Assembly: GCA_945860865.1 (NCBI GenBank)
Contig: CAMARW010000006.1
Span: forward strand, 62,001 to 126,000
DNA length: 64,000 nucleotides
Direction: 5' to 3'
Source of the DNA: Chitinophaga pinensis
GTDB lineage: Bacteria; Bacteroidota; Bacteroidia; UKL13-3
The notes below the pieces were generated by a model. That model did not search any database, was not told where the DNA came from, and saw nothing but the letters and a program-made list of their open reading frames with translations. Below, in pieces: positions 1 to 64,000 of this stretch. Numbering within the stretch: the stretch's first letter is position 1; every line of letters starts with the position of its first letter. The position numbers and the translations under genes are program-made.

Positions 1-275
1 AATTGCAAAATCAATCCTTTAATGAACAAACCAAACGCGAAATTGAAATAGATGTATTAAAAGATTTTGAAGCAGGTTACGAGGGTATAAAAATGCTTCC
101 CAAAGATGCTCGTTTTGGAGTTTACGTGGCCTATATTTATTATTCTCGTTTGTTAAATAAAATTGTTACTTTACCACCACAAGCCATTTTAGAAGAGCGT
201 GTGCGCATCAGCGATAATCAAAAATACGCCTTGTTTTTTGGTTCTTACCTGCGCCATAGTTTCAACATGTTATAA
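1..275 (+). CDS. crtB: Phytoene synthase, C-terminal part (cut by window edge)
   Basis: The reading frame is already open at the window edge, so only about the last 90 residues are visible. They include the run LPKDARFGVYVAYIYYSRLL and the end QKYALFFGSYLRHSFNML, which I recognise as the C-terminus of Bacteroidota squalene/phytoene synthases. The enzyme joins two geranylgeranyl diphosphates into phytoene, the first committed carotenoid step. The aspartate-rich substrate motifs lie outside the window. A gene start follows 2 bases after the stop and idi is next, which fits an isoprenoid/carotenoid operon. The identification rests on the C-terminus and on context. Confidence 0.8.
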   Translation, partial: LQNQSFNEQTKREIEIDVLKDFEAGYEGIKMLPKDARFGVYVAYIYYSRLLNKIVTLPPQAILEERVRISDNQKYALFFGSYLRHSFNML

Positions 276-277
276 AT

Positions 278-769
278 ATGTTTGCCTCTTTTTACCTTAT
301 TTTACTCTTAAATTTTACACAAACCGCCCCTTCAGATTTGAGGCAAATGAGAGATAAATATCACCAAGCCATTTACAAAGAGGTGCTAGCCAAAGAATTA
401 ATTGCGCAACTAAAGCAAAAACCTACTCTTACTGCTATAGAAAAGGCATATTTAGGAGCTACGCAAATGCTTATGGCCCAATACGCTTTTTTGCCCAACC
501 AAAAGTTATCTTGGTTTAGCAGTGGCAAAAGCAATTTAGAGGAGGCCATTAGGGTTGAACCTAAAAATGCAGAAAGTATTTATTTGAGGTATAGTATTCA
601 ACTCAATGTTCCTTCTTTTTTGGGATATAGCCAAAATATTGTTGCCGATAAAGCTTTTTTATTGCAGGAAATTAAGAAAATAAAAGACAAAAATTTACAA
701 GATAGAATAAAGTTATTCCTGCAAAAAGAAGCCTCTTTAACCGAGCAAGAAAGGTTGCTTTTGCCATGA
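278..769 (+). CDS. Unknown 163-residue protein between crtB and idi
   Basis: I do not recognise a named domain. The protein starts with a short hydrophobic segment (about residues 1-14) that could be a weak signal peptide. It is then helical and charged, with a stretch around residues 85-105 (NLEEAIRVEPKNAESIYLRY) that resembles one TPR repeat. It sits 2 bases after the crtB stop, and its stop overlaps the idi start as ATGA, so it is almost certainly co-translated with both. Context suggests an accessory role in the carotenoid operon, but nothing in the sequence shows an activity. Confidence 0.7.
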   Translation: MFASFYLILLLNFTQTAPSDLRQMRDKYHQAIYKEVLAKELIAQLKQKPTLTAIEKAYLGATQMLMAQYAFLPNQKLSWFSSGKSNLEEAIRVEPKNAESIYLRYSIQLNVPSFLGYSQNIVADKAFLLQEIKKIKDKNLQDRIKLFLQKEASLTEQERLLLP

Positions 770-1275
770 TACAAGAAATGGTTATTTTGGTAAATGAGCA
801 CGATAAAGAAATTGGACTCATGGAAAAGCAAGAAGCCCATATAAAGGGGTTGTTACACCGCGCTTTTTCGGTAATGGTTTTTAACGGTAAGGGCGAAATG
901 CTCTTGCAGCAAAGAGCGCTTAGCAAATACCATTCGGGTGGCTTGTGGACAAACACTTGTTGCTCTCATCCGCGCCAAGGCGAAACTACTGAGCAAGCAG
1001 CCCACCGCCGTTTACAAGAAGAAATGGGTTTTGATTGTGAGCTAAAACTGCACCAAACCTTTATTTACAAAGCACCATTTGAAAATGGATTAACCGAACA
1101 CGAGCTTGATCATGTTTTTGTGGGAATCTACAACCAAAATCCGCACATTAACCTCGATGAAGTAAACGATTTTCATTGGATAAGCCTCCCCGATTTAGAC
1201 CTACAACTTCGAGATGAGCCCGAAAAATTTACCGTTTGGTTCAAAATGATTATGGAAAATTACGTTCGTTTGTAG
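766..1275 (+). CDS. idi: Isopentenyl-diphosphate delta-isomerase, type 1
   Basis: A 169-residue Nudix-fold isomerase that interconverts isopentenyl and dimethylallyl diphosphate in the cytoplasm. Visible features are NTCCSHP, with the catalytic cysteine at residue 66, the Nudix-like helix GETTEQAAHRRLQEEMGF just after it, and EHELDH at 111-116, which carries the catalytic glutamate. Length is normal for bacterial type 1 enzymes. It overlaps the preceding gene by 4 bases and belongs to the crtB operon. Its last Leu codon and stop codon lie inside the left arm of a 34-base inverted repeat, so that repeat has become part of the gene end. Confidence 0.93.
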   Translation: MIQEMVILVNEHDKEIGLMEKQEAHIKGLLHRAFSVMVFNGKGEMLLQQRALSKYHSGGLWTNTCCSHPRQGETTEQAAHRRLQEEMGFDCELKLHQTFIYKAPFENGLTEHELDHVFVGIYNQNPHINLDEVNDFHWISLPDLDLQLRDEPEKFTVWFKMIMENYVRL

Positions 1276-1302
1276 GGGCGGAATATTTTCCGCCCCTACA
1301 AA
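1269..1302. repeat. Perfect GC-rich inverted repeat overlapping the idi stop
   Basis: The arms TTTGTAGGGGCGGAA (1269-1283) and TTCCGCCCCTACAAA (1288-1302) are perfect reverse complements around a 4-base loop. The GC content is far above the surrounding sequence. There is no T-run after the stem, so it does not look like an ordinary intrinsic terminator. It resembles REP/small palindromic elements moved by RAYT-type transposases, but no such transposase gene is in the window. The idi stop codon (1273-1275) lies within the left arm. Confidence 0.8.
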
Positions 1303-1312
1303 TGAACCCACC

Positions 1313-1356
1313 AACCAAATGTAGCGACCCACGGCCGTGGGTCGCTACATTTGGTT
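1313..1356. repeat. 44-base perfect palindrome with a partial direct repeat
   Basis: Every base from 1313 to 1356 pairs with its mirror around the centre 1334/1335. The core is GCGACCCACGGCCGTGGGTC and its neighbours. A 13-base piece of the right arm, CTACATTTGGTTT (1345-1357), is repeated directly at 1361-1373, so the arm was partly duplicated. Together with the inverted repeat at 1269-1302 it fills most of the gap between idi and rbfA. It is probably a REP-like mobile palindrome. Confidence 0.8.
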
Positions 1357-1413
1357 TATCCTACATTTGGTTTCTAATTTTTTCTTTGCCCATTTTTTCG
1401 CATATTTGCAGGT

Positions 1414-1785
1414 ATGAGCGTAAGGCAAGAGAAATTTTCGGGGTTAATACAGCAGCATTTGGCAGATATTTTTATGCGCCAGCCCGAATTTGTGAACAAA
1501 GAATTTGTTACCATTAGCAAGGTGGAGGTTTCGCCAGATTTAGGTTATGCCAAGATTTACTTAAGCATGATTAAGGTTAAAGACCGCAATTTCCTTATTA
1601 ACTTAATTGTATTGCAAACTCCGCAAATTAGAAAACACCTAGCCACTAAAATAAGAAACCAAGCGCGTATTGTTCCCGAGCTTAACTTTTTAATAGATGA
1701 TAGCCTCGATTACGTATTTAAAATAGACGAACTAATGAAGCGCGTGAACGAAGAAGATGAGCGCAAACGCAACGAAAATAAATAA
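1414..1785 (+). CDS. rbfA: 30S ribosome-binding factor A
   Basis: A 123-residue KH-like protein that binds the 30S subunit and helps late 16S rRNA maturation. The N-terminus MSVRQEKFSGLIQQHLADIF, the central SKVEVSPDLGYAKIYLS and the RNA-binding part around QIRKHLATKIRNQARIVPEL are typical of the family, as is the charged tail. A methyltransferase gene begins 17 bases downstream and an FtsX-like permease follows. The upstream gap is filled by palindromes, so its promoter must lie in the short stretch just before the start or upstream of the repeats. Confidence 0.92.
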   Translation: MSVRQEKFSGLIQQHLADIFMRQPEFVNKEFVTISKVEVSPDLGYAKIYLSMIKVKDRNFLINLIVLQTPQIRKHLATKIRNQARIVPELNFLIDDSLDYVFKIDELMKRVNEEDERKRNENK

Positions 1786-1802
1786 TACTCAGCAAGCATA
1801 CC

Positions 1803-2609
1803 ATGAATTACGATCCAATAAAAAAAGACTTAGGCATTGTTTTTAACCAAAGCACCTTTTTAAGAAAGATTTTTTACTCTTTACTCGATTTGTTGCTCCT
1901 ACGCACATGGCATGTGCACAGAGAACTAAAATTGTGGCTCAAAAGCAATAGCAGCGCCCAAATTCTAGATGCAGGCTCAGGCTTTGGTCAGTACAGTTTT
2001 TACATGGCCAAAAAAGGTAAGCAGTTTCAAATAGATGCTGTTGATGTAAAAGAAGATCAAATAGCAGATTGTAACCAATTTTTTAAAAAGTGCAGTTTAA
2101 GTAATGCCAATTTTGCTTTTGGTGATTTAACCCTTCCCATTGCCCAAGACAAATATGATTTGGTAATGTGTGTAGATGTTATGGAACATATTTTAGAAGA
2201 TGTTACTGTATTTAAAAACTTTAACCAAGCCATGAAGAAGGGTGGCATGTTGCTTATTTCTACACCAAGCGACCAAGGTGGGAGTGATGTACACGAAGAA
2301 ACCGGAGAGAGCTTTATTGGCGAACACGTGCGCGATGGTTACCCGGTAGCAGAAATGGCAGATAAGTTAAAACAAGCGGGCTTTACCCAATTCGAAATTT
2401 TATATAGCTACGGCACTCCAGGCAAAATTGCTTGGAAATTGAGCATGAAATACCCTATGCTTATGCTAAATACGAGCAAAATATTCTTTCTTTTAATTCC
2501 GCCTTATTACCTAATTACCTATCCTTTTAGCTACCTCCTAAATTGGTTAGATACCCATAGCAAACATGCCACAGGTACCGGATTAATTGTGAAGGCCTGG
2601 AAATCCTAG
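1803..2609 (+). CDS. Class I SAM-dependent methyltransferase
   Basis: A 268-residue protein with the SAM-binding motif I ILDAGSGFGQYS at about residues 54-65, an acidic motif II (DAVDVKEDQ) after the second strand, and DLVMCVDVMEHI, which is motif IV of the UbiE/Methyltransf_11 type. The C-terminus has a hydrophobic stretch at about 215-245, which may hold it at the membrane. The substrate is unknown. It lies between rbfA and an ABC permease, with 17 and 3 bases to its neighbours, so it is probably in the same transcript. Confidence 0.8.
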   Translation: MNYDPIKKDLGIVFNQSTFLRKIFYSLLDLLLLRTWHVHRELKLWLKSNSSAQILDAGSGFGQYSFYMAKKGKQFQIDAVDVKEDQIADCNQFFKKCSLSNANFAFGDLTLPIAQDKYDLVMCVDVMEHILEDVTVFKNFNQAMKKGGMLLISTPSDQGGSDVHEETGESFIGEHVRDGYPVAEMADKLKQAGFTQFEILYSYGTPGKIAWKLSMKYPMLMLNTSKIFFLLIPPYYLITYPFSYLLNWLDTHSKHATGTGLIVKAWKS

Positions 2610-2612
2610 CCC

Positions 2613-3845
2613 TTGAACCTGTCTTTTAAAATAGCGCTTAGGTATTTCTTTTCACGCAAATTGCAAGGTGGCTTTAATGCCATTTCTTTAATTTCTTATA
2701 TCTCTTTGTTAGGCTATGCCGTAGGCGCTGCCGCGTTGCTCATTATACTCTCTGTTTTTAATGGTTTTGAGGGTTTATTTACCCAAATGTACAGCAACTT
2801 TGATGCAGATTTTAAAATCTCACCTGCCACGGGTAAATACATTCATTTGCCGCATTTACCCATACAACAAATTAACCAAATTGAAGGCATAAAAGGCCAT
2901 ACAGCTGTTTGGGAAGAAAATGCCTTGTTGCGTTACAATGGCAAACAAACCATTGCTACCATTAAGGCTGTAGATAAAAACTACTTACAAATAAACCCTT
3001 TAGATAGCAACCTTCTTTATGGAGAATTATTGCTTGAAACGGATGCAGATTCTGCCTTTGCATTAGTGGGAAACGGATTAGCCTATCAACTGGGTGTAGA
3101 CCCCGGAGATCAGTTTAATTATTTGGGTATTTATTTGCCCAAAAAAGGCAAAGTAGATATGCTCGATCCTACAGGGGCCTTTGCCCATGGTTTGGTTTTT
3201 CCGGCAGGCGTTTTTACCGTGCAAGAAGAGGTAGATAATAAATATGTTTTACTACCACTTTCGTATGTTTTTAAATTGATAGAGGATAGCAACAATATTT
3301 CAGCTTTAGAAATTAGACTGCATCCAGGCATCAATAATCAGTTGGTTCGAACCAAGTTAACACAGCTTTTGGGTCAGGATTATGTGATAAAGAATAAATT
3401 TGAACAAAGAGAAAGTTTTTTTAAGGTAATGCAATCAGAGAAAACCATTTCTTATTTTATTTTGGTTTTTATATTGCTCATTGCAGCTTTTAATACCATT
3501 GGCTCTTTATATATGTTGGTTATAGAAAAAAGAAGCGATATGCAGTTATTGGCCAGCATGGGTTTAAGCGCCAATAAAGCGGCTGCTATCTTTGTTTTTC
3601 AGAGTTTGTGGATTGCCATAACAGGTGGTTTAGTAGGTATTATTATTGGCTTAGCCGTATGTTATGGTCAGCAAGAATTTTCTTGGGTAGCCCTGCAAAC
3701 CAGCGGAAATACAGTAATAAGTGCTTACCCAATTGCGGTAAAATGGCAAGATGCCGTGCAGGTTTTCTTTACCTTATTGGCCATGGGTTTATTAACTTCT
3801 TTATACCCCGCCTATAAAGCGAAATCTTTTTTAAACGAAGTTTAA
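2613..3845 (+). CDS. FtsX-like ABC transporter permease (LolC/LolE type)
   Basis: A 410-residue MacB/FtsX-fold permease. One membrane segment near residues 20-50 is followed by a large periplasmic domain, then three segments at about 278-300, 325-350 and 378-400. This is the arrangement of LolC/LolE, which extract lipoproteins from the inner membrane with the ATPase LolD. No ATPase is encoded nearby. The best start is TTG at 2613, three bases after the previous stop, because it gives the usual N-terminus (NLSFKIALRYFFSRK). The gene contains one copy of the TTGGTTCGAACCAA palindrome at 3342-3355. Confidence 0.87.
   Translation: MNLSFKIALRYFFSRKLQGGFNAISLISYISLLGYAVGAAALLIILSVFNGFEGLFTQMYSNFDADFKISPATGKYIHLPHLPIQQINQIEGIKGHTAVWEENALLRYNGKQTIATIKAVDKNYLQINPLDSNLLYGELLLETDADSAFALVGNGLAYQLGVDPGDQFNYLGIYLPKKGKVDMLDPTGAFAHGLVFPAGVFTVQEEVDNKYVLLPLSYVFKLIEDSNNISALEIRLHPGINNQLVRTKLTQLLGQDYVIKNKFEQRESFFKVMQSEKTISYFILVFILLIAAFNTIGSLYMLVIEKRSDMQLLASMGLSANKAAAIFVFQSLWIAITGGLVGIIIGLAVCYGQQEFSWVALQTSGNTVISAYPIAVKWQDAVQVFFTLLAMGLLTSLYPAYKAKSFLNEV
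3342..3355. repeat. TTGGTTCGAACCAA palindrome, copy 1
   Basis: A perfect 14-base palindrome inside the permease gene, read there as codons for Leu-Val-Arg-Thr plus flanks. The same 14 bases recur at 6452-6465 and 36241-36254, and a variant sharing the inner 10 bases is at 25175-25188. Function unknown. Confidence 0.7.
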
Positions 3846-3862
3846 ATTGCGGTTTTAAAAGT

Positions 3863-4852
3863 TTATTTCTCTTTGTAAACAACCTCTAAGAGGGTTTGGC
3901 CAACAGCACGTAAAGTGTTTTTATCAATGTTACTCAAATTATCATTTACCGTATGCCAATGCGCAGGGAAGCGAGAGTCTGTTTGCTCAGAATAATGAAT
4001 GATATCTATAGTGGGTATTTGGGCTAATTCATTAATGTATTTGTGATCATCGGTAATAAATCCACCTTGGTAATAATAGAAGTAATTGCTAAAACCCAAT
4101 TGTATGGCTTGATCCCAAACTTTTCTTAAAATGGGTTCAGCATATTTCATGCTATAACCTTCCCAAATAAACTTAGCATTTTTGCCCCCAACCATATCTA
4201 ATAAAATGCCATAATCTGCCTTGTAACCGGGTATGTGCGGGTTTTTGCTCCAATATTGTGAACCCAAGCAATAAGTATCTCCGCCTTGATCCGATTTGCC
4301 CAAATCTTCGGCATCTAAGCAAATGAAATCTATGCCAATAGTAGGTCTGTTTTTGCTCATAATTCGAGCCATTTCTAACATTACAGCCACGCCACTTGCC
4401 CCATCATCTGCGGCATCTATGGCAGTATTGTGGTTTGCCGGATTGGGGTCGTTATCTGCATAAGGTCTGCTATCCCAATGGGCGCAAATTAAGATGCGTT
4501 TACTTGCTTTTGGATTAAAAGATGCTATGATATTTTTTATATTCAATGGCTTTTTATCCCAATTACTTACAACTGCTTTTTGTTCTGTAACCACATCGGC
4601 ATATTTTTTAAATTCACTTACCAAATACTTGCCACATGCTGTATGTGCATCGCTGTTGCACACGCGAGGACCAAAACTCACTTGTTTCTCTATAAAATAA
4701 TAAGCAGAATCTGCATTGAAGTTCTGACTAATTTGTTGGTATTTGGCAGGTTCAGGAGCGGTTTTTTGTTGCTGGGTTGCCGGCTTAGGATCATTGCCAC
4801 AAGCCCCCAAAAAGGTTAAAGCCATTCCTAATAATATGTACAAGTATTTCAT
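3863..4852 (-). CDS. Lipoprotein M28 peptidase, glutaminyl cyclase-like
   Basis: A 329-residue lipoprotein with signal peptide and lipobox LGAC (Cys18). It belongs to the M28 zinc aminopeptidase fold, in the branch annotated as glutaminyl-peptide cyclotransferase in Bacteroidota. Zinc-site motifs are AHWDSRPYADND, the DAADDGASG aspartate, the DAEDLG glutamate and the late FPAHWHTVNDN histidine. That enzyme type turns N-terminal Gln into pyroglutamate on exported proteins, many of which have Gln after signal-peptidase cleavage. The gene converges on the FtsX permease, with only 17 bases between the stops, and is transcribed alone. Confidence 0.85.
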   Translation of the reverse strand: MKYLYILLGMALTFLGACGNDPKPATQQQKTAPEPAKYQQISQNFNADSAYYFIEKQVSFGPRVCNSDAHTACGKYLVSEFKKYADVVTEQKAVVSNWDKKPLNIKNIIASFNPKASKRILICAHWDSRPYADNDPNPANHNTAIDAADDGASGVAVMLEMARIMSKNRPTIGIDFICLDAEDLGKSDQGGDTYCLGSQYWSKNPHIPGYKADYGILLDMVGGKNAKFIWEGYSMKYAEPILRKVWDQAIQLGFSNYFYYYQGGFITDDHKYINELAQIPTIDIIHYSEQTDSRFPAHWHTVNDNLSNIDKNTLRAVGQTLLEVVYKEK

Positions 4853-5050
4853 TGAGGCAAAATACGTATTTTACCTGCTAAAATCCTAAACATCTAGTTT
4901 AGGTTTTGCCGCTTGCAAAACTTCTTATACCAGCTATTTTAATTAAGATAGCTTGAGGTAATTTTCATTTTACGTTTAAAATCTGGCAAGTTTAAAAGTA
5001 AAAAATAACCACTTGCCCGAGTATCATTTTGCATTTAAAAAGCATAAAAA

Positions 5051-5081
5051 TTTGTGCGATACGGCTTTTTGGCTACTTTTG
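5051..5081 (+). promoter_or_regulatory. Bacteroidota-type promoter for panD
   Basis: A -33 TTTG (5051-5054) and a perfect -7 TACTTTTG (5074-5081) are separated by 19 bases, the usual spacing for the primary sigma factor of this phylum. The predicted start of transcription is about 10 bases before the panD ATG at 5098. Confidence 0.75.
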
Positions 5082-5097
5082 CAAAGCAATAACAACT

Positions 5098-5448
5098 ATG
5101 CAAATACAACTCTTAAAATCTAAAATACACCGTGTAAAAGTTAGTCAAACAGAATTACACTATGTGGGAAGCATTACCATTGATGAAGATTTAATGGATG
5201 CTGCTAATATGATTGAAAACGAAAAAGTACAAGTGGTAAATATTAATAATGGTGAGCGCTTGGAAACTTATGTAATAAAAGGCGAGCGCGGAAGTGGAAT
5301 GATTTGTCTCAACGGTCCAGCCGCTCGCAAAGCAGCAACCGGCGATTCTGTAATTATTATTTCCTATTGCCTCATGGATTTTGAAGCAGCTAAATTGTAT
5401 AAACCCATCGCGGTTTATCCAGATCACAATAACAAACTAACACACTAA
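5098..5448 (+). CDS. panD: Aspartate 1-decarboxylase
   Basis: A 116-residue proenzyme that makes beta-alanine from aspartate for pantothenate and CoA. It carries the self-cleavage site YVGSITID, with Gly24-Ser25, which yields the pyruvoyl cofactor, and [12 protein letters not shown] for the active-site region. The start at ATG 5098 is chosen because it gives the family N-terminus and lies just downstream of a clear promoter. An in-frame ATG at 5029 would place the promoter inside the gene. It heads an operon with the LPG-synthase-like gene and rfaE2. Confidence 0.95.
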
Positions 5449-5454
5449 TTAACT

Positions 5455-6450
5455 GTGAAAAAAATTAGCCAATACGGGCTCATCCTTTTGGTAGGTGGAT
5501 TCTTTCTCTATTTTGTATTTAGAGATACCAATTGGAATGAACTATTCCAAAAAATGAGCGGAGCTAATTTTAATTGGTTAGCTATTGGCGTAATTATTTC
5601 GATAGTTAGTCATTGGCTAAGGGCCTACAGAGCTACCTTTTTATATGAGGCTATGCAATATAAAGTTAGCACTACCCATAGCTTTTATGCCGTACTCATT
5701 GGTTACATGATGAACTACATTATTCCACGTGCTGGAGAAGTATCGCGTTGTGCAGCCCTTGCAAAAACAGATCAAATGCCAGTAGAAAAATCACTCGGCA
5801 CAGTAGTTACAGAGCGAATTGTGGATATGGCTTTATTGCTCATTATTCTAAGCACTATTTTTCTGCTTAAATTTGATTTAATTATAGATTTCATTAAACA
5901 AACAAGTGCTAACCAAACTGATACTGGTGAAACAAATGGTTTTAGCTGGAAATACATTGTACTTATAAGCCTAGCCATTAGCGGAATTTTACTTTTTAGT
6001 TTGCGAAAAAAGCTGTTTAAAAGCAAACTTTTCGTGCACCTTTTTGAGCTTTTACAGGGATTTGGCGATGGATTATTAAGTATTAGACATATTAAAAATC
6101 CCTTGCTCTTTATTGTTCTATCTGTTTGCATTTGGTTGGGCTATATTTTAATGATGTATTTCTGTTTGTTTGCCCTAGAATCTACCGCTTACCTCAGTTT
6201 TACTGATTGTTTAGTGGTTTTTGCCATTGGTACCATTGGGGTAGTTTTACCTGCACCAGGCGCTGGAGCAGGTACTTACCACTTTTTTGTTATGCAAGCG
6301 CTGCTATTGTTTGGGGTGGCTAAAGAAGACGGAATAGCTTATGCAACCATGGTGCATGGCATTCAAATGATTGTATTATTAGTTATTGGAGCAATTGCCT
6401 CATTATTGGTAATTGCCAAACAAAAGAAGCAGGCAAATGAGCAAGCATAG
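5455..6450 (+). CDS. Lysylphosphatidylglycerol synthase transmembrane-like protein (UPF0104)
   Basis: A 331-residue integral membrane protein with about eight hydrophobic segments. It matches the membrane half of MprF-type lysylphosphatidylglycerol synthases, seen in motifs such as HWLRAYRATFLYEAM, YMMNYIIPRAGEVSR and PAPGAGAGTYHFF. The aminoacyl-transferase domain is absent, as is common in this family, so it may be a lipid flippase. The true substrate is unknown. It begins with GTG six bases after panD and overlaps rfaE2 by 14 bases, which indicates one transcript. Confidence 0.85.
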   Translation: MKKISQYGLILLVGGFFLYFVFRDTNWNELFQKMSGANFNWLAIGVIISIVSHWLRAYRATFLYEAMQYKVSTTHSFYAVLIGYMMNYIIPRAGEVSRCAALAKTDQMPVEKSLGTVVTERIVDMALLLIILSTIFLLKFDLIIDFIKQTSANQTDTGETNGFSWKYIVLISLAISGILLFSLRKKLFKSKLFVHLFELLQGFGDGLLSIRHIKNPLLFIVLSVCIWLGYILMMYFCLFALESTAYLSFTDCLVVFAIGTIGVVLPAPGAGAGTYHFFVMQALLLFGVAKEDGIAYATMVHGIQMIVLLVIGAIASLLVIAKQKKQANEQA

Positions 6451-6934
6451 TTTGGTTCGAACCAAAATATTGAGGGATTTAAATGCCCTTTCTGAGCTTT
6501 TATTGCAATGGAAAAGCGCGAACCAGAAGATTGTATTTACCAACGGGTGCTTTGATATTTTGCACCGAGGACACGTAGATTATTTGGCCAAAGCTGCAGA
6601 TTTAGGAGATGTTTTAATAATTGGCGTAAATACCGATCAATCAGTTAGCGCTATAAAAGGGGCTCATAGGCCTATTCAAGACCAAGAATCGCGCTTGCAA
6701 ATTTTGGCTTCACTGGCTTTTGTAGATGCCGTTATTTTATTTGATGAGCCCACTCCCTACGAGTTAATAAAATTGGTTCAGCCAGATGTATTGGTAAAAG
6801 GAAGCGATTACCAGGCGGAGAACATTGTGGGCTACGATATTGTTAAAGCTAAAGGAGGATCAATCAATACATTAGATTTTATTCCGGGGTTTTCTACCAG
6901 CGGTATTGAGAGTAAAATAAAGCAAACTAAGTAA
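6437..6934 (+). CDS. rfaE2: Heptose 1-phosphate adenylyltransferase, single domain
   Basis: A 165-residue nucleotidyltransferase with TNGCFDILHRGH, whose HRGH at residues 43-46 is the HxGH motif of the cytidylyltransferase-like fold, and a later ESRLQILASLAFVD. It equals the C-terminal half of HldE/RfaE, which makes ADP-D-glycero-D-manno-heptose for lipopolysaccharide. The kinase half is not nearby. The start at ATG 6437 is preferred to an earlier non-ATG start at 6413, which lies deeper in the previous gene. A copy of the TTGGTTCGAACCAA palindrome lies in its codons 5-10. Confidence 0.88.
   Translation: MSKHSLVRTKILRDLNALSELLLQWKSANQKIVFTNGCFDILHRGHVDYLAKAADLGDVLIIGVNTDQSVSAIKGAHRPIQDQESRLQILASLAFVDAVILFDEPTPYELIKLVQPDVLVKGSDYQAENIVGYDIVKAKGGSINTLDFIPGFSTSGIESKIKQTK
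6451..6466. repeat. TTGGTTCGAACCAA palindrome, copy 2 (16-base arms)
   Basis: TTTGGTTCGAACCAAA is a perfect 16-base palindrome directly after the stop codon of the upstream membrane-protein gene and inside the start of rfaE2, where it is translated as Leu-Val-Arg-Thr-Lys, the same peptide as copy 1. Confidence 0.7.
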
Positions 6935-6940
6935 AATCAT

Positions 6941-6986
6941 TTGCCCTAGATTGGAAAATGATGGGGCAAGTAATATATTCGCCCCA
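6941..6986 (+). promoter_or_regulatory. Alternative-pairing segment before the acyl-CoA dehydrogenase
   Basis: TTGCCC (6941-6946) can pair with GGGCAA (6964-6969). The same middle segment (TGGGGC, 6962-6967) can instead pair with GCCCCA (6981-6986) around an AT-rich loop, so the two pairings exclude each other. The second stem also resembles a degraded version of the GGGGC...GCCCC repeat after idi. Whether it acts as an attenuator, an operator or only repeat debris cannot be told from one copy. Confidence 0.35.
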
Positions 6987-7000
6987 CAAAATCACAGATT

Positions 7001-8140
7001 ATGAACTTTGAATTTACAGAAGAGCAATTAAATGTTCAGCAAGCCGCAAGAGATTTTGCGCAAACCGAATTATTACCGGGTGTTATTGAAAGAGATAATG
7101 AGCAAAAATTTCCAGCAGAGCAAATTAAAAAATTAGGCGAACTAGGTTTCATGGGAATTATGGTTGACCCTAAATATGGAGGTTCTGGGATGGATACCAT
7201 TTCTTATGTTCTAGCCATGGAAGAAATTTCTAAAATAGACGCTTCTGCTTCAGTGGTTGTTTCTGTAAATAATTCTTTGGTTTGCTGGGGTTTAGAAACT
7301 TATGGTACTGAAGAGCAAAAACAAAAATATTTAGTGCCAATGGCAAGCGGTCAGGTTCATGGTGCTTTTTTACTTTCTGAGCCAGAAGCTGGAAGTGATG
7401 CTACATCTCAAAGAACTACTGCTACTGATGAAGGCGATCATTATTTGTTGAATGGCACAAAAAATTGGATCACCAACGGTAATTCTGCCACGCATTATTT
7501 AGTAATTGCGCAAACCTACGTTGAAAAAGGACACAAGGGAATTAATGCTTTTATTGTTGAGAAAAGCTGGGAGGGTGTAACGGTTGGAAAAAAAGAAGAT
7601 AAAATGGGAATCCGCGGAAGTGATACACATTCTATTATGTTTCAAGATGTAAAAATCCCAAAGGAAAACAGAATTGGTGAAGATGGTTTTGGATTTAAGT
7701 TTGCTATGAAAGTTTTAGCAGGTGGTAGAATTGGAATTGCTGCTCAAGCTTTAGGTATAGCTAGCGGAGCCTATGAATTGGCGCTTAAATATTCGAAAGC
7801 GCGTAAAGCATTTGGCAAAGAAATTATGCATCACCAAGCCATTCAATTTAAATTGGCAGATATGGCAACCCAAATTGAAGCTGCTCGATTAATGGTTATC
7901 AAGGCTGCTGCACTTAAAGATGCTGGTAAAGAGTATGCATTAATGAGCTCTATGGCTAAAGTTTTTGCCTCAGAAACAGCTATGTGGGTTACTACAGAAG
8001 CTGTTCAAGTGCACGGGGGTTATGGATATGTAAAAGAGTACCATGTTGAACGTCTCATGCGTGATGCTAAAATCACTCAAATTTATGAGGGTACCAGCGA
8101 GGTGAATAGAATTGTTATTTCAAGAGAAATATTGAAGTAA
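7001..8140 (+). CDS. Acyl-CoA dehydrogenase, short-chain type
   Basis: A 379-residue FAD enzyme that oxidises acyl-CoA to enoyl-CoA. Signatures are LLSEPEAGSDATS (FAD/substrate loop), WITNG, the helix CSKARKAFGK-like segment YSKARKAFGKEIMHHQAI, VHGGYGYVKEY, and IYEGTSEVNRIVI, whose Glu is the catalytic base in the short- and medium-chain group. Length is normal. It is followed by a strong terminator and preceded by a hairpin region, so it is probably monocistronic. Butyryl-CoA dehydrogenase activity is a reasonable guess, not shown. Confidence 0.92.
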   Translation: MNFEFTEEQLNVQQAARDFAQTELLPGVIERDNEQKFPAEQIKKLGELGFMGIMVDPKYGGSGMDTISYVLAMEEISKIDASASVVVSVNNSLVCWGLETYGTEEQKQKYLVPMASGQVHGAFLLSEPEAGSDATSQRTTATDEGDHYLLNGTKNWITNGNSATHYLVIAQTYVEKGHKGINAFIVEKSWEGVTVGKKEDKMGIRGSDTHSIMFQDVKIPKENRIGEDGFGFKFAMKVLAGGRIGIAAQALGIASGAYELALKYSKARKAFGKEIMHHQAIQFKLADMATQIEAARLMVIKAAALKDAGKEYALMSSMAKVFASETAMWVTTEAVQVHGGYGYVKEYHVERLMRDAKITQIYEGTSEVNRIVISREILK

Positions 8141-8157
8141 TTCGAATAAAATAAGTT

Positions 8158-8196
8158 AAAAGCCTGAGAATAATTGCATTATTCTCAGGCTTTTTT
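8158..8196. terminator. Rho-independent terminator after acyl-CoA dehydrogenase
   Basis: A perfect 16-base-pair stem (AAAAGCCTGAGAATAA and its complement) with a 5-base loop ends in a T-run. The A-run on the other side lets it also stop transcription of the convergent phosphatase gene. Confidence 0.9.
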
Positions 8197-8234
8197 ATTG
8201 ATAAACCAGTGTATTTTTTAACTTATTGAGAAAT

Positions 8235-8846
8235 TTATCTCAAATGTGTTGTGCTGTTCCTGCTTATTAATTCAAAAGTTTCGCCGTTAAAATTTACTAT
8301 GTATAAGCATAAATTGGAGTGTTCAAAAGATTCCATTGCTGATAAGGGTAAATTAAGGAGGGTACACAATAAGCTTTTCATGGCTCGGCCGTGTGTTGCA
8401 ATTAAAACACAATCTTCTTTTTGTGCTTTTAATAGTTGAACAACAGGAAGTTGCCTAGCTTGCATTTCTGCGGCGCTTTCTCCTGCTTCAATTTTAGCCG
8501 AATAGTTGCCATTTTTCCATCCATTAACTACTTCCCAATAAGCCAATCTTTCCGATTCATTTTGCGGTTTTCCTTCAAATATACCCCAAGAAATTTCATT
8601 AAGCTCGGGCAAAATTTGGTATGGTTTCCCTGTTTCAATAAACGGTAAAACAGATTGTTGGGTTCTTTTGAGCGCAGAGGTGTATATTTTTTGAAAATTA
8701 ATTTCTTTATAAAAAGCATAAAAGTTTGCAGCTTGTTGCACTCCTCGCGGGTTTAAATCACTATCAATACCGCTGCCTTGAACAATCCCTAGTTTATTGA
8801 AATCTGTTTCTCCGTGTCTAATTATATAAATTAATTTATTTCCCAT
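8235..8846 (-). CDS. Histidine phosphatase family protein
   Basis: A 203-residue phosphoglycerate mutase/phosphatase-fold protein. The N-terminal IIRHGETDFN holds the phospho-accepting His11, the SALKRTQQSV arginine follows, ELNEISWGIFEGK matches the usual acidic loop, and ATHGRAMKSLL carries the second catalytic histidine. It looks like the broad cobC/PhoE-like group rather than a true glycolytic mutase. The substrate cannot be given. It is divergent from the Kazal gene and converges on the acyl-CoA dehydrogenase. Confidence 0.86.
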   Translation of the reverse strand: MGNKLIYIIRHGETDFNKLGIVQGSGIDSDLNPRGVQQAANFYAFYKEINFQKIYTSALKRTQQSVLPFIETGKPYQILPELNEISWGIFEGKPQNESERLAYWEVVNGWKNGNYSAKIEAGESAAEMQARQLPVVQLLKAQKEDCVLIATHGRAMKSLLCTLLNLPLSAMESFEHSNLCLYIVNFNGETFELISRNSTTHLR

Positions 8847-8981
8847 TTAATGGCAAATTAAATAGATAACCTGAATTTAAAGAATACCGAACAAAATATT
8901 AGCTATTTCCCCTAAAAAATTTAAAATTGCGATTTAGAAAGGTATATTTTTTGTTGCCTTAATTAAGAAGATTGAATAATA

Positions 8982-9470
8982 ATGATAAAAAAAATACACT
9001 TAATCTTTATTCTATGCGTGCTGTGCCATAATCTAGTTTGGAGCCAGTGTATTGATCCACTCAGCATTTCCCCCGGATTTCCTTGTCCAGACCCAACCTA
9101 TAAGCCAGTTTGTGGTTGCGATCAAGTTACTTACAGAAATGATTGTGAAGCTAGGTATAGAGCAGGTGTATTAGCTTTTTCTGACGGTCCTTGTTCTGGT
9201 TTTGAGTTTGATATGATTCCGAATTTTGTGGGAGATAACGACATAATGCGGTTTACATTTGTTCAAAACACGGGTAGAACGGCCACCATGTATGTTTTAG
9301 ATTATTATGGTAAAATAATGATTCAACGCACTTTACCTGCAAGCGATAATTTTGCCGCACCATTTATTTTTGATATGCCCGAGGTTAATTATATGAGACC
9401 GGGGCCCTATATTGTTATTGTTTTCAATGCGCAAGGGGCTTATCGATTTAAGAAATTTGTGAAAGTTTAA
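8982..9470 (+). CDS. Secreted Kazal-domain protein with T9SS-like tail
   Basis: A 162-residue exported protein. A signal peptide ends near SQC (about residue 22). It is followed by one Kazal serine-protease-inhibitor domain with six cysteines (about 23-72, containing YKPVCGCDQVTYRNDC). The remaining 85 residues form a beta-rich domain with YVLDYYGKIMIQ and GPYIVIVFNAQGAYRFKKF, which looks like a type A T9SS sorting domain. It probably reaches the cell surface and could block host or competitor proteases. That role is inferred from the domain only. Confidence 0.8.
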   Translation: MIKKIHLIFILCVLCHNLVWSQCIDPLSISPGFPCPDPTYKPVCGCDQVTYRNDCEARYRAGVLAFSDGPCSGFEFDMIPNFVGDNDIMRFTFVQNTGRTATMYVLDYYGKIMIQRTLPASDNFAAPFIFDMPEVNYMRPGPYIVIVFNAQGAYRFKKFVKV

Positions 9471-9514
9471 TTTTAAATAAATTTTATTAGATTTTATATA
9501 TTATATGCCTATTT

Positions 9515-9547
9515 TCGCCTCCCCAAAGTATAGGCGAGGATATTTTT
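9515..9547 (+). terminator. Possible weak terminator after the Kazal gene
   Basis: TCGCCT (9515-9520) pairs with AGGCGA (9532-9537), and a T-run follows at 9543-9548 after a few bases. The stem is short, so this is tentative. Confidence 0.35.
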
Positions 9548-9558
9548 TAAACATTTTG

Positions 9559-9589
9559 TTGTGAATTAAATTTTTTTGGCCTATTTTTG
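9559..9589 (+). promoter_or_regulatory. Promoter of the rplM ribosomal-protein operon
   Basis: TTG (9559-9561) and a perfect -7 TATTTTTG (9582-9589) are 20 bases apart. The first gene starts at 9617, so the leader is only about 20 bases and leaves no room for a large autoregulatory structure. Confidence 0.75.
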
Positions 9590-9616
9590 CAACCCCTTTA
9601 ATAAAACTGTATAAGC

Positions 9617-10060
9617 GTGGACGCATTAAGTTACAAAACAATTTCAGCCAATAAGGCAAGCACAACCAAAAACTGGCATGTGATTGATGCTGAAGGACAA
9701 ACCTTAGGAAGATTTGCCTCAAAAGTGGCAAACATTTTACGTGGCAAACATAAGCCATCTTTTACACCGCATGCTGATTGTGGCGATTACGTAATTATTA
9801 TCAATGCTGATAAAATTCGTTTCACAGGCAACAAGATGAATGAAAAAGAATATAAATTCTTTTCTGGATATCCAGGTGGTTTAAGACGCGAAGTAGCGAA
9901 AGATATTTTGGTTCGTCGCCCAACCTACATCGTTGAACATGGTATCAAAGGCATGTTGCCTAAAACTAAATTGGGATCAGAGTTATTCCGCAACTTGCAT
10001 GTTTATGCTGGTTCAGAACATCCTCATGCCGCCCAACAACCAAAAGAATTAAAATTCTAA
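9617..10060 (+). CDS. rplM: 50S ribosomal protein L13
   Basis: A 147-residue ribosomal protein of the large subunit. The stretch TKNWHVIDAEGQTLGRFASK, the PSFTPHADCGDYVIIINADK core and GYPGGLRR near the middle are family hallmarks. The GTG at 9617 is chosen as start because it gives the N-terminus (DALSYKTISANKAS) usual for this phylum. It leads the operon with rpsI four bases downstream. Confidence 0.96.
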   Translation: MDALSYKTISANKASTTKNWHVIDAEGQTLGRFASKVANILRGKHKPSFTPHADCGDYVIIINADKIRFTGNKMNEKEYKFFSGYPGGLRREVAKDILVRRPTYIVEHGIKGMLPKTKLGSELFRNLHVYAGSEHPHAAQQPKELKF

Positions 10061-10063
10061 GAG

Positions 10064-10450
10064 ATGGAAATAAATAACGCATTAGGAAGAAGAAAAACAG
10101 CGGTTGCCCGTGTTTACCTCACAGCAGGTACCGGCAATTTAACTGTAAACAAGAAAGATTACAAAACATACTTTCCTACGCTAAGCTTGCAAATTGCTGC
10201 AGCACAAGCGTTTGAAGTAACCAATACTGTTGGGCAGTTTGATGCAACTATCCATGTGGATGGTGGTGGACAAACAGGGCAAGCGGGTGCTATTAAATTA
10301 GCAATTTCACGTGCTTTGGTAAAACACAATGCTGAACTTAAGCCTGCATTAAAGGTAGCTGGTTTGTTAACCCGCGACCCTAGAATGGTTGAACGTAAAA
10401 AGCCTGGTCAGAAAAAGGCTCGTAAACGTTTCCAATTCGTAAAACGTTAA
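10064..10450 (+). CDS. rpsI: 30S ribosomal protein S9
   Basis: A 128-residue small-subunit protein. It has the family N-terminus (NALGRRKTAVARVYL), VDGGGQTGQAGAIKLAISRAL in the middle and the basic tail KKARKRFQFVKR, whose last Lys-Arg reaches the P-site tRNA anticodon in known ribosomes. It follows rplM by 3 bases, the conserved L13-S9 arrangement. Confidence 0.97.
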   Translation: MEINNALGRRKTAVARVYLTAGTGNLTVNKKDYKTYFPTLSLQIAAAQAFEVTNTVGQFDATIHVDGGGQTGQAGAIKLAISRALVKHNAELKPALKVAGLLTRDPRMVERKKPGQKKARKRFQFVKR

Positions 10451-10469
10451 TCAGAATTTATCAATTAAT

Positions 10470-11216
10470 ATGTCAAATATCACGCACCAAGAGTTGCTGG
10501 AAGCGGGAGTGCACTTTGGTCACTTAACCCGTAAATGGAATCCGAAAATGGCACCATATATCTTTATGGAAAAAAACGGAATTCACCTCATCGATTTGCA
10601 CAAAACAGCTGTTAAGCTGGATGAGGCCGCTCACGCCATTAAAAACATTGTTAAGTCAGGTAGAAAAGTTCTTTATGTTGCTACTAAAAAGCAGGCAAAA
10701 GAAATTATGGAAACCGAAGCTAAACGTGTAAACATGCCTTACGTTTGCGACCGCTGGTTAGGTGGTATGCTAACTAATTTTGGCACCGTTAGAAAAAGTA
10801 TCAAGAAATTGCAAACGCTAGAAAAATTAGCGCAAGATGGTACTTACACTAACATCAACAAAAAAGAGCGTCTAATGATAGATCGCGAAAAAATTAAGTT
10901 GAAAAAAGTGTTAGGTGGTATTGCAGATTTAAATCGTTTGCCTGCAGCATTGCTTATCGTAGATATTAAACGTGAGCATATTGCTGTTGCCGAAGCTACT
11001 AAGTTAAATATTCCTACTTTCGGAATCGTTGATACTAACTCAGATCCTACTTTGGTTGACTTTCCAATTCCTGCCAATGATGATGCAGCTAAATCAATCG
11101 CTTTGATTACGCGCTACATCACAGATGCTATTGTAGAAGGTTTATCTGAACGCAAACGCGAAAAAGATGAAACAGCCGATAAAGAGGTTGTTGCCGAAAA
11201 AGAATCAGCTGAATAA
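10470..11216 (+). CDS. rpsB: 30S ribosomal protein S2
   Basis: A 248-residue small-subunit protein. It shows ELLEAGVHFGHLTRKWNPKM at the N-terminus, DRWLGGMLTNFGTVRKSI, and IVDTNSDPTLVDFPIPAND near the end, all diagnostic. The last 20 residues are an acidic and lysine-rich tail. It sits 19 bases after rpsI and before tsf. A hairpin terminator separates it from tsf. Confidence 0.97.
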   Translation: MSNITHQELLEAGVHFGHLTRKWNPKMAPYIFMEKNGIHLIDLHKTAVKLDEAAHAIKNIVKSGRKVLYVATKKQAKEIMETEAKRVNMPYVCDRWLGGMLTNFGTVRKSIKKLQTLEKLAQDGTYTNINKKERLMIDREKIKLKKVLGGIADLNRLPAALLIVDIKREHIAVAEATKLNIPTFGIVDTNSDPTLVDFPIPANDDAAKSIALITRYITDAIVEGLSERKREKDETADKEVVAEKESAE

Positions 11217-11221
11217 TAGTA

Positions 11222-11252
11222 AAGCCTCCGCCTTAAGGTGGGGGCTTTTTTA
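11222..11252 (+). terminator. Hairpin between rpsB and tsf
   Basis: AAGCCTCCGCCTT pairs over 13 positions, two of them G-U, with AAGGTGGGGGCTT and is followed by six Ts. It probably stops part of the transcription so that tsf is expressed at a lower level than the ribosomal proteins, or from its own promoter. Confidence 0.75.
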
Positions 11253-11298
11253 AAATTAAAAAGCAAATATTTATTTTAAACATTCAAATTATAAAATT

Positions 11299-12126
11299 AT
11301 GAGTATAAGTGCAGCTGATGTAAACAAACTACGCCAAATGACTGGTGCTGGGATGATGGACTGCAAAAAAGCATTAACAGAAACTAATGGCGACTTTGAT
11401 GCCGCTGTAGATTTTCTTAGAACTAAAGGTGCTAAAATTTCTGCTAATCGCGCAGACCGCGACGCTAAAGAAGGAGCTATTATTGCTAAAATCTCCGCTG
11501 ATGGTAAATTAGGAGTTATCGTTCAGTTAAGTTGTGAAACAGATTTCGTTGCAAAAAATGAAGATTTTGTGGCCTTCACCCATAAATTAGCCGAAATTGC
11601 AATTGCTAATAATGCAGCATCTATCGATGCATTGAAAGCTTTACCAATGGATGGCTTAACTGTTGCTGATAAAATTATTGAGCAAGTAGGAAAAATTGGC
11701 GAAAAGATTGATGTAGTTAAATACGAAATAGTAAGTGGCGAGAATGTTGTTCCATACATTCATGCTGGTAATAAATTAAGCGTATTAGTTTCTTTAAATT
11801 TAGCACCTAATGATGCTAATTTTATAGTAGGAAAAGATGTTGCTATGCAAATTGCAGCGCTTAATCCTGTTGCGGTTGATAAAGATGGTGTAGACCAAAC
11901 AATTATTGATCGTGAAATTGCTATTGGAATGGATCAAGCTCGTGCAGAAGGTAAAGCAGAAGCAATGCTTGAAAAAATTGCACAAGGAAAATTAGGTAAA
12001 TTCTACAAAGAAAATACTTTGTTAAACCAAGAATTCCTTAAAGATAATAGCAAAACAGTTGCTCAAATGTTAGATGCTACTGAAAAAGGCTTAACGGTAA
12101 GTTCTTTTAAACGAATTTCTTTATAA
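11299..12126 (+). CDS. tsf: Elongation factor Ts
   Basis: A 275-residue guanine-nucleotide exchange factor for EF-Tu. The N-terminal UBA-like domain includes VNKLRQMTGAGMMDCKKAL and the EF-Tu contact TDFVAKN appears in CETDFVAKNEDF. The rest forms the core and C-terminal repeats. The rpsB-tsf-pyrH order is conserved in many bacteria. An 82-base gap with a terminator separates it from rpsB. Confidence 0.96.
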   Translation: MSISAADVNKLRQMTGAGMMDCKKALTETNGDFDAAVDFLRTKGAKISANRADRDAKEGAIIAKISADGKLGVIVQLSCETDFVAKNEDFVAFTHKLAEIAIANNAASIDALKALPMDGLTVADKIIEQVGKIGEKIDVVKYEIVSGENVVPYIHAGNKLSVLVSLNLAPNDANFIVGKDVAMQIAALNPVAVDKDGVDQTIIDREIAIGMDQARAEGKAEAMLEKIAQGKLGKFYKENTLLNQEFLKDNSKTVAQMLDATEKGLTVSSFKRISL

Positions 12127-12138
12127 TATTTTTATTCT

Positions 12139-12173
12139 AAAAAGGCTGTCTCAAACGAGATAGCCTTTTTTTT
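12139..12173 (+). terminator. Rho-independent terminator after tsf
   Basis: AAAAGGCTGTCTC pairs with GAGATAGCCTTTT (one G-U pair) around a four-base loop and runs into eight Ts. Confidence 0.88.
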
Positions 12174-12213
12174 GTGCCCAACATTATTGTAATCTTGTAA
12201 AAAAATCTCCTTT

Positions 12214-12924
12214 ATGAAATATAAACGTGTTCTTTTAAAACTAAGTGGCGAGGCCTTGATGGGTGATATGCAATTTGGTATTGATCCTAAAATCTTGGAA
12301 CAATATGCACTCGATGTACAAAAAGTAGTAGATTATGGTGTTGAAGTTGCCATAGTTATTGGTGGTGGAAATATTTTTAGAGGAGTTTCAGGAGTTGCCG
12401 GTGGATTAGTAGAAAGAGCGCAAGGTGATTACATGGGTATGTTAGCAACCGTTATAAATGCTATGGCATTGCAAGGTGCTTTAGAGAAAATTGGATTGAA
12501 AACTCGTTTGCTTTCTGCCATTCACATGGAACAAATTGCAGAGCCATTTATTCGTAGAAGAGCCATTAGGCACCTAGAAAAAGGTAGAGTGGTAATTTTT
12601 GGTGCAGGTACTGGTAACCCTTATTTTACAACAGATTCTGCCGCCGCTTTGCGCTCTGTAGAAATTGATGCCAATTTGGTTCTTAAAGGTACGCGTGTAG
12701 ACGGAATTTATAGTGCAGACCCAGAAAAAGATTCAAATGCAACTAGGTTTAGCGAAATAAGTTTTGATGAAGTTTATGAGCGCCAACTCAATGTAATGGA
12801 TATGACAGCTATTACGCTTTGTCAAGAAAATAAAATGCCTATCGTTGTTTTTGATATGAACAAACAAGGTAATTTTTTAAAGGTTTGTATGGGTGATACA
12901 GCGGTAGGTACTACTGTTAAATAG
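12214..12924 (+). CDS. pyrH: UMP kinase
   Basis: A 236-residue amino-acid-kinase-fold enzyme that phosphorylates UMP to UDP with [16 protein letters not shown] at the N-terminus, [10 protein letters not shown] (phosphate-binding glycine loop), [16 protein letters not shown] and [10 protein letters not shown]-like [13 protein letters not shown] are characteristic. It lies between two strong terminators, so it probably has its own promoter; TAATCTTG at 12190-12197 is a plausible but imperfect -7 box. Confidence 0.95.
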
Positions 12925-12938
12925 AATAGTAAGGTTAA

Positions 12939-12972
12939 AAGGAATGTATTAATTTGTGTTAATACATTCCTT
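12939..12972. terminator. Bidirectional terminator between pyrH and dxs
   Basis: A perfect 14-base-pair stem (AAGGAATGTATTAA and complement) with a 6-base loop lies between two convergent genes. Neither side has a long T-run, so its strength is uncertain. Confidence 0.65.
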
Positions 12973-12981
12973 CTAATCTTG

Positions 12982-14904
12982 TTAATGAACCATATTTCTT
13001 ATACCTAAAATAGATTTTGCCTTTTGTTGAATTGCCTTTGCATCATAACCGCATTCAGCGTACAACTCATTTGGCTCACCGTGCTCTACAATCCTGTCTG
13101 GCATACCCATTCTAGTAAGGTCAGCGCTGTAATGATTCTCGGCCATAAATTCTAAAATGGTTGAACCAAAACCTCCCACAATTGTGCCATCTTCTACGGT
13201 AATGATATATTTATATTGCGCAAATATTTCGTGCAACAATTCTTCATCTAATGGTTTTACAAATCGCATATCGTAATGCCCACATGAGATGCCATCTTTT
13301 TCTAATAGATTAATTGCCGTTTGAGCTAATAATCCTGCTGTACCAAAAGATAGAATGGCCATGTCTTTTCCATCTTTTAATTTTCTGCCTTTGCCAACTT
13401 CAATTTCTGCAAACGGACGTTTCCAATCAATTAAAACACCATTTCCTCTTGGGTACCTGATAGAGAACGGACCAGCATTTTTATCTAAGGTGGCAGTATA
13501 CATTAAATTACGCAGCTCTTCTTCATTCATTGGCGCAGAAACTACCATATTAGGTACGCAGCGCATGTATGGAATATCTAACATACCATGGTGGGTTTGC
13601 CCATCAGCACCTGCTAATCCGGCTCTATCCATGCAAAAAATTACATGCAAGTTTTGCAAGGCCACATCATGCACAACTTGATCGTATGCACGTTGCATAA
13701 ACGTGGAATATATATTACAGAATGGAATTAAACCTTGGGTGGCTAAACCAGCGCTAAAGGTTACCGCATGTTGCTCTGCAATACCCACGTCAAAAGCTCT
13801 ATCGGGCATGGCCTTCATCATAATATTCATGGAACTACCAGAAGGCATTGCAGGAGTAATTCCCACAATTTTAGGATTCATTTCTGCTAACTCAACTATA
13901 GAATGCCCAAAAACATCTTGAAATTTTGGGGGCTGCGGTGAGTTGTTAGTAGACTTTATAATTTCACCACTTGTTTTGTCAAATAAACCCGGAGCGTGCC
14001 ATTTGGTTTGGTCTTTCTCTGCAGGCGCAAATCCTTTTCCTTTAACCGTTACACAATGTAATAATTTTGGTCCAGGTATCTTCTTTAAATCGTTAAAAAT
14101 TTTAACTAAATGATTCACATCATGCCCATCTACTGGTCCAAAATACCTAAACCCTAGTGCTTCAAACAAATTACTATGGGTTAGTAACCCACCTTTAAGG
14201 GTATCGTGCACCTTAGATAAAATATCTTGAGACAGCTGACCCAACTTACTCATTTTATCCAATGCTTTCCAAACATCGTCTTTAAATTTATTGTAGGTGG
14301 GTGAAGTGGTAATATCTGTTAAATATTCTTTCAAGGCGCCTACATTGGGGTCAATACTCATGCAATTATCATTGAGCACAACAATGATATTTGCATTGGC
14401 AACACCTGCGTGGTTTAATCCTTCAAAAGCCATTCCACCTGTTAGAGCGCCATCGCCTATAACAGCAATATGTTGTTTATCGTGCTCTCCCTTTAATTTA
14501 CTGGCAACAGCCATGCCAAGCGCCGCCGAGATAGAAGTAGAAGAATGTCCAACGCCAAAGGCATCGTATTCACTCTCTGAACGTTTAGGAAAACCAGATA
14601 AACCTTTATATAATCGATTGGTATGAAATTGCTCTCTTCTGCCTGTTAAAATTTTGTGTCCATAAGCTTGGTGACCCACATCAAAAATGAGCTGATCTAA
14701 TGGCGTATTAAAAGCATAATGTAAAGCTACAGTAAGCTCCACAACACCTAAGCTTGCTCCAAAATGACCACCATAAACAGATACAGTATCAATAATGTAT
14801 TGGCGCAGTTCTTGTGATATTTTAACCAAGTCAGATTCAGCGAACTTTCGCAAATCTGCAGGGTAAACAATTTGGTCTAAATGCGGACCCGCATTAATTT
14901 TCAT
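12982..14904 (-). CDS. dxs: 1-deoxy-D-xylulose-5-phosphate synthase
   Basis: A thiamine-diphosphate enzyme of about 640 residues that joins pyruvate and glyceraldehyde 3-phosphate, the entry step of the MEP isoprenoid pathway. The ThDP motif runs from GDGALTGGMAFEGLNHAG to LNDNCMSI, the transketolase histidine occurs in VGHQAYGHKILTGRR, and YPRGNGV lies in the C-terminal part. I place the start at ATG 14904 (MKINAGPHLDQIVYPADLR) because it matches the family. ATG 14913 and a TTG at 14928 are in frame. It feeds the same pathway as ispH, idi and crtB in this window. Confidence 0.95.
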   Translation of the reverse strand: MKINAGPHLDQIVYPADLRKFAESDLVKISQELRQYIIDTVSVYGGHFGASLGVVELTVALHYAFNTPLDQLIFDVGHQAYGHKILTGRREQFHTNRLYKGLSGFPKRSESEYDAFGVGHSSTSISAALGMAVASKLKGEHDKQHIAVIGDGALTGGMAFEGLNHAGVANANIIVVLNDNCMSIDPNVGALKEYLTDITTSPTYNKFKDDVWKALDKMSKLGQLSQDILSKVHDTLKGGLLTHSNLFEALGFRYFGPVDGHDVNHLVKIFNDLKKIPGPKLLHCVTVKGKGFAPAEKDQTKWHAPGLFDKTSGEIIKSTNNSPQPPKFQDVFGHSIVELAEMNPKIVGITPAMPSGSSMNIMMKAMPDRAFDVGIAEQHAVTFSAGLATQGLIPFCNIYSTFMQRAYDQVVHDVALQNLHVIFCMDRAGLAGADGQTHHGMLDIPYMRCVPNMVVSAPMNEEELRNLMYTATLDKNAGPFSIRYPRGNGVLIDWKRPFAEIEVGKGRKLKDGKDMAILSFGTAGLLAQTAINLLEKDGISCGHYDMRFVKPLDEELLHEIFAQYKYIITVEDGTIVGGFGSTILEFMAENHYSADLTRMGMPDRIVEHGEPNELYAECGYDAKAIQQKAKSILGIRNMVH

Positions 14905-15051
14905 TTTTTGCATAACAAATGAGAGCAATGATTTAATTGATTCAACAACGTTAAGACAACATGGTTTTAAATGTTGCTTCAGCTTGTGAAAATAAGCATA
15001 TCCATTAATTTAAGAAAGTAAACGTAAATAAAATACTTTCATTGCAGTAAT

Positions 15052-15816
15052 TTACAAACGTGCATCACTAACAATCAAATCTTTTGGGGGTATAGAAAGA
15101 ACAGGAATAGGACTATTTTTTATCATTTGCTGCGAATATTTCCCTGAAAAAAAGGAAATTAAATTTGCCTCTTGTTCGGTCATTATCACAATCATTCCTG
15201 CGCCAATTTCTTTCGAAAAATCTAATACTTGTTGGGTGGGATTTCCGCCTATCCTGGTTTCAGAAACACAAGGAATACCGTTTTCTTCAATGTTATTGGT
15301 AACCTGTCTGATGTAATTGTTTATAAGCACTTCTGAATCGGCACTTTTATCATTAGATACACCCAAAATTACTAATGCTGAGCCAAATATTTTAGCTAAT
15401 GCAATTGCGTAGGGTACTTTTTGGCGCGTTTCAAAAGATGAATCTATTGGCACAACTATTTTATTGTAGCTAAAATTTGAGCCCCCACATGGTACAGTTA
15501 AAACCAAACTATTTAGATGATTAATGATTTTATTTGCCTCAGAAACGCTTGCCACGCCAGAAGAATTGCCTTCACTAGAAATGGGTAATATCATTAAATC
15601 GTTTGAAGTACTTTTAAATTTTTTTGCTAAGTCTTTAATAGAAGCAATATGCTCCTTTTTAAAATTTGGTGGAAGTATGATATCCTCATTTCCAACAATA
15701 AAAGCGGTAACTTGCGAGCGAAAATAGCGCTGGAAACTAATTGCTATATCCATTGCTTTACCAACATCTTGAGCGTTTTTTAGCGCAATACAAAAATTAG
15801 GAATTACAAGTGCCAT
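15052..15816 (-). CDS. Universal stress protein family, tandem Usp domains
   Basis: A 254-residue protein of two Usp-like halves. The second half begins at about residue 115 (KIVVPIDSSFETRQ) and ends with SGKYSQQMIKNSPIPVLSIPP, the usual last strand. The canonical ATP-binding G-x2-G-x9-G(S/T) motif is not visible in either half; IGAGMIVIMTEQEANL occupies its place. It may therefore bind no nucleotide. It is transcribed alone. Tandem Usp proteins of this kind are common in Bacteroidota and have no assigned reaction. Confidence 0.8.
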   Translation of the reverse strand: MALVIPNFCIALKNAQDVGKAMDIAISFQRYFRSQVTAFIVGNEDIILPPNFKKEHIASIKDLAKKFKSTSNDLMILPISSEGNSSGVASVSEANKIINHLNSLVLTVPCGGSNFSYNKIVVPIDSSFETRQKVPYAIALAKIFGSALVILGVSNDKSADSEVLINNYIRQVTNNIEENGIPCVSETRIGGNPTQQVLDFSKEIGAGMIVIMTEQEANLISFFSGKYSQQMIKNSPIPVLSIPPKDLIVSDARL

Positions 15817-15996
15817 GTGATTTAAATTTTACACAAGATATTAAAATTTTTCATAAATTTTTAATTAACAAAATAATAATAATATTTTTTTGTATAATTA
15901 GCTCGACCAAAATTAGCCGTTAATGCAATTATATCAAAGTAAATCAGTGAGTTATAATTCATAAGCTGTATTTAGCATTTTGTCGGTAAAATCAAA

Positions 15997-16004
15997 TAGT
16001 TTTG
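15997..16004 (+). promoter_or_regulatory. -7 box before the zinc-ribbon methyltransferase
   Basis: TAGTTTTG is a perfect TAnnTTTG match 19 bases before the ATG at 16024. I see no well-spaced -33 element. The rest of the 15817-16023 gap is AT-rich with nothing else that I recognise. Confidence 0.5.
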
Positions 16005-16023
16005 TGCTCCATACTTAGTTAAA

Positions 16024-16923
16024 ATGAAAGAATCGTTTGAATGCAATCTTTGCGGCGGAACCACAGGAAAAAAAATACCGTTTAGATATCAATTTAAAGA
16101 AAAATATTTGTGGGCTATTAAATGTAACCAATGCGAGCTGGTCTCTATTTGGCCTCGCCCTTCAGCAGAGGAAATTTCAAACATGTATGCCGATGATTAT
16201 TTTGTTGGTTCAGACAATAAAACCCACCACATGGATGTTGCTTATGTAGATTTATTATCTGCTGGCGATTATAAAGATGGTGTGGAAGAAATTAAAAAGC
16301 ATTGCAACAATGGAAACATTTTAGATGTGGGCTGTGCTACTGGAAATTTTTTATACGCCCTTAAACAAAATGGGTTCAATGTAAAAGGCATAGAGCTCTC
16401 TTCTTTTGCGGCCGAGTTTGGCATAAAAAATTTTGGCATTGAGATTATTAATAAGCCTTATGATTTTAACTTACTCAATAAGGAATTGCCTCCCAATTAT
16501 TTTGATGTAATACTAATGGGAGATGTTTTAGAGCACTTTACCAATCCAACAGAAGCCGTTAAACTAACGCAGCAAATTTTAAAAACAGGTGGTAAAGCTA
16601 TTATACATTTGCCAGGTACACTCAATTTAATTTCGAGTAAACTAGCGTTTTTGGTTTACAAAATGATAGGAACTCAAAAAACCATGCACATTCCGCCCTA
16701 CCACCTTACAGAGTTTAACGCCAAAACAGCGCGGTATATGTTAAGTCAGTGTGGGTTTACAAAAATTATTATTAAAGAAGAAATAAAACACCCTAGCACT
16801 ATACCACTTAGAGGTAATTGGCTAGAAAACACCGTTAAATATAGCTTGCAGTTTGTAAACTATTTTTTAACCAAAACCTTTGGCTTGGCTGGAGATAGAA
16901 TACTAATAGAAGCATATAAATAG
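16024..16923 (+). CDS. Methyltransferase with N-terminal zinc ribbon
   Basis: A 299-residue class I SAM methyltransferase. The N-terminus carries two CxxC pairs (Cys7/Cys10 and Cys34/Cys37), probably a zinc ribbon. The SAM site ILDVGCATGNFLYAL starts near residue 99, and VILMGDVLEHFTNP is motif IV. This architecture is seen in sugar C-methyltransferases and in proteins that methylate surface glycan or natural-product intermediates. The substrate is unknown. Its stop lies six bases from the end of the convergent hydratase gene. Confidence 0.83.
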   Translation: MKESFECNLCGGTTGKKIPFRYQFKEKYLWAIKCNQCELVSIWPRPSAEEISNMYADDYFVGSDNKTHHMDVAYVDLLSAGDYKDGVEEIKKHCNNGNILDVGCATGNFLYALKQNGFNVKGIELSSFAAEFGIKNFGIEIINKPYDFNLLNKELPPNYFDVILMGDVLEHFTNPTEAVKLTQQILKTGGKAIIHLPGTLNLISSKLAFLVYKMIGTQKTMHIPPYHLTEFNAKTARYMLSQCGFTKIIIKEEIKHPSTIPLRGNWLENTVKYSLQFVNYFLTKTFGLAGDRILIEAYK

Positions 16924-16929
16924 CCGTAT

Positions 16930-17712
16930 TTATTGCCCTTTAAAAGCAGGTTTTCTTTTCTCGTTGAACGCGCTAACACCCTCTTTGTAATCATCGCTTC
17001 TACCGGCAATTTCTTGACAATAAGCTTCATATTCTAGCATAGTATCTAAATCGCTTGTATATGATTTTTGCAGCATTTTTTTCATGAGTGCAATTGCTTT
17101 AGTAGGCGCAGCAGCATAATGTAAAGCCAATTTGTCTACTTCATTATTAAGCTCTTCTGCTTTTACCACCTTGTTTACCATGCCCCAATCTGCAGCTTGT
17201 TGCGCACTTACTTTACTGCCCAGTGTAGCTAGTTCAAAAGCCCTGGCTGAACCTAATAAGCGCGGTAAAAAGTAGGATGAACCCGAATCTAGCACTAAGC
17301 CTACATTTACAAATACTTCTATTAAGCTGGCATTTTCTGAGGCAATAATCATATCGCAGGAAAGTGCTAATGAGCAACCTGCTCCAGCGGCAACGCCATT
17401 TAGTTTACAAATTACAGGAATTGGTAAATTACGCATGGCCCTAATCATGGGATTATATCTTTTGTATAAACTATCGCTCAAAGAACGGTTCTTACTCCCT
17501 GCTATAGCCTTTAAATCTTGTCCGCTACAAAAGGCTTTACCTGCCCCGCTAATAACCAAAACACGTATGCTTTTATCTTTGGCAGTTTTCTTTAACGCAT
17601 CATTTACATCAGCACTTAATTGCTCATTAAAAGCATTAAATACATCAGGGCGGTTTAAGGTAAGACTGGCAACTCCGTCTTTCACATCAAACAAAATAGT
17701 TTCGTAACTCAT
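16930..17712 (-). CDS. Enoyl-CoA hydratase/isomerase, PaaG-like
   Basis: A 260-residue crotonase-fold enzyme. The oxyanion-hole segments are AFCSGQDLKAI and NGVAAGAGCSLALSCDM. The SGQDL form and the overall pattern resemble PaaG, the 1,2-epoxyphenylacetyl-CoA isomerase of phenylacetate breakdown. No other paa gene is in the window, so the symbol is withheld. It follows a PAP2-like gene and RidA on the same strand, with 10 bases to the former. Confidence 0.85.
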   Translation of the reverse strand: MSYETILFDVKDGVASLTLNRPDVFNAFNEQLSADVNDALKKTAKDKSIRVLVISGAGKAFCSGQDLKAIAGSKNRSLSDSLYKRYNPMIRAMRNLPIPVICKLNGVAAGAGCSLALSCDMIIASENASLIEVFVNVGLVLDSGSSYFLPRLLGSARAFELATLGSKVSAQQAADWGMVNKVVKAEELNNEVDKLALHYAAAPTKAIALMKKMLQKSYTSDLDTMLEYEAYCQEIAGRSDDYKEGVSAFNEKRKPAFKGQ

Positions 17713-17722
17713 GGTAATTAAT

Positions 17723-18349
17723 TTATGCGAATTTAAAATTTAGGTTTAAGATGAAAAACATAAAAATAAAACCTAGTAAAAAGCCTAGGTATAATTGGTT
17801 GGGTAAATGAGCTTGTAGGGTTAACCTGGCAGAGGCAACCCAGCCACTAGCCAAAATACCCAAGGCAAGCATGAGCCTAAAATCTGCAAAACCTTTAAAA
17901 GCAAGTGCGGCAATTAACCCGCAAAGAGCGCCCATAGTAGCTAGATGAATACTAATTTTATTAAAAGAATTTATCAGAAAAACTGCTCCTACAATGCCCG
18001 TGCAAGCAAAAATGTACTGAAGTAGGAAGGAAGGCGTAATGGGTGATTGCGAAAGATTATAAAAGACAAAAATGTACAGAGACAAGGTAAATAAATAGGG
18101 ATATTTCCTGTCTTCTTGTTTCTCCATGGTAATGGCCGAAATGGTACCCATTGCTTTCATTAACAAAACTAAGAATAGCGGAATAATGCTGGTGGCAATA
18201 AAGATAAACCCCACATAAAATAGTTGCAGTTTTTGGGGTACACCAAAACTTAATGGAGGGTAAAAAGAAAAGAGCAGGTACAAGCACAAAAGGTTTACAA
18301 AAACCGGGTGCCAGATTACAGAAACAGCTTTAGCGGTAAAGGCGTTCAT
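17723..18349 (-). CDS. PAP2-like membrane protein
   Basis: A 208-residue membrane protein with about six hydrophobic segments. Weak relatives of the PAP2 phosphatase motifs can be seen: KQEDRKYPY (KxxxxxxRP-like), NKISIHLATMG in the place of PSGH, and ARLTLQAHLPNQLYLGF, whose His and surrounding pattern match the third motif. The PSGH serine and glycine are changed, so activity is doubtful. It starts directly after the RidA stop with no gap. Confidence 0.7.
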   Translation of the reverse strand: MNAFTAKAVSVIWHPVFVNLLCLYLLFSFYPPLSFGVPQKLQLFYVGFIFIATSIIPLFLVLLMKAMGTISAITMEKQEDRKYPYLFTLSLYIFVFYNLSQSPITPSFLLQYIFACTGIVGAVFLINSFNKISIHLATMGALCGLIAALAFKGFADFRLMLALGILASGWVASARLTLQAHLPNQLYLGFLLGFIFMFFILNLNFKFA

Positions 18350-18730
18350 TTATTGCACCGCCACTACGCTGATTTCTACATTGGCATTTAAAGGCAATTT
18401 TACAACCTGAACGGTTTCGCGAGCTGGAAAATTACTGCTAAAAAAGCTACCATATACTTCATTGATTGCCGCAAAATTGGCCAAATCTGTGCAATAAATA
18501 GTTGTTTTTACTACATGTGAAAAATCCATGTTGGCCTCTTTTAAAATAGCCTGTAAATTTTCCATAACCTTGTTGGTTTCTGCCTTAATATCTGATTGAA
18601 CCATAAGTCCGCTTGTAGCATCTTTGGCTACCTGACCACTTGTATACAAAAAGCCATTGATTAATACGGCATGACTGTATGGACCAATAGGCTCAGGCGC
18701 ATTTTTACTAGTAATAATTTTCTTTTCCAT
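18350..18730 (-). CDS. RidA family enamine/imine deaminase
   Basis: A 126-residue RidA/YjgF protein from the ATG at 18730. Motifs are PEPIGPYSHAV, FLYTSGQVAKD and the C-terminal ARETVQVVKLPLNANVEISVVAV, where the arginine binds the substrate carboxylate and the last Glu is catalytic. It hydrolyses reactive enamines made by PLP enzymes. An in-frame ATG at 18844 would add a signal-peptide-like segment but would overlap the divergent neighbour by 70 bases. I prefer the short form because its length is exactly that of the family. Confidence 0.85.
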   Translation of the reverse strand: MEKKIITSKNAPEPIGPYSHAVLINGFLYTSGQVAKDATSGLMVQSDIKAETNKVMENLQAILKEANMDFSHVVKTTIYCTDLANFAAINEVYGSFFSSNFPARETVQVVKLPLNANVEISVVAVQ

Positions 18731-18774
18731 GTGTTTAGGCTTCTTATCTTTGTTGTTGTTAATTTGTTGCGAAT

Positions 18775-19452
18775 ATGAAAATTTTGGCCAGAGGTTCAAT
18801 GAACCGAATAAAAGAATTGAAAGAAAAATTACTCGGTGTTGCATGTGAACTTACTTGTATAGACGATAGTGATTTATTGAGTGCTAATATACACGAATTT
18901 GATCTAATATTTGACCTCAAATTTGATGAAAAAAAGGAACAACTCAAATATTATGCTGGATTAAAAAATATTCCTGTATTTGTTTGTGCGGTAAAAAAGG
19001 CCTTGGATCAGGCCGTGCATGAGTACAATGGAAAGATTACTTGCCATTTATACGGCATTAATGCTTTACCTACATTTTTAAATAGAAGTTTATTGGAGGT
19101 TTCGATATACCAAAAAGAAAGTGAAGCTAACTTGGTGCAATGCATGGAACATTTTCAATGGCCATACAAATTGGTAAAAGACCGCGTGGGCATGGTTACG
19201 CCCCGAATTATTTTCATGATTATAAATGAGGCTTGTTTTACTTTACAAGAAGGAACTGCCAGTAAAGAAGACATTGATACGAGCATGAAATTAGGCACAA
19301 ACTATCCGTTTGGCCCGTTTGAATGGGCCAATAAAATTGGCATCAAACACGTTTACGAAACTTTAGAGGCACTTTACCAAGATACACATGATGAGCGTTA
19401 TAAGGGGTGTTCGCTTTTAAAAATAAAGTATTTGAGGAATGAGGAGTTTTAA
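18775..19452 (+). CDS. 3-hydroxyacyl-CoA dehydrogenase-like protein lacking the NAD motif
   Basis: A 225-residue protein whose C-terminal half (about 125-220) is the dimerisation and substrate domain of 3-hydroxyacyl-CoA dehydrogenases: RVGMVTPRIIFMIINEAC, EGTASKEDIDTSMKLG and YPFGPFEWANKIG. The N-terminal half is shorter than usual and has no GxGxxG dinucleotide loop (it begins MKILARGSMNRIKEL), so NAD binding is doubtful. I recall proteins of this shape in other Bacteroidota. It may bind hydroxyacyl-CoA without oxidising it. It lies next to a PaaG-like hydratase. Confidence 0.78.
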   Translation: MKILARGSMNRIKELKEKLLGVACELTCIDDSDLLSANIHEFDLIFDLKFDEKKEQLKYYAGLKNIPVFVCAVKKALDQAVHEYNGKITCHLYGINALPTFLNRSLLEVSIYQKESEANLVQCMEHFQWPYKLVKDRVGMVTPRIIFMIINEACFTLQEGTASKEDIDTSMKLGTNYPFGPFEWANKIGIKHVYETLEALYQDTHDERYKGCSLLKIKYLRNEEF

Positions 19453-19469
19453 TACGATTTCTAAAAACT

Positions 19470-19506
19470 AAAAAAGGCAGCACTAATTGATAGTGCTGCC
19501 TTTTTT
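19470..19506. terminator. Bidirectional terminator before metK
   Basis: A perfect 16-base-pair stem (AAAAAAGGCAGCACTA and complement) with a 5-base loop. The T-runs on both strands fit termination of the dehydrogenase-like gene and of metK, which converge here. Confidence 0.9.
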
Positions 19507-19528
19507 ATATTTGAAGTGATGCGTAAGC

Positions 19529-20782
19529 TTATTTTAACTTAAACGCTTTTTTCACTTTCTCTACCATGTCTAGTTTTTCCCAAGTAAATAGCTCTACTTT
19601 AAATTTAGCCATTTTACCATCTGGACCTTTAAACTCTTTGGTAACAATTTCATTCTTTCTACCCATGTGTCCGTATGCTGCAGTTTCGCTGTAGATAGGA
19701 TTGCGCAATTTTAAACGAGTTTCGATACCGTAAGGGGTCATATCAAAAAGTTTTGCCACAATAGCTGCAATTTCGCCATCATTCATCTTTACTTTAGCAG
19801 TTCCGTAAGTATCTACAAAAATACCCATTGGATCTTTTACACCAATAGCATATGATACCTGAACCAATACTTCTGAACAAACACCAGCAGCTACTAAGTT
19901 TTTAGCAATGTGACGCGTAGCATAAGCAGCAGAACGGTCTACTTTTGAAGGATCTTTTCCAGAGAATGCACCACCACCGTGGGCACCTTTACCACCGTAT
20001 GTATCTACAATAATTTTACGTCCGGTTAAACCAGTATCGCCATGCGGACCACCAATTACAAACTTACCTGTAGGGTTAATGTGGTATTTAATTTTGTCAT
20101 TGAATAAATGAGCAAATTTCTTGTATTTAGTTTTAACGCGAGGAATTAAAATCTTGATGATATCTTCTTTGATTTTAGCCAACATCTTAGCTTCTTTATC
20201 AAAATCATCGTGCTGTGTAGACAATACAATAGCGTCTATGCGAATAGGGTTATTGTTATCATCATATTCTAAAGTTACCTGAGATTTTGCATCTGGACGT
20301 AAATACTTAATCGCTTTGTTTTCGCGGCGTAAAGCAGCTAGTTCAATTAAGATTTTGTGTGCTAAATCTAAAGCTAAAGGCATAAAATCTTCTGTTTCGT
20401 TAGAAGCATAGCCAAACATCATACCTTGATCGCCGGCACCTTGGTCTTGCTTTTTCTTGCGATCTACACCTTGGTTAATATCGGCAGATTGCTCATGAAT
20501 AGCAGATAAAATACCACATGAGTTGGCTTCAAACATGTACTCACTTTTGGTATAACCAATTTTGCGAATTACACCACGGGCAATTTCTTGCACATCTAAA
20601 TAAGATTTAGACTTTACCTCTCCGGCTAATACAACCAAACCAGTAGTAACAAGGGTTTCACATGCTACTTTCGACTCTGGGTCGAATGCTAAAAAGTTAT
20701 CAATAAGGGCGTCCGAAATTTGATCGGATACTTTGTCTGGGTGTCCTTCACTTACAGACTCTGACGTGAATAAATAAGGCAT
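19529..20782 (-). CDS. metK: S-adenosylmethionine synthetase
   Basis: A 417-residue enzyme that makes SAM from methionine and ATP. It has [20 protein letters not shown] at the N-terminus, [12 protein letters not shown], and the P-loop-like [18 protein letters not shown], all diagnostic. Length is normal for this phylum. It is the only gene downstream of the structured leader at 20783-20944, and its own promoter is at 20949-20978. It ends at a strong terminator, so it is monocistronic. Confidence 0.97.
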
Positions 20783-20944
20783 ATTTAATTTTTAGTTTTA
20801 AGTTTATAGTTTTACGCTTTAAATAAAACATGTGGACTTTATTGTAACAAGGAGGAACTGTGTTTGACAAGAAAGTCCGCATTGTTTTACCACCGTGGTG
20901 TTCTTCCCGGTTGGCATCCCGCACATGTGCGGGATTCTTAATGC
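20783..20944 (-). ncRNA. Structured metK leader RNA, candidate riboswitch
   Basis: Read on the minus strand, the leader starts with GCAUU (20944-20940), which pairs with AAUGC (20883-20879). Inside are P2, the perfect palindrome AUCCCGCACAUGUGCGGGAU (20935-20916), and P3, GCCAACCG (20915-20908) with CGGUGGU (20895-20889), one bulged A. A second hairpin follows with no spacer: GGACUUU (20878-20872) with AAAGUCC (20840-20834), extended by UUGU/ACAA and AACA/UGUU. The P3 loop GGAAGAAC (20907-20900) and the second loop GUUCCUCC (20858-20851) match at 7 of 8 positions. I do not see the SAM-I or SAM-II core. The region 20783-20833 is AT-rich and unstructured. No feature is seen in 20979-21086. Confidence 0.6.
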
Positions 20945-20948
20945 ACTG

Positions 20949-20978
20949 CAAAAGTATTGGAATTATGTAAAAAACAAA
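20949..20978 (-). promoter_or_regulatory. Promoter of metK and its leader
   Basis: On the minus strand, -33 TTTG (20978-20975) and a perfect -7 TACTTTTG (20956-20949) are 18 bases apart. The predicted start near 20944 coincides with the first base of the leader's closing stem. Confidence 0.75.
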
Positions 20979-21086
20979 GAAAAAAGATAAAAGGATAAAA
21001 TTCGTTAATAATCAAAATATTAAGTGTTGAATTTTAACGGTTTATTTTTTTGATAACCTAAAATGCCACCTATTTTATGAAATTGT

Positions 21087-23525
21087 TTAGTCTTTAAAAA
21101 TAGCTTGCTTCATAAGAATATCGCGCTCCTCTTTAGTATAATTTTCTTTATTAAAAATGTCCTTAAATTGGGCTTGATAGCTTGCATTTGTGGCAAAATA
21201 GGCTGCCAATTCTGCTGCTGGTGAAGCTAATCTGCTATTGTTAGATAGCATGGCTTGCATGAGCGATTTGGCAACATCGTTTGTAAATGTGTAAGTAGAT
21301 TTAAGCACTAAAAATGCTTGGTTTCTAGTTCTAAATTCGTAGCCAGAACCTGCAAAAGAAATTAATTCTTGTTTGGCCGCTTCTGCCTGTATGTTGTTTA
21401 CAATACTTAACTCTAGCCACTTCATGCGCACGCTATGAAACATGCCATGTACCTCTTGGGTAACATTCAAAAATTTGGCTGCTTCGTTTGGATAGGCTAA
21501 ACATAATTTCTCTAAACTACTTTTTACCACATCGTAACTGCTATCTGTTAGTGCTGACTCAAAATAACTTCTGTTTTTGTTAGTTATAGGAATGGTTTTA
21601 ACAGCAAAATCTCTTACGGCAGCTTTCTTATTGGTAAACGCTTGTAAGACCATAGTTACACTTTCTTCTTTGGTATCTGCTGCCAATTGAGAAATAATTT
21701 CGTTGAGTATTCCTTCATGTTTTTCTTGCTTGAAAAGCTGGGTTAATGCAAATCTTTTTTGGTCTAATGAATAAGCTCTTAAACCTATTACCGCATCATA
21801 TCTATCTAACATTTGAGGCGCACGTTTGGCCTGCTCCACTAAATTTTCCAACGGCTTTTTAAACGTTACTTGTTTTAATACATGGGAGTTCGGGTCAAAC
21901 AAAACAAAAGCGATTTTTCTATTCCCAGCATTTGGAATTTTTACCACTTCAAAAGCTTCACTTATCATTTCATTTACTGCCGATACCGAGCCATCTGTAT
22001 AATAAACCTCTAGGCGAATGGGCATTTTAAAGGTACGCACAATTTCGTTCATTTCGTGAATTTGCTCAATCGCTATTTCTGTGGCGTGCGTTCCATCTAG
22101 GTAGCTTAAATCTTCGTAATGCACGCGGTAATGAGGCTCTCCACCACGCTGTATCCATTGATCGAAAAACCAGTCTAGGTTCAGCCCTAAAACGTCTTTA
22201 ATGGCTTGTTGCAAATCGTTGGTTTCTACATTAGCATAGGCGTGTTTGGCTAAGTAATGTTTTAATACCCTTTTCCATTGCTCTGAACCCAACACATATT
22301 CTAACATACTGATAACAGCAGAACCTTTTTGGTAAACCCTTGCGGTTCCGCCACCGCTTACGCGCACACCCAGAAAATCTTTTTTGCCTGCTTGTATGGC
22401 TGCATTTTGATGCGCCCTGCGTTGCCAATTCCATTCGTCGTCTCCATCTAATATTTTACTCAATTGTTTTGGGTAATAAGTAGCAAAACTCTCTTGTAGC
22501 CATGCATCTCTGCCATCTCGGGCAGTTATATAATCGCCAAACCATTGGTGGGTAAGCTCGTGGCAGTTTACACCTACATAGTTCCTGTCTAAATACGCGC
22601 GGGCATCTACGTTAAAAAAATCACCAAAAATGGTAGCGGTGGTATTTTCCATAGCGCCATATAAAAAGTCTTGCACCATAACCTGGCTGTAACTTTCCCA
22701 AGGATATTTTATACCTGTTTCTGCCTCTAAAAAATCTACCATCATAGGCGTGTATCTATAGGTTGGTTCAAGCCTATCTTTAAACTCTGGATAGTACCAA
22801 TATTGCAATGGCACACCGCTTTTGCTTTTAGCGGTAGCCACAGCATATTTACCAATGCCCAACATTAATAAATACCCCGCATGTGGCTTACTCATGGCGT
22901 AATGCCAGGTATTAGTTCCATCTTTATTTTCTTTTTTGCTCAGTAGTTTTCCATTGCTTAAAACCTGGTAATTTTTATCAAAAGTGGTAACGGTTTCGGT
23001 TATAAACTTATCGTTCATATCATCGTACATAGGTATCCAATGGCGGTTATCTATGCCCTGCCCTTGGGTCCATATTTGCTTGCGTACCGCAAAGGGATCG
23101 GCCGTTTTAGGCGCTGGTATATTCCATCCAATAAAGTAAATTCCTTTGCTTGGTTTGGCGGTATAGTTAAAAATTATTTCTCCAGTCTGATCCCATTGAA
23201 AGGGTGTGCTAGGAAATACCCATATTCCCGCTGCAACCGTTTTGTAAGCAAGTGGTTTTCCGTTAAAAGTGGCATTTAAAATACTAATTCCAGGGCCATC
23301 AAAAAATACCGAATCTACCTGTTTTTGCAATACCTTAAATTGGTGACTCACTCTGCCTTTTACCAAACTAGCTTCAGGCTCAAATGCTAGCTCTACTTTC
23401 ATTTTAATAATATCTAAGCCATGCTCTCTGTAAGTAGTTGCATCTTTATGGTAACTATTATAAGTGTATTGCGCTAAACACACCTGTGAGGTAATTATAG
23501 CTAAGGTTAATAATTTAAATTTCAT
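21087..23525 (-). CDS. M1 family aminopeptidase, exported
   Basis: An 812-residue zinc aminopeptidase with a signal peptide (cleavage near LAQY, residue 19). GAMEN is at 290-294, and the zinc site HELTH at 322-326 is followed 19 residues later by Glu345, the canonical HExxH-x18-E of gluzincins. The C-terminal third is helical and HEAT/ERAP-like. It removes N-terminal residues from peptides, probably in the periplasm or at the surface. It is transcribed alone upstream of metK. Confidence 0.93.
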   Translation of the reverse strand: MKFKLLTLAIITSQVCLAQYTYNSYHKDATTYREHGLDIIKMKVELAFEPEASLVKGRVSHQFKVLQKQVDSVFFDGPGISILNATFNGKPLAYKTVAAGIWVFPSTPFQWDQTGEIIFNYTAKPSKGIYFIGWNIPAPKTADPFAVRKQIWTQGQGIDNRHWIPMYDDMNDKFITETVTTFDKNYQVLSNGKLLSKKENKDGTNTWHYAMSKPHAGYLLMLGIGKYAVATAKSKSGVPLQYWYYPEFKDRLEPTYRYTPMMVDFLEAETGIKYPWESYSQVMVQDFLYGAMENTTATIFGDFFNVDARAYLDRNYVGVNCHELTHQWFGDYITARDGRDAWLQESFATYYPKQLSKILDGDDEWNWQRRAHQNAAIQAGKKDFLGVRVSGGGTARVYQKGSAVISMLEYVLGSEQWKRVLKHYLAKHAYANVETNDLQQAIKDVLGLNLDWFFDQWIQRGGEPHYRVHYEDLSYLDGTHATEIAIEQIHEMNEIVRTFKMPIRLEVYYTDGSVSAVNEMISEAFEVVKIPNAGNRKIAFVLFDPNSHVLKQVTFKKPLENLVEQAKRAPQMLDRYDAVIGLRAYSLDQKRFALTQLFKQEKHEGILNEIISQLAADTKEESVTMVLQAFTNKKAAVRDFAVKTIPITNKNRSYFESALTDSSYDVVKSSLEKLCLAYPNEAAKFLNVTQEVHGMFHSVRMKWLELSIVNNIQAEAAKQELISFAGSGYEFRTRNQAFLVLKSTYTFTNDVAKSLMQAMLSNNSRLASPAAELAAYFATNASYQAQFKDIFNKENYTKEERDILMKQAIFKD

Positions 23526-23541
23526 AACAAGGATTTAAAAG

Positions 23542-23574
23542 CGAATATAATAATCTTCATTATTAAATGGCAAA
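23542..23574 (-). promoter_or_regulatory. Promoter of the M1 aminopeptidase gene
   Basis: On the minus strand TTTG (23574-23571) and TATATTCG (23549-23542, one mismatch) are 21 bases apart, 16 bases before the start codon. Confidence 0.5.
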
Positions 23575-23729
23575 AGCGCTAATTGTTTAAGAAAGTATAT
23601 CACCCAATAATTTAATGCAGGTAAAAGATTTTTACATGTCAAAAAATGGTCACAATCTAGTTAATTGATTTTTATCAACACGTTAAAATAGGCTTTTACC
23701 TTTAATTTGTAGGCTATTATTTACTCATT

Positions 23730-25751
23730 GTGTTCCAAATAAAGCCCATCATATATTCTCTTTTTTTAACAGGCCTAAGCATCATTATTTTGAGCTCTAA
23801 CTGGGTTGTTGGTCAAAAATTAGATTCGTTACAAAGCTTAGAAGAGTTGGTAGTTACGGGACAGTATGAAGCCAATAGCCTAACCAAATCTGTTTTAAAA
23901 GTGAAGGTTATAGATGCCAAAAGAATTGAACTACAAGGCGCTTTTTCTTTGCAGCAGGTTTTGGCCAACGAGTTAAATGTGCGCATTATTCAAGACCCAA
24001 TTTTGGGAAGTAGCCTGCAATTACAAGGTGTAGGTGGCAATAATATTAAGATTTTAATGGATGGTGTGCCAGTGGTGGGCAGAGAAAATGGCAACATAGA
24101 TTTGTCTCAAATAAACCTTCAAAATGTGGAACGCATAGAATTAGTTGAGGGCCCCATGAGCGTTAATTTTGGAACCGATGCCTTGGGAGGTGTTATAAAT
24201 ATTATTACCAAAAAACAAAAAGCCAATACCAGAACCGCCCGTTTAGGTGCTTATGCAGAAAGTATTGGTCAATACAATGCAAATTTGGCTTTGGGTTCTT
24301 CCAATGCAAAAAATAGCCTATTATTTGCTGCTAACCGTAACTTTTTTGGAGGTTTTAGCGAAGATCCCAATAGCAGAAATAAGCTTTGGAAACCACGTAC
24401 CCAATACAATGCCGATCTATCCTACACGCGTTTTATAGAAAAGGGTTCTTTTAGGTGGACAAACCAGTTTTTCAATGAAATTATTATGGATAGGGGCGTG
24501 CCAAATATAGATTGGACACAAGCAATAGCCCTTGATAGGCAATACCAAACTACCCGTTTAACCAGTAGTTTCTTTTATGAAAAAAAGCATAATGGTAAGC
24601 GAAACATCAATGTGGTAGGTGCTTATAATGGATACATGCGTCGTTTTAATACTTTTGTTAAAGATTTAACTAATTTAAGTGAGCAATTAGTGGCTGAACC
24701 TTTTGAGCATGATACCAACTGGTTTCACCAAGTTATGAGCAGGGGCACTTATGCCAATGTTGCATTCTCTCAAAAGTTGAGTTACCAAATGGGCTACGAA
24801 TTCAACCACGAGTTTTTTTTTGGTTCTCGTGTCCAAAATCAAAGCGTAAACATGGGCGATTACAACCTATTTACCAGCACAGAGTGGAAACCATTTAAGC
24901 ATTTTTTGGTTCGGCCAGCCATACGTATTATCTACCATACCCAATATGATGCGCCTTTAGTACCTAGCATCAACTTTAAATACGACTTACGCGAAGCACT
25001 TATTTTTAGAGGTTCATATGCCCGTGGATTTAGAGCACCCAGCTTAAAAGAACTGCATTTAGAATTTGTAGATGCCGCTCATAATATTAGAGGCAACAAA
25101 CAATTAAACGCAGAAACTTCAGATAATTTTCAATTTGGACTGTCTTATTCGCACAAATGGGTGAGTAAAATTTTTCGGTTCGAACCGATTCTTTTTTATA
25201 ACAAGATACAAAATATGATTGATTTGGCAAGGGTTGGCAATGGTAATGATGCCCTATTTCAATATGTGAATGTTAATAATTTTACTAGTTATGGAACTGC
25301 TGTTAACCTAGAATACAGAACAGAGCCATATCAAGTTTCTTTGGGCTACTCTTTAACGGGTAGAAAAAATGAATTGGCATTATACGAACCAAGTAACCTC
25401 TTTTTTTATGCCCATGAATGGCGTTTAAACACAAGTGTTTTTATCAAAAAACTCAACTTAAGTTTTAATTATTTTTGCAAATTCAATGGTAGATTTCAAA
25501 TCTATCAATATAATTTCAGGCAGAATGATGTTTCGCTTAGTTATATTGATCCTTTTGCTTTAATGGATTTTACGGTAAATAAATCTATGCTAAAACAGCG
25601 TTTGTCAATTACAGTTGGTTTAAAAAATATGCTCAATATTATAAACGTAAATGCCAATTTAAGTAGCGGTCCGCATGGTGCTGCGAGCGGCAACGCTGCC
25701 GCAGGAATGGGTAGAACAGCTTTTGTGGGCATTAATTACAATTTTTTATAA
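23730..25751 (+). CDS. TonB-dependent outer-membrane receptor, heme type
   Basis: A 673-residue receptor with signal peptide, a plug domain (about 35-160: SLEELVVTGQYEANS, LQGVGGNNIKILMDGVPV, IELVEGPMSVNFGTDALGGVINIIT) and a beta-barrel ending in NYNFL. It starts with GTG at 23730. There is no N-terminal carboxypeptidase-like domain, so it is not a SusC. The next gene is a HmuY-family lipoprotein that begins at the adjacent base, which points to heme uptake in the HmuR/HmuY manner. A variant of the repeated palindrome lies at 25175-25188. Confidence 0.9.
   Translation: MFQIKPIIYSLFLTGLSIIILSSNWVVGQKLDSLQSLEELVVTGQYEANSLTKSVLKVKVIDAKRIELQGAFSLQQVLANELNVRIIQDPILGSSLQLQGVGGNNIKILMDGVPVVGRENGNIDLSQINLQNVERIELVEGPMSVNFGTDALGGVINIITKKQKANTRTARLGAYAESIGQYNANLALGSSNAKNSLLFAANRNFFGGFSEDPNSRNKLWKPRTQYNADLSYTRFIEKGSFRWTNQFFNEIIMDRGVPNIDWTQAIALDRQYQTTRLTSSFFYEKKHNGKRNINVVGAYNGYMRRFNTFVKDLTNLSEQLVAEPFEHDTNWFHQVMSRGTYANVAFSQKLSYQMGYEFNHEFFFGSRVQNQSVNMGDYNLFTSTEWKPFKHFLVRPAIRIIYHTQYDAPLVPSINFKYDLREALIFRGSYARGFRAPSLKELHLEFVDAAHNIRGNKQLNAETSDNFQFGLSYSHKWVSKIFRFEPILFYNKIQNMIDLARVGNGNDALFQYVNVNNFTSYGTAVNLEYRTEPYQVSLGYSLTGRKNELALYEPSNLFFYAHEWRLNTSVFIKKLNLSFNYFCKFNGRFQIYQYNFRQNDVSLSYIDPFALMDFTVNKSMLKQRLSITVGLKNMLNIINVNANLSSGPHGAASGNAAAGMGRTAFVGINYNFL
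25175..25188. repeat. GGTTCGAACC palindrome, variant copy 3
   Basis: TCGGTTCGAACCGA is a perfect 14-base palindrome sharing the inner 10 bases with the three TTGGTTCGAACCAA copies. It is inside the TonB receptor gene, read as Arg-Phe-Glu-Pro plus flanks. Confidence 0.6.
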
Positions 25752-26756
25752 ATGGAAAAAGTAACAAGAAATAGTCTAAAGTTAATTTGTGGGTTAGCCT
25801 TATTTTTGGTATTAAACGCTTGCGAAAAACCAGAAACTCCCTACACTTTGCCACCTAGGCCAATTAATGCGGCCCGCATGTTACAAGTAGATTTGGGCAG
25901 CAATTATGAGCAGCAAACGTATATTAATTTTTTAGATAGTAATATTATTAAAGCTACGGTAAATATTAATAGCTGGGATATTGCTTTTGATTGTAATCCC
26001 AATGCTTTTAGGGTGCTTATGAATGGGGGTAAGGGGATTTTAATTGCCCAAATAGTAGCCACAGATTTTGTAAAGGATTTAAAGCCAAGAGATGTTAAGT
26101 TTCTTTGGGATGCTTCCTCTGGTGGCGATTCTATTGTTATAAAAAATTGGAATACTGGCTCTTATGTATATGTTGTAGACAGGGGTATTGAGGCGGCTGC
26201 TAGCGCTCAAAGATATTTTCAGTTTAAGCTAAAGATGGGTCAGGCAAATGGAATTATTTTAGAAATAGCAACCATGAACGGCCAATTGCTTAGAACGGTT
26301 TCTGTGGAGCGCTCGCCAATTAAGAATTATGTTTATTATAATTTTGAAGGTGAAAAGTCGCTCAGTTTTGAACCCAACAATGATACTTGGCACTTCTGCT
26401 TTTTGCCTACTCGCTGGATTTACTACGAGTACAACCCGCCTTTGCTATACAATGTTACGGGCATTCATCTAAATACTAAAATGGTTTCGGTGGCTGTAGA
26501 TAGCACGCTTAGTTTTGAGGCAGTGAGATTAGCCGATGTGCTAAATTTAAATTACAATAAGCAACGTGATGCCATGGGTTTTGAATGGAAAATATATGAT
26601 TTTACCCAAGGCAGGTATTTAACGCGCAAGTATGTAAATTATATTTTTAAAAGCACGGGTTCGCAACCTAAATATTATAAATTACGTTTCTTAGATTTTT
26701 ACAGTAAACAAGGTATCAAAGGCTCTCCGCGTTTTGAGGTTTTGGAAATTATTTAG
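25752..26756 (+). CDS. HmuY-family heme-binding lipoprotein
   Basis: A 334-residue lipoprotein (lipobox LNAC, Cys24). NSWDIAFDCNPNAFRVLMNG near residue 75 and the end YYKLRFLDFYSKQGIKGSPR are typical of HmuY-like proteins, which capture heme at the surface and hand it to a TonB receptor. It begins directly after the receptor stop, so the two are translated from one message. The heme-ligand residues differ among family members and cannot be assigned here. Confidence 0.83.
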   Translation: MEKVTRNSLKLICGLALFLVLNACEKPETPYTLPPRPINAARMLQVDLGSNYEQQTYINFLDSNIIKATVNINSWDIAFDCNPNAFRVLMNGGKGILIAQIVATDFVKDLKPRDVKFLWDASSGGDSIVIKNWNTGSYVYVVDRGIEAAASAQRYFQFKLKMGQANGIILEIATMNGQLLRTVSVERSPIKNYVYYNFEGEKSLSFEPNNDTWHFCFLPTRWIYYEYNPPLLYNVTGIHLNTKMVSVAVDSTLSFEAVRLADVLNLNYNKQRDAMGFEWKIYDFTQGRYLTRKYVNYIFKSTGSQPKYYKLRFLDFYSKQGIKGSPRFEVLEII

Positions 26757-26828
26757 CTAAGATTTGGCTTTTTTTCAAGTAATTACTGCTAGTTTATAAC
26801 TACTTGTAAATAAATAAAAAGTCAACAA

Positions 26829-27263
26829 TTAAGCTTTATTAATAATATCCCAACTGTGATCGCCTAGGAGCTTAACAGAGGCAACATAGTTACCTACGGT
26901 TTTGCTGCGGCCCCATTCTGTTGGACCAATTATGGAGAGTTTAAAATGGTCGTCTTTTTCGTACAAGTGGTAAACTTGGCCAATTACCGGTTGAAAGCGC
27001 ATATCAGATGTGTAAATATTTTCTGAAACCTTTAAACGGTTTTCAATTTCGCGCACTTGCTCCATTATTAAATCGGCTTGTTTTTTCAACAAACCCATTT
27101 CTTGGTTGGCATAGTGGTGCATAGCTTCTACAGCGTTTGCCCGTATTTTCCCCTTGTCTATAGCTTTTATTATGGGCGATCCAACACTTAATGGAATAGG
27201 AGATAAATTGGCTGGACCAACATAGCTTCCATCTTCATTTAATAAACTTTTTTCTTCCGTCAT
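26829..27263 (-). CDS. DUF2452 family protein
   Basis: A 144-residue soluble protein of the DUF2452 family, recognised from PIIKAIDKGKIRANAVEAM, a central coiled-coil stretch (about 50-85) and the C-terminal PTEWGRSKTVGNYVASVKLL. No function is known. It stands alone, convergent with the HmuY gene and divergent from ispH. The upstream gap 27264-27394 is AT-rich. Confidence 0.8.
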   Translation of the reverse strand: MTEEKSLLNEDGSYVGPANLSPIPLSVGSPIIKAIDKGKIRANAVEAMHHYANQEMGLLKKQADLIMEQVREIENRLKVSENIYTSDMRFQPVIGQVYHLYEKDDHFKLSIIGPTEWGRSKTVGNYVASVKLLGDHSWDIINKA

Positions 27264-27382
27264 TGTAACAATTAACCTTTTTATGGTCTCAAAGTTTTAT
27301 TTGAACCAAATTTAAGATTTAGAATTAGACAAACAATTTATAAAAATCTAAGTTTAATAGTTATCTAAACGTAATTTAAATT

Positions 27383-27390
27383 TATATTTG
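27383..27390 (+). promoter_or_regulatory. -7 box of ispH, four bases from the ATG
   Basis: TATATTTG matches TAnnTTTG exactly and ends at 27390; the ispH ATG is at 27395. If this box is used, transcription would begin at or within a base or two of the ATG, giving a leaderless message. A -33 element is not clear. Confidence 0.5.
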
Positions 27391-27394
27391 AAGT

Positions 27395-28237
27395 ATGAAT
27401 GTAAGTGTAGAAATAGACGATAATTCGGGATTTTGCTTTGGAGTTGTATTTGCCATTCAAATGGCCGAGGACATATTAAATGAAGAAGGCCATTTATTTT
27501 GCCTAGGAGATATCGTTCACAACGACGAAGAGGTTGAAAGACTCAAAAAGAAAGGATTAGAAATTATAGACCATGATAAGTTTAATACCTTAACCCATGC
27601 CAAAGTGCTCATTCGCGCCCACGGTGAGCCACCCGAAACTTACAAAAAAGCGCTAGATAATCACATTGAGTTGGTTGATGCAAGCTGTCCGGTTGTATTA
27701 AAACTGCAACACCGCATAAGAGAAGCACACAACAAGGAAGAAAAAATATTGATATACGGAAAACATGGCCATGCCGAGGTGAAAGGGTTGCTAGGGCAAA
27801 CTAGCGGGGAAGCCATTGTGGTTGAAACTTTTGATGAATTAGAGCAATATGATTTGCCTCAGAAAATCCAATTATACAGTCAAACCACCAAACGCACCAA
27901 AAATCTATATGCCTTAAAAGAGAAATTAGAGGCCAAAGGAATTGAAGTTAATTTTAACGATACCCTTTGTAGGCAGGTAAGCAATAGAGATATACAATTG
28001 CGAGATTTTGTGACCCGTTTTGATAAGATTGTATTTGTGGCTGGGTTAAAGTCTTCTAACGGTAAAGTACTATTTGATGTTTGTAAAGAAAACAACCCAA
28101 ATACTTTTTTTGTAAGTAGTAAGGAAGAAATACAATTAGATTGGTTCTCAGAAAACGATAATATTGGTATATGTGGTGCAACATCTACCCCGCAATGGCA
28201 AATGGAAGAAGTTTGTAATCACATATTGGCACTTTAA
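27395..28237 (+). CDS. ispH: 4-hydroxy-3-methylbut-2-enyl diphosphate reductase
   Basis: A 280-residue iron-sulfur enzyme, the last step of the MEP pathway, which makes isopentenyl and dimethylallyl diphosphate. The three cluster cysteines are Cys14 (SGFCFGV), Cys98 (VDASCPVV) and Cys192 (DTLCRQV). The catalytic glutamate is Glu128 in KHGHAEVKG and the substrate threonines are in SQTTKRT. Length fits the short form without a fused domain. With dxs, idi and crtB it covers the ends of one pathway in this window. Confidence 0.95.
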   Translation: MNVSVEIDDNSGFCFGVVFAIQMAEDILNEEGHLFCLGDIVHNDEEVERLKKKGLEIIDHDKFNTLTHAKVLIRAHGEPPETYKKALDNHIELVDASCPVVLKLQHRIREAHNKEEKILIYGKHGHAEVKGLLGQTSGEAIVVETFDELEQYDLPQKIQLYSQTTKRTKNLYALKEKLEAKGIEVNFNDTLCRQVSNRDIQLRDFVTRFDKIVFVAGLKSSNGKVLFDVCKENNPNTFFVSSKEEIQLDWFSENDNIGICGATSTPQWQMEEVCNHILAL

Positions 28238-28287
28238 TTTTTTTACTCATTTTATATTATCATTCAATAGATAACTTCTTATTAAAC

Positions 28288-28875
28288 ATGAAAAAATACT
28301 TTTATACTGTTTTAGTTTTGGCTTTTGTCGGGGTTTTAATTTACAGCTTTTCAGAAGCTAAATCTAAATCTATGGAGGCTTCTTATACTGCATTAGCCAA
28401 CACATCTTTTCATGAGCTAAAGGTGCTGGGTATTGATGGTAAAACCAGTATCAATATGATTGATTTTAAGGGCAAATATGTGCTGTGTGTGAATGTGGCA
28501 AGCGAATGCGGTTATACTAAGCAATATGGTGCTTTGCAGCAATTAGCAGATACTTACAAAGAAAAGCTGGTGGTAATTGGTTTTCCTTGCAATCAATTCA
28601 TGGGTCAAGAGCCAGGCACTGCAGAAGAAATTCAAACATTTTGCAAAAAAAATTATGGTGTTACTTTTCCATTAACCGAAAAAATTGAAGTAAAAGGGGA
28701 TGGAATACATCCTGTTTACCGTTGGTTAACCCAAAAGCAATTTAATGGCAAAGAAGATGTGAAGATAAAGTGGAACTTCAATAAAATTTTGATAAGCCCT
28801 GATGGGAATTGGGTGAATTATTTTCCTTCTGGCATTGATCCTATGAGTAAAGAAATTACTGATTTGTTGAAGTAA
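28288..28875 (+). CDS. Glutathione peroxidase family protein, membrane-anchored
   Basis: A 195-residue thioredoxin-fold peroxidase with an N-terminal hydrophobic segment (5-22) that anchors it or exports it. The peroxidatic Cys74 is in NVASECGYTKQY, a second cysteine in GFPCNQFMGQEPG (Cys101), and the family's WNFNKILI follows. It has cysteine in place of selenocysteine, and such enzymes usually use thioredoxin. It sits between ispH and an Omp85-like gene with 50-60 base gaps. Confidence 0.87.
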   Translation: MKKYFYTVLVLAFVGVLIYSFSEAKSKSMEASYTALANTSFHELKVLGIDGKTSINMIDFKGKYVLCVNVASECGYTKQYGALQQLADTYKEKLVVIGFPCNQFMGQEPGTAEEIQTFCKKNYGVTFPLTEKIEVKGDGIHPVYRWLTQKQFNGKEDVKIKWNFNKILISPDGNWVNYFPSGIDPMSKEITDLLK

Positions 28876-28933
28876 TTATAAGATAGATATTAACAAACAT
28901 TACTGTTTATGCAATTGCAGGGTTTTTAATAAA

Positions 28934-30076
28934 ATGAAGCTAATTCCTATTCTATTTTTTTTGCTTGCTTTTTGTGACAATTTAAATGCACAAATTCTAG
29001 AAAAAAATATCGAGAAGATTAAGAGCAGTACCCTTTTAAAGGAGTCTTTGTCTGATGATACGTCTGGGTCTGCAAAATTTTTAACTTATCCAACACTGGC
29101 ATATACCCCAGAAACAAAATGGGAGTTTGGTGTGGCCAATTTATTTCTATTTCATGCCAAAAAAAATCACCAAAATCGTTTAAACGAGATTTATTCTTTT
29201 ACTTTTTATACGCAGCAACGGCAATATGGTATATGGCTTGATCATGCCATTTATACAGATCAAAATAATTGGTTCTTCTTGGGTAGGGGTAGGTTTCAGT
29301 TCTTTCCTTTAAAGTATTATGGTATTGGGGCTAATACACCCAATAATTATGCGATTGTGAGTAATGGAAACATTCAAATACGTGAACGTGCATTAAGAAA
29401 AGTCAAAGAAAATTTTTATGTAGGTTTAGAGGTTGATTACCATAAAATTTTTGATGTTTCATATGATTTAAGTAAGGTGGAAGGTGATTTTGAGTTGCCA
29501 CAAGGTTCCAATGGCTCTTCCAATAAGGCATTGGGTATTGGCATTGTGTATGATGATCGGAAAAATGTTTTAAATGTTAGAAAAGGTATGTTTGCAGAGT
29601 TAGCCTTTCTTCAATATGCAAAAGCCTTTAATAGCGATTTCCAGTTTCAGTTATTTCAATTTGATGCTAGAATTTTTAGGAGAGGCTTTGCTAAAAATCA
29701 AGTAATTGCCATTCAAAGTAATGGGGTCAGTAATGTGGGAAATGTACCTTTTAACCAAATGGCATTAATTGGCGGAGAATCTATGATGCGTGGTTATTAT
29801 TTGGGCAGATTTAGAGATAAAACTATGGTTAATTTGCAAGCTGAATATCGATTTTTACCTCTGCCATTCTCGAAAAAATTGGGAGCAACACTTTTTTCTT
29901 CAATTGGTAATGTTGCTCCATCAGTTCAAAGTTTAAATATTAGTAATACAAAGTTTGCTGCTGGACTTGGTTTAAGGTATTTAGTGTTTAAAGCAAAAGA
30001 TATTTATTTTCGAACAGATTTAGCCTTTACCAATGAAGGCAGAGGCTTTTATGTATTTTTAGGAGAGGCATTTTAA
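28934..30076 (+). CDS. Omp85/BamA-like outer-membrane barrel protein
   Basis: A 380-residue protein with a signal peptide (cleavage near LNAQI, residue 18) and a barrel that belongs to the bacterial surface antigen family. The key pattern is GGESMMRGYYLGRFRD near residue 280, matching the (V/M)RG(F/Y) lid-lock motif of Omp85 barrels. No POTRA domains are present. The final residues are LGEAF, with a C-terminal Phe as in many outer-membrane barrels. It converges on the DUF5723 gene with five bases between the stops. Confidence 0.8.
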   Translation: MKLIPILFFLLAFCDNLNAQILEKNIEKIKSSTLLKESLSDDTSGSAKFLTYPTLAYTPETKWEFGVANLFLFHAKKNHQNRLNEIYSFTFYTQQRQYGIWLDHAIYTDQNNWFFLGRGRFQFFPLKYYGIGANTPNNYAIVSNGNIQIRERALRKVKENFYVGLEVDYHKIFDVSYDLSKVEGDFELPQGSNGSSNKALGIGIVYDDRKNVLNVRKGMFAELAFLQYAKAFNSDFQFQLFQFDARIFRRGFAKNQVIAIQSNGVSNVGNVPFNQMALIGGESMMRGYYLGRFRDKTMVNLQAEYRFLPLPFSKKLGATLFSSIGNVAPSVQSLNISNTKFAAGLGLRYLVFKAKDIYFRTDLAFTNEGRGFYVFLGEAF

Positions 30077-30081
30077 GAAAA

Positions 30082-31551
30082 TTAAACGCCTTTAAAATTT
30101 GAAAAATTAAACTTTAAACCAAAGAAAATATCAGCACCCCTGATATTTCTTACCCCTACCATTTCCAATAAATGATTAGTCCCTAAATAAAACGGACCAT
30201 ATCTAAAGTAAAAGCCCATAATGGGATATTGGTATTCAATTAAACTGATGGGTGCGCCAAATTCATATTTAAGTTTTTCATATCTTGTTGTTAAACTTAA
30301 AATATTGGGAGCCATCATACTTATTGTGCCTGGCACAGGTAATCTTTGAGATCCAGAAATATTAAAAAACAGATTATTTTTATAATTATAATCAAATTGA
30401 AACTGAAACCGCGTGGCTGTATAATGTGTGTATTCCTTTGTTCTTTCGTATTCTACATTCCCAATACCAGAAAAATCAAATTCTAGTCTTCTATCTAGTG
30501 CAAAAAGACCTTTGTAAAATTCTAAATCTAGGTTTTTACTATTACCTGTTGCATTTACATAGTTTGTAGCTACAGTTTGGTTGTTGAAGTCTATTTTTCC
30601 AATATCCATAATAGACATTCCAAGTTTCCATTTATACTCTTGATAGCTTCTTACACTTCCGCCGTATCTAATATTTGGACATAAAGTTATAACTGTTGGG
30701 AGAGATTTTTTCTTTCTAACATAGGTGTAGCCAATATCAAATGCAAAACCTCTTCCTCTTGATCCCATCAATTCATTTATTTTTCCAGATTTTGTGGCGG
30801 CGTAGTTGTACCTAAAATTTCCACCTGTTAAGGCAATTGTAGAGTCTCCGGTAAAAGTCCATCGGGTTCCGCCCATGTCTGCAATATCAATAGCATTGAT
30901 ACCATTAAGGTAATGCGCGCTTAGTCCAAACCTGTGCTTAGATTTGTAAGTATTAGCTATTTCGTAAGAATAATTAAAGGCAATATCTGTGTACACTAAA
31001 GTGCCCGAAACCACTCTATTCCAATCGAAAGACTTCTCTTGTAACTCAATTGCATTTGAACCTTTGAGCATAAAAATAGCCATTTCAGGAGCTAAGTTTA
31101 CCGTGCTAGATGCTGTTTTTAAAGCGCTTGTAAATCCATAAGAATGCTTTTTAAAATTTATTAATAGGGAAGGCCCATAAATTGTTAAATCAGCAAAAAT
31201 ATAGTTTCTATTTTTTAAGCTACGCTGTATGTTAAAAACCCTATCAAAGGTTTCGTTTATTTTTTCTTTTTCACCCGAGGCAGGTTTGCTAGTAAATGAA
31301 CTTATTAAATCAGGAGAAAGAAAGGAAGGAATAGGTTTAGGGTTTAGATAAAAGCCATTATTCATGATGCCACCCGACATAGAAAACAGCATAAAATCGG
31401 TTCCATTGTTTAAATAATTTGTATTAGCGGGATTTACCGTAATTCCCATCACACCAGCTAAATTACTAGTGGGCATACCTGTTTGAAACTGTCCAAAACT
31501 TTTGTTAAGGCCTAATACTAAGATTGTTAATACAATAATTAATTTCTTCAT
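30082..31551 (-). CDS. DUF5723 family outer-membrane protein
   Basis: A 489-residue exported protein from ATG 31551, with signal peptide cleaved near SFGQF. The mature protein has alternating aromatic strands and phrases such as GVMGITVNPANTNYL near the start, as in DUF5723 (PorV/FadL-like barrels of Bacteroidota). Its role is unknown. The start at 31551 is preferred to an upstream one at 31608 because it gives a clean signal peptide and leaves room for the promoter at 31593-31623. Confidence 0.75.
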   Translation of the reverse strand: MKKLIIVLTILVLGLNKSFGQFQTGMPTSNLAGVMGITVNPANTNYLNNGTDFMLFSMSGGIMNNGFYLNPKPIPSFLSPDLISSFTSKPASGEKEKINETFDRVFNIQRSLKNRNYIFADLTIYGPSLLINFKKHSYGFTSALKTASSTVNLAPEMAIFMLKGSNAIELQEKSFDWNRVVSGTLVYTDIAFNYSYEIANTYKSKHRFGLSAHYLNGINAIDIADMGGTRWTFTGDSTIALTGGNFRYNYAATKSGKINELMGSRGRGFAFDIGYTYVRKKKSLPTVITLCPNIRYGGSVRSYQEYKWKLGMSIMDIGKIDFNNQTVATNYVNATGNSKNLDLEFYKGLFALDRRLEFDFSGIGNVEYERTKEYTHYTATRFQFQFDYNYKNNLFFNISGSQRLPVPGTISMMAPNILSLTTRYEKLKYEFGAPISLIEYQYPIMGFYFRYGPFYLGTNHLLEMVGVRNIRGADIFFGLKFNFSNFKGV

Positions 31552-31592
31552 TTTTACTAGGTAGGTAAATGTTCCATCGTTTTTTAGAAGGC

Positions 31593-31623
31593 CAAAGTTA
31601 CGCTGCAAATGCTATACTCGCAA
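31593..31623 (-). promoter_or_regulatory. Promoter of the DUF5723 gene inside comF
   Basis: On the minus strand TTG (31623-31621) and a perfect -7 TAACTTTG (31600-31593) are 20 bases apart. They lie at the end of the comF coding region and predict a start about 35 bases before the ATG at 31551. Confidence 0.65.
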
Positions 31624-32278
31624 TACTTAGCGTACAATTGACTGTTTTTATAATCTCTTGGCCGCAACTTTCTATAGTTGCACCAGTAGTTATTACATCA
31701 TCAACCAATAGAATGTGCTTTTGGTTTAAAATTTCTGAATTTGTAACGCAAAAAATGGATGAAACATTTTTCCATCGCTCTGATCTCGATTTTTTAGTCT
31801 GAGTATCAGTTGCTTTTATCCTGGATACTGCCCCGCTCAAATTTTCTATATTTAAACCTTTTGCAATACCTTCTGCAAAAGCAAAACTTTGATTGTAACC
31901 TCTTTTCTTTAACTTACTAGGGTGCAAAGGTATAGCAACAATTGCATCAATTTTTTGATTTTGAGCAGTTTGCTTTATTCTTAATGCATATAATTCTCCT
32001 AAATAATGGGCCAAATCTTCATTACCTCTATATTTAAGCTCGTGCAAAAGCCGCTGCGTAACGCCCTTTTGGTTAAAATATAAAAAAGAAAAAGCCCTTT
32101 CAAAAGGTATTCTGCCCCACATGGTTTTTTCAACACTGTTTTCTTTTATCAAGTGATCATTGGTCTCGGGAAGCGTTATTTGACAGCCTAAACATAAATA
32201 TCTCTCTGTTTGAACCAAAGATTGGTTGCAATTTAAACACAAATTGGGGTATAATAAATGTAAAAGGTGTTGAAGCAT
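31598..32278 (-). CDS. ComF family phosphoribosyltransferase-like protein
   Basis: A 226-residue protein with an N-terminal zinc finger (CLNCNQ and CLGC, about residues 17-36) and a phosphoribosyltransferase domain with the PRPP motif ILLVDDVITTGAT near residue 190. ComF acts in DNA uptake in transformable bacteria, and its enzymatic role elsewhere is unsettled. The R-GYNQS-FA segment (KKRGYNQSFAFAEGIAK) is diagnostic. It is upstream of the DUF5723 gene on the same strand. Confidence 0.88.
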   Translation of the reverse strand: MLQHLLHLLYPNLCLNCNQSLVQTERYLCLGCQITLPETNDHLIKENSVEKTMWGRIPFERAFSFLYFNQKGVTQRLLHELKYRGNEDLAHYLGELYALRIKQTAQNQKIDAIVAIPLHPSKLKKRGYNQSFAFAEGIAKGLNIENLSGAVSRIKATDTQTKKSRSERWKNVSSIFCVTNSEILNQKHILLVDDVITTGATIESCGQEIIKTVNCTLSIASIAFAA

Positions 32279-32688
32279 TGTACTTAATTTCTGATAAAAT
32301 TTTATAATTCTTAAAATTTACTTAAAGTTTCTAGTTTCAATTTCAATAGGCCATTTAATGCTATTGAAACCATGAGAATGTTTCAAATTATTTACCTATT
32401 TATACTACTTTATTCCTGTTGAACCAAAAATTACCAATTATTTCTATTCTTTAAATTAACCTTGTTATCTTCTTTTTATTGATTAATTTGGATAAAAAAT
32501 AAAATCTATTGTTTTATAATTTCAGAAGCAAAATAGACAAAATATTTGCATTTTAAAAATAACTTTGAGCAGGCTGTTTGCTTACCGCAAATAATTAGTT
32601 TGATTTATTTTCTTTTAATTAAAAATTTTCATGGAACCTTGCTAAACATAATATATCAAAGGTTTTTTCAGTATTTTCGCAACTAGTC
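32279..32688. other. 410-base non-coding gap between comF and rpoN
   Basis: A very AT-rich divergent spacer. I see one inverted repeat, TTTCAATAG (32341-32349) with CTATTGAAA (32361-32369). There is a perfect TAACTTTG box at 32560-32567 without a well-placed -33, and TATTTTCG at 32672-32679 (one mismatch), 9 bases before rpoN, as a possible -7. No open frame, tRNA or strong structured RNA was found. Confidence 0.5.
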
Positions 32689-34167
32689 ATGTTAAAGCAA
32701 GGGTTACAACAAAGTCAGTTACAAAAACTTTCTCCGCAACAAATACAGTTCATTAAATTGTTGCAGCTCAATTCTGTTGATATCCTCCAACGAATAGATC
32801 AAGAGCTTATAGAGAATCCAGCCCTGCTGAATGCTTCTGATTCAGACGCCGCGCCCGATGAAACTGCACCTATTTCTGAGAGCGAATTAGCCACTCAAGA
32901 AGAAGAAAAAAAGGATTTAACGGTGGATGATTTTTTAGCCGACGAATCTTTTGATGTTAAAGATTATGTGAATGATGAATACGACCCAGAGGGATTTCAC
33001 CTGAGTGATGAAGGAGATGAGGAGAAAAAAGAAAGGCCCTTGGCCGAATCGCACTCTTTTCATGAAGAGCTTATGGAGCAATTTACCGCCATTGCAGAAA
33101 ATGAAAGAGAGTTAACCATAGGCAATCAAATAATTGGGTCTATTGATGATGACGGCTATTTGCGCCGCCAATTAGAATCCATTGCCAATGATTTGGCTTT
33201 TTCTATGAATGTAGATGCTCCATTAGATGAACTTAAGAAGGTGCTTCAAAAGGTTCAAACTTTGGAGCCAATTGGAATTGGCGCCACTTCCTTACAAGAA
33301 TGTTTATTATTACAATTAAGGCTAAAAGATCAAAGTAATAAGAATGTGCAATTGGCTATTCAAATTTTAACTGATTATTTTGATGATTTCACCAAAAAGC
33401 ATTACGAGAAACTAACTCGTTCGCTTAAAATTGAGGATTCAGAATTAAAATCAGTTATTCATGTTATAACTAAATTAAATCCCAAGCCTGGCGAATCTAT
33501 TGATAACTCTACTACTCAATATATTACACCTGATTTTATTTTGATAGAAGAACTAGGTAGATTGGTTGTGCATTTAAACTCTCGCAATGCTCCAGATTTG
33601 CGTATTAGTAGGGGTTACTTAGAAACTTTGAAGGGATATGATGGGGCTAAAGCACCCACCCGTGAGCAAAAAGAAACCGTTCAATTTATTAAGCAAAAGT
33701 TGGATGGCGCCCGCTGGTTTATTGAAAGTATAAAGCAAAGGCACAATACTTTACTTAATACTATGAATGCAATTCTACATTATCAGTATTCATTTTTTGT
33801 GGAGGGTGATGAATCTTTTTTGAGGCCAATGATTTTGAAAGATATTGCAGAAATTACTCAACTTGATATTTCTACCATTAGTAGGGTTGCCAATAGTAAA
33901 TATGTGCAAACAGAGTGGGGTACATTTCCTTTAAAATACTTTTTTAGTGAGGGAATTCAAACAGATGATGGCGAAGAGGTAAGTAGCAGAGAAGTAAAGA
34001 AAATTTTAAAAAAAGCCATTGAGGCCGAAGAAAAATCAAAGCCTCTACCTGATGAGCGTTTAATGGAAATATTAAAAGAGAAAGGCTATAATATTGCCCG
34101 CAGAACGGTTGCCAAATACCGCGAACAAATGAATATCCCTGTGGCTCGCCTGCGTAAAGAGATTTAA
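32689..34167 (+). CDS. rpoN: RNA polymerase sigma-54 factor
   Basis: A 492-residue sigma factor of the RpoN family. The glutamine- and leucine-rich region I is at the N-terminus (QQSQLQKLSPQQIQFIKLLQ), region II is acidic (about 45-110), followed by the core-binding domain. The HTH contains DISTISRVANSKYVQT, and the RpoN box ARRTVAKYREQ is near the C-terminus. It recognises -24/-12 promoters and needs an enhancer-binding ATPase, none of which is encoded in this window. Its stop abuts the stop of the next, convergent gene. Confidence 0.95.
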   Translation: MLKQGLQQSQLQKLSPQQIQFIKLLQLNSVDILQRIDQELIENPALLNASDSDAAPDETAPISESELATQEEEKKDLTVDDFLADESFDVKDYVNDEYDPEGFHLSDEGDEEKKERPLAESHSFHEELMEQFTAIAENERELTIGNQIIGSIDDDGYLRRQLESIANDLAFSMNVDAPLDELKKVLQKVQTLEPIGIGATSLQECLLLQLRLKDQSNKNVQLAIQILTDYFDDFTKKHYEKLTRSLKIEDSELKSVIHVITKLNPKPGESIDNSTTQYITPDFILIEELGRLVVHLNSRNAPDLRISRGYLETLKGYDGAKAPTREQKETVQFIKQKLDGARWFIESIKQRHNTLLNTMNAILHYQYSFFVEGDESFLRPMILKDIAEITQLDISTISRVANSKYVQTEWGTFPLKYFFSEGIQTDDGEEVSSREVKKILKKAIEAEEKSKPLPDERLMEILKEKGYNIARRTVAKYREQMNIPVARLRKEI

Positions 34168-34479
34168 TTACCAATTCACTTCCTCAAGCAGTGTTCTAAA
34201 GGCTACAAACTTATCGCCAAATAAGGCCCTGCCTTCTGCTTGCAAGGCCGGTGCAAAAACTTTTTGATACTCCTCATAATCAGCCCTATTTTTACTCTTG
34301 TATTGAATGGCATAAGTTGTTCCTGTTTCATCTTCTTGCAAATTCAAAAGTTTTAAAATACGGTATTCCACAAACAGGCCGGTTGCCATAACCTCTGCTA
34401 AATGTTTATTGCGCATCCAGTTAATCCAATCTTGGTGAATGCTGTTATCTACATTTATAGTTACGTTGTATATAATCAT
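34168..34479 (-). CDS. DUF4286 family protein
   Basis: A 103-residue protein of the DUF4286 family, a ferredoxin-like dimeric alpha-beta fold. It begins MIIYNVTINVDNSIHQDWIN, with the conserved WM-xxHL (WMRNKHL) and TYAIQYKSK. No function is known. It follows the TPR gene on the minus strand by six bases, and its stop directly abuts the rpoN stop. Confidence 0.8.
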   Translation of the reverse strand: MIIYNVTINVDNSIHQDWINWMRNKHLAEVMATGLFVEYRILKLLNLQEDETGTTYAIQYKSKNRADYEEYQKVFAPALQAEGRALFGDKFVAFRTLLEEVNW

Positions 34480-34485
34480 GTTATT

Positions 34486-36312
34486 CTAATTTATTAGGTC
34501 GCCGCGCAATAATCTATATTGTTTTCTACAATCGGTTAAAAAAAAACTTCCCGAATAATTGTCCAAAAAGGTCTCATAATATTTAAGGGCTTCTTTGGGG
34601 TTATTGAGCTGTTTCTGGTTTAATTTAGCCAATTGATAAAGTGCATTATCGCCCAATATGTCTGAACCAAACTCTTGGTATACTTGTTGGTAATAAGTGG
34701 CCGCTTTTTCAAACAATTTATTGCTGGCATAAATTTGTGCTTTTTTAAATAAGATATCATCTGTTAGCACATGTTTGGGATATAACAACAAAAGACTGTC
34801 TAATATTTCTAGCGAACGGGTATAGTTTTTTTGAACAAAAAATAAATCTGCTTGGGCAAATAATTGCAGAGGCTCCAAAATACTATCAACGGTATTATCT
34901 TGAATAAGCAACGATAACTCCAAAGCATTATTGGCAATTAATTGGGTGGTGGCCGATTTTAAAATGTCTAATTGGGCTTTGGCCCATTCAAACTCTCCCA
35001 AATAATAACTCAATTTAGCATTTCTAAATTTTGCTTCTTGCCCTAATGGCTCTTGTAAAAAATCTATATCTACTTGTCCATACAACAGCAAGGCTTCCCA
35101 AACTTCACCCTTCATTATATAAAAGTCGGCTAGTTCTAGTTTGCAATTAGCTTGTAAAATTCTATCAACCCTTGGCATGGCAATTATTTCTTCGTAAAGT
35201 GAAACAGCCGATTGGTAATGATTTAAATAGTAAGCCTCTAAATTGGCTAAATTTCTAATGGTGGTGGCTGTATTTGGGTTTCTTCCCAGTTCTTGTAATA
35301 CTAAATTATACTCGTTGGCCAATATTTGTAGTTCTTCTTGGGTGTAATTTCCGGCTAAAACCTTCTTTCCTCTTGCGTCTAATTCAGAACTTTTTGCATA
35401 AGCATAAAAGGGTTTATCTGCTCCCAAGGCATAAACGGTTTTAAAAATTTGGATGGCCGCATCATATTGTTCGTTGGCTGTTGCCAAAAAACCCAATTCA
35501 ATAATTCTTCTGCCATCTTCTTTGTATTTTTTATCTAGCGCTTTGGTATAAATTAAAGCTAACGCATACTCGTTTTTTTGCACATGCATCCAAATTAACA
35601 TTTCACTAAAGATGGTTCTTTCTGGATATTGTTTATTTCTTTTCAGTAGTGATTGTTTCAAATGCTCAAAATCGGCAATGCTCTCCAAGGTATTTTGCAA
35701 AATCCCCTGTACTTCCTCTGCACTAGATTCGTCCATTACCAACAAATTGAGAAATTCTTCCACCATCATTTTTTTGTCGTCTAAGTCTAGGTATAGTCCG
35801 CCTAGTTCATTAGCAAAAATAATGTCGTTTTTTAGCAGGCTTCTACCCTTTAAATAGGCTTGCACTGCAAAAGCTTTTTCACTTCGTTTTTCTAAGGCTT
35901 TGGCCAATTCAAATACACTTAACTCAAAAGGCTTTAGTTTTTGAATGAGGTTATTTATTTGATTTACCGCTTTGGCATCTTCTTGTTGCAAACGATATAA
36001 ATAAGCAATATCTACCTGATATATTGCTAAACTTTCATATTTTTTGCTTTGTTTTTTGCTTAATTTTTCGGCTTGGTTAAATGCTTTAAGATTGATATAG
36101 CAGTTAAGTAAATTATCATAAAAATAAACAGATTTCTGATTTTTGCTCAACAGGTTTTCATACATATCTGCAGCTTTGGCAAACTCTTTATTGGCATAAA
36201 ATTGGGCTGCTAATTCCTCATCAGCAAGTTGTGCATAGATTTGGTTCGAACCAAGAACCAATAAAGCAGCGATGATTAAAGAATGAATAAAGCATTTTTT
36301 AGAAAAGCACAT
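34486..36312 (-). CDS. Exported tetratricopeptide-repeat protein
   Basis: A 608-residue protein with signal peptide (cleavage near IYAQL, about residue 28) followed by many TPR-like helical repeats across its length. Clear repeats include FYANKEFAKAADMYENLL at the start and ALKYYETFLDNYSG at the end. It is probably periplasmic or outer-membrane associated, acting as a scaffold. No partner can be named. The palindrome TTGGTTCGAACCAA covers codons in the signal peptide. Confidence 0.75.
   Translation of the reverse strand: MCFSKKCFIHSLIIAALLVLGSNQIYAQLADEELAAQFYANKEFAKAADMYENLLSKNQKSVYFYDNLLNCYINLKAFNQAEKLSKKQSKKYESLAIYQVDIAYLYRLQQEDAKAVNQINNLIQKLKPFELSVFELAKALEKRSEKAFAVQAYLKGRSLLKNDIIFANELGGLYLDLDDKKMMVEEFLNLLVMDESSAEEVQGILQNTLESIADFEHLKQSLLKRNKQYPERTIFSEMLIWMHVQKNEYALALIYTKALDKKYKEDGRRIIELGFLATANEQYDAAIQIFKTVYALGADKPFYAYAKSSELDARGKKVLAGNYTQEELQILANEYNLVLQELGRNPNTATTIRNLANLEAYYLNHYQSAVSLYEEIIAMPRVDRILQANCKLELADFYIMKGEVWEALLLYGQVDIDFLQEPLGQEAKFRNAKLSYYLGEFEWAKAQLDILKSATTQLIANNALELSLLIQDNTVDSILEPLQLFAQADLFFVQKNYTRSLEILDSLLLLYPKHVLTDDILFKKAQIYASNKLFEKAATYYQQVYQEFGSDILGDNALYQLAKLNQKQLNNPKEALKYYETFLDNYSGSFFLTDCRKQYRLLRGDLIN
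36241..36254. repeat. TTGGTTCGAACCAA palindrome, copy 4
   Basis: A perfect 14-base palindrome inside the signal-peptide codons of the TPR gene, identical to copies 1 and 2. Confidence 0.7.
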
Positions 36313-36375
36313 AGTTATAAAGATAAACGAAAATAAGTTTTTGTTTGTTATTTTTTGGATTTTTTTTGAGTAATA

Positions 36376-37857
36376 TTGTACAACTTGAGTGCAATAAAAA
36401 ATTTAGCAAAACAAACCGTTGTTTATGGTTTAAGTACCATTTTAGGCCGGTTCTTTAATTACTTGCTTGTTCCGCTGTATACGCGGGTTTTTACCGACGT
36501 AGAATATGGTATAAGTAGTGAGTTTTATGCCTATATGGCCTTCTTTAATATTTTGCTTACCCATGGTATGGAAACCGCTTTTTTTAGGTTTGCTCAGCAA
36601 GATAATTCTAAGCAGATTTTTGCTAATGCTATGGTATCTATTATGGGTATTGCTGGCGCATTTATGTTAACTATTTTGCTTTTTGGAAATAATATAGCTC
36701 AATTTATAGGCTATGGATTAAACCCAGAATTTATTTTTTACAGTGCAGGCATCTTGTTTCTAGATAGTTTATCAGCCATTCCGTTTGCATTGCTGCGTTT
36801 TCAAAACAAGGCATTGCGTTTTGCAATTATCAAAAATATAAACATATTTTCGCTCATTGCTTTTAATCTTTACCTATTGGTTTTGGGTCCGTTTTGGCAT
36901 AAACAATTCGGTTCGCTCATCCCTTTTTACCAACAAGGAATGGGCATAGAATCTGTGTTTATGGCTAATTTAGCAGCTAGTTTTTTAACTTTAGTTTTAT
37001 TAGGTAAAGAAATTATTAGTGTTGGTTTTTCTTTTAACTACGGGCAATGGCGTCAAATGATTGTGTATGCAGTGCCTATGATATGGGTTGGCCTAGCTGG
37101 TATGGTAAACGAAACACTGGATCGTTTACTTATAAGGTTGCTAAGCTCAAACCCTGAAGAAGGTAAAGCTTTAAATGGCATTTACAGTGCCAACTATAAG
37201 TTTTCTATTATCATTACTTTGTTTATTCAAGCCTTTAAATTTGCTGCTGAACCTTTCTTTTTTGCCCATGCAAAAACAACCGAAAAGCGCGATTTATATG
37301 CTACGGTAATGAATTATTTTATTTGGATTTGCCTCTTCGTTTTTTTGATGGTGATGTTCTTTCTCCATTATTTTAAAATATTTATTGGAACCCGTTTTCA
37401 TGAAGGGTTAAATGTGGTTCCTATTTTACTTTTTGCCAATATATTTTTGGGGATTTATTACAATGTTTCCATCTGGTATAAATTGTCTGATAACACTAAA
37501 AAAGGCGCTCAAATTTCTTTAATTGGTGCCATAGTTACCATTGTTTTAAACGTAATTTTTATTCCTAAATTTGGCTATTTGGCCTGCGCCTGGACAACTT
37601 TCATTTGTTATTTTATAATGATGGTTTTGGGCTATTTATGGGGACAGAAATATTATCCAATTCCATATAATTTATCGCGTGCACTTTTATATGTAAGCAC
37701 TGCACTTACCTTATTTGCGTTGGTTCAGGGTTCTATGTTTTGGATAGAAGCCAACTCGTTTTTGGGAAATATCATTCGGGTTTTTAGCTTGCTTATTTTT
37801 GTTTTTATCGCCTATTTTAAAGAAAGAAAATTGGCGGCTCAATTAGTTAAGTTATGA
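36376..37857 (+). CDS. Polysaccharide flippase of the MOP superfamily
   Basis: A 493-residue membrane protein with about 12-14 hydrophobic segments, of the Wzx/RfbX branch. The N-terminus [20 protein letters not shown] is typical. It probably moves a lipid-linked glycan across the inner membrane. The start is TTG at 36376, or TTG at 36385, which gives the more usual N-terminus; no ATG is available. It overlaps dut by 4 bases and heads an envelope cluster running to the EnvC-like gene. Confidence 0.85.
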
Positions 37858-38288
37858 TACAAATTTCTGTTATAAATAAATCTAATAATCCCTTGCCAGC
37901 ATATCAAACCGAGCACGCGGCTGGTTTAGATTTATGCGCTTTTTTGGCTGAACCGATCTGTCTTAAACCTATGGAGAGAATGCTTATACCAACGGGTTTA
38001 TTTATTGAAATTCCGGAAGGCTATGAAGCCCAAATTAGACCACGCAGTGGTTTGGCATTAAAACATGGCATTACAGTATTAAATAGCCCTGGCACCATAG
38101 ATGCAGATTACCGGGGCGAGGTTAAAGTGTTGCTGATTAATTTGGGTTCAGAGTCATTTACCGTACAAAGTGGTGAGCGTATTGCACAAATGGTTGTTAG
38201 CGCACATGCGCAAATAGAATGGTTAGAAGCAACTGTTCTATCTCAAACAGCGCGTGGTATGGGCGGTTATGGGAGCACGGGCAGTTAA
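37854..38288 (+). CDS. dut: Deoxyuridine 5'-triphosphate nucleotidohydrolase
   Basis: A 144-residue trimeric dUTPase that turns dUTP into dUMP and keeps uracil out of DNA. All five motifs are present: [42 protein letters not shown] and [10 protein letters not shown]. It overlaps the flippase stop by ATGA. The gene order flippase-dut-nucleotidyltransferase is one I recall from other Bacteroidota. Confidence 0.95.
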
Positions 38289-38402
38289 CTTTTGAACATT
38301 CAACTAATTGTTAATACAGTCTTCATTTTGAAAATTTAGCGCATTGTATTAGGTTGCGTAGAATTTTTAAACAAGCTTTCAGGCTTATAAACTTTTAAAC
38401 AA

Positions 38403-39413
38403 ATGAAAATTATCGTTCCTATGGCTGGTATGGGCAAACGTATGCGCCCGCACACACTCACAGTTCCTAAACCCCTAATTCCGGTTGCTGGTAAACCCAT
38501 TGTGCAAAAAATTATTGAAGACCTTGCCCAAGTTTGTGGCACTGGTATAGAAGAAGTTGCCTTTATTATTGGTCCAAGTTTTGGCGAAGCTGTTGAAAAA
38601 GAGCTAGTTGCAGTGGCTCAGAAATTGGGCGCAAGGGGCTCTATTTACTATCAAGAAGAACCACTTGGAACAGCTCATGCCATTATGTGTGCCAAGGAAA
38701 GTTTAGATGGTAATGTTTTGGTAGTTTTTGCCGATACCTTATTTAAAGCAGATTTTACTTTAGATAGAGAAAAAGATGGTATTATTTGGGTTCAGAAAGT
38801 AGCAGACCCTAGTCCTTTCGGGGTTGTAAAAGTAGATGCAAATAATGTTATTACAGATTTTATAGAAAAGCCAGAAACTTTTGTGTCAGATTTAGCAATA
38901 ATTGGTATTTATTACTTTAAAGATGGTGCTTATTTGCGCAGCGAATTGCAGTATTTATTAGATAATGATGTTAGGGAAAAAGGCGAGTACCAGCTAACAA
39001 ATGCGCTAGAGAACATGAAGCAAAAGGGTACAAAATTTGAGCCCGGACAAGTTACTGAGTGGTTAGATTGTGGCAATAAAAATTCTACGGTTCACACTAA
39101 CTCGCGCATGTTAAATTTTATGCATGCAGCCAACCAAAAAATGGTAGATGATTCTGCAAAAATTGAAGAGTCACTCATTATTCAGCCTTCTTTAATTGGC
39201 AAAAACGTTGTAATTAAACACAGCGTGGTTGGTCCAAACGCGTTTATTGCAGATGGTTGCCAAATAAGCAATGCTGTGGTAAGCAATTGTATGATTCAAA
39301 CTAATACCGTAATTAAAAACGCTGTGGTAGATAATGCCATGATTGGTAGTTACGTTAAATACGAAGGTGAAGCCAAAGATTTAAGCATTGGCGATTACAC
39401 CACTATTTCTTAA
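38403..39413 (+). CDS. Sugar-phosphate nucleotidyltransferase with left-handed beta-helix
   Basis: A 336-residue enzyme. The nucleotide motif MAGMGKRMRPHTLTVPKPL is at residues 6-24. It resembles glucose-1-phosphate thymidylyltransferases. The C-terminal 90 residues contain hexapeptide repeats (IGKNVVIKHSVVGPNAFIAD) that fold as a left-handed helix, perhaps an acyltransferase domain or an oligomerisation unit. It would supply an activated sugar for surface glycans. The exact sugar and nucleotide cannot be read from the sequence. Confidence 0.85.
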   Translation: MKIIVPMAGMGKRMRPHTLTVPKPLIPVAGKPIVQKIIEDLAQVCGTGIEEVAFIIGPSFGEAVEKELVAVAQKLGARGSIYYQEEPLGTAHAIMCAKESLDGNVLVVFADTLFKADFTLDREKDGIIWVQKVADPSPFGVVKVDANNVITDFIEKPETFVSDLAIIGIYYFKDGAYLRSELQYLLDNDVREKGEYQLTNALENMKQKGTKFEPGQVTEWLDCGNKNSTVHTNSRMLNFMHAANQKMVDDSAKIEESLIIQPSLIGKNVVIKHSVVGPNAFIADGCQISNAVVSNCMIQTNTVIKNAVVDNAMIGSYVKYEGEAKDLSIGDYTTIS

Positions 39414-39430
39414 TCAAGAATAATAATAGA

Positions 39431-39461
39431 ACGGAAGTAATTTGCTGCAGGTTACTTTCGT
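39431..39461 (+). terminator. Weak hairpin after the nucleotidyltransferase
   Basis: ACGGAAGTAA (39431-39440) pairs with TTACTTTCGT (39452-39461), with one G-U pair, and is followed by a short T-rich stretch. It may attenuate transcription into the TPR gene. Confidence 0.35.
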
Positions 39462-39472
39462 TTAAATTTCAA

Positions 39473-41179
39473 ATGAATTTATTTAATCGCATATTTTTAC
39501 TTTTTAGCATAATTCTCTCTAGTGTTTTTGTTTGGGCTCAGCCCGATAAAATTACACTTGATGAAAAAAAACGCATGGATTTTGACCGGCATTTTTTTGA
39601 TGGCATGAAGGAGAAAATGATTAATAATTTTATTGAAGCGGAAACTGCTTTTAGGGCGGCTATTTTGGTTGACCCTAAGAATGCCAATGTTCACTACCAA
39701 ATGGCGAGTGTTTTGTTGGCTCAAAAAAAGCAAGATGAGGCAATTTTTGAGGCAGAGCGTGCTTTTAACCTTGAAACTGGTAATTTGTGGTATAGCAAAT
39801 TTTTAATTGAGTTGTATAAAAGTTCAAGGCAATTTACCGAAGCGGTAAAGGTTTGCGAGTTGGCTTATAAAACTAGTAAAGACTTATATTTTTTGCAGGA
39901 ATTGGCAGTTTTATACAACAATAAAAATGATGCAAAAAAAGCATTAACTGTGCTAAATTTGATTGAAAAAGAGTTAGGTATAACAGAAGAAATAAGCAGT
40001 AAAAAAGAAGCAATTTATCTTAAAAGCAACAAGATAAAAGGCGCTATCAAGGAGATAGAAAAACTATGTATTGCTTTTCCCAAAGAGGCTCGTTATAAAG
40101 GCATGTTAGCAGATTTATACATGAATGCTAATAGGGAAAAAGAGGCCTTGGCTATTTACAAACAAATTCAGCTTGCCGATGTAAAAAATGGTTACTCAGC
40201 GCTTTCTTTAGCAGATTTTTACCAGCGAAAAAAAGATACGGCTGCTTATTATCAGCAAATAGTTTTGGCAATGCAATCCCAGCTTGAACCCAATATTAAA
40301 ATGCAGGTGCTGGCAATGATTATACCTACTAGTTTTTTAGGTGCTGCACACCGAAAACTTTGTAAAGCATTAATAGATACTTTTATTACTTACCACCCCA
40401 ATGCGCCAGAGCCCCACATATTTAATGGTGATATGGCGCTGCAAGAAAGAAATTTTGAACTGGCTCGCTCTCACTATTGGCTTGCATTGGAAATGAACCG
40501 AAACAATATGATGGTGTGGGAACAGGTTTTATTTTGTGCCCAACAAATCCCTAATTACAACTATTTGCTTGTTGATTGTGAAAAAATGATTCGGGTGTTT
40601 CCAGACTATGGAGTAGCCTATTTTTATCATAGCATAGCTGCCAGGCAATTAGAAATGATGGATAGTGCTGTTGTTTCTGCGCGTATGGCAGTAAGTTTAG
40701 CCAAAGATGAAGAAATGGTTTTACAGATGCTTAGTAATTTGGGAGATATAGCACATTATGCTAAACATTATGAAACAAGCGATTCTGCTTTTGAAGCTGT
40801 TCTAGCATTAGAGCCAAACAGCGCGCTTGCGTTAAATAATTATGCCTATTTTTTATCGCTGCGAAATTCGCAAATGGATAAAGCCTTAAATATGAGCAAA
40901 AAATCGCTAGAGTTAGATCCAAATAATCCATCTAATTTAGATACTTATGGTTGGATTTTATATAGCCTAGATAAATTTGATGAGGCAAAGATTTATATTG
41001 AAAAGTCATTAAAAATTTCGCCAAATAATGCTGAAGTTTTAGATCATTTGGGCGATGTTTTCTTTCGTTTAGGAAACAAAGAAGAAGCCAATATAAATTG
41101 GCGTAAAGCTCAGTTATTAGGATTAAATTCGGCCGAATTACAACAAAAGATAAACACACAATTGCTACCTAAAAAATAG
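39473..41179 (+). CDS. Exported TPR protein of the envelope cluster
   Basis: A 568-residue protein with signal peptide (cleavage near VWAQP, residue 22) and at least ten TPR repeats. The best are at the C-terminus, about 435-560, with ALALNNYAYFLSLRNSQ, LELDPNNPSNLDTYGWILYS and LKISPNNAEVLDHLGDVFFR. It lies between the nucleotidyltransferase and a DUF4292 lipoprotein, in an order that I recall as conserved in the phylum. It may act in envelope assembly. Confidence 0.8.
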   Translation: MNLFNRIFLLFSIILSSVFVWAQPDKITLDEKKRMDFDRHFFDGMKEKMINNFIEAETAFRAAILVDPKNANVHYQMASVLLAQKKQDEAIFEAERAFNLETGNLWYSKFLIELYKSSRQFTEAVKVCELAYKTSKDLYFLQELAVLYNNKNDAKKALTVLNLIEKELGITEEISSKKEAIYLKSNKIKGAIKEIEKLCIAFPKEARYKGMLADLYMNANREKEALAIYKQIQLADVKNGYSALSLADFYQRKKDTAAYYQQIVLAMQSQLEPNIKMQVLAMIIPTSFLGAAHRKLCKALIDTFITYHPNAPEPHIFNGDMALQERNFELARSHYWLALEMNRNNMMVWEQVLFCAQQIPNYNYLLVDCEKMIRVFPDYGVAYFYHSIAARQLEMMDSAVVSARMAVSLAKDEEMVLQMLSNLGDIAHYAKHYETSDSAFEAVLALEPNSALALNNYAYFLSLRNSQMDKALNMSKKSLELDPNNPSNLDTYGWILYSLDKFDEAKIYIEKSLKISPNNAEVLDHLGDVFFRLGNKEEANINWRKAQLLGLNSAELQQKINTQLLPKK

Positions 41180-41190
41180 TTAATCAGAAT

Positions 41191-41982
41191 ATGAATAAAT
41201 TAGCGCTGCTTATATCTTTAACATTTTTTTTTGGTTTGGTTTCCTGTAAATTAAAAAAGCCTATTTTACAAACTGAACCAAATTTAGCCACCTTGAATGC
41301 AGGTGTTTTAGACAGTAAAAAAGCAGGTATTTTATCTAATATATTACAGCTTAAAAATAGTCCCCAAGCTTTTTCGTATTTGGCAGAAGCAGATTACTTT
41401 GATGGCAAACAATCTGTTACCCTAAATATGGATGTTTCGGTAAAAAAAAATGAATACATCTATTTAAATGCCAAAGCATTAGGTTTTGTAAATGTAGCAA
41501 GAGTTATGGTTCAACCAGATTCTATTCGAATTTTAGATCTCATTAATCGAAAATATATTTCTGCTTCTTATCAATTCATGAAAAATTTTACCCAAGCAAA
41601 ATTGGGATTTTATGAGCTACAGAATATGGTTTATGCCCAAACATTTTATGAGCCTAATATAAGTAATACAATATTAGATTCTTTGGGTCAGCAATTAATT
41701 TTACTATTAAATGTAGGTTCAACGCAGCAAAAAGCTTTCTACAACAAAGATTTTCTATTGCAAAGTGTATTGTTAACTGAACAAGCCCAACAGCAGCAGA
41801 TGCAGGTTGATTATGCTAATTTTAAAAATATTGATGGAATTAATTATCCGCATGAATTAGTAATTAACATTTCGGGAGAAAAAAAAATAGAATGTAAGTT
41901 TACAATTAGCAACTTTGCAGGCAGCATAAAAAAAGAGCCACAATTTGTTATTCCAAAATCATATAAAGTTCAAGTTTACTAG
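41191..41982 (+). CDS. DUF4292 family lipoprotein
   Basis: A 263-residue lipoprotein (lipobox LVSC, Cys19) of the DUF4292 family. The fold is probably LolA/LppX-like, with long beta-strands such as VTLNMDVSVKKNEYIYLNAK and EKKIECKFTISNF near the end. It may bind a lipid in the periplasm or sit in the outer membrane. It overlaps the EnvC-like gene by 38 bases, so the two are coupled. Confidence 0.8.
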   Translation: MNKLALLISLTFFFGLVSCKLKKPILQTEPNLATLNAGVLDSKKAGILSNILQLKNSPQAFSYLAEADYFDGKQSVTLNMDVSVKKNEYIYLNAKALGFVNVARVMVQPDSIRILDLINRKYISASYQFMKNFTQAKLGFYELQNMVYAQTFYEPNISNTILDSLGQQLILLLNVGSTQQKAFYNKDFLLQSVLLTEQAQQQQMQVDYANFKNIDGINYPHELVINISGEKKIECKFTISNFAGSIKKEPQFVIPKSYKVQVY

Positions 41983-43222
41983 CGTCATTTTGCTAGTTTT
42001 ATTCACTAGTTTTTGGGCTGAAGGGCAAAATCTTGTAAAAAAAAGGAAAGAGTTAGAAGCAAAACGAATGGCTCTCCAAGAGCAAATTCTGCGTAACAAA
42101 AAAGAATTGCAGAAGGCCAAAGTTGCAGAGCAATCCTCTGTAAAGCAACTCGAAGTTATTGGCTCTCAAATAATTGTTCGTGAACAGCTTATTGATCATG
42201 TTTCGCAGGAGGCATTTGAGTTGAGTATTGATATAAGCAATCAACAAAAGATTGTTTCTCTTTTAAAAGAAGACATTGTTAGGTTAAAGGCAGATTATGC
42301 AACCTATTTAGCTGCAGCTTACAAGAAGAGGAATGTTAATGATGCTATTCTATACATTTTTGATTCTAAAAGCTTAGACCAAGCTATTAAACGTTTAAAA
42401 TATTTGAATACTTATGGAAATTATAGACAACAGCAAGCACGCATTATTTTGCGTACCCAGCAGCAAATGGTTGTTGCCTTGCAAGAATTAATTTCTATTA
42501 AACAACAAAAACTAGGTTTAGTTAAATTAAAAGAAACAGAGAAGAAAGAATTAGTTGCCGATAAACAAGTGCAAACCGTGCTTTTGCAAAAAGTTCAAAC
42601 TAAAGTTAAATCTTTGGCTCAAATTATTGCGCAGCAAGAAAAAGCAGCAAGAGCTTTAAACCAATCTTTGAATAGATTGATTGCAGATGAAATTTTAGCA
42701 GCTAAAAAAGTTGAAGAACGAAAGCGTGCTAATGAGGTTGCTACTAAAAAGAAGCCTAATGCTCCTGTTACAAGTAATAGTTATTTAAGTGATGCTGATT
42801 TAAAATTAAGTGGCAATTTTGCCGCCAATAAAGGAAAGTTGCCATGGCCTGCCACTGGAGTTTTGGCGCAAGGTTTTGGTAAAAGGGCTCATCAAACGCT
42901 CAAAGGTGTTACCTTAACAAACAATGGTATTGATATAGCAACGCCGCATGGGGCTGCTGTTCATTCGGTTTTTAAAGGCACAGTTAAGGGTATTTTCTCT
43001 ATTCCTGGCTTAGATAAGGTAATCTTAATAAATCATGGAGAGTACTTCACAGTTTATGCTCGTTTGGCTGAAGTTAATGTTAAAATTGGAGATGTGGTTG
43101 AGCCAAAAGATATCATTGGTGAAGTGATGCTAAATATGGAAGACAATACGAGTAAATTACATTTTGAGGTCTGGAAACAACAGGTTTTTCAAAATCCTTT
43201 GCCTTGGCTTAAGGCAAAGTAA
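41945..43222 (+). CDS. EnvC-like murein hydrolase activator (degenerate M23)
   Basis: A 425-residue exported protein: signal peptide (cleavage near EGQN), a long coiled coil (about 30-275) and a LytM/M23 domain at the C-terminus (about 315-425). The zinc ligands are partly missing. The first His is Asn in NNGIDIATPHG and the HxH motif is KLHFEV, so it is probably a non-catalytic activator of an amidase, as EnvC is in E. coli. The only start that gives the signal peptide is TTG at 41945, inside the previous gene. Confidence 0.85.
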   Translation: MLFQNHIKFKFTSVILLVLFTSFWAEGQNLVKKRKELEAKRMALQEQILRNKKELQKAKVAEQSSVKQLEVIGSQIIVREQLIDHVSQEAFELSIDISNQQKIVSLLKEDIVRLKADYATYLAAAYKKRNVNDAILYIFDSKSLDQAIKRLKYLNTYGNYRQQQARIILRTQQQMVVALQELISIKQQKLGLVKLKETEKKELVADKQVQTVLLQKVQTKVKSLAQIIAQQEKAARALNQSLNRLIADEILAAKKVEERKRANEVATKKKPNAPVTSNSYLSDADLKLSGNFAANKGKLPWPATGVLAQGFGKRAHQTLKGVTLTNNGIDIATPHGAAVHSVFKGTVKGIFSIPGLDKVILINHGEYFTVYARLAEVNVKIGDVVEPKDIIGEVMLNMEDNTSKLHFEVWKQQVFQNPLPWLKAK

Positions 43223-43283
43223 AATTGAGAAACCTATACAACCTTTTTGCTTTTAATCTGTTATCAGTTATAAATATTAAAAT

Positions 43284-44096
43284 ATGAAAAGAAAAAATTT
43301 ACTCCTAACCTTTACTGTAATGGCTTTAGCCCTAGGTATGGGCTCTTTGCATTCTACACCCGATGGTGCACCTACAGATGGTAGAACAGGTTCGCCTGGG
43401 GATGGCGGAAAAACATGTGCTACTTCGGGTTGCCACTTTGGTTCAGCTACCACAATTAATAATGTTATTACTAGCAATATTCCGGCAGAAGGTTATACTC
43501 CTGGAGCCTCTTATACCATTACAGTAAGTGTAGATGGAAGTGGAAGAAAAGGCTTGTGTGTAAGTCCGCAAAAGGAAGACGGAACTTTAATGGGAACGCT
43601 TACAGCCGGAGCAGGTTTGGCTTTTGTTGGCGGGAAATATATAACACATACCTCACCAAAAACGGATGCCATGTCTGTATGGACATTTACTTGGGTGGCA
43701 CCAGCCGCAGGTTCTGGCAGGGTAATTTTTTATGGTGCATTTGCCAATAACAGAAATGTGGTGCGCAAATCTGAATATGCCATCGAAGAAAAAATTGCCT
43801 CTGGTACCAGTGAAAATAAATTAGTTGCCCAATTTAATGTTTTTCCAAATCCTTCTAAGGCTAATGCGCCATTAACTATTGGGTTTAATCCAAAAAATGC
43901 AGATAATTTTAAAATTACCTTACTGGATATTACGGGTAAGGAAGTTTCTGTATTGTTCCACGAATCGGTTCAGCCAAGATACCAAGAGCAATCTTTTATT
44001 TTACCATCTTTAACAAAAGGGGTTTACTTCATTCGTTTAACTGGAAATAAAGAGAGCATAACACAAAAACTATTCATTCATAATGAAATAAATTAG
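43284..44096 (+). CDS. T9SS cargo with choice-of-anchor V/Reelin-like domain
   Basis: A 270-residue secreted protein. Signal peptide at the N-terminus, then the phrase GRTGSPGDGGKTCATSGCHFG, where CATSGCH is a C-x3-CH motif that could bind a single heme. A beta-sandwich of the Reelin/choice-of-anchor V type follows (about 60-170). The last 80 residues are a type A T9SS sorting domain (FNVFPNPS, ITLLDITGKEV, LTKGVYFIRL). It should reach the surface or medium. A terminator follows directly. Confidence 0.83.
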   Translation: MKRKNLLLTFTVMALALGMGSLHSTPDGAPTDGRTGSPGDGGKTCATSGCHFGSATTINNVITSNIPAEGYTPGASYTITVSVDGSGRKGLCVSPQKEDGTLMGTLTAGAGLAFVGGKYITHTSPKTDAMSVWTFTWVAPAAGSGRVIFYGAFANNRNVVRKSEYAIEEKIASGTSENKLVAQFNVFPNPSKANAPLTIGFNPKNADNFKITLLDITGKEVSVLFHESVQPRYQEQSFILPSLTKGVYFIRLTGNKESITQKLFIHNEIN

Positions 44097-44097
44097 G

Positions 44098-44129
44098 AAA
44101 ACGCCACGTTTTAACGTGGCGTTTTTTTT
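44098..44129 (+). terminator. Rho-independent terminator after the T9SS cargo
   Basis: AAAACGCCACGTT pairs with AACGTGGCGTTTT around a 2-base loop (effectively 4) and ends in eight Ts. The menE ATG is only nine bases further on, so any menE promoter must lie in or before the hairpin, or menE depends on readthrough. Confidence 0.88.
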
Positions 44130-44137
44130 GCATAGCT

Positions 44138-45202
44138 ATGGCATTTTCAATTATTGTAAAAGAACAAGCTTATACCTTAGAGGCGTTTTTAAATGCCTCT
44201 TTTCTTGATTCCTATGCCTTGCGTGCACAAGCTTTTTTAAATAGTTGGCAAAACGATGGCGTTTTTAGCTTTTATACCAGCGGAACAACGGGCTTGCCTA
44301 AACAATTATGCTTTAGCAAAACACAGCTTTTTACAAGTGCTTTAAATACGCTTAATGCGCTAAAATTAAAAGGAGCGAGCGAGCATATTTTGGCTTGTTT
44401 AGATCTAAAATTTGTTGGCGGAGCAATGATGCTCGTTCGCGCGCTAGTTTTAGATTGCCCCATATCTTTGTTTGAACCTAGTAAAAATATTTTAGAAATT
44501 ATAGCTCCCAATCATCCATATACTTTTGCCTCATTTGTACCCTTACAATTGCAAAATTTGGATAAGAGATTAGCCGCCTTCCAGCACATACAAACCGTTT
44601 TAATTGGGGGAAATAGTTTAATGCCTGCCTTAAAAAAGCAATTGTCTGTTGTTAGTAATAGGGTGTTTCATACCTATGGAATGACAGAGACGCTTTCTAA
44701 TATTGCCCTTATGCAAGTAGGCGTAGATGTTGGGTTTTGGGTAATTGCACCCAATATTATTAGGATAAACGAACAGCAGCAAATTGTTATAAAAACGCCA
44801 ATTTTGCCCGATGAATTTACGAGTAATGATATAGGCAATTGGATTGATAATACGCATTTTGAATGTTTGGGAAGAACCGATTTTGTAATTAATTCGGGAG
44901 GAATAAAAATACATCCTGAACAAATAGAATCTATTATTGGTGAGCAAAATTTAATTCCTGATAACATATTATTTTGCCTGGCTAAAGCACCTCATCCAAA
45001 ATGGCAGGAGGAGCTCGTTTTGGTAAGTAATGATATTAATGCCAATCAATACTTGGGTGAAATTAAAAATTACCTCAAGGAAAGAGGTTTATCTTACGCC
45101 AAACCACAACGTTTTATTTATGTTAATGAGTTGCCCTTAAATGAAAATGGTAAAATTTTACGAAAACGATTAAATGAAGTCATTGAAAATGAGGGGCTTT
45201 GA
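44138..45202 (+). CDS. menE: O-succinylbenzoate-CoA ligase, short form
   Basis: A 354-residue ANL-superfamily ligase. The phosphate loop FYTSGTTGLPK is near residue 45. HTYGMTETLSNIALM is the A5 motif, GRTDFVINSGGIKIHPEQIE is the A7/A8 hinge, and LPLNENGKILR holds the catalytic lysine. It is shorter than classical acyl-CoA ligases because the N-terminus is reduced, as in the menE of this phylum. It activates o-succinylbenzoate in menaquinone synthesis. No other men gene is nearby. Confidence 0.85.
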   Translation: MAFSIIVKEQAYTLEAFLNASFLDSYALRAQAFLNSWQNDGVFSFYTSGTTGLPKQLCFSKTQLFTSALNTLNALKLKGASEHILACLDLKFVGGAMMLVRALVLDCPISLFEPSKNILEIIAPNHPYTFASFVPLQLQNLDKRLAAFQHIQTVLIGGNSLMPALKKQLSVVSNRVFHTYGMTETLSNIALMQVGVDVGFWVIAPNIIRINEQQQIVIKTPILPDEFTSNDIGNWIDNTHFECLGRTDFVINSGGIKIHPEQIESIIGEQNLIPDNILFCLAKAPHPKWQEELVLVSNDINANQYLGEIKNYLKERGLSYAKPQRFIYVNELPLNENGKILRKRLNEVIENEGL

Positions 45203-45232
45203 TATTTAATCTAAACTTTATAAAAAACATGA

Positions 45233-45261
45233 TTGAGAAGTCAGCAGTTTTTATAATTTCG
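45233..45261 (+). promoter_or_regulatory. Promoter of the DUF2795 gene
   Basis: TTG (45233-45235) and TAATTTCG (45254-45261, one mismatch to TAnnTTTG) are 18 bases apart, about 22 bases before the ATG at 45284. Confidence 0.55.
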
Positions 45262-45283
45262 CGTAAATATAAATATTAATCTT

Positions 45284-45505
45284 ATGTACTGGACACTAGA
45301 ACTAGCCTCTTATTTGGACGACGCGCCTTGGCCTGCCACCAAAGATGAATTAATAGATTACGCCATTCGCTCTGGAGCTCCATTGGAGGTAATTGAGAAT
45401 TTACAAGAATTGGAGGATGATGGAGAGCCATTTGAAACAATCGAAGAAATTTGGCCTGATTACCCAACGAATGAAGACTATTTTTATAATGAAGACGAAT
45501 TATAA
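45284..45505 (+). CDS. Small acidic DUF2795 protein
   Basis: A 73-residue, highly acidic protein that I recognise as DUF2795 (MYWTLELASYLDDAPWPATK, then IRSGAPLEVIENLQ and EEIWPDYPT). It is widely conserved at this length in Bacteroidota and usually ends in a form of NEDE(Y/L). No function is known. Its end YNEDEL and stop codon lie in a 38-base palindrome, and it overlaps the convergent Fic-like gene by six bases. Confidence 0.88.
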   Translation: MYWTLELASYLDDAPWPATKDELIDYAIRSGAPLEVIENLQELEDDGEPFETIEEIWPDYPTNEDYFYNEDEL

Positions 45506-45521
45506 TTCGTCTTCATTATAA
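45484..45521. repeat. 38-base perfect palindrome across two stop codons
   Basis: All 38 bases pair with their mirror around 45502/45503; the core is GACGAATTATAATTCGTC. Both convergent genes end inside it, so both proteins finish with Tyr-Asn-Glu-Asp-Glu-Leu. As RNA it forms a long stem and could act as a terminator on both strands, though the stem is AT-rich. Confidence 0.9.
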
Positions 45522-46672
45522 GATATTGTAGAAGCATTTTGTTGAATAAAGCTAGCCTGATATTGTTCTAATATCGGGTTTCCTTTTTCATGCAAGTTAA
45601 TGCAGTAGCGCAATCCTGCGCCTGCCCCAATAGATTTTACCAAACCTAAATCCAATAATAACTGAAAATCTCTTTGAATGGTTTTTCGGTTACAATCAAA
45701 TTCATTTACCAATTCTTTGGTAGAGATAAATCCACGATGTTGCACAATGTACATAATTAGTTTTTGCCTTTTATTAAGTACGCTATCATCTATCTCTTTA
45801 AGCTTATAGCCGCGTTCAAAAACATAATTCATGATGTTTTTTTGGCGCGGATTTAATTTTTCAAAATCAACTTGTTTTCTAAAATAATTTTTAAATAACT
45901 CTTTTAACCTGCTTAATTGTGATTGTTGCAACTGTAAGCCAAAATTTATTTGTTCATTGAGGCTGTTTTCGTCACCTTGTATGGCATTTATTACTATTTG
46001 GTCGTAGGCTGGTTTATTGATATAAATTTCGTGCGGTAAACAAAGCAACCCATTCATGTCAATCTGATTTTTCTTTAACCAAAATAGTTGAAGTAAGGAG
46101 GCAAATTTTGGCTTAGATTCACTAAAGAGGGGTAAAGCCATTATCCTAAAATGTAATATCCAACTTTGTATGATTGGATGAAACTCCTGATCATTATTTA
46201 AGAAATCAAATAAATTTTCTAATTCAATTTCAGTTTCTAATCCAAGTTTTTCTGAAATTTTAGCATTTTGACCTGAAAATAAATTGATTTCACTTTTATT
46301 TTGATAGAGATCTCCTATAAGTATTTTCTCTAATTGGATTAAAAACGAAATACTTAAGTTTTCATGAATTTGTTCATCAATAAAAAGCTCGGCCTTCTGA
46401 TATTGTTCTACTGCGCGTTCTGCCATATTAGAGGCGCGCAAATTTTTATTAACTAGGTATTTAACTGTTTTTACATCAAGTAAATTTTGATCCAATGCAT
46501 TAGTATAGTAGTTCCTTAAAATGGTACTATTCATTCTTTCAATACTACGAATGGATTCTGGCAGGTCTATGAAATCAAATATCTTAGCAAGTTCTGCTTG
46601 GTCTTGCACGCATTGCAAGAAAGCTTCGTCTACAGATAAAATGGGTTCGTATTTATTGATTAATATCATCAA
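45500..46672 (-). CDS. Degenerate Fic protein with C-terminal DeoR-type HTH
   Basis: A 390-residue protein. Residues 165-245 align with the Fic core, but the catalytic HPFxxGNGRxxR is replaced: SWILHFRIMALPLFSESKPK puts Leu180 at the catalytic His and lacks the Gly-Asn-Gly-Arg loop, so AMP transfer is not expected. Residues about 300-357 form a winged HTH (ISTKELVNEFDCNRKTIQRD). It is probably a transcription regulator that uses the dead Fic fold as sensor. The last six residues come from the palindrome shared with DUF2795. Confidence 0.75.
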   Translation of the reverse strand: MMILINKYEPILSVDEAFLQCVQDQAELAKIFDFIDLPESIRSIERMNSTILRNYYTNALDQNLLDVKTVKYLVNKNLRASNMAERAVEQYQKAELFIDEQIHENLSISFLIQLEKILIGDLYQNKSEINLFSGQNAKISEKLGLETEIELENLFDFLNNDQEFHPIIQSWILHFRIMALPLFSESKPKFASLLQLFWLKKNQIDMNGLLCLPHEIYINKPAYDQIVINAIQGDENSLNEQINFGLQLQQSQLSRLKELFKNYFRKQVDFEKLNPRQKNIMNYVFERGYKLKEIDDSVLNKRQKLIMYIVQHRGFISTKELVNEFDCNRKTIQRDFQLLLDLGLVKSIGAGAGLRYCINLHEKGNPILEQYQASFIQQNASTISYNEDEL

Positions 46673-46824
46673 CTACGAATCTAAGTTGAAAAAAGGAGGC
46701 CTGTTAAGCCTGCTTTTTCACAAAATGGTGGATTTCCATTTTGCAAATAGAATTAATCGTTCAATTTGGTCTCAGAACTTACGTAAACAAGGCTTTTCAC
46801 TTTTTAATAAAAGTAGACAAAGTT

Positions 46825-46855
46825 AAAAAACCTTGTTAATAAATGCTTAACAAGG
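46825..46855 (-). terminator. Rho-independent terminator after the glycosylation cluster
   Basis: On the minus strand, directly after the stop of the 974-residue protein, CCTTGTTAA and TTAACAAGG form a 9-base-pair stem with a 7-base loop and are followed by six Ts. Confidence 0.85.
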
Positions 46856-46856
46856 G

Positions 46857-49781
46857 TTAGTTTCCGCCCAATGCCCTATACCGTTCCATACATTGTTTGG
46901 CATATTCTGGTTGGTTGAGCTTATTAAAAACATCGGCTAATTCTCCCCAAGCCTCCTTCATGTTTTGGTTAATGCCTAAGGCCAATTGGTAGTTATCTGA
47001 TGCTTTTTGTAGGTTACCAGTTACATTGTATGCCTTAGCTAAATAATAGTAAGCTTCTGGAATACTTATATTATGCCTTTTAGCCATTTCTAAGTTTTTG
47101 ATGGCATTGTTGTAGTCATTTAAGTTTAAGTAAGCCAAGGCGCTGTAGTACCAGCTTTCTGATACATTCTCTTTGTATTTGGTACTAGTATTAAACGATT
47201 CGGTGGCTTTTAAAAACTCTTTTCTGTTAAAGTATACCAAACCTAAATTGCCATGTGCAGTAAAGTTTTCTGGGTAAATGGCTATGGCTTTTTTCAACAT
47301 TATTTCTGCACTATCAAAGCTTCCAGTATTGATAAGTGAGAAGCCAAGCATTCTCCATGCTTCTTCGTCTTTTGGTGCGTATGAAACGGCTTGTTTAAAG
47401 TAATAAACAGACGAATCAAATTGTGCTTTATCTAAGGCATCGTAACCCATAGGCATGTAATAATTTTCTCTTTTAACTACGGCTGCCAGTGGAATGCCAT
47501 CTGCTGATACTGTATATACGGTTCCTTTGGGTGGAAACGATCCATTTTGTAGTTCGTTTTTAGAAAAGGTACGGGTGGTTAATATTAAATAATCCCACTT
47601 TTGTTTTTGTTCTTCTGTTTCCCTGGTCCATACAAATTGCAAACGTGGATTAATTTGATGTGCCCAATAGGAGGCTGTGGTAGTTTCGTTGTTTATTGCT
47701 ACTACTAAGGTGTCTGTGGGATGTTGCTTGGCAATCCATTCTGCTGCTTCCCTGCAAGAGTTGCTATAATAATCTGTTTCGTATTCGCCGTAAGCACCTG
47801 CTAAGCCTCCCACTAATTCGTTAAAATATACGTATTGGTTGGGGTGATTTTGGAATACCCAAATAGTAGGCTTTGCAAATAGAATAGTTAGGATGAGGGC
47901 AACCCCAATAGCAATTACTTTTTTCTGACCCAATAAGTAATCAAATGCAAGGGCTGCTAAAACTACAGCAAAAGGAAGTAAAAATAAGTAATGGCGCCAT
48001 CCATTATAGTAGTTTATATTGCTGTATTCTGCATATAAGATTGGAAAGAACAGCATAAATATGAGCATAAGCCAATTACCAAACCCAATTTTTTTACTAA
48101 GGCCAAGCACCAATATGATGGAAGCTATTACACCAATAAGCAGATATAATGGATTGCCAATTCCTAAAAATTTAAAAACGTAATACCAAGGTGCATCGGT
48201 AATCATGTACATGCGTTTTCCTTCAAAAAGCTCCACATTATTGGTATAAAATGCGTTTTCAGCTGCTTTTACATAAGCTTGAAAGGGGTGTTTAAATGGG
48301 TTTTTTAACGCATAAGGCCACAAGCTTATTCCAATTACATAGCTCATACTTGCCACAGCAAGGAATAACTTTAAGAAGGGTAAAAATAAATCGCCAAATT
48401 TGGCTTCTTTTTTGCGCAATTTATCGAGTGCGTAAATGGCTAAAAACAAACCCAAATAGGCCACCAATAAAAAGGCTCCCACGCGTGAGGCAATGCCAAT
48501 ACCTATGCCAAATGCCAGCCAAAATAAGTCTCTAAATTTGGGCTTGGGCAAACTGCGCATTACTTTTACAATATAATAACCAGCAAAGGCAAATCCAGTT
48601 GCAAACGGAATATCGGTTGGGTTGTTCATACTATGACCCAGCCAGCCTGGATTAAATTGCATAAACAAAATGGCTAAAAATGCAGCACGCCAGCCAGCCA
48701 ACTCAAAAGCAAGCATGGCAGCAAAAATTAACCCAATTAGTCCGTATATAGCATTAATAAAATGCCTAGTTTCATAAATACCCGTGCCAAACCAATTGTA
48801 AGCAATGGCCGAAATGGTGTTCATTTGTTCGCCATAAAACCGGTAGGCTTGTCTAATATAATCTGCGCTGCTAGTGCTCTCTGCCAAGGCTGCCGTATCT
48901 GAACCAAAACTGCCAAGGTAGTTATAGGCTAATTGTGAATATTCGTTGTGTGCTTTTTCATCCCAAGTGCTGCCGTAATCCTGACTCAAAATAGGCATAG
49001 CAAAAACACTGATGAGGAAAATAGTAAAGAAGGCAAAACGGTAAATAGGATGGTTTCCATCTAACCAATTATGTTCCCTGTTTTTAAACTGCCACAAGGC
49101 ATCTTTCACAAAAAAATGAAAGCGTAGTGAAAAAACATTTTTAAAAACGCTTACTAAAGGAAATCTTTTTATTTCATCAGCAGCTACTTCAAATTCTGCT
49201 GTTTTTAATTGGTATCCTCTGGCTAAGTTTAGTGTTTGGTGAAAACTATTAGCAGTTGTTAGTTGATTGGTTAACCAATTAGTTAAGTTCTGGGTTTTAC
49301 CTATTAAAATATTGCAGTTATTGTCGCTATATTGAACAGGTGTTAGCAGCCGCATTAAACTATTACTAACTTTTACAGAAAAAGGGACTTTACCCTTGTT
49401 TTTCTGAGTAGTGCTGCCCACATACAAAGTATCATTAGTAATATTCTTTTTATTAGTTTGCACTAATTGTATAAGATTACCAAAGTTACTTGGTGCCTCA
49501 TAAAAAAGAATACAATTTAACCCCGTTGCTAGGCTAGCCATAGAGGCAAAATTCTGATTTAATGTTTGTGTGGGTTCAAAAATTTGTTGTTTTACTTTTG
49601 ATTTATTTATTGCATCTTCTATTGCTTTGTTAGCAATAGATTCTGAAACTAAAAAAATTAGTTCTACATCAATTTTTGTTTTGGAAATAAAATTTTGAAC
49701 ATTTATCCAGTATCCAATATCAACCCCGCGAGCGTCTGCCATTACGGAGATTTTATTTTCTGAAAGTATTTGTTTTTCCAT
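46857..49781 (-). CDS. Three-part protein: degenerate GT2, GT-C-like membrane domain, TPR
   Basis: A 974-residue protein. Residues 1-225 follow the layout of dolichyl-phosphate-type GT2 enzymes, including VSNSLMRLLTPVQYSDNNCN and LNLARGYQLKTAEFEVA, but the DxD metal motif is gone (ILFYEAP in its place). About 245-690 is a membrane domain of 10 or more segments with a GT-C-type acidic loop (STWDEKAHNEYSQL). About 745-970 holds five or six TPRs. It probably transfers sugar from a polyprenyl carrier, with the GT2-like part as a non-catalytic partner. It is in a cluster with a methyltransferase and an active GT2. Confidence 0.75.
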   Translation of the reverse strand: MEKQILSENKISVMADARGVDIGYWINVQNFISKTKIDVELIFLVSESIANKAIEDAINKSKVKQQIFEPTQTLNQNFASMASLATGLNCILFYEAPSNFGNLIQLVQTNKKNITNDTLYVGSTTQKNKGKVPFSVKVSNSLMRLLTPVQYSDNNCNILIGKTQNLTNWLTNQLTTANSFHQTLNLARGYQLKTAEFEVAADEIKRFPLVSVFKNVFSLRFHFFVKDALWQFKNREHNWLDGNHPIYRFAFFTIFLISVFAMPILSQDYGSTWDEKAHNEYSQLAYNYLGSFGSDTAALAESTSSADYIRQAYRFYGEQMNTISAIAYNWFGTGIYETRHFINAIYGLIGLIFAAMLAFELAGWRAAFLAILFMQFNPGWLGHSMNNPTDIPFATGFAFAGYYIVKVMRSLPKPKFRDLFWLAFGIGIGIASRVGAFLLVAYLGLFLAIYALDKLRKKEAKFGDLFLPFLKLFLAVASMSYVIGISLWPYALKNPFKHPFQAYVKAAENAFYTNNVELFEGKRMYMITDAPWYYVFKFLGIGNPLYLLIGVIASIILVLGLSKKIGFGNWLMLIFMLFFPILYAEYSNINYYNGWRHYLFLLPFAVVLAALAFDYLLGQKKVIAIGVALILTILFAKPTIWVFQNHPNQYVYFNELVGGLAGAYGEYETDYYSNSCREAAEWIAKQHPTDTLVVAINNETTTASYWAHQINPRLQFVWTRETEEQKQKWDYLILTTRTFSKNELQNGSFPPKGTVYTVSADGIPLAAVVKRENYYMPMGYDALDKAQFDSSVYYFKQAVSYAPKDEEAWRMLGFSLINTGSFDSAEIMLKKAIAIYPENFTAHGNLGLVYFNRKEFLKATESFNTSTKYKENVSESWYYSALAYLNLNDYNNAIKNLEMAKRHNISIPEAYYYLAKAYNVTGNLQKASDNYQLALGINQNMKEAWGELADVFNKLNQPEYAKQCMERYRALGGN

Positions 49782-49805
49782 GAGGTGAATTGAATGTAGA
49801 GCAGT

Positions 49806-50354
49806 TTATATTTTTTCGAATACAAAAAGGTTGTTTAAACCCAATTGGAATTTTTCTTTGTGCAGTAATTTAAAAAGTGGTTTGGCAAAGATGCGCTCGG
49901 TATCTTCTGGTTTGTAACCATAATGTTCTTCTAAACTCATGCCTTCTATGAGTCTTAATTTTAACAAAATTGATAAAATTTGGTCTACGCTAGGAGATGG
50001 AACAGTAATAATAAGTTTGCCTTTAGGAAGCAGGTATTGCCAGCAATCTTTGGCCAATTGGTTTTGCTGTTGGGTAGGTATATGTTCTAAAACAGCTAAT
50101 AAGGTAATAGCATTTACTTGTTGGTCTTTCGGACAAGCTTCTGGAAAATACCCGGGGTATAAATCGTAAAAATCTGTTGTAATTTTTTGGGTGAGCGTAG
50201 GGTCAACCCCAATACCTTTAGAAATATAACCTTTCCACTGTTCAAACATTACGCCATCTACGCTACCAATATCTAAAACACTATCGTTTTTTTGAATAAA
50301 TTTTTTGGCCTGTTTTATCCTTACATTTTGCAAATACCTATCTAATGCTTTCAT
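49806..50354 (-). CDS. SAM methyltransferase of the glycosylation cluster
   Basis: A 182-residue class I methyltransferase: DSVLDIGSVDGVMFEQW is motif I and ITLLAVLEHIPTQQQ is motif IV. It is short, without extra domains. It sits nine bases after the GT2 gene and 24 before the three-part glycosyltransferase, so it is probably cotranscribed with them and may methylate the same glycan or lipid. The substrate is not shown. Confidence 0.8.
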   Translation of the reverse strand: MKALDRYLQNVRIKQAKKFIQKNDSVLDIGSVDGVMFEQWKGYISKGIGVDPTLTQKITTDFYDLYPGYFPEACPKDQQVNAITLLAVLEHIPTQQQNQLAKDCWQYLLPKGKLIITVPSPSVDQILSILLKLRLIEGMSLEEHYGYKPEDTERIFAKPLFKLLHKEKFQLGLNNLFVFEKI

Positions 50355-50363
50355 TTTTTACAA

Positions 50364-51530
50364 TTATTTTTTGTTAACTTGTAAAACGCTCAGGAAAAAA
50401 CTTGAAAGGATGGTTTGTAACCCTAAAATAATTGCAATTACACTGGGAATTACTTTTCTTAAAATCTCTGAATATTCTAACGGACCAAAATCTTTAGCTT
50501 CCCATAAAGACAATGAGTACAAGGTGCCACCTACACCAGATAAAAGAATAATTAATCCAATGATTAACCCCAATTCCATAGAGAAAATGTTGGATGCTTT
50601 TGCCAGAGAATCTTTCTCTGGTAAAAAGCCTGCTTGTACTGCGTAGGTTCTGGTAAATACGCCAAAGCTTAAGGCTTGGTAACCTACTATAATAAAGGCT
50701 CCGGCATACAATAATGTGTTGGTATCAAATACAATGTGCGGCAGCATTTCTACTGGTCCTTGCATAATAAAAATACTCATGATAATGCCCAAAAGCATCA
50801 GGAAAATTCCAGGATAAAGAAATAACCAGCGCGGACTATAAATAAGCAGAAAACGGAGGTGTCTCCAGCCATCACGCCAGGTGCGTAAATGAGGTGGTCT
50901 GCTGCGGCCATCTTTACTCAGTGTAGTGGGTACTTCGGCAATATTTAATTTAAAAATAGTTGCCTTTACAACCATTTCGCTGGCAAACTCCATACCGGTT
51001 GTTTTAAGGTCTAATAAACTCACAATATCTTGTCTGAACCCACGCAAGCCACAATGAAAATCACTTACTGGGCAATTAAAAAACAAGCGGCCAATAAATG
51101 ATAGCACCGGATTACCAAGATACCTATGTAAAAACGGCATAGCACCTGGGGCAACTCCTCCCATAAAACGATTGCCCATTACTAAATCTTTGCCTGCCCT
51201 CAACTCATTCACAAACAAGGTAAGATTGCCAAAATCGTAGCTATCATCACTATCGCCCATAATTACAAACTTTCCCTTGGCTGCCTCAATGGCACCCATT
51301 AAGGCACTTCCGTATCCTTTTCTAGGTATGTTTATAACGCGTGCACCAAGGTCTGTAGCCATTTTTTGCGATCCATCTGTGCTACCATTGTCGCCAATCA
51401 CAACCTCACCAATTACTTGGTTGGCTTCCATCCATGCAAGGGCTTTTCGTATGCACGTTTCTATAGTTTCGGCCTCGTTTAAACAAGGCATTACTACACT
51501 TAATTCGATTGTATTATTTGGTAAATTCAT
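50364..51530 (-). CDS. GT2 glycosyltransferase, dolichol-phosphate mannosyltransferase-like
   Basis: A 388-residue enzyme with a cytoplasmic GT-A domain (SVVMPCLNEAETIETCIRKA, then GDNGSTDGSQ, and the metal motif GDSDDSYDF at about 93-101) and four hydrophobic segments at the C-terminus. This is the polyprenyl-phosphate sugar synthase type. It would load a sugar on undecaprenyl phosphate for the GT-C-like enzyme encoded two genes on. Unlike the GT2-like part of that protein, its catalytic residues are intact. Confidence 0.87.
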   Translation of the reverse strand: MNLPNNTIELSVVMPCLNEAETIETCIRKALAWMEANQVIGEVVIGDNGSTDGSQKMATDLGARVINIPRKGYGSALMGAIEAAKGKFVIMGDSDDSYDFGNLTLFVNELRAGKDLVMGNRFMGGVAPGAMPFLHRYLGNPVLSFIGRLFFNCPVSDFHCGLRGFRQDIVSLLDLKTTGMEFASEMVVKATIFKLNIAEVPTTLSKDGRSRPPHLRTWRDGWRHLRFLLIYSPRWLFLYPGIFLMLLGIIMSIFIMQGPVEMLPHIVFDTNTLLYAGAFIIVGYQALSFGVFTRTYAVQAGFLPEKDSLAKASNIFSMELGLIIGLIILLSGVGGTLYSLSLWEAKDFGPLEYSEILRKVIPSVIAIILGLQTILSSFFLSVLQVNKK

Positions 51531-51596
51531 ATAACCTGAATTGCGAAAATAAATAATTAAGCCACTTCACACAATTTCCAGTCATAATTTTATGAT

Positions 51597-52775
51597 TTAG
51601 CGCTTTTCTTTTTTAAACGCCACTTCCTCCACTGTTTTTATCAATGCCGCTTTTAACTCATCGGTATTAATTTTTTTTGCAGCAGAAATAAATATAGCGG
51701 GATAATTTTCTTTGGCCATCCAAGATTTTTTTAATTGGGTAATGTATTCTTGTTTGCTTGCTATGGTTTCGTCTCCCAATAAAAAGGGTTCTTTGAGTTG
51801 ATCTATTTTATTAAACACTAGAATAACCTCTTTATTAAGTGCACCAATTTCTTTGAGGGTTTCGTTTACCACATGTATTTGATTTTCAAAACTGGGGTGA
51901 CTAATATCTACCACATGCAGGAGGATATCTGCTTCTCTAATTTCATCTAGTGTAGACTTAAAACATTCTACTAATTGGTGTGGTAGTTTTCTGATAAATC
52001 CAACAGTATCACTTAACAAAAAGGATGCCTCAGGCCAGCTAACTTTTCGCACGGTACTATCTAATGTGGCAAATAATTTATCCTCAGCAAACACATCACT
52101 TTTGGCAATAACATTCATTAAAGTAGACTTTCCTACATTGGTATAACCTACCAAAGAAACCCGCATTTTTAAATCACGGTTTCTGCGCTGAGTGGCTGCT
52201 TGCTTATCAATAACATCTAATCTTTCTTTAAGCTTTGTGATGGTATTTCTTAAAATACGTCTGTCTGTTTCAATTTCAGATTCACCAGGGCCTTTCATTC
52301 CAATTCCGCCTTTGTGTTTGCTTAAATGTGTCCACATCCTAGTTAATCTAGGCAATAGGTATTGTGTTTGAGCCAGCTCAACTTGAAACTTTGCTTGCGC
52401 ACTTTGCGCCCTTGAAGCAAATATGTCTAGGATTAAATTGCTTCTATCTAGTATTTTACATTTGAGTGTATGTTCTAAGTTACGCAATTGTGAAGGACTT
52501 AATTCATCATCAAACAGCACAATATCTATTTCGTTTGCAGTTACGTATTCTGAAATTTCTTGTAACTTACCTTCGCCAATAAATGTGCGTGGATTTGGGA
52601 AGGTGAGTTTTTGTAAAAATCTTTTTTTTACTAATGCACCTGCTGTATGGGCTAAAAACGACAGCTCATCTAGGTACTCTTCGGCTTGTTCTAGGCGCTG
52701 GTGTTGGGTTATTACGCCTACAATTACTACCTCTTCTTGTTTTTTTGCAGTATTGAATAATTTTGTTCGAGCCAT
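51597..52775 (-). CDS. hflX: GTPase HflX
   Basis: A 392-residue ribosome-associated GTPase that splits stalled or heat-damaged ribosomes. N-terminal HflX domain with ELSPSQLRNLEHTLKCKILDR and GPGESEIETDRR, a coiled-coil linker, then the G domain: GYTNVGKSTLMN (P-loop), LSDTVGFIRKLPH (G3) and LVFNKIDQ (G4). It has its own -7 box at 52792-52799 and is divergent from the next gene. Confidence 0.95.
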   Translation of the reverse strand: MARTKLFNTAKKQEEVVIVGVITQHQRLEQAEEYLDELSFLAHTAGALVKKRFLQKLTFPNPRTFIGEGKLQEISEYVTANEIDIVLFDDELSPSQLRNLEHTLKCKILDRSNLILDIFASRAQSAQAKFQVELAQTQYLLPRLTRMWTHLSKHKGGIGMKGPGESEIETDRRILRNTITKLKERLDVIDKQAATQRRNRDLKMRVSLVGYTNVGKSTLMNVIAKSDVFAEDKLFATLDSTVRKVSWPEASFLLSDTVGFIRKLPHQLVECFKSTLDEIREADILLHVVDISHPSFENQIHVVNETLKEIGALNKEVILVFNKIDQLKEPFLLGDETIASKQEYITQLKKSWMAKENYPAIFISAAKKINTDELKAALIKTVEEVAFKKEKR

Positions 52776-52791
52776 GTGTTAATTTTGTGCC

Positions 52792-52814
52792 CAAAAATAC
52801 CTTAGAAAAGGTAT
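52792..52814. promoter_or_regulatory. Divergent promoter region with operator-like repeat
   Basis: On the minus strand TATTTTTG (52799-52792) is a perfect -7 for hflX. On the plus strand TATCTTCG (52812-52819) is a near -7 for the following gene. ATACCTT (52797-52803) and AAGGTAT (52808-52814) form an inverted repeat that overlaps both boxes. A regulator bound there could affect both genes. Confidence 0.5.
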
Positions 52815-52844
52815 CTTCGCTTTTTTCAAATATTTAACAAATAA

Positions 52845-54314
52845 ATGGCATTTAGACGGTTTTTCTTTTTATTACTTTTTTCTCAAAGCATAATTTGTTT
52901 TGGGCAAATAGTTGAATGGGGAAATTCGCAAAAAATAAAGCAAAAAAATTTATACTCACAAATAGTTGGTGAGGCCCCAAGTGGCATTTATGTGCTCCGC
53001 TGCAAAAACCAAGATTTTTCAAGGGATGTAATAGTTGAAAAATATAAAATTAACTTGAGCTTAGAGGTTAGTACCCCAGCACCCATAACCATTAATGGAA
53101 ATATTGAAAGAGCATTATTAGTAAACAATGAATTGTATTTCTTTATCAGTGCTAAAAACACCATTACCAATAATATCGATATTTTGGCTCAAAAAGTAGA
53201 ACCCAGCTTAAAGGCTGCGGGTTTACCTTTCGTAATTGCAAGTGTTCCAAGTAATCAAATAATTGATAAAAGAAAAATTCAAATTAAAACCTCTGCAGAC
53301 AAAAAGAAAGTGGTAATGCTATTTATTAGCAAGGGAGAAACTGGCGGAGAATCAAAGCTAAATTTATATGCATATGATGAATCTGTGCAGCAAATTTTTG
53401 GTAAACAGTTTATCTTAAATGATAGGCCCGATGATGTTTTTATAACCAATTTTGAGTTAGATAATTTAGGCAATGCTTTTGTTCTTTTAGATTTTCCTGC
53501 AAAAAACCCTAAAATTCAAGTAGACAATAGAGATTTTTATTTATATAGCTATTACCCGCAAGAAGATAAGATGTTGGCCTATCAATTAGCTAATGAACAA
53601 ATGTTTGTAGAAGAGCTTTCTCTTTGTATTAATAATTTTAAACAAACTGTTTCGGTGGCAGGATTTTATTCTAGCGAAAACGGCTCTCTGGTAAATGGCT
53701 ATTTTATGGAACGCTTTAACATAAGTAAAAAAGTTACAGAAGAAAAATACGCAGCTGCCTTAGACCCCGCATTACTTGCCCAAATTACAGGAGGTAAAAT
53801 AGACAAGAGATCTCCTGAACTAAAAAATTATTATATTAGAAAACTTGTTTCTAGAAGCGATGGGGGTATAATCATTATTGCAGAAAAGTTTACTCGTAGC
53901 GAACAACGATATAGTTATTATATGAATAATATGCCGCAAGAAGGTGTCAGAATAGCCTATAATTATGATGATGTGGCCATTATATCTGTAAATAAAGACG
54001 GTAGCATTCAATTTGGTGATTTGCTAAGAAAGCGGCAAACCTCTGTTGGAGATGGTGGGTATGTGTCTGGCATTACTTGTATTCCAACTCAAGATCAAAT
54101 TTTTATACTGTACAATTCAGAATTGGATAAAGATGGAAATATTATGGCGCGAAATGTGAATTTTTTGGGCAAGGCAGAAGAGAGAATTGCAGTTAAATCA
54201 AGTAGTTTTAGTGTTTCACTTATACCCAGCGATGGCAAACAAACGGGTCCAAATACCTTTATTGGTTCAACCATAAAGGATAAACAATACACACTTATTC
54301 GTTTAATCTTTTAA
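52845..54314 (+). CDS. Unknown exported 489-residue protein
   Basis: I do not recognise this protein. It has a signal peptide (cleavage near CFGQI, residue 20). The mature part is rich in short beta-strands with repeated phrases such as GIYVLRCKNQD, NAFVLLDFPAK and GGIIIIAEKFTR, which suggests a beta-propeller. It ends in TLIRLIF, with no obvious T9SS tail. It starts an operon with DUF6427, YdcF-like and uvrA genes, ten bases before the next one. Confidence 0.7.
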   Translation: MAFRRFFFLLLFSQSIICFGQIVEWGNSQKIKQKNLYSQIVGEAPSGIYVLRCKNQDFSRDVIVEKYKINLSLEVSTPAPITINGNIERALLVNNELYFFISAKNTITNNIDILAQKVEPSLKAAGLPFVIASVPSNQIIDKRKIQIKTSADKKKVVMLFISKGETGGESKLNLYAYDESVQQIFGKQFILNDRPDDVFITNFELDNLGNAFVLLDFPAKNPKIQVDNRDFYLYSYYPQEDKMLAYQLANEQMFVEELSLCINNFKQTVSVAGFYSSENGSLVNGYFMERFNISKKVTEEKYAAALDPALLAQITGGKIDKRSPELKNYYIRKLVSRSDGGIIIIAEKFTRSEQRYSYYMNNMPQEGVRIAYNYDDVAIISVNKDGSIQFGDLLRKRQTSVGDGGYVSGITCIPTQDQIFILYNSELDKDGNIMARNVNFLGKAEERIAVKSSSFSVSLIPSDGKQTGPNTFIGSTIKDKQYTLIRLIF

Positions 54315-54324
54315 AACAATTATT

Positions 54325-55311
54325 TTGTTAGAAATATTTAGATCCAATTCTTTAGCTTCTATTTTAGGCTTATTGTTGTTTACCTTCTCTATTAGATTAG
54401 CTGTATTTTTTATTCCTCTTCCAGCCGAACCGGCCTTGCATACTACATTTGCGGAACTTATTTTTAATGGGTTAAAGGCAAATAAATTATTTACACTCCA
54501 GTTGGAGGTGCTAGCTACAGTTCTCATTTTTATGCAGGCCTTGCTACTTAACTACATTGCAGACTCGCATGATATTTTATACAAGGGCAGTGTAATGCCG
54601 GGTTTGTTTTATGTTTTGTTAAATAGTATTTATCCTGAACAATTACTTTTTACGCCTCAATTGCTGGCCAATACCTTTGTAATTTTACTTTTGTATAGAT
54701 TGTGTTATTTATATGAATCGCAAAAACCTTTGTTTCTTGTTTTTGATGCAGCTATTTTACTTGGAATTGGGTTGCTTTTAGATTATGATTTGATTATTTA
54801 TCTGGTCTATATTTTGTTGAGCGTATTATTTATGACCTCCTTTAACATTAGGTATTGGTTGGCTGCAATTTTTGGAATTTTTATTCCAACTTATTTTTTA
54901 GGGGTTTACTATTTTTTAACGAATCAACTCGATGATTTTTTAATTTCTTTCCAATATTCTTTTCAAAAAAGCTATTTTAATACCATCGGAATTACTTGGG
55001 AAAATGGCCTTATCTGGCTTATAATTATACCTATTTTTGTTTTTTCTACATTAGCCTTCCAACTCAATTTTTTTAGAAATAAAGTGAAGACTAGGCGTGT
55101 TCAGTTAATCATTATTTTAATGCAATTTTTTGGGGTTCTATCTGTTTTAGCAGAAAACCAAATGTATGTTTATGGATTGCCATTTTTAAGCGTTTCGCTG
55201 TCTATTATAATGGCAAATTATTTTATAAGGCCTCAAAGAAAAATATTTAAGGATATCTTGTTCGTATTAATGGTTGCTTGCATTTTATATTATCAATTTA
55301 TTCGAAGCTAA
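54325..55311 (+). CDS. DUF6427 family membrane protein
   Basis: A 328-residue integral membrane protein with about nine hydrophobic segments. It begins with TTG at 54325 and has the FRSNSLASILGLLLFTFSI and YLVYILLSVLFMTSFNIRYW patterns that I associate with DUF6427. No role is known. It lies between an unknown exported protein and a YdcF-like gene, with 10 and 1 bases to its neighbours. Confidence 0.75.
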   Translation: MLEIFRSNSLASILGLLLFTFSIRLAVFFIPLPAEPALHTTFAELIFNGLKANKLFTLQLEVLATVLIFMQALLLNYIADSHDILYKGSVMPGLFYVLLNSIYPEQLLFTPQLLANTFVILLLYRLCYLYESQKPLFLVFDAAILLGIGLLLDYDLIIYLVYILLSVLFMTSFNIRYWLAAIFGIFIPTYFLGVYYFLTNQLDDFLISFQYSFQKSYFNTIGITWENGLIWLIIIPIFVFSTLAFQLNFFRNKVKTRRVQLIIILMQFFGVLSVLAENQMYVYGLPFLSVSLSIIMANYFIRPQRKIFKDILFVLMVACILYYQFIRS

Positions 55312-55312
55312 T

Positions 55313-56077
55313 ATGTTTTATTTTCTATCGAAGGTTCTATATGGTTTGGTTGCTCCTATTAGCCTTATTATTATATTATTTCTAATCTATTTTATTACTA
55401 AAATAAAAAGTTATTTGTACTGGACTTTTGGATTATTAGTTTTTTTTACGAATCCCTGGATTGCCCAAAATATGATGGCAAGGTACGAAGTTAAACCCAT
55501 TGCACTTAAAGATAAAAGTATGTATGATGCTATTATTATTCCTGCTGGTTTTGTTGTTAATTTTTCTATTGATGGTCAGCAACGTGCCAATTTTAGTGAT
55601 GGAAATGATAGGATGTTACAAGCAATTGATTTGTATAAGAGGGGTGTTTCTTCTAAAATAATCTATACTGGTGGTGCTGATACAGTATTTGGAGATTATG
55701 AGGCCGAGGCTATACTCGGTAAAAACTTTTTAATACAGTGTGGCATCCCAGATTCGTGTATTTGGATTGAAACTAAATCTATGAATACTTATCAAAATGC
55801 AGCTTTTACGGCCAAAATGCTGGATAAAAAGGATAAAAATTGGCATCAAAAAAAGTATTTATTGTGTACCTCGGGGTTTCACATGCGTAGGGCTAAAGCT
55901 TGCTTCCAAAAACAAAATTTTAAAGTGGATGCTTATAGTACAGATATACGAAGTATTAGATCCAAGGATAATGTTTTAAACACCATCATGCCAAGTTATG
56001 GTGGGTTTCAAATTTGGACGTATCTTTGGAAGGAGTGGATTGGTTTAGTGGTATACAAAATGAAGGGTTATATTTAA
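55313..56077 (+). CDS. YdcF/ElyC family membrane protein
   Basis: A 254-residue protein from ATG 55313: two N-terminal hydrophobic segments (about 10-55) and a DUF218 domain with YDAIIIPAGF, IIYTGGADTVFGDYEAEA and LLCTSGFHMRRAKACF. ElyC, a relative, is linked to peptidoglycan and lipid-carrier homeostasis. The start is chosen because the earlier in-frame TTG at 55274 lies inside the previous gene. Its TAA overlaps the uvrA ATG by one base. Confidence 0.82.
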   Translation: MFYFLSKVLYGLVAPISLIIILFLIYFITKIKSYLYWTFGLLVFFTNPWIAQNMMARYEVKPIALKDKSMYDAIIIPAGFVVNFSIDGQQRANFSDGNDRMLQAIDLYKRGVSSKIIYTGGADTVFGDYEAEAILGKNFLIQCGIPDSCIWIETKSMNTYQNAAFTAKMLDKKDKNWHQKKYLLCTSGFHMRRAKACFQKQNFKVDAYSTDIRSIRSKDNVLNTIMPSYGGFQIWTYLWKEWIGLVVYKMKGYI

Positions 56078-58929
56078 TGACTAAAAAGAAGATAGTGAGT
56101 CAATTGGATGGGGAAGAAGTAATTGAAATACTAGGTGCAAGGGAGCATAATTTAAAAAATATTGATGTAATAATCCCACGCCACAAGCTAGTTACTATTA
56201 CCGGATTAAGTGGTAGTGGTAAATCTTCTTTGGCTTTTGATACCATTTTTGCCGAAGGACAAAGGCGTTATATGGAAAGTTTCTCTGCTTATGCGCGGCA
56301 GTTTATTGGTAATATGGAAAGGCCCGATGTAGATAAAATAAACGGACTTTCGCCGGTTATTGCCATTGAACAGAAAACAGTAAATAAAAATCCGCGGTCT
56401 ACCGTGGGTACAATTACCGAGATATACGATTTTCTTCGCTTATTATATGCCCGTGCTGCCGATGCATATAGCTACGTTAGTGGAGAAAAAATGGTAAAAT
56501 TTACAGAAGAACAAATCATTGGTTCTATTATTAAACGTTTTGATGCCAAGAAAATATCTATTCTAGCACCTTTAGTAAAGGGTAGAAAAGGACATTACAG
56601 AGAGCTATTTGAGCAAGTTAGAAAACAAGGTTATACCAAAGTAAGGTTGGATGGTGCTGTAATAGAAATAACAGCCAAAATGCAAGCCGATAGGTATAAA
56701 ATTCATGATATTGAATTGATAATAGATAGAATTGAAACGGCTGCCTCTGCTAGGTTTAGAATTGCAGAAAGTGTGAAAAGTGCTTTAAAAATGGGTAAAG
56801 GAACCCTCGTAGTGCTAGATCATACAGATGAGCAAGCCTACCACTATAGCAAGTTTTTAATGGATCCTATTAGTGGTATTAGTTATGACGAACCGCAACC
56901 CAACACTTTCTCTTTTAATTCTCCTTATGGAGCTTGTGAAACTTGCGACGGATTGGGGGTGAAAAGTATCATTGATGAAAAATCTATAATTCCTGATCCT
57001 AAACTTTCAATAAATAAAGGGGGATTATCGCCTTTGGGTGAATCTAAGGAAAACTGGACTTTTCAGCAGCTCAGAGAATTGGGTAAAAGACATAAATTCT
57101 CTTTTGCCGATCCACTAGAGAAAGTGAGTAAAGAAGCATTAGAAATTATTCTTTATGGCGACGATGATCCGCTTGTTATTCCTTTTCAATACAGCAGTGG
57201 ATATACTCAAAACTACAATAGCAAATGGGAGGGTTTGGTTAACATTATAACTCGTCATTACCACGAAAAAAGTTATGATGCCATTTACAAATGGGCAGAA
57301 GAATTTATGGAAATTCAACCTTGTCCGGATTGTAAGGGAGCTCGTCTAAAAAAAGCCTCTTTGCATTATAAAATTGGCGATAAAAATATCGCAGATTTAG
57401 CCGCTATGGAAATTGGGGCATTGGGAGATTGGTTCGGCCAGGTTGAGGAAAAATTAGACGCCAAACAGCAAATAATTGGTATTGAAATTTTAAAGGAAAT
57501 ACGAAGTAGAATCTCTTTTTTACGGGGCGTAGGTATTGATTATCTAACCTTAAATTCTCCTGCAAAAACATTGAGTGGCGGGGAAGCTCAACGTATACGT
57601 TTGGCTACTCAAATTGGCTCTCAATTAGTTGGCGTTTTGTACATTCTAGATGAGCCAAGCATTGGCTTGCACCAAAGAGATAATGATAGGCTAATTAATT
57701 CTTTAAAGGCCCTACGTGATATTGGAAATAGCGTTATTGTGGTTGAACACGATAAAGACATGATGGAAGAAAGTGATTTTATCTTGGATATGGGGCACGG
57801 GGCGGGTATACACGGCGGGCATATAGCTGGCCAGGGAACAATGGCCGATATTTTAAAAGGTAATTCAATTACTTCGCAATATTTAAATGGTACAAAGAAA
57901 ATTGAAGTACCTAAAACTAGAAGAACCGGAAATGGAAAATTTTTAGAATTGAAGGGTGCTACCGGAAATAATCTTAAAAATGTATCGGTTAAAATACCTC
58001 TTGGAACCTTGGTTTGTGTTACAGGTGTGAGTGGTAGTGGTAAATCTTCGCTCATTAATGAAACACTTTACCCCATTTTGAGGCAGTATTTTTATAATTC
58101 GCATCAAAAACCGCTTGCTTTTAAATCTATTCAAGGACTAGATCACATAGATAAAGTTATAGAAATAGACCAATCTCCTATTGGTAGAACACCTCGCAGT
58201 AATCCAGCTACTTATGTTGAGGTTTTTGCCGATATACGCGCCCTTTTTACTAATTTACCAGAAGCGAAAATACGCGGTTATAAACCTGGAAGATTCTCTT
58301 TTAATGTTAAAGGTGGAAGATGTGAAACTTGCCAAGGTGCCGGTATGCGCAGCATTGAAATGAATTTTTTACCAGATGTTTACGTAAAATGTGAATCTTG
58401 TAATGGTAAACGCTACAATAGAGAAACCCTAGAGGTAAGGTTTAAGGGCAAAAGTATCAATGATGTGCTAAATATGTCTATTGAAGATGCTGTTGTTTTT
58501 TTTGAAAATACCCCACATATATTAAGAAAAATTGCTGCCTTAAATGATGTAGGCTTGGGTTATATTACATTGGGTCAGCAAAGTACCACCCTTAGTGGAG
58601 GCGAGGCTCAGAGGGTAAAATTGGCTACCGAATTAAGCAAAAAAGATACAGGCAATACCTTTTATATTCTGGATGAACCTACTACCGGATTACATTTTGA
58701 AGATGTGAATGTATTACTAGGTGTGCTGCAAAAGCTGGTAGATAAAGGAAATTCTGTGCTAATTATTGAGCACAACATGGATATGATTAAGGTTGCAGAT
58801 TATATTTTAGATATTGGTCCGGAGGGCGGCAAATACGGCGGAACGCTATTGGGCGCTGGAACTCCAGAGGCCATAAGCAAACTAAAAAATAGTTATACTG
58901 CCCCTTTTCTCTTAAAAGAGCTTATTTAA
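56077..58929 (+). CDS. uvrA: Excinuclease ABC subunit A
   Basis: A 950-residue damage sensor of nucleotide excision repair. It has two ABC ATPase cassettes, each with a Walker A (GLSGSGKSSLAFDT and GVSGSGKSSLINET), a signature (LSGGEAQRIRLA and LSGGEAQRVKLA) and a zinc module (CETCDG...CPDCKG and CETCQG...CESCNG). ATG 56077, overlapping the previous stop as TAATG, is the start; an upstream ATG at 56014 would add 21 unrelated residues. It ends the operon, and uvrB is not in the window. Confidence 0.97.
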   Translation: MTKKKIVSQLDGEEVIEILGAREHNLKNIDVIIPRHKLVTITGLSGSGKSSLAFDTIFAEGQRRYMESFSAYARQFIGNMERPDVDKINGLSPVIAIEQKTVNKNPRSTVGTITEIYDFLRLLYARAADAYSYVSGEKMVKFTEEQIIGSIIKRFDAKKISILAPLVKGRKGHYRELFEQVRKQGYTKVRLDGAVIEITAKMQADRYKIHDIELIIDRIETAASARFRIAESVKSALKMGKGTLVVLDHTDEQAYHYSKFLMDPISGISYDEPQPNTFSFNSPYGACETCDGLGVKSIIDEKSIIPDPKLSINKGGLSPLGESKENWTFQQLRELGKRHKFSFADPLEKVSKEALEIILYGDDDPLVIPFQYSSGYTQNYNSKWEGLVNIITRHYHEKSYDAIYKWAEEFMEIQPCPDCKGARLKKASLHYKIGDKNIADLAAMEIGALGDWFGQVEEKLDAKQQIIGIEILKEIRSRISFLRGVGIDYLTLNSPAKTLSGGEAQRIRLATQIGSQLVGVLYILDEPSIGLHQRDNDRLINSLKALRDIGNSVIVVEHDKDMMEESDFILDMGHGAGIHGGHIAGQGTMADILKGNSITSQYLNGTKKIEVPKTRRTGNGKFLELKGATGNNLKNVSVKIPLGTLVCVTGVSGSGKSSLINETLYPILRQYFYNSHQKPLAFKSIQGLDHIDKVIEIDQSPIGRTPRSNPATYVEVFADIRALFTNLPEAKIRGYKPGRFSFNVKGGRCETCQGAGMRSIEMNFLPDVYVKCESCNGKRYNRETLEVRFKGKSINDVLNMSIEDAVVFFENTPHILRKIAALNDVGLGYITLGQQSTTLSGGEAQRVKLATELSKKDTGNTFYILDEPTTGLHFEDVNVLLGVLQKLVDKGNSVLIIEHNMDMIKVADYILDIGPEGGKYGGTLLGAGTPEAISKLKNSYTAPFLLKELI

Positions 58930-59006
58930 AACACCCTTAAGATAAACGAGTATAAAGCTATCTAAGATTATTTAGATATTATAAACTAGATTTTTGGCTC
59001 TTGCTC

Positions 59007-59711
59007 TTATGATGGAATAGTAAAACGGTATCCAATACCCCTGGCAGATTGAATAAAGACAGGTAATTTTGGGTCGTCTTCAAAATATTTACGCAAAGCT
59101 AAAATAAAGTTGTCTATGGTTCTGGTATTAGGAATTACTGTATAATCCCATACAACCTTTAAAATATGCTCTCTGCTTACAACCTGCTCTTTGTTTTCTA
59201 TTAATAAACGCATGAGCATACTTTCTTTCTTGGTAAGTTCAAATTTCCCTTGTAAACCTTGAGCAGCGTTGTTTTCAAAATTTATCCAATTGTTTCCAAA
59301 GTAAAAAATCTTAGGCACATTATTCTCGCTATTTAACTTTATCTGCTTGTTTCGTTCAATAAGTTTATTGATACGTAAAATTAGCTCTTCTAGCTCAAAT
59401 GGCTTGGTTAAGTAGTCATCAGCACCTTTTTTTAATCCATTAATGCGATCAAAAGGGGTGTTTTTTGCTGATAAAAATAAAACAGGAATTTGTTGATCAT
59501 ATAAACGGATATTCTCGCAAACCATCAGTCCATCCATTTCGGGTAGCATGATATCCAATATTACTAAGTCAAATTTTTGCTCTCTAAAAACTTTAATTGC
59601 ATCAGCACCATTTCCAGAAACATGTACCTGATGTGATTCTAGTTCAAGGTTTAATTTAATGGCATGTTGTAAGTGCACCTCATCTTCAACTAATAAAATT
59701 CTGGTTTGCAT
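59007..59711 (-). CDS. OmpR-family response regulator
   Basis: A 234-residue regulator. Receiver domain with phospho-acceptor Asp53 (VILDIMLPEMDG), the acidic pair Glu9-Asp10 and the switch SAKNTPFDR. The C-terminus is a winged helix (RTIDNFILALRKYFEDDP, then SARGIGYRF). It overlaps the kinase gene by 26 bases. The pair resembles RprXY of Bacteroides. Target genes are unknown. Confidence 0.92.
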   Translation of the reverse strand: MQTRILLVEDEVHLQHAIKLNLELESHQVHVSGNGADAIKVFREQKFDLVILDIMLPEMDGLMVCENIRLYDQQIPVLFLSAKNTPFDRINGLKKGADDYLTKPFELEELILRINKLIERNKQIKLNSENNVPKIFYFGNNWINFENNAAQGLQGKFELTKKESMLMRLLIENKEQVVSREHILKVVWDYTVIPNTRTIDNFILALRKYFEDDPKLPVFIQSARGIGYRFTIPS

Positions 59712-60810
59712 CTGATTCTAATTTAATTTCGAAAATTGTTCCCTTTGGCTGGTTATTACAAACACTTAATTTGCCTTTGTGCATGTTCACCAGATGTCTC
59801 GCAATGAATAACCCCAAACCAGTGCCTTTTGTTTTTCTGGTTTGTTCATCACCTACTCGGTAAAATTTATTGAACAACATTTTCTTATCTAAATCCGAAA
59901 TTCCTATGCCCTGATCTGAAACCCGCAAAATTATTTGGCTTTGAATGGCCTTTAAACTTATTTCAATGGAAGGGTTTTCGCCTCCATATTTAGCAGCATT
60001 ACTCAACAAGTTATTTAATATCATTTCAATGGCGCTTGCGTCTGCATAAATTATAATTTGATCTTCGATAAATGCCTTTATTTTATCTTTTTCTTGCCTT
60101 GGTTTATTATAGTTTATTACTAATTCATTTATCAATTCACTTAAGTTTAAATGCTGCTTTTCTAATTCATATTTACGGCTATCTAGCTGGGCAGATAATA
60201 ATAGCTTTTCTACTTGTTCTTGTAAACGTTGCGTTTCATTTAAAGAGTTTTCTGCAATAAGGGTAATTTGCTCTGGATTCATGGTTCTTTTTAATAAAGT
60301 TTCCATGTAAAGTTTCATAGCTGTAAGCGGTGTTTTTAACTCGTGAGTTACAGAAAGCAAGAAATTGTTTTGCAGTTTTTTAAGAAATAATTCTTTTTTA
60401 AAGCTTCTATATATATAAACCATACCCCAAAATAGCAAAAGCATCATCACTAATCCTTCTGTAATGTACATGGTAAGTTTTCTGGTAGTGCCTATTTCTA
60501 ATTGCTTATAACTAGCTAATCTTGGCCTAATCATAAAATTGTCTAAGGGTAGGTAAATATCTAAAAAACTTAGCTCTAATTCGGGGTAATGCAAAGCAAA
60601 AAACTTCTGCATATCTATACTGTCATTAAACATATCTTGGGAAACAGCACCCTGCAAATCAAAGGTTGCTTTGTAGCAACTCATTTCTAATAATTCTTTT
60701 TTTTGAGCAAATATTTTCTGCGTATTAGAATAATGCGCGTATGTCCACCAGGTGTAGGCGGCAAAAATATAAATACTTAATATGATAAAAATAATTCTTG
60801 CTCTGTCCAT
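59686..60810 (-). CDS. Sensor histidine kinase
   Basis: A 374-residue kinase with two membrane segments (about 8-25 and 130-150) around a periplasmic sensor. The H-box is SVTHELKTPLTAMKL, the N-box MILNNLLSNAAKYGG, then SDQGIGISDLD (G1) and KGTGLGLFIARHLVNMH (G2). There is no HAMP domain between the second membrane segment and the H-box. It pairs with the overlapping response regulator and follows a PspC gene by 10 bases. Confidence 0.92.
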   Translation of the reverse strand: MDRARIIFIILSIYIFAAYTWWTYAHYSNTQKIFAQKKELLEMSCYKATFDLQGAVSQDMFNDSIDMQKFFALHYPELELSFLDIYLPLDNFMIRPRLASYKQLEIGTTRKLTMYITEGLVMMLLLFWGMVYIYRSFKKELFLKKLQNNFLLSVTHELKTPLTAMKLYMETLLKRTMNPEQITLIAENSLNETQRLQEQVEKLLLSAQLDSRKYELEKQHLNLSELINELVINYNKPRQEKDKIKAFIEDQIIIYADASAIEMILNNLLSNAAKYGGENPSIEISLKAIQSQIILRVSDQGIGISDLDKKMLFNKFYRVGDEQTRKTKGTGLGLFIARHLVNMHKGKLSVCNNQPKGTIFEIKLESDANQNFIS

Positions 60811-60820
60811 TTTGCCAATC

Positions 60821-61039
60821 TTAAATTTCCCACATAGTATTTCTATTTGGTCGCATATATTTTTTAATATTTAACCAAAATGCCATTATTAAATAAATAA
60901 TAATAGGAGAACCCATGGTAATAAAAGAGGTGTAAATAAAGTATAAACGAATATTACCAGACGAAATGCCGAGCCTATCTCCTAGATAACTGCAAACGCC
61001 AAAGGCATGTTTTTCAACAAAAAATTTTAATTTTTCCAT
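60821..61039 (-). CDS. PspC domain protein
   Basis: A 72-residue single-domain PspC protein: GVCSYLGDRLGISSGNIRL and a hydrophobic stretch (about 30-55, containing MGSPIIIYLIMAFWL). PspC proteins sense membrane stress in the phage-shock system. Here it is encoded directly before a two-component system and may modulate it. No pspA or pspF is nearby. Confidence 0.87.
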   Translation of the reverse strand: MEKLKFFVEKHAFGVCSYLGDRLGISSGNIRLYFIYTSFITMGSPIIIYLIMAFWLNIKKYMRPNRNTMWEI

Positions 61040-61064
61040 TTATATCTACCACGAATATAATTTT

Positions 61065-61583
61065 TTATTTCATTACTGAATAAATTTGCCAGCCATCTTT
61101 TACAAAATGATTAGGTTTTTCTGGGAGGATACCATTTATCAATAAACTCATGCCCATTCCCAAACCTACCGAAAGCCCAATTCTGCCGCCTAAACCCAAA
61201 TTAAATGTTTCATTTTTATACGTTCTATCCAACAATAAAATTAGCCCCACCGCAGAGCCCAAACTCAAGCTTGTTTTTAAAATAGTTCTACCCAAACCTA
61301 TGCGCCTAAATGCTATAATATCTTGGTATTTTATCTTTTTATAGGCGTTTAATTCTTGACCTAAAAATTGGAAGCCTAGTACAAAACTACTATCATTAAT
61401 AGCCGTTAGGGTTTGTTTAAAAGTTTCTGTTTGACCCAAATAGCCTCGGTACTTAATACTTAGTTGATCGCCTAGTTTGGCTTGAATAATTTTTCCATTT
61501 TGCTGTTGAATAAATACAATATGCTCTTGCGCTAAAAGCAGCTTGCTCATAAATAACAAACAGATTATGCTGATAATTTTCAT
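61065..61583 (-). CDS. Small membrane protein of unknown function
   Basis: A 172-residue protein starting at ATG 61583, whose TGA-overlap with the DUF2851 stop (ATGA) supports this start. It has a signal peptide (MKIISIICLLFMSKLLLAQ). The middle is a small beta domain (KIIQAKLGDQLSIKYRG), then one or two hydrophobic segments with glycines (about 108-150). No known family is recognised. Confidence 0.75.
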   Translation of the reverse strand: MKIISIICLLFMSKLLLAQEHIVFIQQQNGKIIQAKLGDQLSIKYRGYLGQTETFKQTLTAINDSSFVLGFQFLGQELNAYKKIKYQDIIAFRRIGLGRTILKTSLSLGSAVGLILLLDRTYKNETFNLGLGGRIGLSVGLGMGMSLLINGILPEKPNHFVKDGWQIYSVMK

Positions 61584-62860
61584 TCTATTTTTAATAGATA
61601 ATTGCCTACTGCACATGCTAAACATTTATTTGTAGTGCAATAATAGTTTTTTAATTGAATCACCGCTTGGGTTTCTGAAGCTTTTGACATTGAAATATTG
61701 AGTTTTTCCCATTGTTTCACAATGTGGTTCTCTTCTGCAGGTATTTCTTGCAACCAATTAAACACGCGCTCACACAAATGTTCTTGTTGGGTATGTTTTC
61801 CGTAAAAAAATAGCAAGGGAATGATGGCATTTATAAACAAACTATTTACTAAGTTTTTACTCAAATGAATTGTTTCAATATAAGTTTTTTTACTTTTAGG
61901 ATGTAAATCTCCAACATCAATTTTTTGCATTCCTGATAGGGTAATACATTTTTTTGCTTCGGTATAGTTATCGCATTCCAATAATTTTTGAAACAAGTTT
62001 ACCTGTTGTCGCATGCACTCTGCCCATTGAAATAAGCGTATACTCGGAAAATTAGCAGGTCTTGTTTTGCCATAATTCCAAATAGATACATCGAGGGGTT
62101 TAATATTGTGTTTGTGTGCTAAATACTTAAATTGTTGTTGCAAACTTTGGTTGAATGGTTGGTTTAATTCTGTTTTTAAAAAACCAGCGCTGCCTAATAC
62201 CAGCGCTTGAGACGATAATAAATCCTCTTTGTACTGCTGCAATAGTTTCCATGTTGTTATTTTACTTAAAACTTCAAAAGGTGCGGCATTGGTTTTTTGA
62301 CCAAATACAATGGCAATTTGTTGGTGTAATAACTCTTCCCAATGGCCGTTCAATTTATCAAAAGCCATTTGCATGGTTTCTGCCTTTTGAACTAGTCGTT
62401 CTATACTCAATCTAACGAGCCAATTGTTCCAAATTATGGGTGGTAATGGTTTAAATATATTACTACAAGGTATTTCTTGTTTGGCTTCCATTATTTTTTC
62501 ATAATTGTTTAGTATATGTCTAGGAATTAACCTGGCAATTTCTAGTGTAGGATAGGCTCTTTGGTAAGGGTCTAATATCTCTTTATCATGTTGCCATACC
62601 ACATGTAAAATTACATTATGGTAGGCCGCATCATTTTGGTGACCATGCTTTAGCCAATCGCTACTTTTGATATGAATTTCTACATTGCCAACCCATAGTT
62701 TATTCCCAATTCTGATTTGCGAATTAAAAAAATCAGGTCCAGCATTTCGGTTTATATGACCAGGTTTTACAATTTGTATAAGCTCTGATTTTGTGGTGTA
62801 AAGGTCTTTTTGCAGCAAATATTTATGCTGCCAAATAAATTGGAGTATGTCTTCTTTCAT
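61580..62860 (-). CDS. DUF2851 family protein
   Basis: A 426-residue protein of DUF2851, recognised from GHINRNAGPDFFNSQIRIG and WVGNVEIHIKSSDWLKHGH near the start. The C-terminus has a cysteine cluster (CTTNKCLAC) that could bind metal. No function is known, though the N-terminal pattern recalls nuclease-like folds (NAGPDF, EIHIK). It is the first gene of a five-gene minus-strand run to the response regulator. Confidence 0.85.
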   Translation of the reverse strand: MKEDILQFIWQHKYLLQKDLYTTKSELIQIVKPGHINRNAGPDFFNSQIRIGNKLWVGNVEIHIKSSDWLKHGHQNDAAYHNVILHVVWQHDKEILDPYQRAYPTLEIARLIPRHILNNYEKIMEAKQEIPCSNIFKPLPPIIWNNWLVRLSIERLVQKAETMQMAFDKLNGHWEELLHQQIAIVFGQKTNAAPFEVLSKITTWKLLQQYKEDLLSSQALVLGSAGFLKTELNQPFNQSLQQQFKYLAHKHNIKPLDVSIWNYGKTRPANFPSIRLFQWAECMRQQVNLFQKLLECDNYTEAKKCITLSGMQKIDVGDLHPKSKKTYIETIHLSKNLVNSLFINAIIPLLFFYGKHTQQEHLCERVFNWLQEIPAEENHIVKQWEKLNISMSKASETQAVIQLKNYYCTTNKCLACAVGNYLLKIE

Positions 62861-63011
62861 GGCTTTGTTGGGGTATTGCCATGAAATGTAAGGGATATTG
62901 TAGTTTTTTGATTTGGTGACTCATTTTTTCTATTCCTATTTCTTTGTGTATTTTCAAAAAAATAATCGGTGCGCTTTATATACCTTGCATCTTCAAAAAA
63001 ATCGTGTTTAT

Positions 63012-64000
63012 ATGAAAAAGTTTTCTTTATTCATTTCATTCTTATTTGTTCAGCTCATTTTATTAGCGCAAACTAATTTACCAACTAGCTGGAATTTCAG
63101 TAATCCTGGTATTGCCACTCCGCCTATGGGTTGGACAATGGCTTTAGGTACTAATGGAAACCTCACTTATGCATTTGGTATTGGAGATGGCCTCTCTTGC
63201 CGCTTAGATGCCACCAATGAGCATTTTATTATTCATTATTCTGGTAAATCCGGTCCTTTAAGCTATTATTTGAGTCCGCAAAATGCAGGTGCTCCTTGGG
63301 GTGGCCAGTTTGATGTGCAAGAAAGTGTTGATGGAACAAATTGGACTAACATGCGTTCTATTACTTCAAAAGCAACCACAACAACTAATTATACCAATGG
63401 AAGGTACGTAGACTTCCCTGCAGAAACTTCTCGCTTCATAAGATTTTTTTATACCCAAAAATTACCAGGAGGCGTTGCCGGTGTTCCGGGCGGAAATATG
63501 GGCGTAGACAGTGTTTGGTTGCAAGCGCCACCTGCTTCTCCTGCTGCTAATTTAGCTGTTTTAAGAGGTGCTACCAATTTTGTTAGTGGTGCGCAAACAG
63601 TAATTGGAAACAGTACTGCTACCAGTTTCACTTTTCAGAATAAGGGTTCGGTTCAAACCTTAACTATTGATAGTATAGTGTTTACCGGAGCCGCAGCTGG
63701 AGATTTTTCTGTTAGTGGTATGCCTGTTTCTATTAATGCAAGTGCTAGTACCAATTTAAACGTTCAGTTTACGCCAGCTGCCAACGGTTCTAGAAGAGCT
63801 TTGATGCATATTTATTCTAACGACTCGCTTAAAAATCCGTTTGTTATAGACTTATATGGAGTAGGTGGGGCTTTTGCTTCAGAGCCTGCTGCAAATGTAA
63901 ATGCCATTAATTTTGCGGATGTAAAATCTTTCGTTTATAGGGTAAATGCTACCTATAATGGGCAAAAACCTGAGCGTTTTATGTTGCTTAAAAAAATAGG
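63012..64000 (+). CDS. Secreted choice-of-anchor D protein, 5' part (cut by window edge)
   Basis: The reading frame opens at ATG 63012 and runs to the window end without a stop, so the first 329 residues are visible. A signal peptide (MKKFSLFISFLFVQLILLAQ) is followed by a domain of about 150 residues that resembles a carbohydrate-binding or galactose-binding-like sandwich. A choice-of-anchor D/ASPM-like Ig domain (about 178-290, FTFQNKGSVQTLTIDSIVFT to ADLYGVG-like IDLYGVGGA) comes next. It is probably a T9SS cargo whose sorting tail lies outside the window. Confidence 0.82.
   Translation, partial: MKKFSLFISFLFVQLILLAQTNLPTSWNFSNPGIATPPMGWTMALGTNGNLTYAFGIGDGLSCRLDATNEHFIIHYSGKSGPLSYYLSPQNAGAPWGGQFDVQESVDGTNWTNMRSITSKATTTTNYTNGRYVDFPAETSRFIRFFYTQKLPGGVAGVPGGNMGVDSVWLQAPPASPAANLAVLRGATNFVSGAQTVIGNSTATSFTFQNKGSVQTLTIDSIVFTGAAAGDFSVSGMPVSINASASTNLNVQFTPAANGSRRALMHIYSNDSLKNPFVIDLYGVGGAFASEPAANVNAINFADVKSFVYRVNATYNGQKPERFMLLKKI

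Follow-up and report, generated by a model that had tools for sequence, protein, structure and literature searches.

Identity of the metK leader

Which kind of RNA precedes metK in the stretch of 64,000 nucleotides analysed here (the window), and how might it control this gene? The leader lies on the minus strand between metK, whose start ATG is at 20782, and its upstream neighbour, an aminopeptidase-like gene (21087-23525) with NCBIfam matches below cut-offs. An initial annotation had described a stem P1 (20944-20940/20883-20879), a palindromic hairpin, a second stem and a long hairpin, all of which are indeed present, and had read them as a possibly undescribed SAM or methionine sensor of a class that it could not match. 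The leader is, however, not undescribed: across the whole 64-kb window, the sole Rfam match over a cut-off is that of the SAM-I/IV riboswitch RF01725 at this site, with 54.3 bits against a gathering score of 41.1, an E-value of 3.8e-6 and the full model length aligned (1-99 of 99; Table 1). Where Rfam families overlap, only the best clan member is listed, here RF01725, and this applies to SAM-I (RF00162).

Table 1. Coordinates of the metK locus features within the window.
Feature	Position	Strand	Basis
SAM-I/IV riboswitch aptamer (RF01725)	20850..20949	minus	covariance model score
P1 5' strand (P1a), GCAUU	20940..20944	minus	Rfam alignment, comparative alignment
P1 3' strand (P1b), AAUGC	20879..20883	minus	Rfam alignment, comparative alignment
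P2, palindromic uninterrupted hairpin	20916..20935	minus	Rfam alignment, fold, comparative alignment
P3 stem-loop, core motif CCAACC...GGUGG	20889..20915	minus	Rfam alignment and comparative alignment
PK2 5' strand, GAAC, in P3 loop	20900..20903	minus	own-versus-swapped test, 52 sequences
PK2 3' strand, GUUC, also within loop of anti-aptamer hairpin	20855..20858	minus	own-versus-swapped test
P5 (named as in an excerpt of PMC6890682), hairpin directly after P1, GAC/GUC	20866..20877	minus	Rfam alignment
arm1, anti-aptamer strand pairing J3/1, P1b and P5 5' strand (20888-20867)	20825..20845	minus	fold, duplex, shuffles
Possible degenerate arm2 counterpart (anti-P1a strand of relatives)	20816..20823	minus	weak
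metK, methionine adenosyltransferase	19529..20782	minus	NCBIfam TIGR01034, 521.2 bits against a cut-off of 309.4
Promoter -7 element TACTTTTG	20949..20956	minus	consensus and spacing as in an excerpt of PMC6847099

The conserved A-U/U-A pairs of P1, the GA of J1/2 and the P3 core are all present in the window, and their columns are invariant across 52 sequences. P2 forms an 8-bp stem (20935-20928/20923-20916) with no internal loop, while in the Rfam alignment the innermost model pair of P3 and the innermost of the four model pairs of P5 are non-standard. As a whole, the leader folds better than its dinucleotide shuffles (z -3.74 with 1/200 as good, and z -3.90 with 0/200 in a second run). Its J3/1 linker measures 6 nt and the P4 helix between P3 and P1 is absent; in the wider set of copies, J3/1 is 5-7 nt long in 73 of 85, the other 12 not having been parsed. 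Since the Rfam consensus of RF01725 also has an unpaired linker where P4 would be, and since we take membership to mean RF01725 as Rfam defines it, we treat the missing helix as peripheral and not as defining. The metK leader thus almost certainly belongs to the SAM-I/IV class, our confidence being slightly reduced by the absence of the P4 helix found in the crystallised member. The leader is very probably a SAM sensor, and this part of the original reading stands; the unmatched class falls with the RF01725 match, since that annotation had itself named a hit to a known class as refuting.

The two loops GGAAGAAC and GUUCCUCC are complementary at 7/8 positions, as had been claimed, though pairing over this full length would need the outer GG to leave the P3 stem. 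The contact itself is real, in that it corresponds to the PK2 pseudoknot and covaries in relatives by the own-versus-swapped test described below. That two complementary, covarying loops would mark a new class of SAM or methionine sensor with kissing loops is hardly credible given the full-length match to RF01725 above its cut-off and the presence of PK2 in the solved SAM-I/IV structure, as described in an excerpt of PMC5393176; kissing in the anti-aptamer state is conceivable, as the PK2 3' strand would then lie in a hairpin loop. A further suggestion, that the CCUCC loop mimics the 16S tail, is rejected because CCUCC occurs in 1/22 metK leaders of the family. We also considered a mobile repeat and discarded it, since the palindrome occupies one site of the genome even when 3 mismatches are permitted; the aptamer, too, occurs there in a single copy.

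Comparative support for the aptamer and PK2

Matches at E<=0.001 were found in 23/64 genomes of the family (29 copies), the order-level sample consisting of these same 64 genomes, and in 34/395 sampled genomes of the phylum, 30 of them over the cut-off. A pattern scan of genome contigs contributed 42 stretches, 23 of them repeating loci already collected, and covariance-model coordinates refer to the 84 loci that remain of 107 once these 23 repeats are set aside (no match at E<=0.01 was obtained for L037, L050, L104 and L107). The 84 loci yielded 87 matches and 85 distinct copies, among which close relatives (e.g., L041, L043, L045 and L047) are not independent. With a covariance model built here, the element was detected in 17/19 genomes of the genus; in genome G003, metK is matched from base 2 of its contig onward and over residues 246-417 only, which places the leader off the contig.

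Over the 52 aligned sequences, P1-P3 are paired at 95.9%, and 98 double-changed cells compare with 26.1 in shuffles (0/500 as many) that do not preserve relatedness; when the structure is slid, at most 51% of cells are paired. For PK2, strands scored a mean of 11.05 with their own partners versus 9.19+-0.26 with swapped ones, the maximum of 2000 permutations being 10.11 (52 sequences). The strands fall into types such as GAAC/GUUC, AGAU/AUCU, ACUCG/CGAGU and CGACA/UGUCG, of which GAAC/GUUC is the core common to most metK leaders of the genus, and the scan gave no convincing PK2 in some copies such as L014, L024 and L055.

Promoter and transcript start

An element of the form TAHHTTTG ends exactly 4 nt 5' of P1 in all 22 metK leaders of the family and lies at most 50 nt from P1 in 22 of the 63 other SAM-I/IV copies. 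In the window, this element is TACTTTTG, and a TTTG (20978-20975) is located 18 nt upstream of it. Probable promoters of Flavobacterium johnsoniae have 4 or 5 nt between a TAHHTTTG-type element and the start (excerpt of PMC6847099), and the 4-nt spacing seen here matches this, which is consistent with transcription starting from the first P1 base. We therefore agree with the initial annotation on this point and predict from the promoter that the metK transcript begins at or next to 20944.

A long hairpin opposing the aptamer

The strand that we call arm1 is complementary to J3/1, P1b and the 5' strand of P5 and, when paired, builds a long hairpin that is mutually exclusive with P1 and P5. This hairpin had been noticed before with an extent of 20878-20834, which is too short, as the fold runs through the P1 3' strand to about 20888/20825. 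The arm1 duplex of the window reaches -15.9 kcal/mol (z -4.48 versus shuffles), and arm1 beats dinucleotide shuffles at p<0.05 in 17/22 metK leaders of the family with a mean z of -2.94, the exceptions being L020, L021, L023, L026 and L029 (L020 and L023 borderline), versus 0/22 when the same query is applied to a control region 160-232 nt downstream of P1. Among the 63 other copies, only 4 pass for arm1 and 6 for the control region. Pairing with the own rather than a swapped partner is also favoured, at -15.46 versus -14.42+-0.36 in the family metK leaders (fraction 0.0017; control region 0.022) and with a fraction of 0.0007 in the 63 other copies (control 0.0083), but the control regions score low as well, so that this test partly reflects relatedness. 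Across 17 metK leaders of the genus, the segment comprising arm1 and arm2 has an identity of 0.55 versus 0.38 and 0.36 in its flanks. We conclude that the long hairpin is very likely the anti-aptamer half of a switch that uses arm1.

With SAM bound, P1, P2, P3 and P5 would form and the P3 loop would pair with the strand after P5 to give PK2. Once SAM is absent, arm1 would instead pair with J3/1 and with the 3' strand of P1 and the 5' strand of P5, and the resulting long hairpin would disrupt P1, a helix required for the SAM pocket, leaving the PK2 3' strand in the hairpin loop. Trausch et al. (2014) reportedly found that SAM binding stabilises PK2, which is part of the switch. The assignment of the two folds to the SAM-bound and SAM-free states is our inference, as is SAM as the ligand. 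Taken as a whole, the leader is likely a SAM-I/IV riboswitch that controls metK through arm1 switching, and feedback logic makes it probable that high SAM represses the gene.

The opposite sign would follow if the long hairpin were an intrinsic terminator at low SAM, with SAM turning metK on. The window hairpin is indeed strong and followed by the U-rich stretch GUUUUAUUU, but many relatives carry a GUUUGCUUAAU-like sequence there instead of a U-tract (seen by eye, uncounted), and such an arrangement would mean feed-forward control of SAM synthesis. A terminator scan of the minus strand found no terminator-like site, with a loop limit of 8 nt that would miss the long hairpin. We consider termination quite improbable and retain repression by SAM as the preferred reading.

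A 67-aa ORF with TTG start (20748-20951, minus strand) overlaps both the leader and, out of frame, the start of metK and is probably spurious; its inner AUG sits in arm1. An upstream ORF within the arms was considered as the switch and rejected, with an AUG in the arm region of 9/22 metK leaders and an overlap with the metK start in the window only (1/22). The possibility that the freed arm pairs with codons of metK was set aside by eye.

Output of the switch in metK leaders and in other copies

The other Bacteroidota copies are built differently downstream. In 39/63 of them, a further strand, arm2, has complementarity to P1a and J1/2 (1/63 for the control region), and own pairs reach -10.28 versus -7.25+-0.27 for swapped ones with 0/3000 as low. 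As an alternative, the same strand can form a helix next to or across the start codon in 28/63, again with own partners far ahead of swapped ones (-8.30 versus -5.18+-0.28, 0/3000 as low). Of the 63, 49 have an identified AUG, and in 19 of 21 significant cases with AUG the end of the pairing falls in a range from about 6 nt past to 3 nt before its first base, to within +-1 base in a search that reached 9 nt into the gene. As far as sequence comparison can tell, these copies fit a three-strand translational OFF switch that would operate without a Shine-Dalgarno sequence, which Bacteroidetes lack according to an excerpt of PMC6847099.

The metK leaders of the family depart from this pattern. In the window, arm2 against P1a and J1/2 gives -3.2 kcal/mol and a z of +1.47, which is not significant, and the start-codon hairpin gives p 0.409; across the family metK leaders, arm2 is significant in 5/22 (control 2/22) with own equal to swapped partners. 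The start-codon hairpin appears in 0/22 by one test and in 2/22 by another, so that there is no sign of the usual OFF output. On average, the region downstream of the aptamer is less structured than its shuffles (mean z +0.78, 22 metK leaders).

It could nonetheless be that these leaders use the same start-codon-sequestering platform in a form too weak or diverged for detection. The hairpin is seen in 28/63 other copies; two genomes of the same genus harbour second, non-metK copies that fit sequestration, namely L025 beside L013 in G011 (p 0.005) and L028 beside L012 in G001 (p 0.040; this assembly is 8% contaminated), and in one metK leader, L018, a pairing of the arms across the start codon is possible (p 0.017). 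This last case is, however, the only significant one of 21 when the arms are compared with the start region of family metK leaders (mean z 0.05), beside the 0/22 and 2/22 for the hairpin itself and the parity of own and swapped partners. Enforcing P1 lowers start-region accessibility slightly, from 0.63 to 0.57 in 20 metK leaders, but the drop is equally small in 21 other copies (0.52 to 0.48), so that this measure does not discriminate. We regard a hidden sequestering platform as rather unlikely.

Six of the 63 other copies precede other metK-like genes (L030, the second copies of L069 and L073, L076, L083 and L097), and 2/6, those of L069 and L073, have the start-codon hairpin, which suggests that the platform follows lineage rather than gene.

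For the output at metK, control at the level of translation is our best guess, held with slightly less than even confidence, and decay or Rho-type control may act instead. More speculatively, the combination of an aptamer and a conserved anti-aptamer helix with neither terminator nor start-codon hairpin, next to second copies in the genus that fit sequestration, could reflect a different output for metK, such as a long single-stranded leader whose exposure to decay, Rho or ribosome loading is under the control of SAM; we think this doubtful.

Relatives without the element and copies at other genes

One species of the same genus (G017) has a 98% identical metK with the same promoter, upstream gene and first leader bases, and the aptamer is absent (L108, 1400-1500). 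Unless caused by an assembly error, this is a natural deletion, and the element therefore appears dispensable. The same genome contains another metK, a partial one (L121, 223 aa matched) that also lacks the element. We further sought metK in 14 chosen genomes of the family, covering 12 genera and mostly without a SAM-I/IV match, of which 13 were positive with 14 loci (L119 and L120 lacking the N-terminal part). No R1 match lies in a leader, and one weak match was found elsewhere (15.3 bits, E 0.28). One family member carries a SAM-II riboswitch in its metK leader instead (L113, 1378-1438; 69 bits against a cut-off of 44).

Several SAM-I/IV copies precede proteins without known family (L007, L010, L025, L028, L034, L039, L046, L068 and L091); in a scan of 10 such proteins, 8 lacked any Pfam match at E<=0.1 and the remaining 2 had only matches below cut-off. 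Locus L098 has three SAM-I/IV riboswitches on one strand (265-1151, with downstream genes to 5474) that are followed by genes for an AAA ATPase, a DUF2201-like protein (just under the cut-off) and a divergent SAM synthetase, and another AAA ATPase gene follows a riboswitch in L052. PADLOC returned only weak partial matches. Groups of two to three copies within a few kilobases also occur in L068 (1811-2056 and 3440-3545, with two adjacent), L069, L073 and L034.

Comparison with known systems

With the metK leader assigned to a known class of SAM sensors and its loop-loop contact already known, the less ordinary part is the downstream half of the family metK leaders, which lacks the start-codon-hiding hairpin of many relatives. 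The copies provide a comparative case for riboswitch action in a phylum without Shine-Dalgarno sequences, and the occurrence of both leader types in one genus, together with a species without the element, offers a natural comparison. Titles and abstract openings in a literature search that covered few subscription journals gave no report about SAM-I/IV expression platforms in Bacteroidota. A preprint cited in an excerpt of PMC7366714 deals with thiamine pyrophosphate riboswitches that regulate transcription or translation in Bacteroides, so that the notion of translational riboswitches in this phylum is not new.

The 2010 description of SAM-I/IV variants gives their distribution as "Several phyla, marine" and has them lacking the internal loop of P2 (excerpt of PMC2864571). 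A 96-nt member has been solved (PDB 4L81), for which the available text of PMC5393176 mentions P5 and PK2, and a comparison with SAM-IV in part of PMC6890682 ascribes to the class an undivided P2 and no PK-1, but a P4 helix. Like RF01725, the window leader has P1, an undivided P2, P3, P5 and PK2 in the same order around the conserved core, and by eye the 96-nt sequence given in PMC5393176 shows the same elements. It differs from the class as portrayed in that part of PMC6890682 by its 6-nt J3/1 without a P4 helix, and from the solved member by a short PK2 core, the 3' strand of which falls within the loop of an anti-aptamer hairpin further downstream. With SAM-IV, it shares a PK-2 with P5 hairpin and the lack of P4, whereas SAM-IV has P2a/P2b and PK-1 in place of one uninterrupted P2 helix (same source).

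The SAM-binding core is common to the window leader and SAM-I (RF00162), again following the excerpt of PMC6890682. Unlike SAM-I, the leader has PK2, no divided P2 with its pseudoknot and no P4, and the loop-limited scan found no terminator. Its anti-P1 logic resembles that of SAM-I antiterminators. Set against translational riboswitches with sequester hairpins, as covered in part of the review PMC10907184, the metK leader of the window stands apart in showing no such hairpin, and its phylum in having no Shine-Dalgarno sequences (excerpt of PMC6847099), while many of its relatives are like them in that they can hide the start codon.
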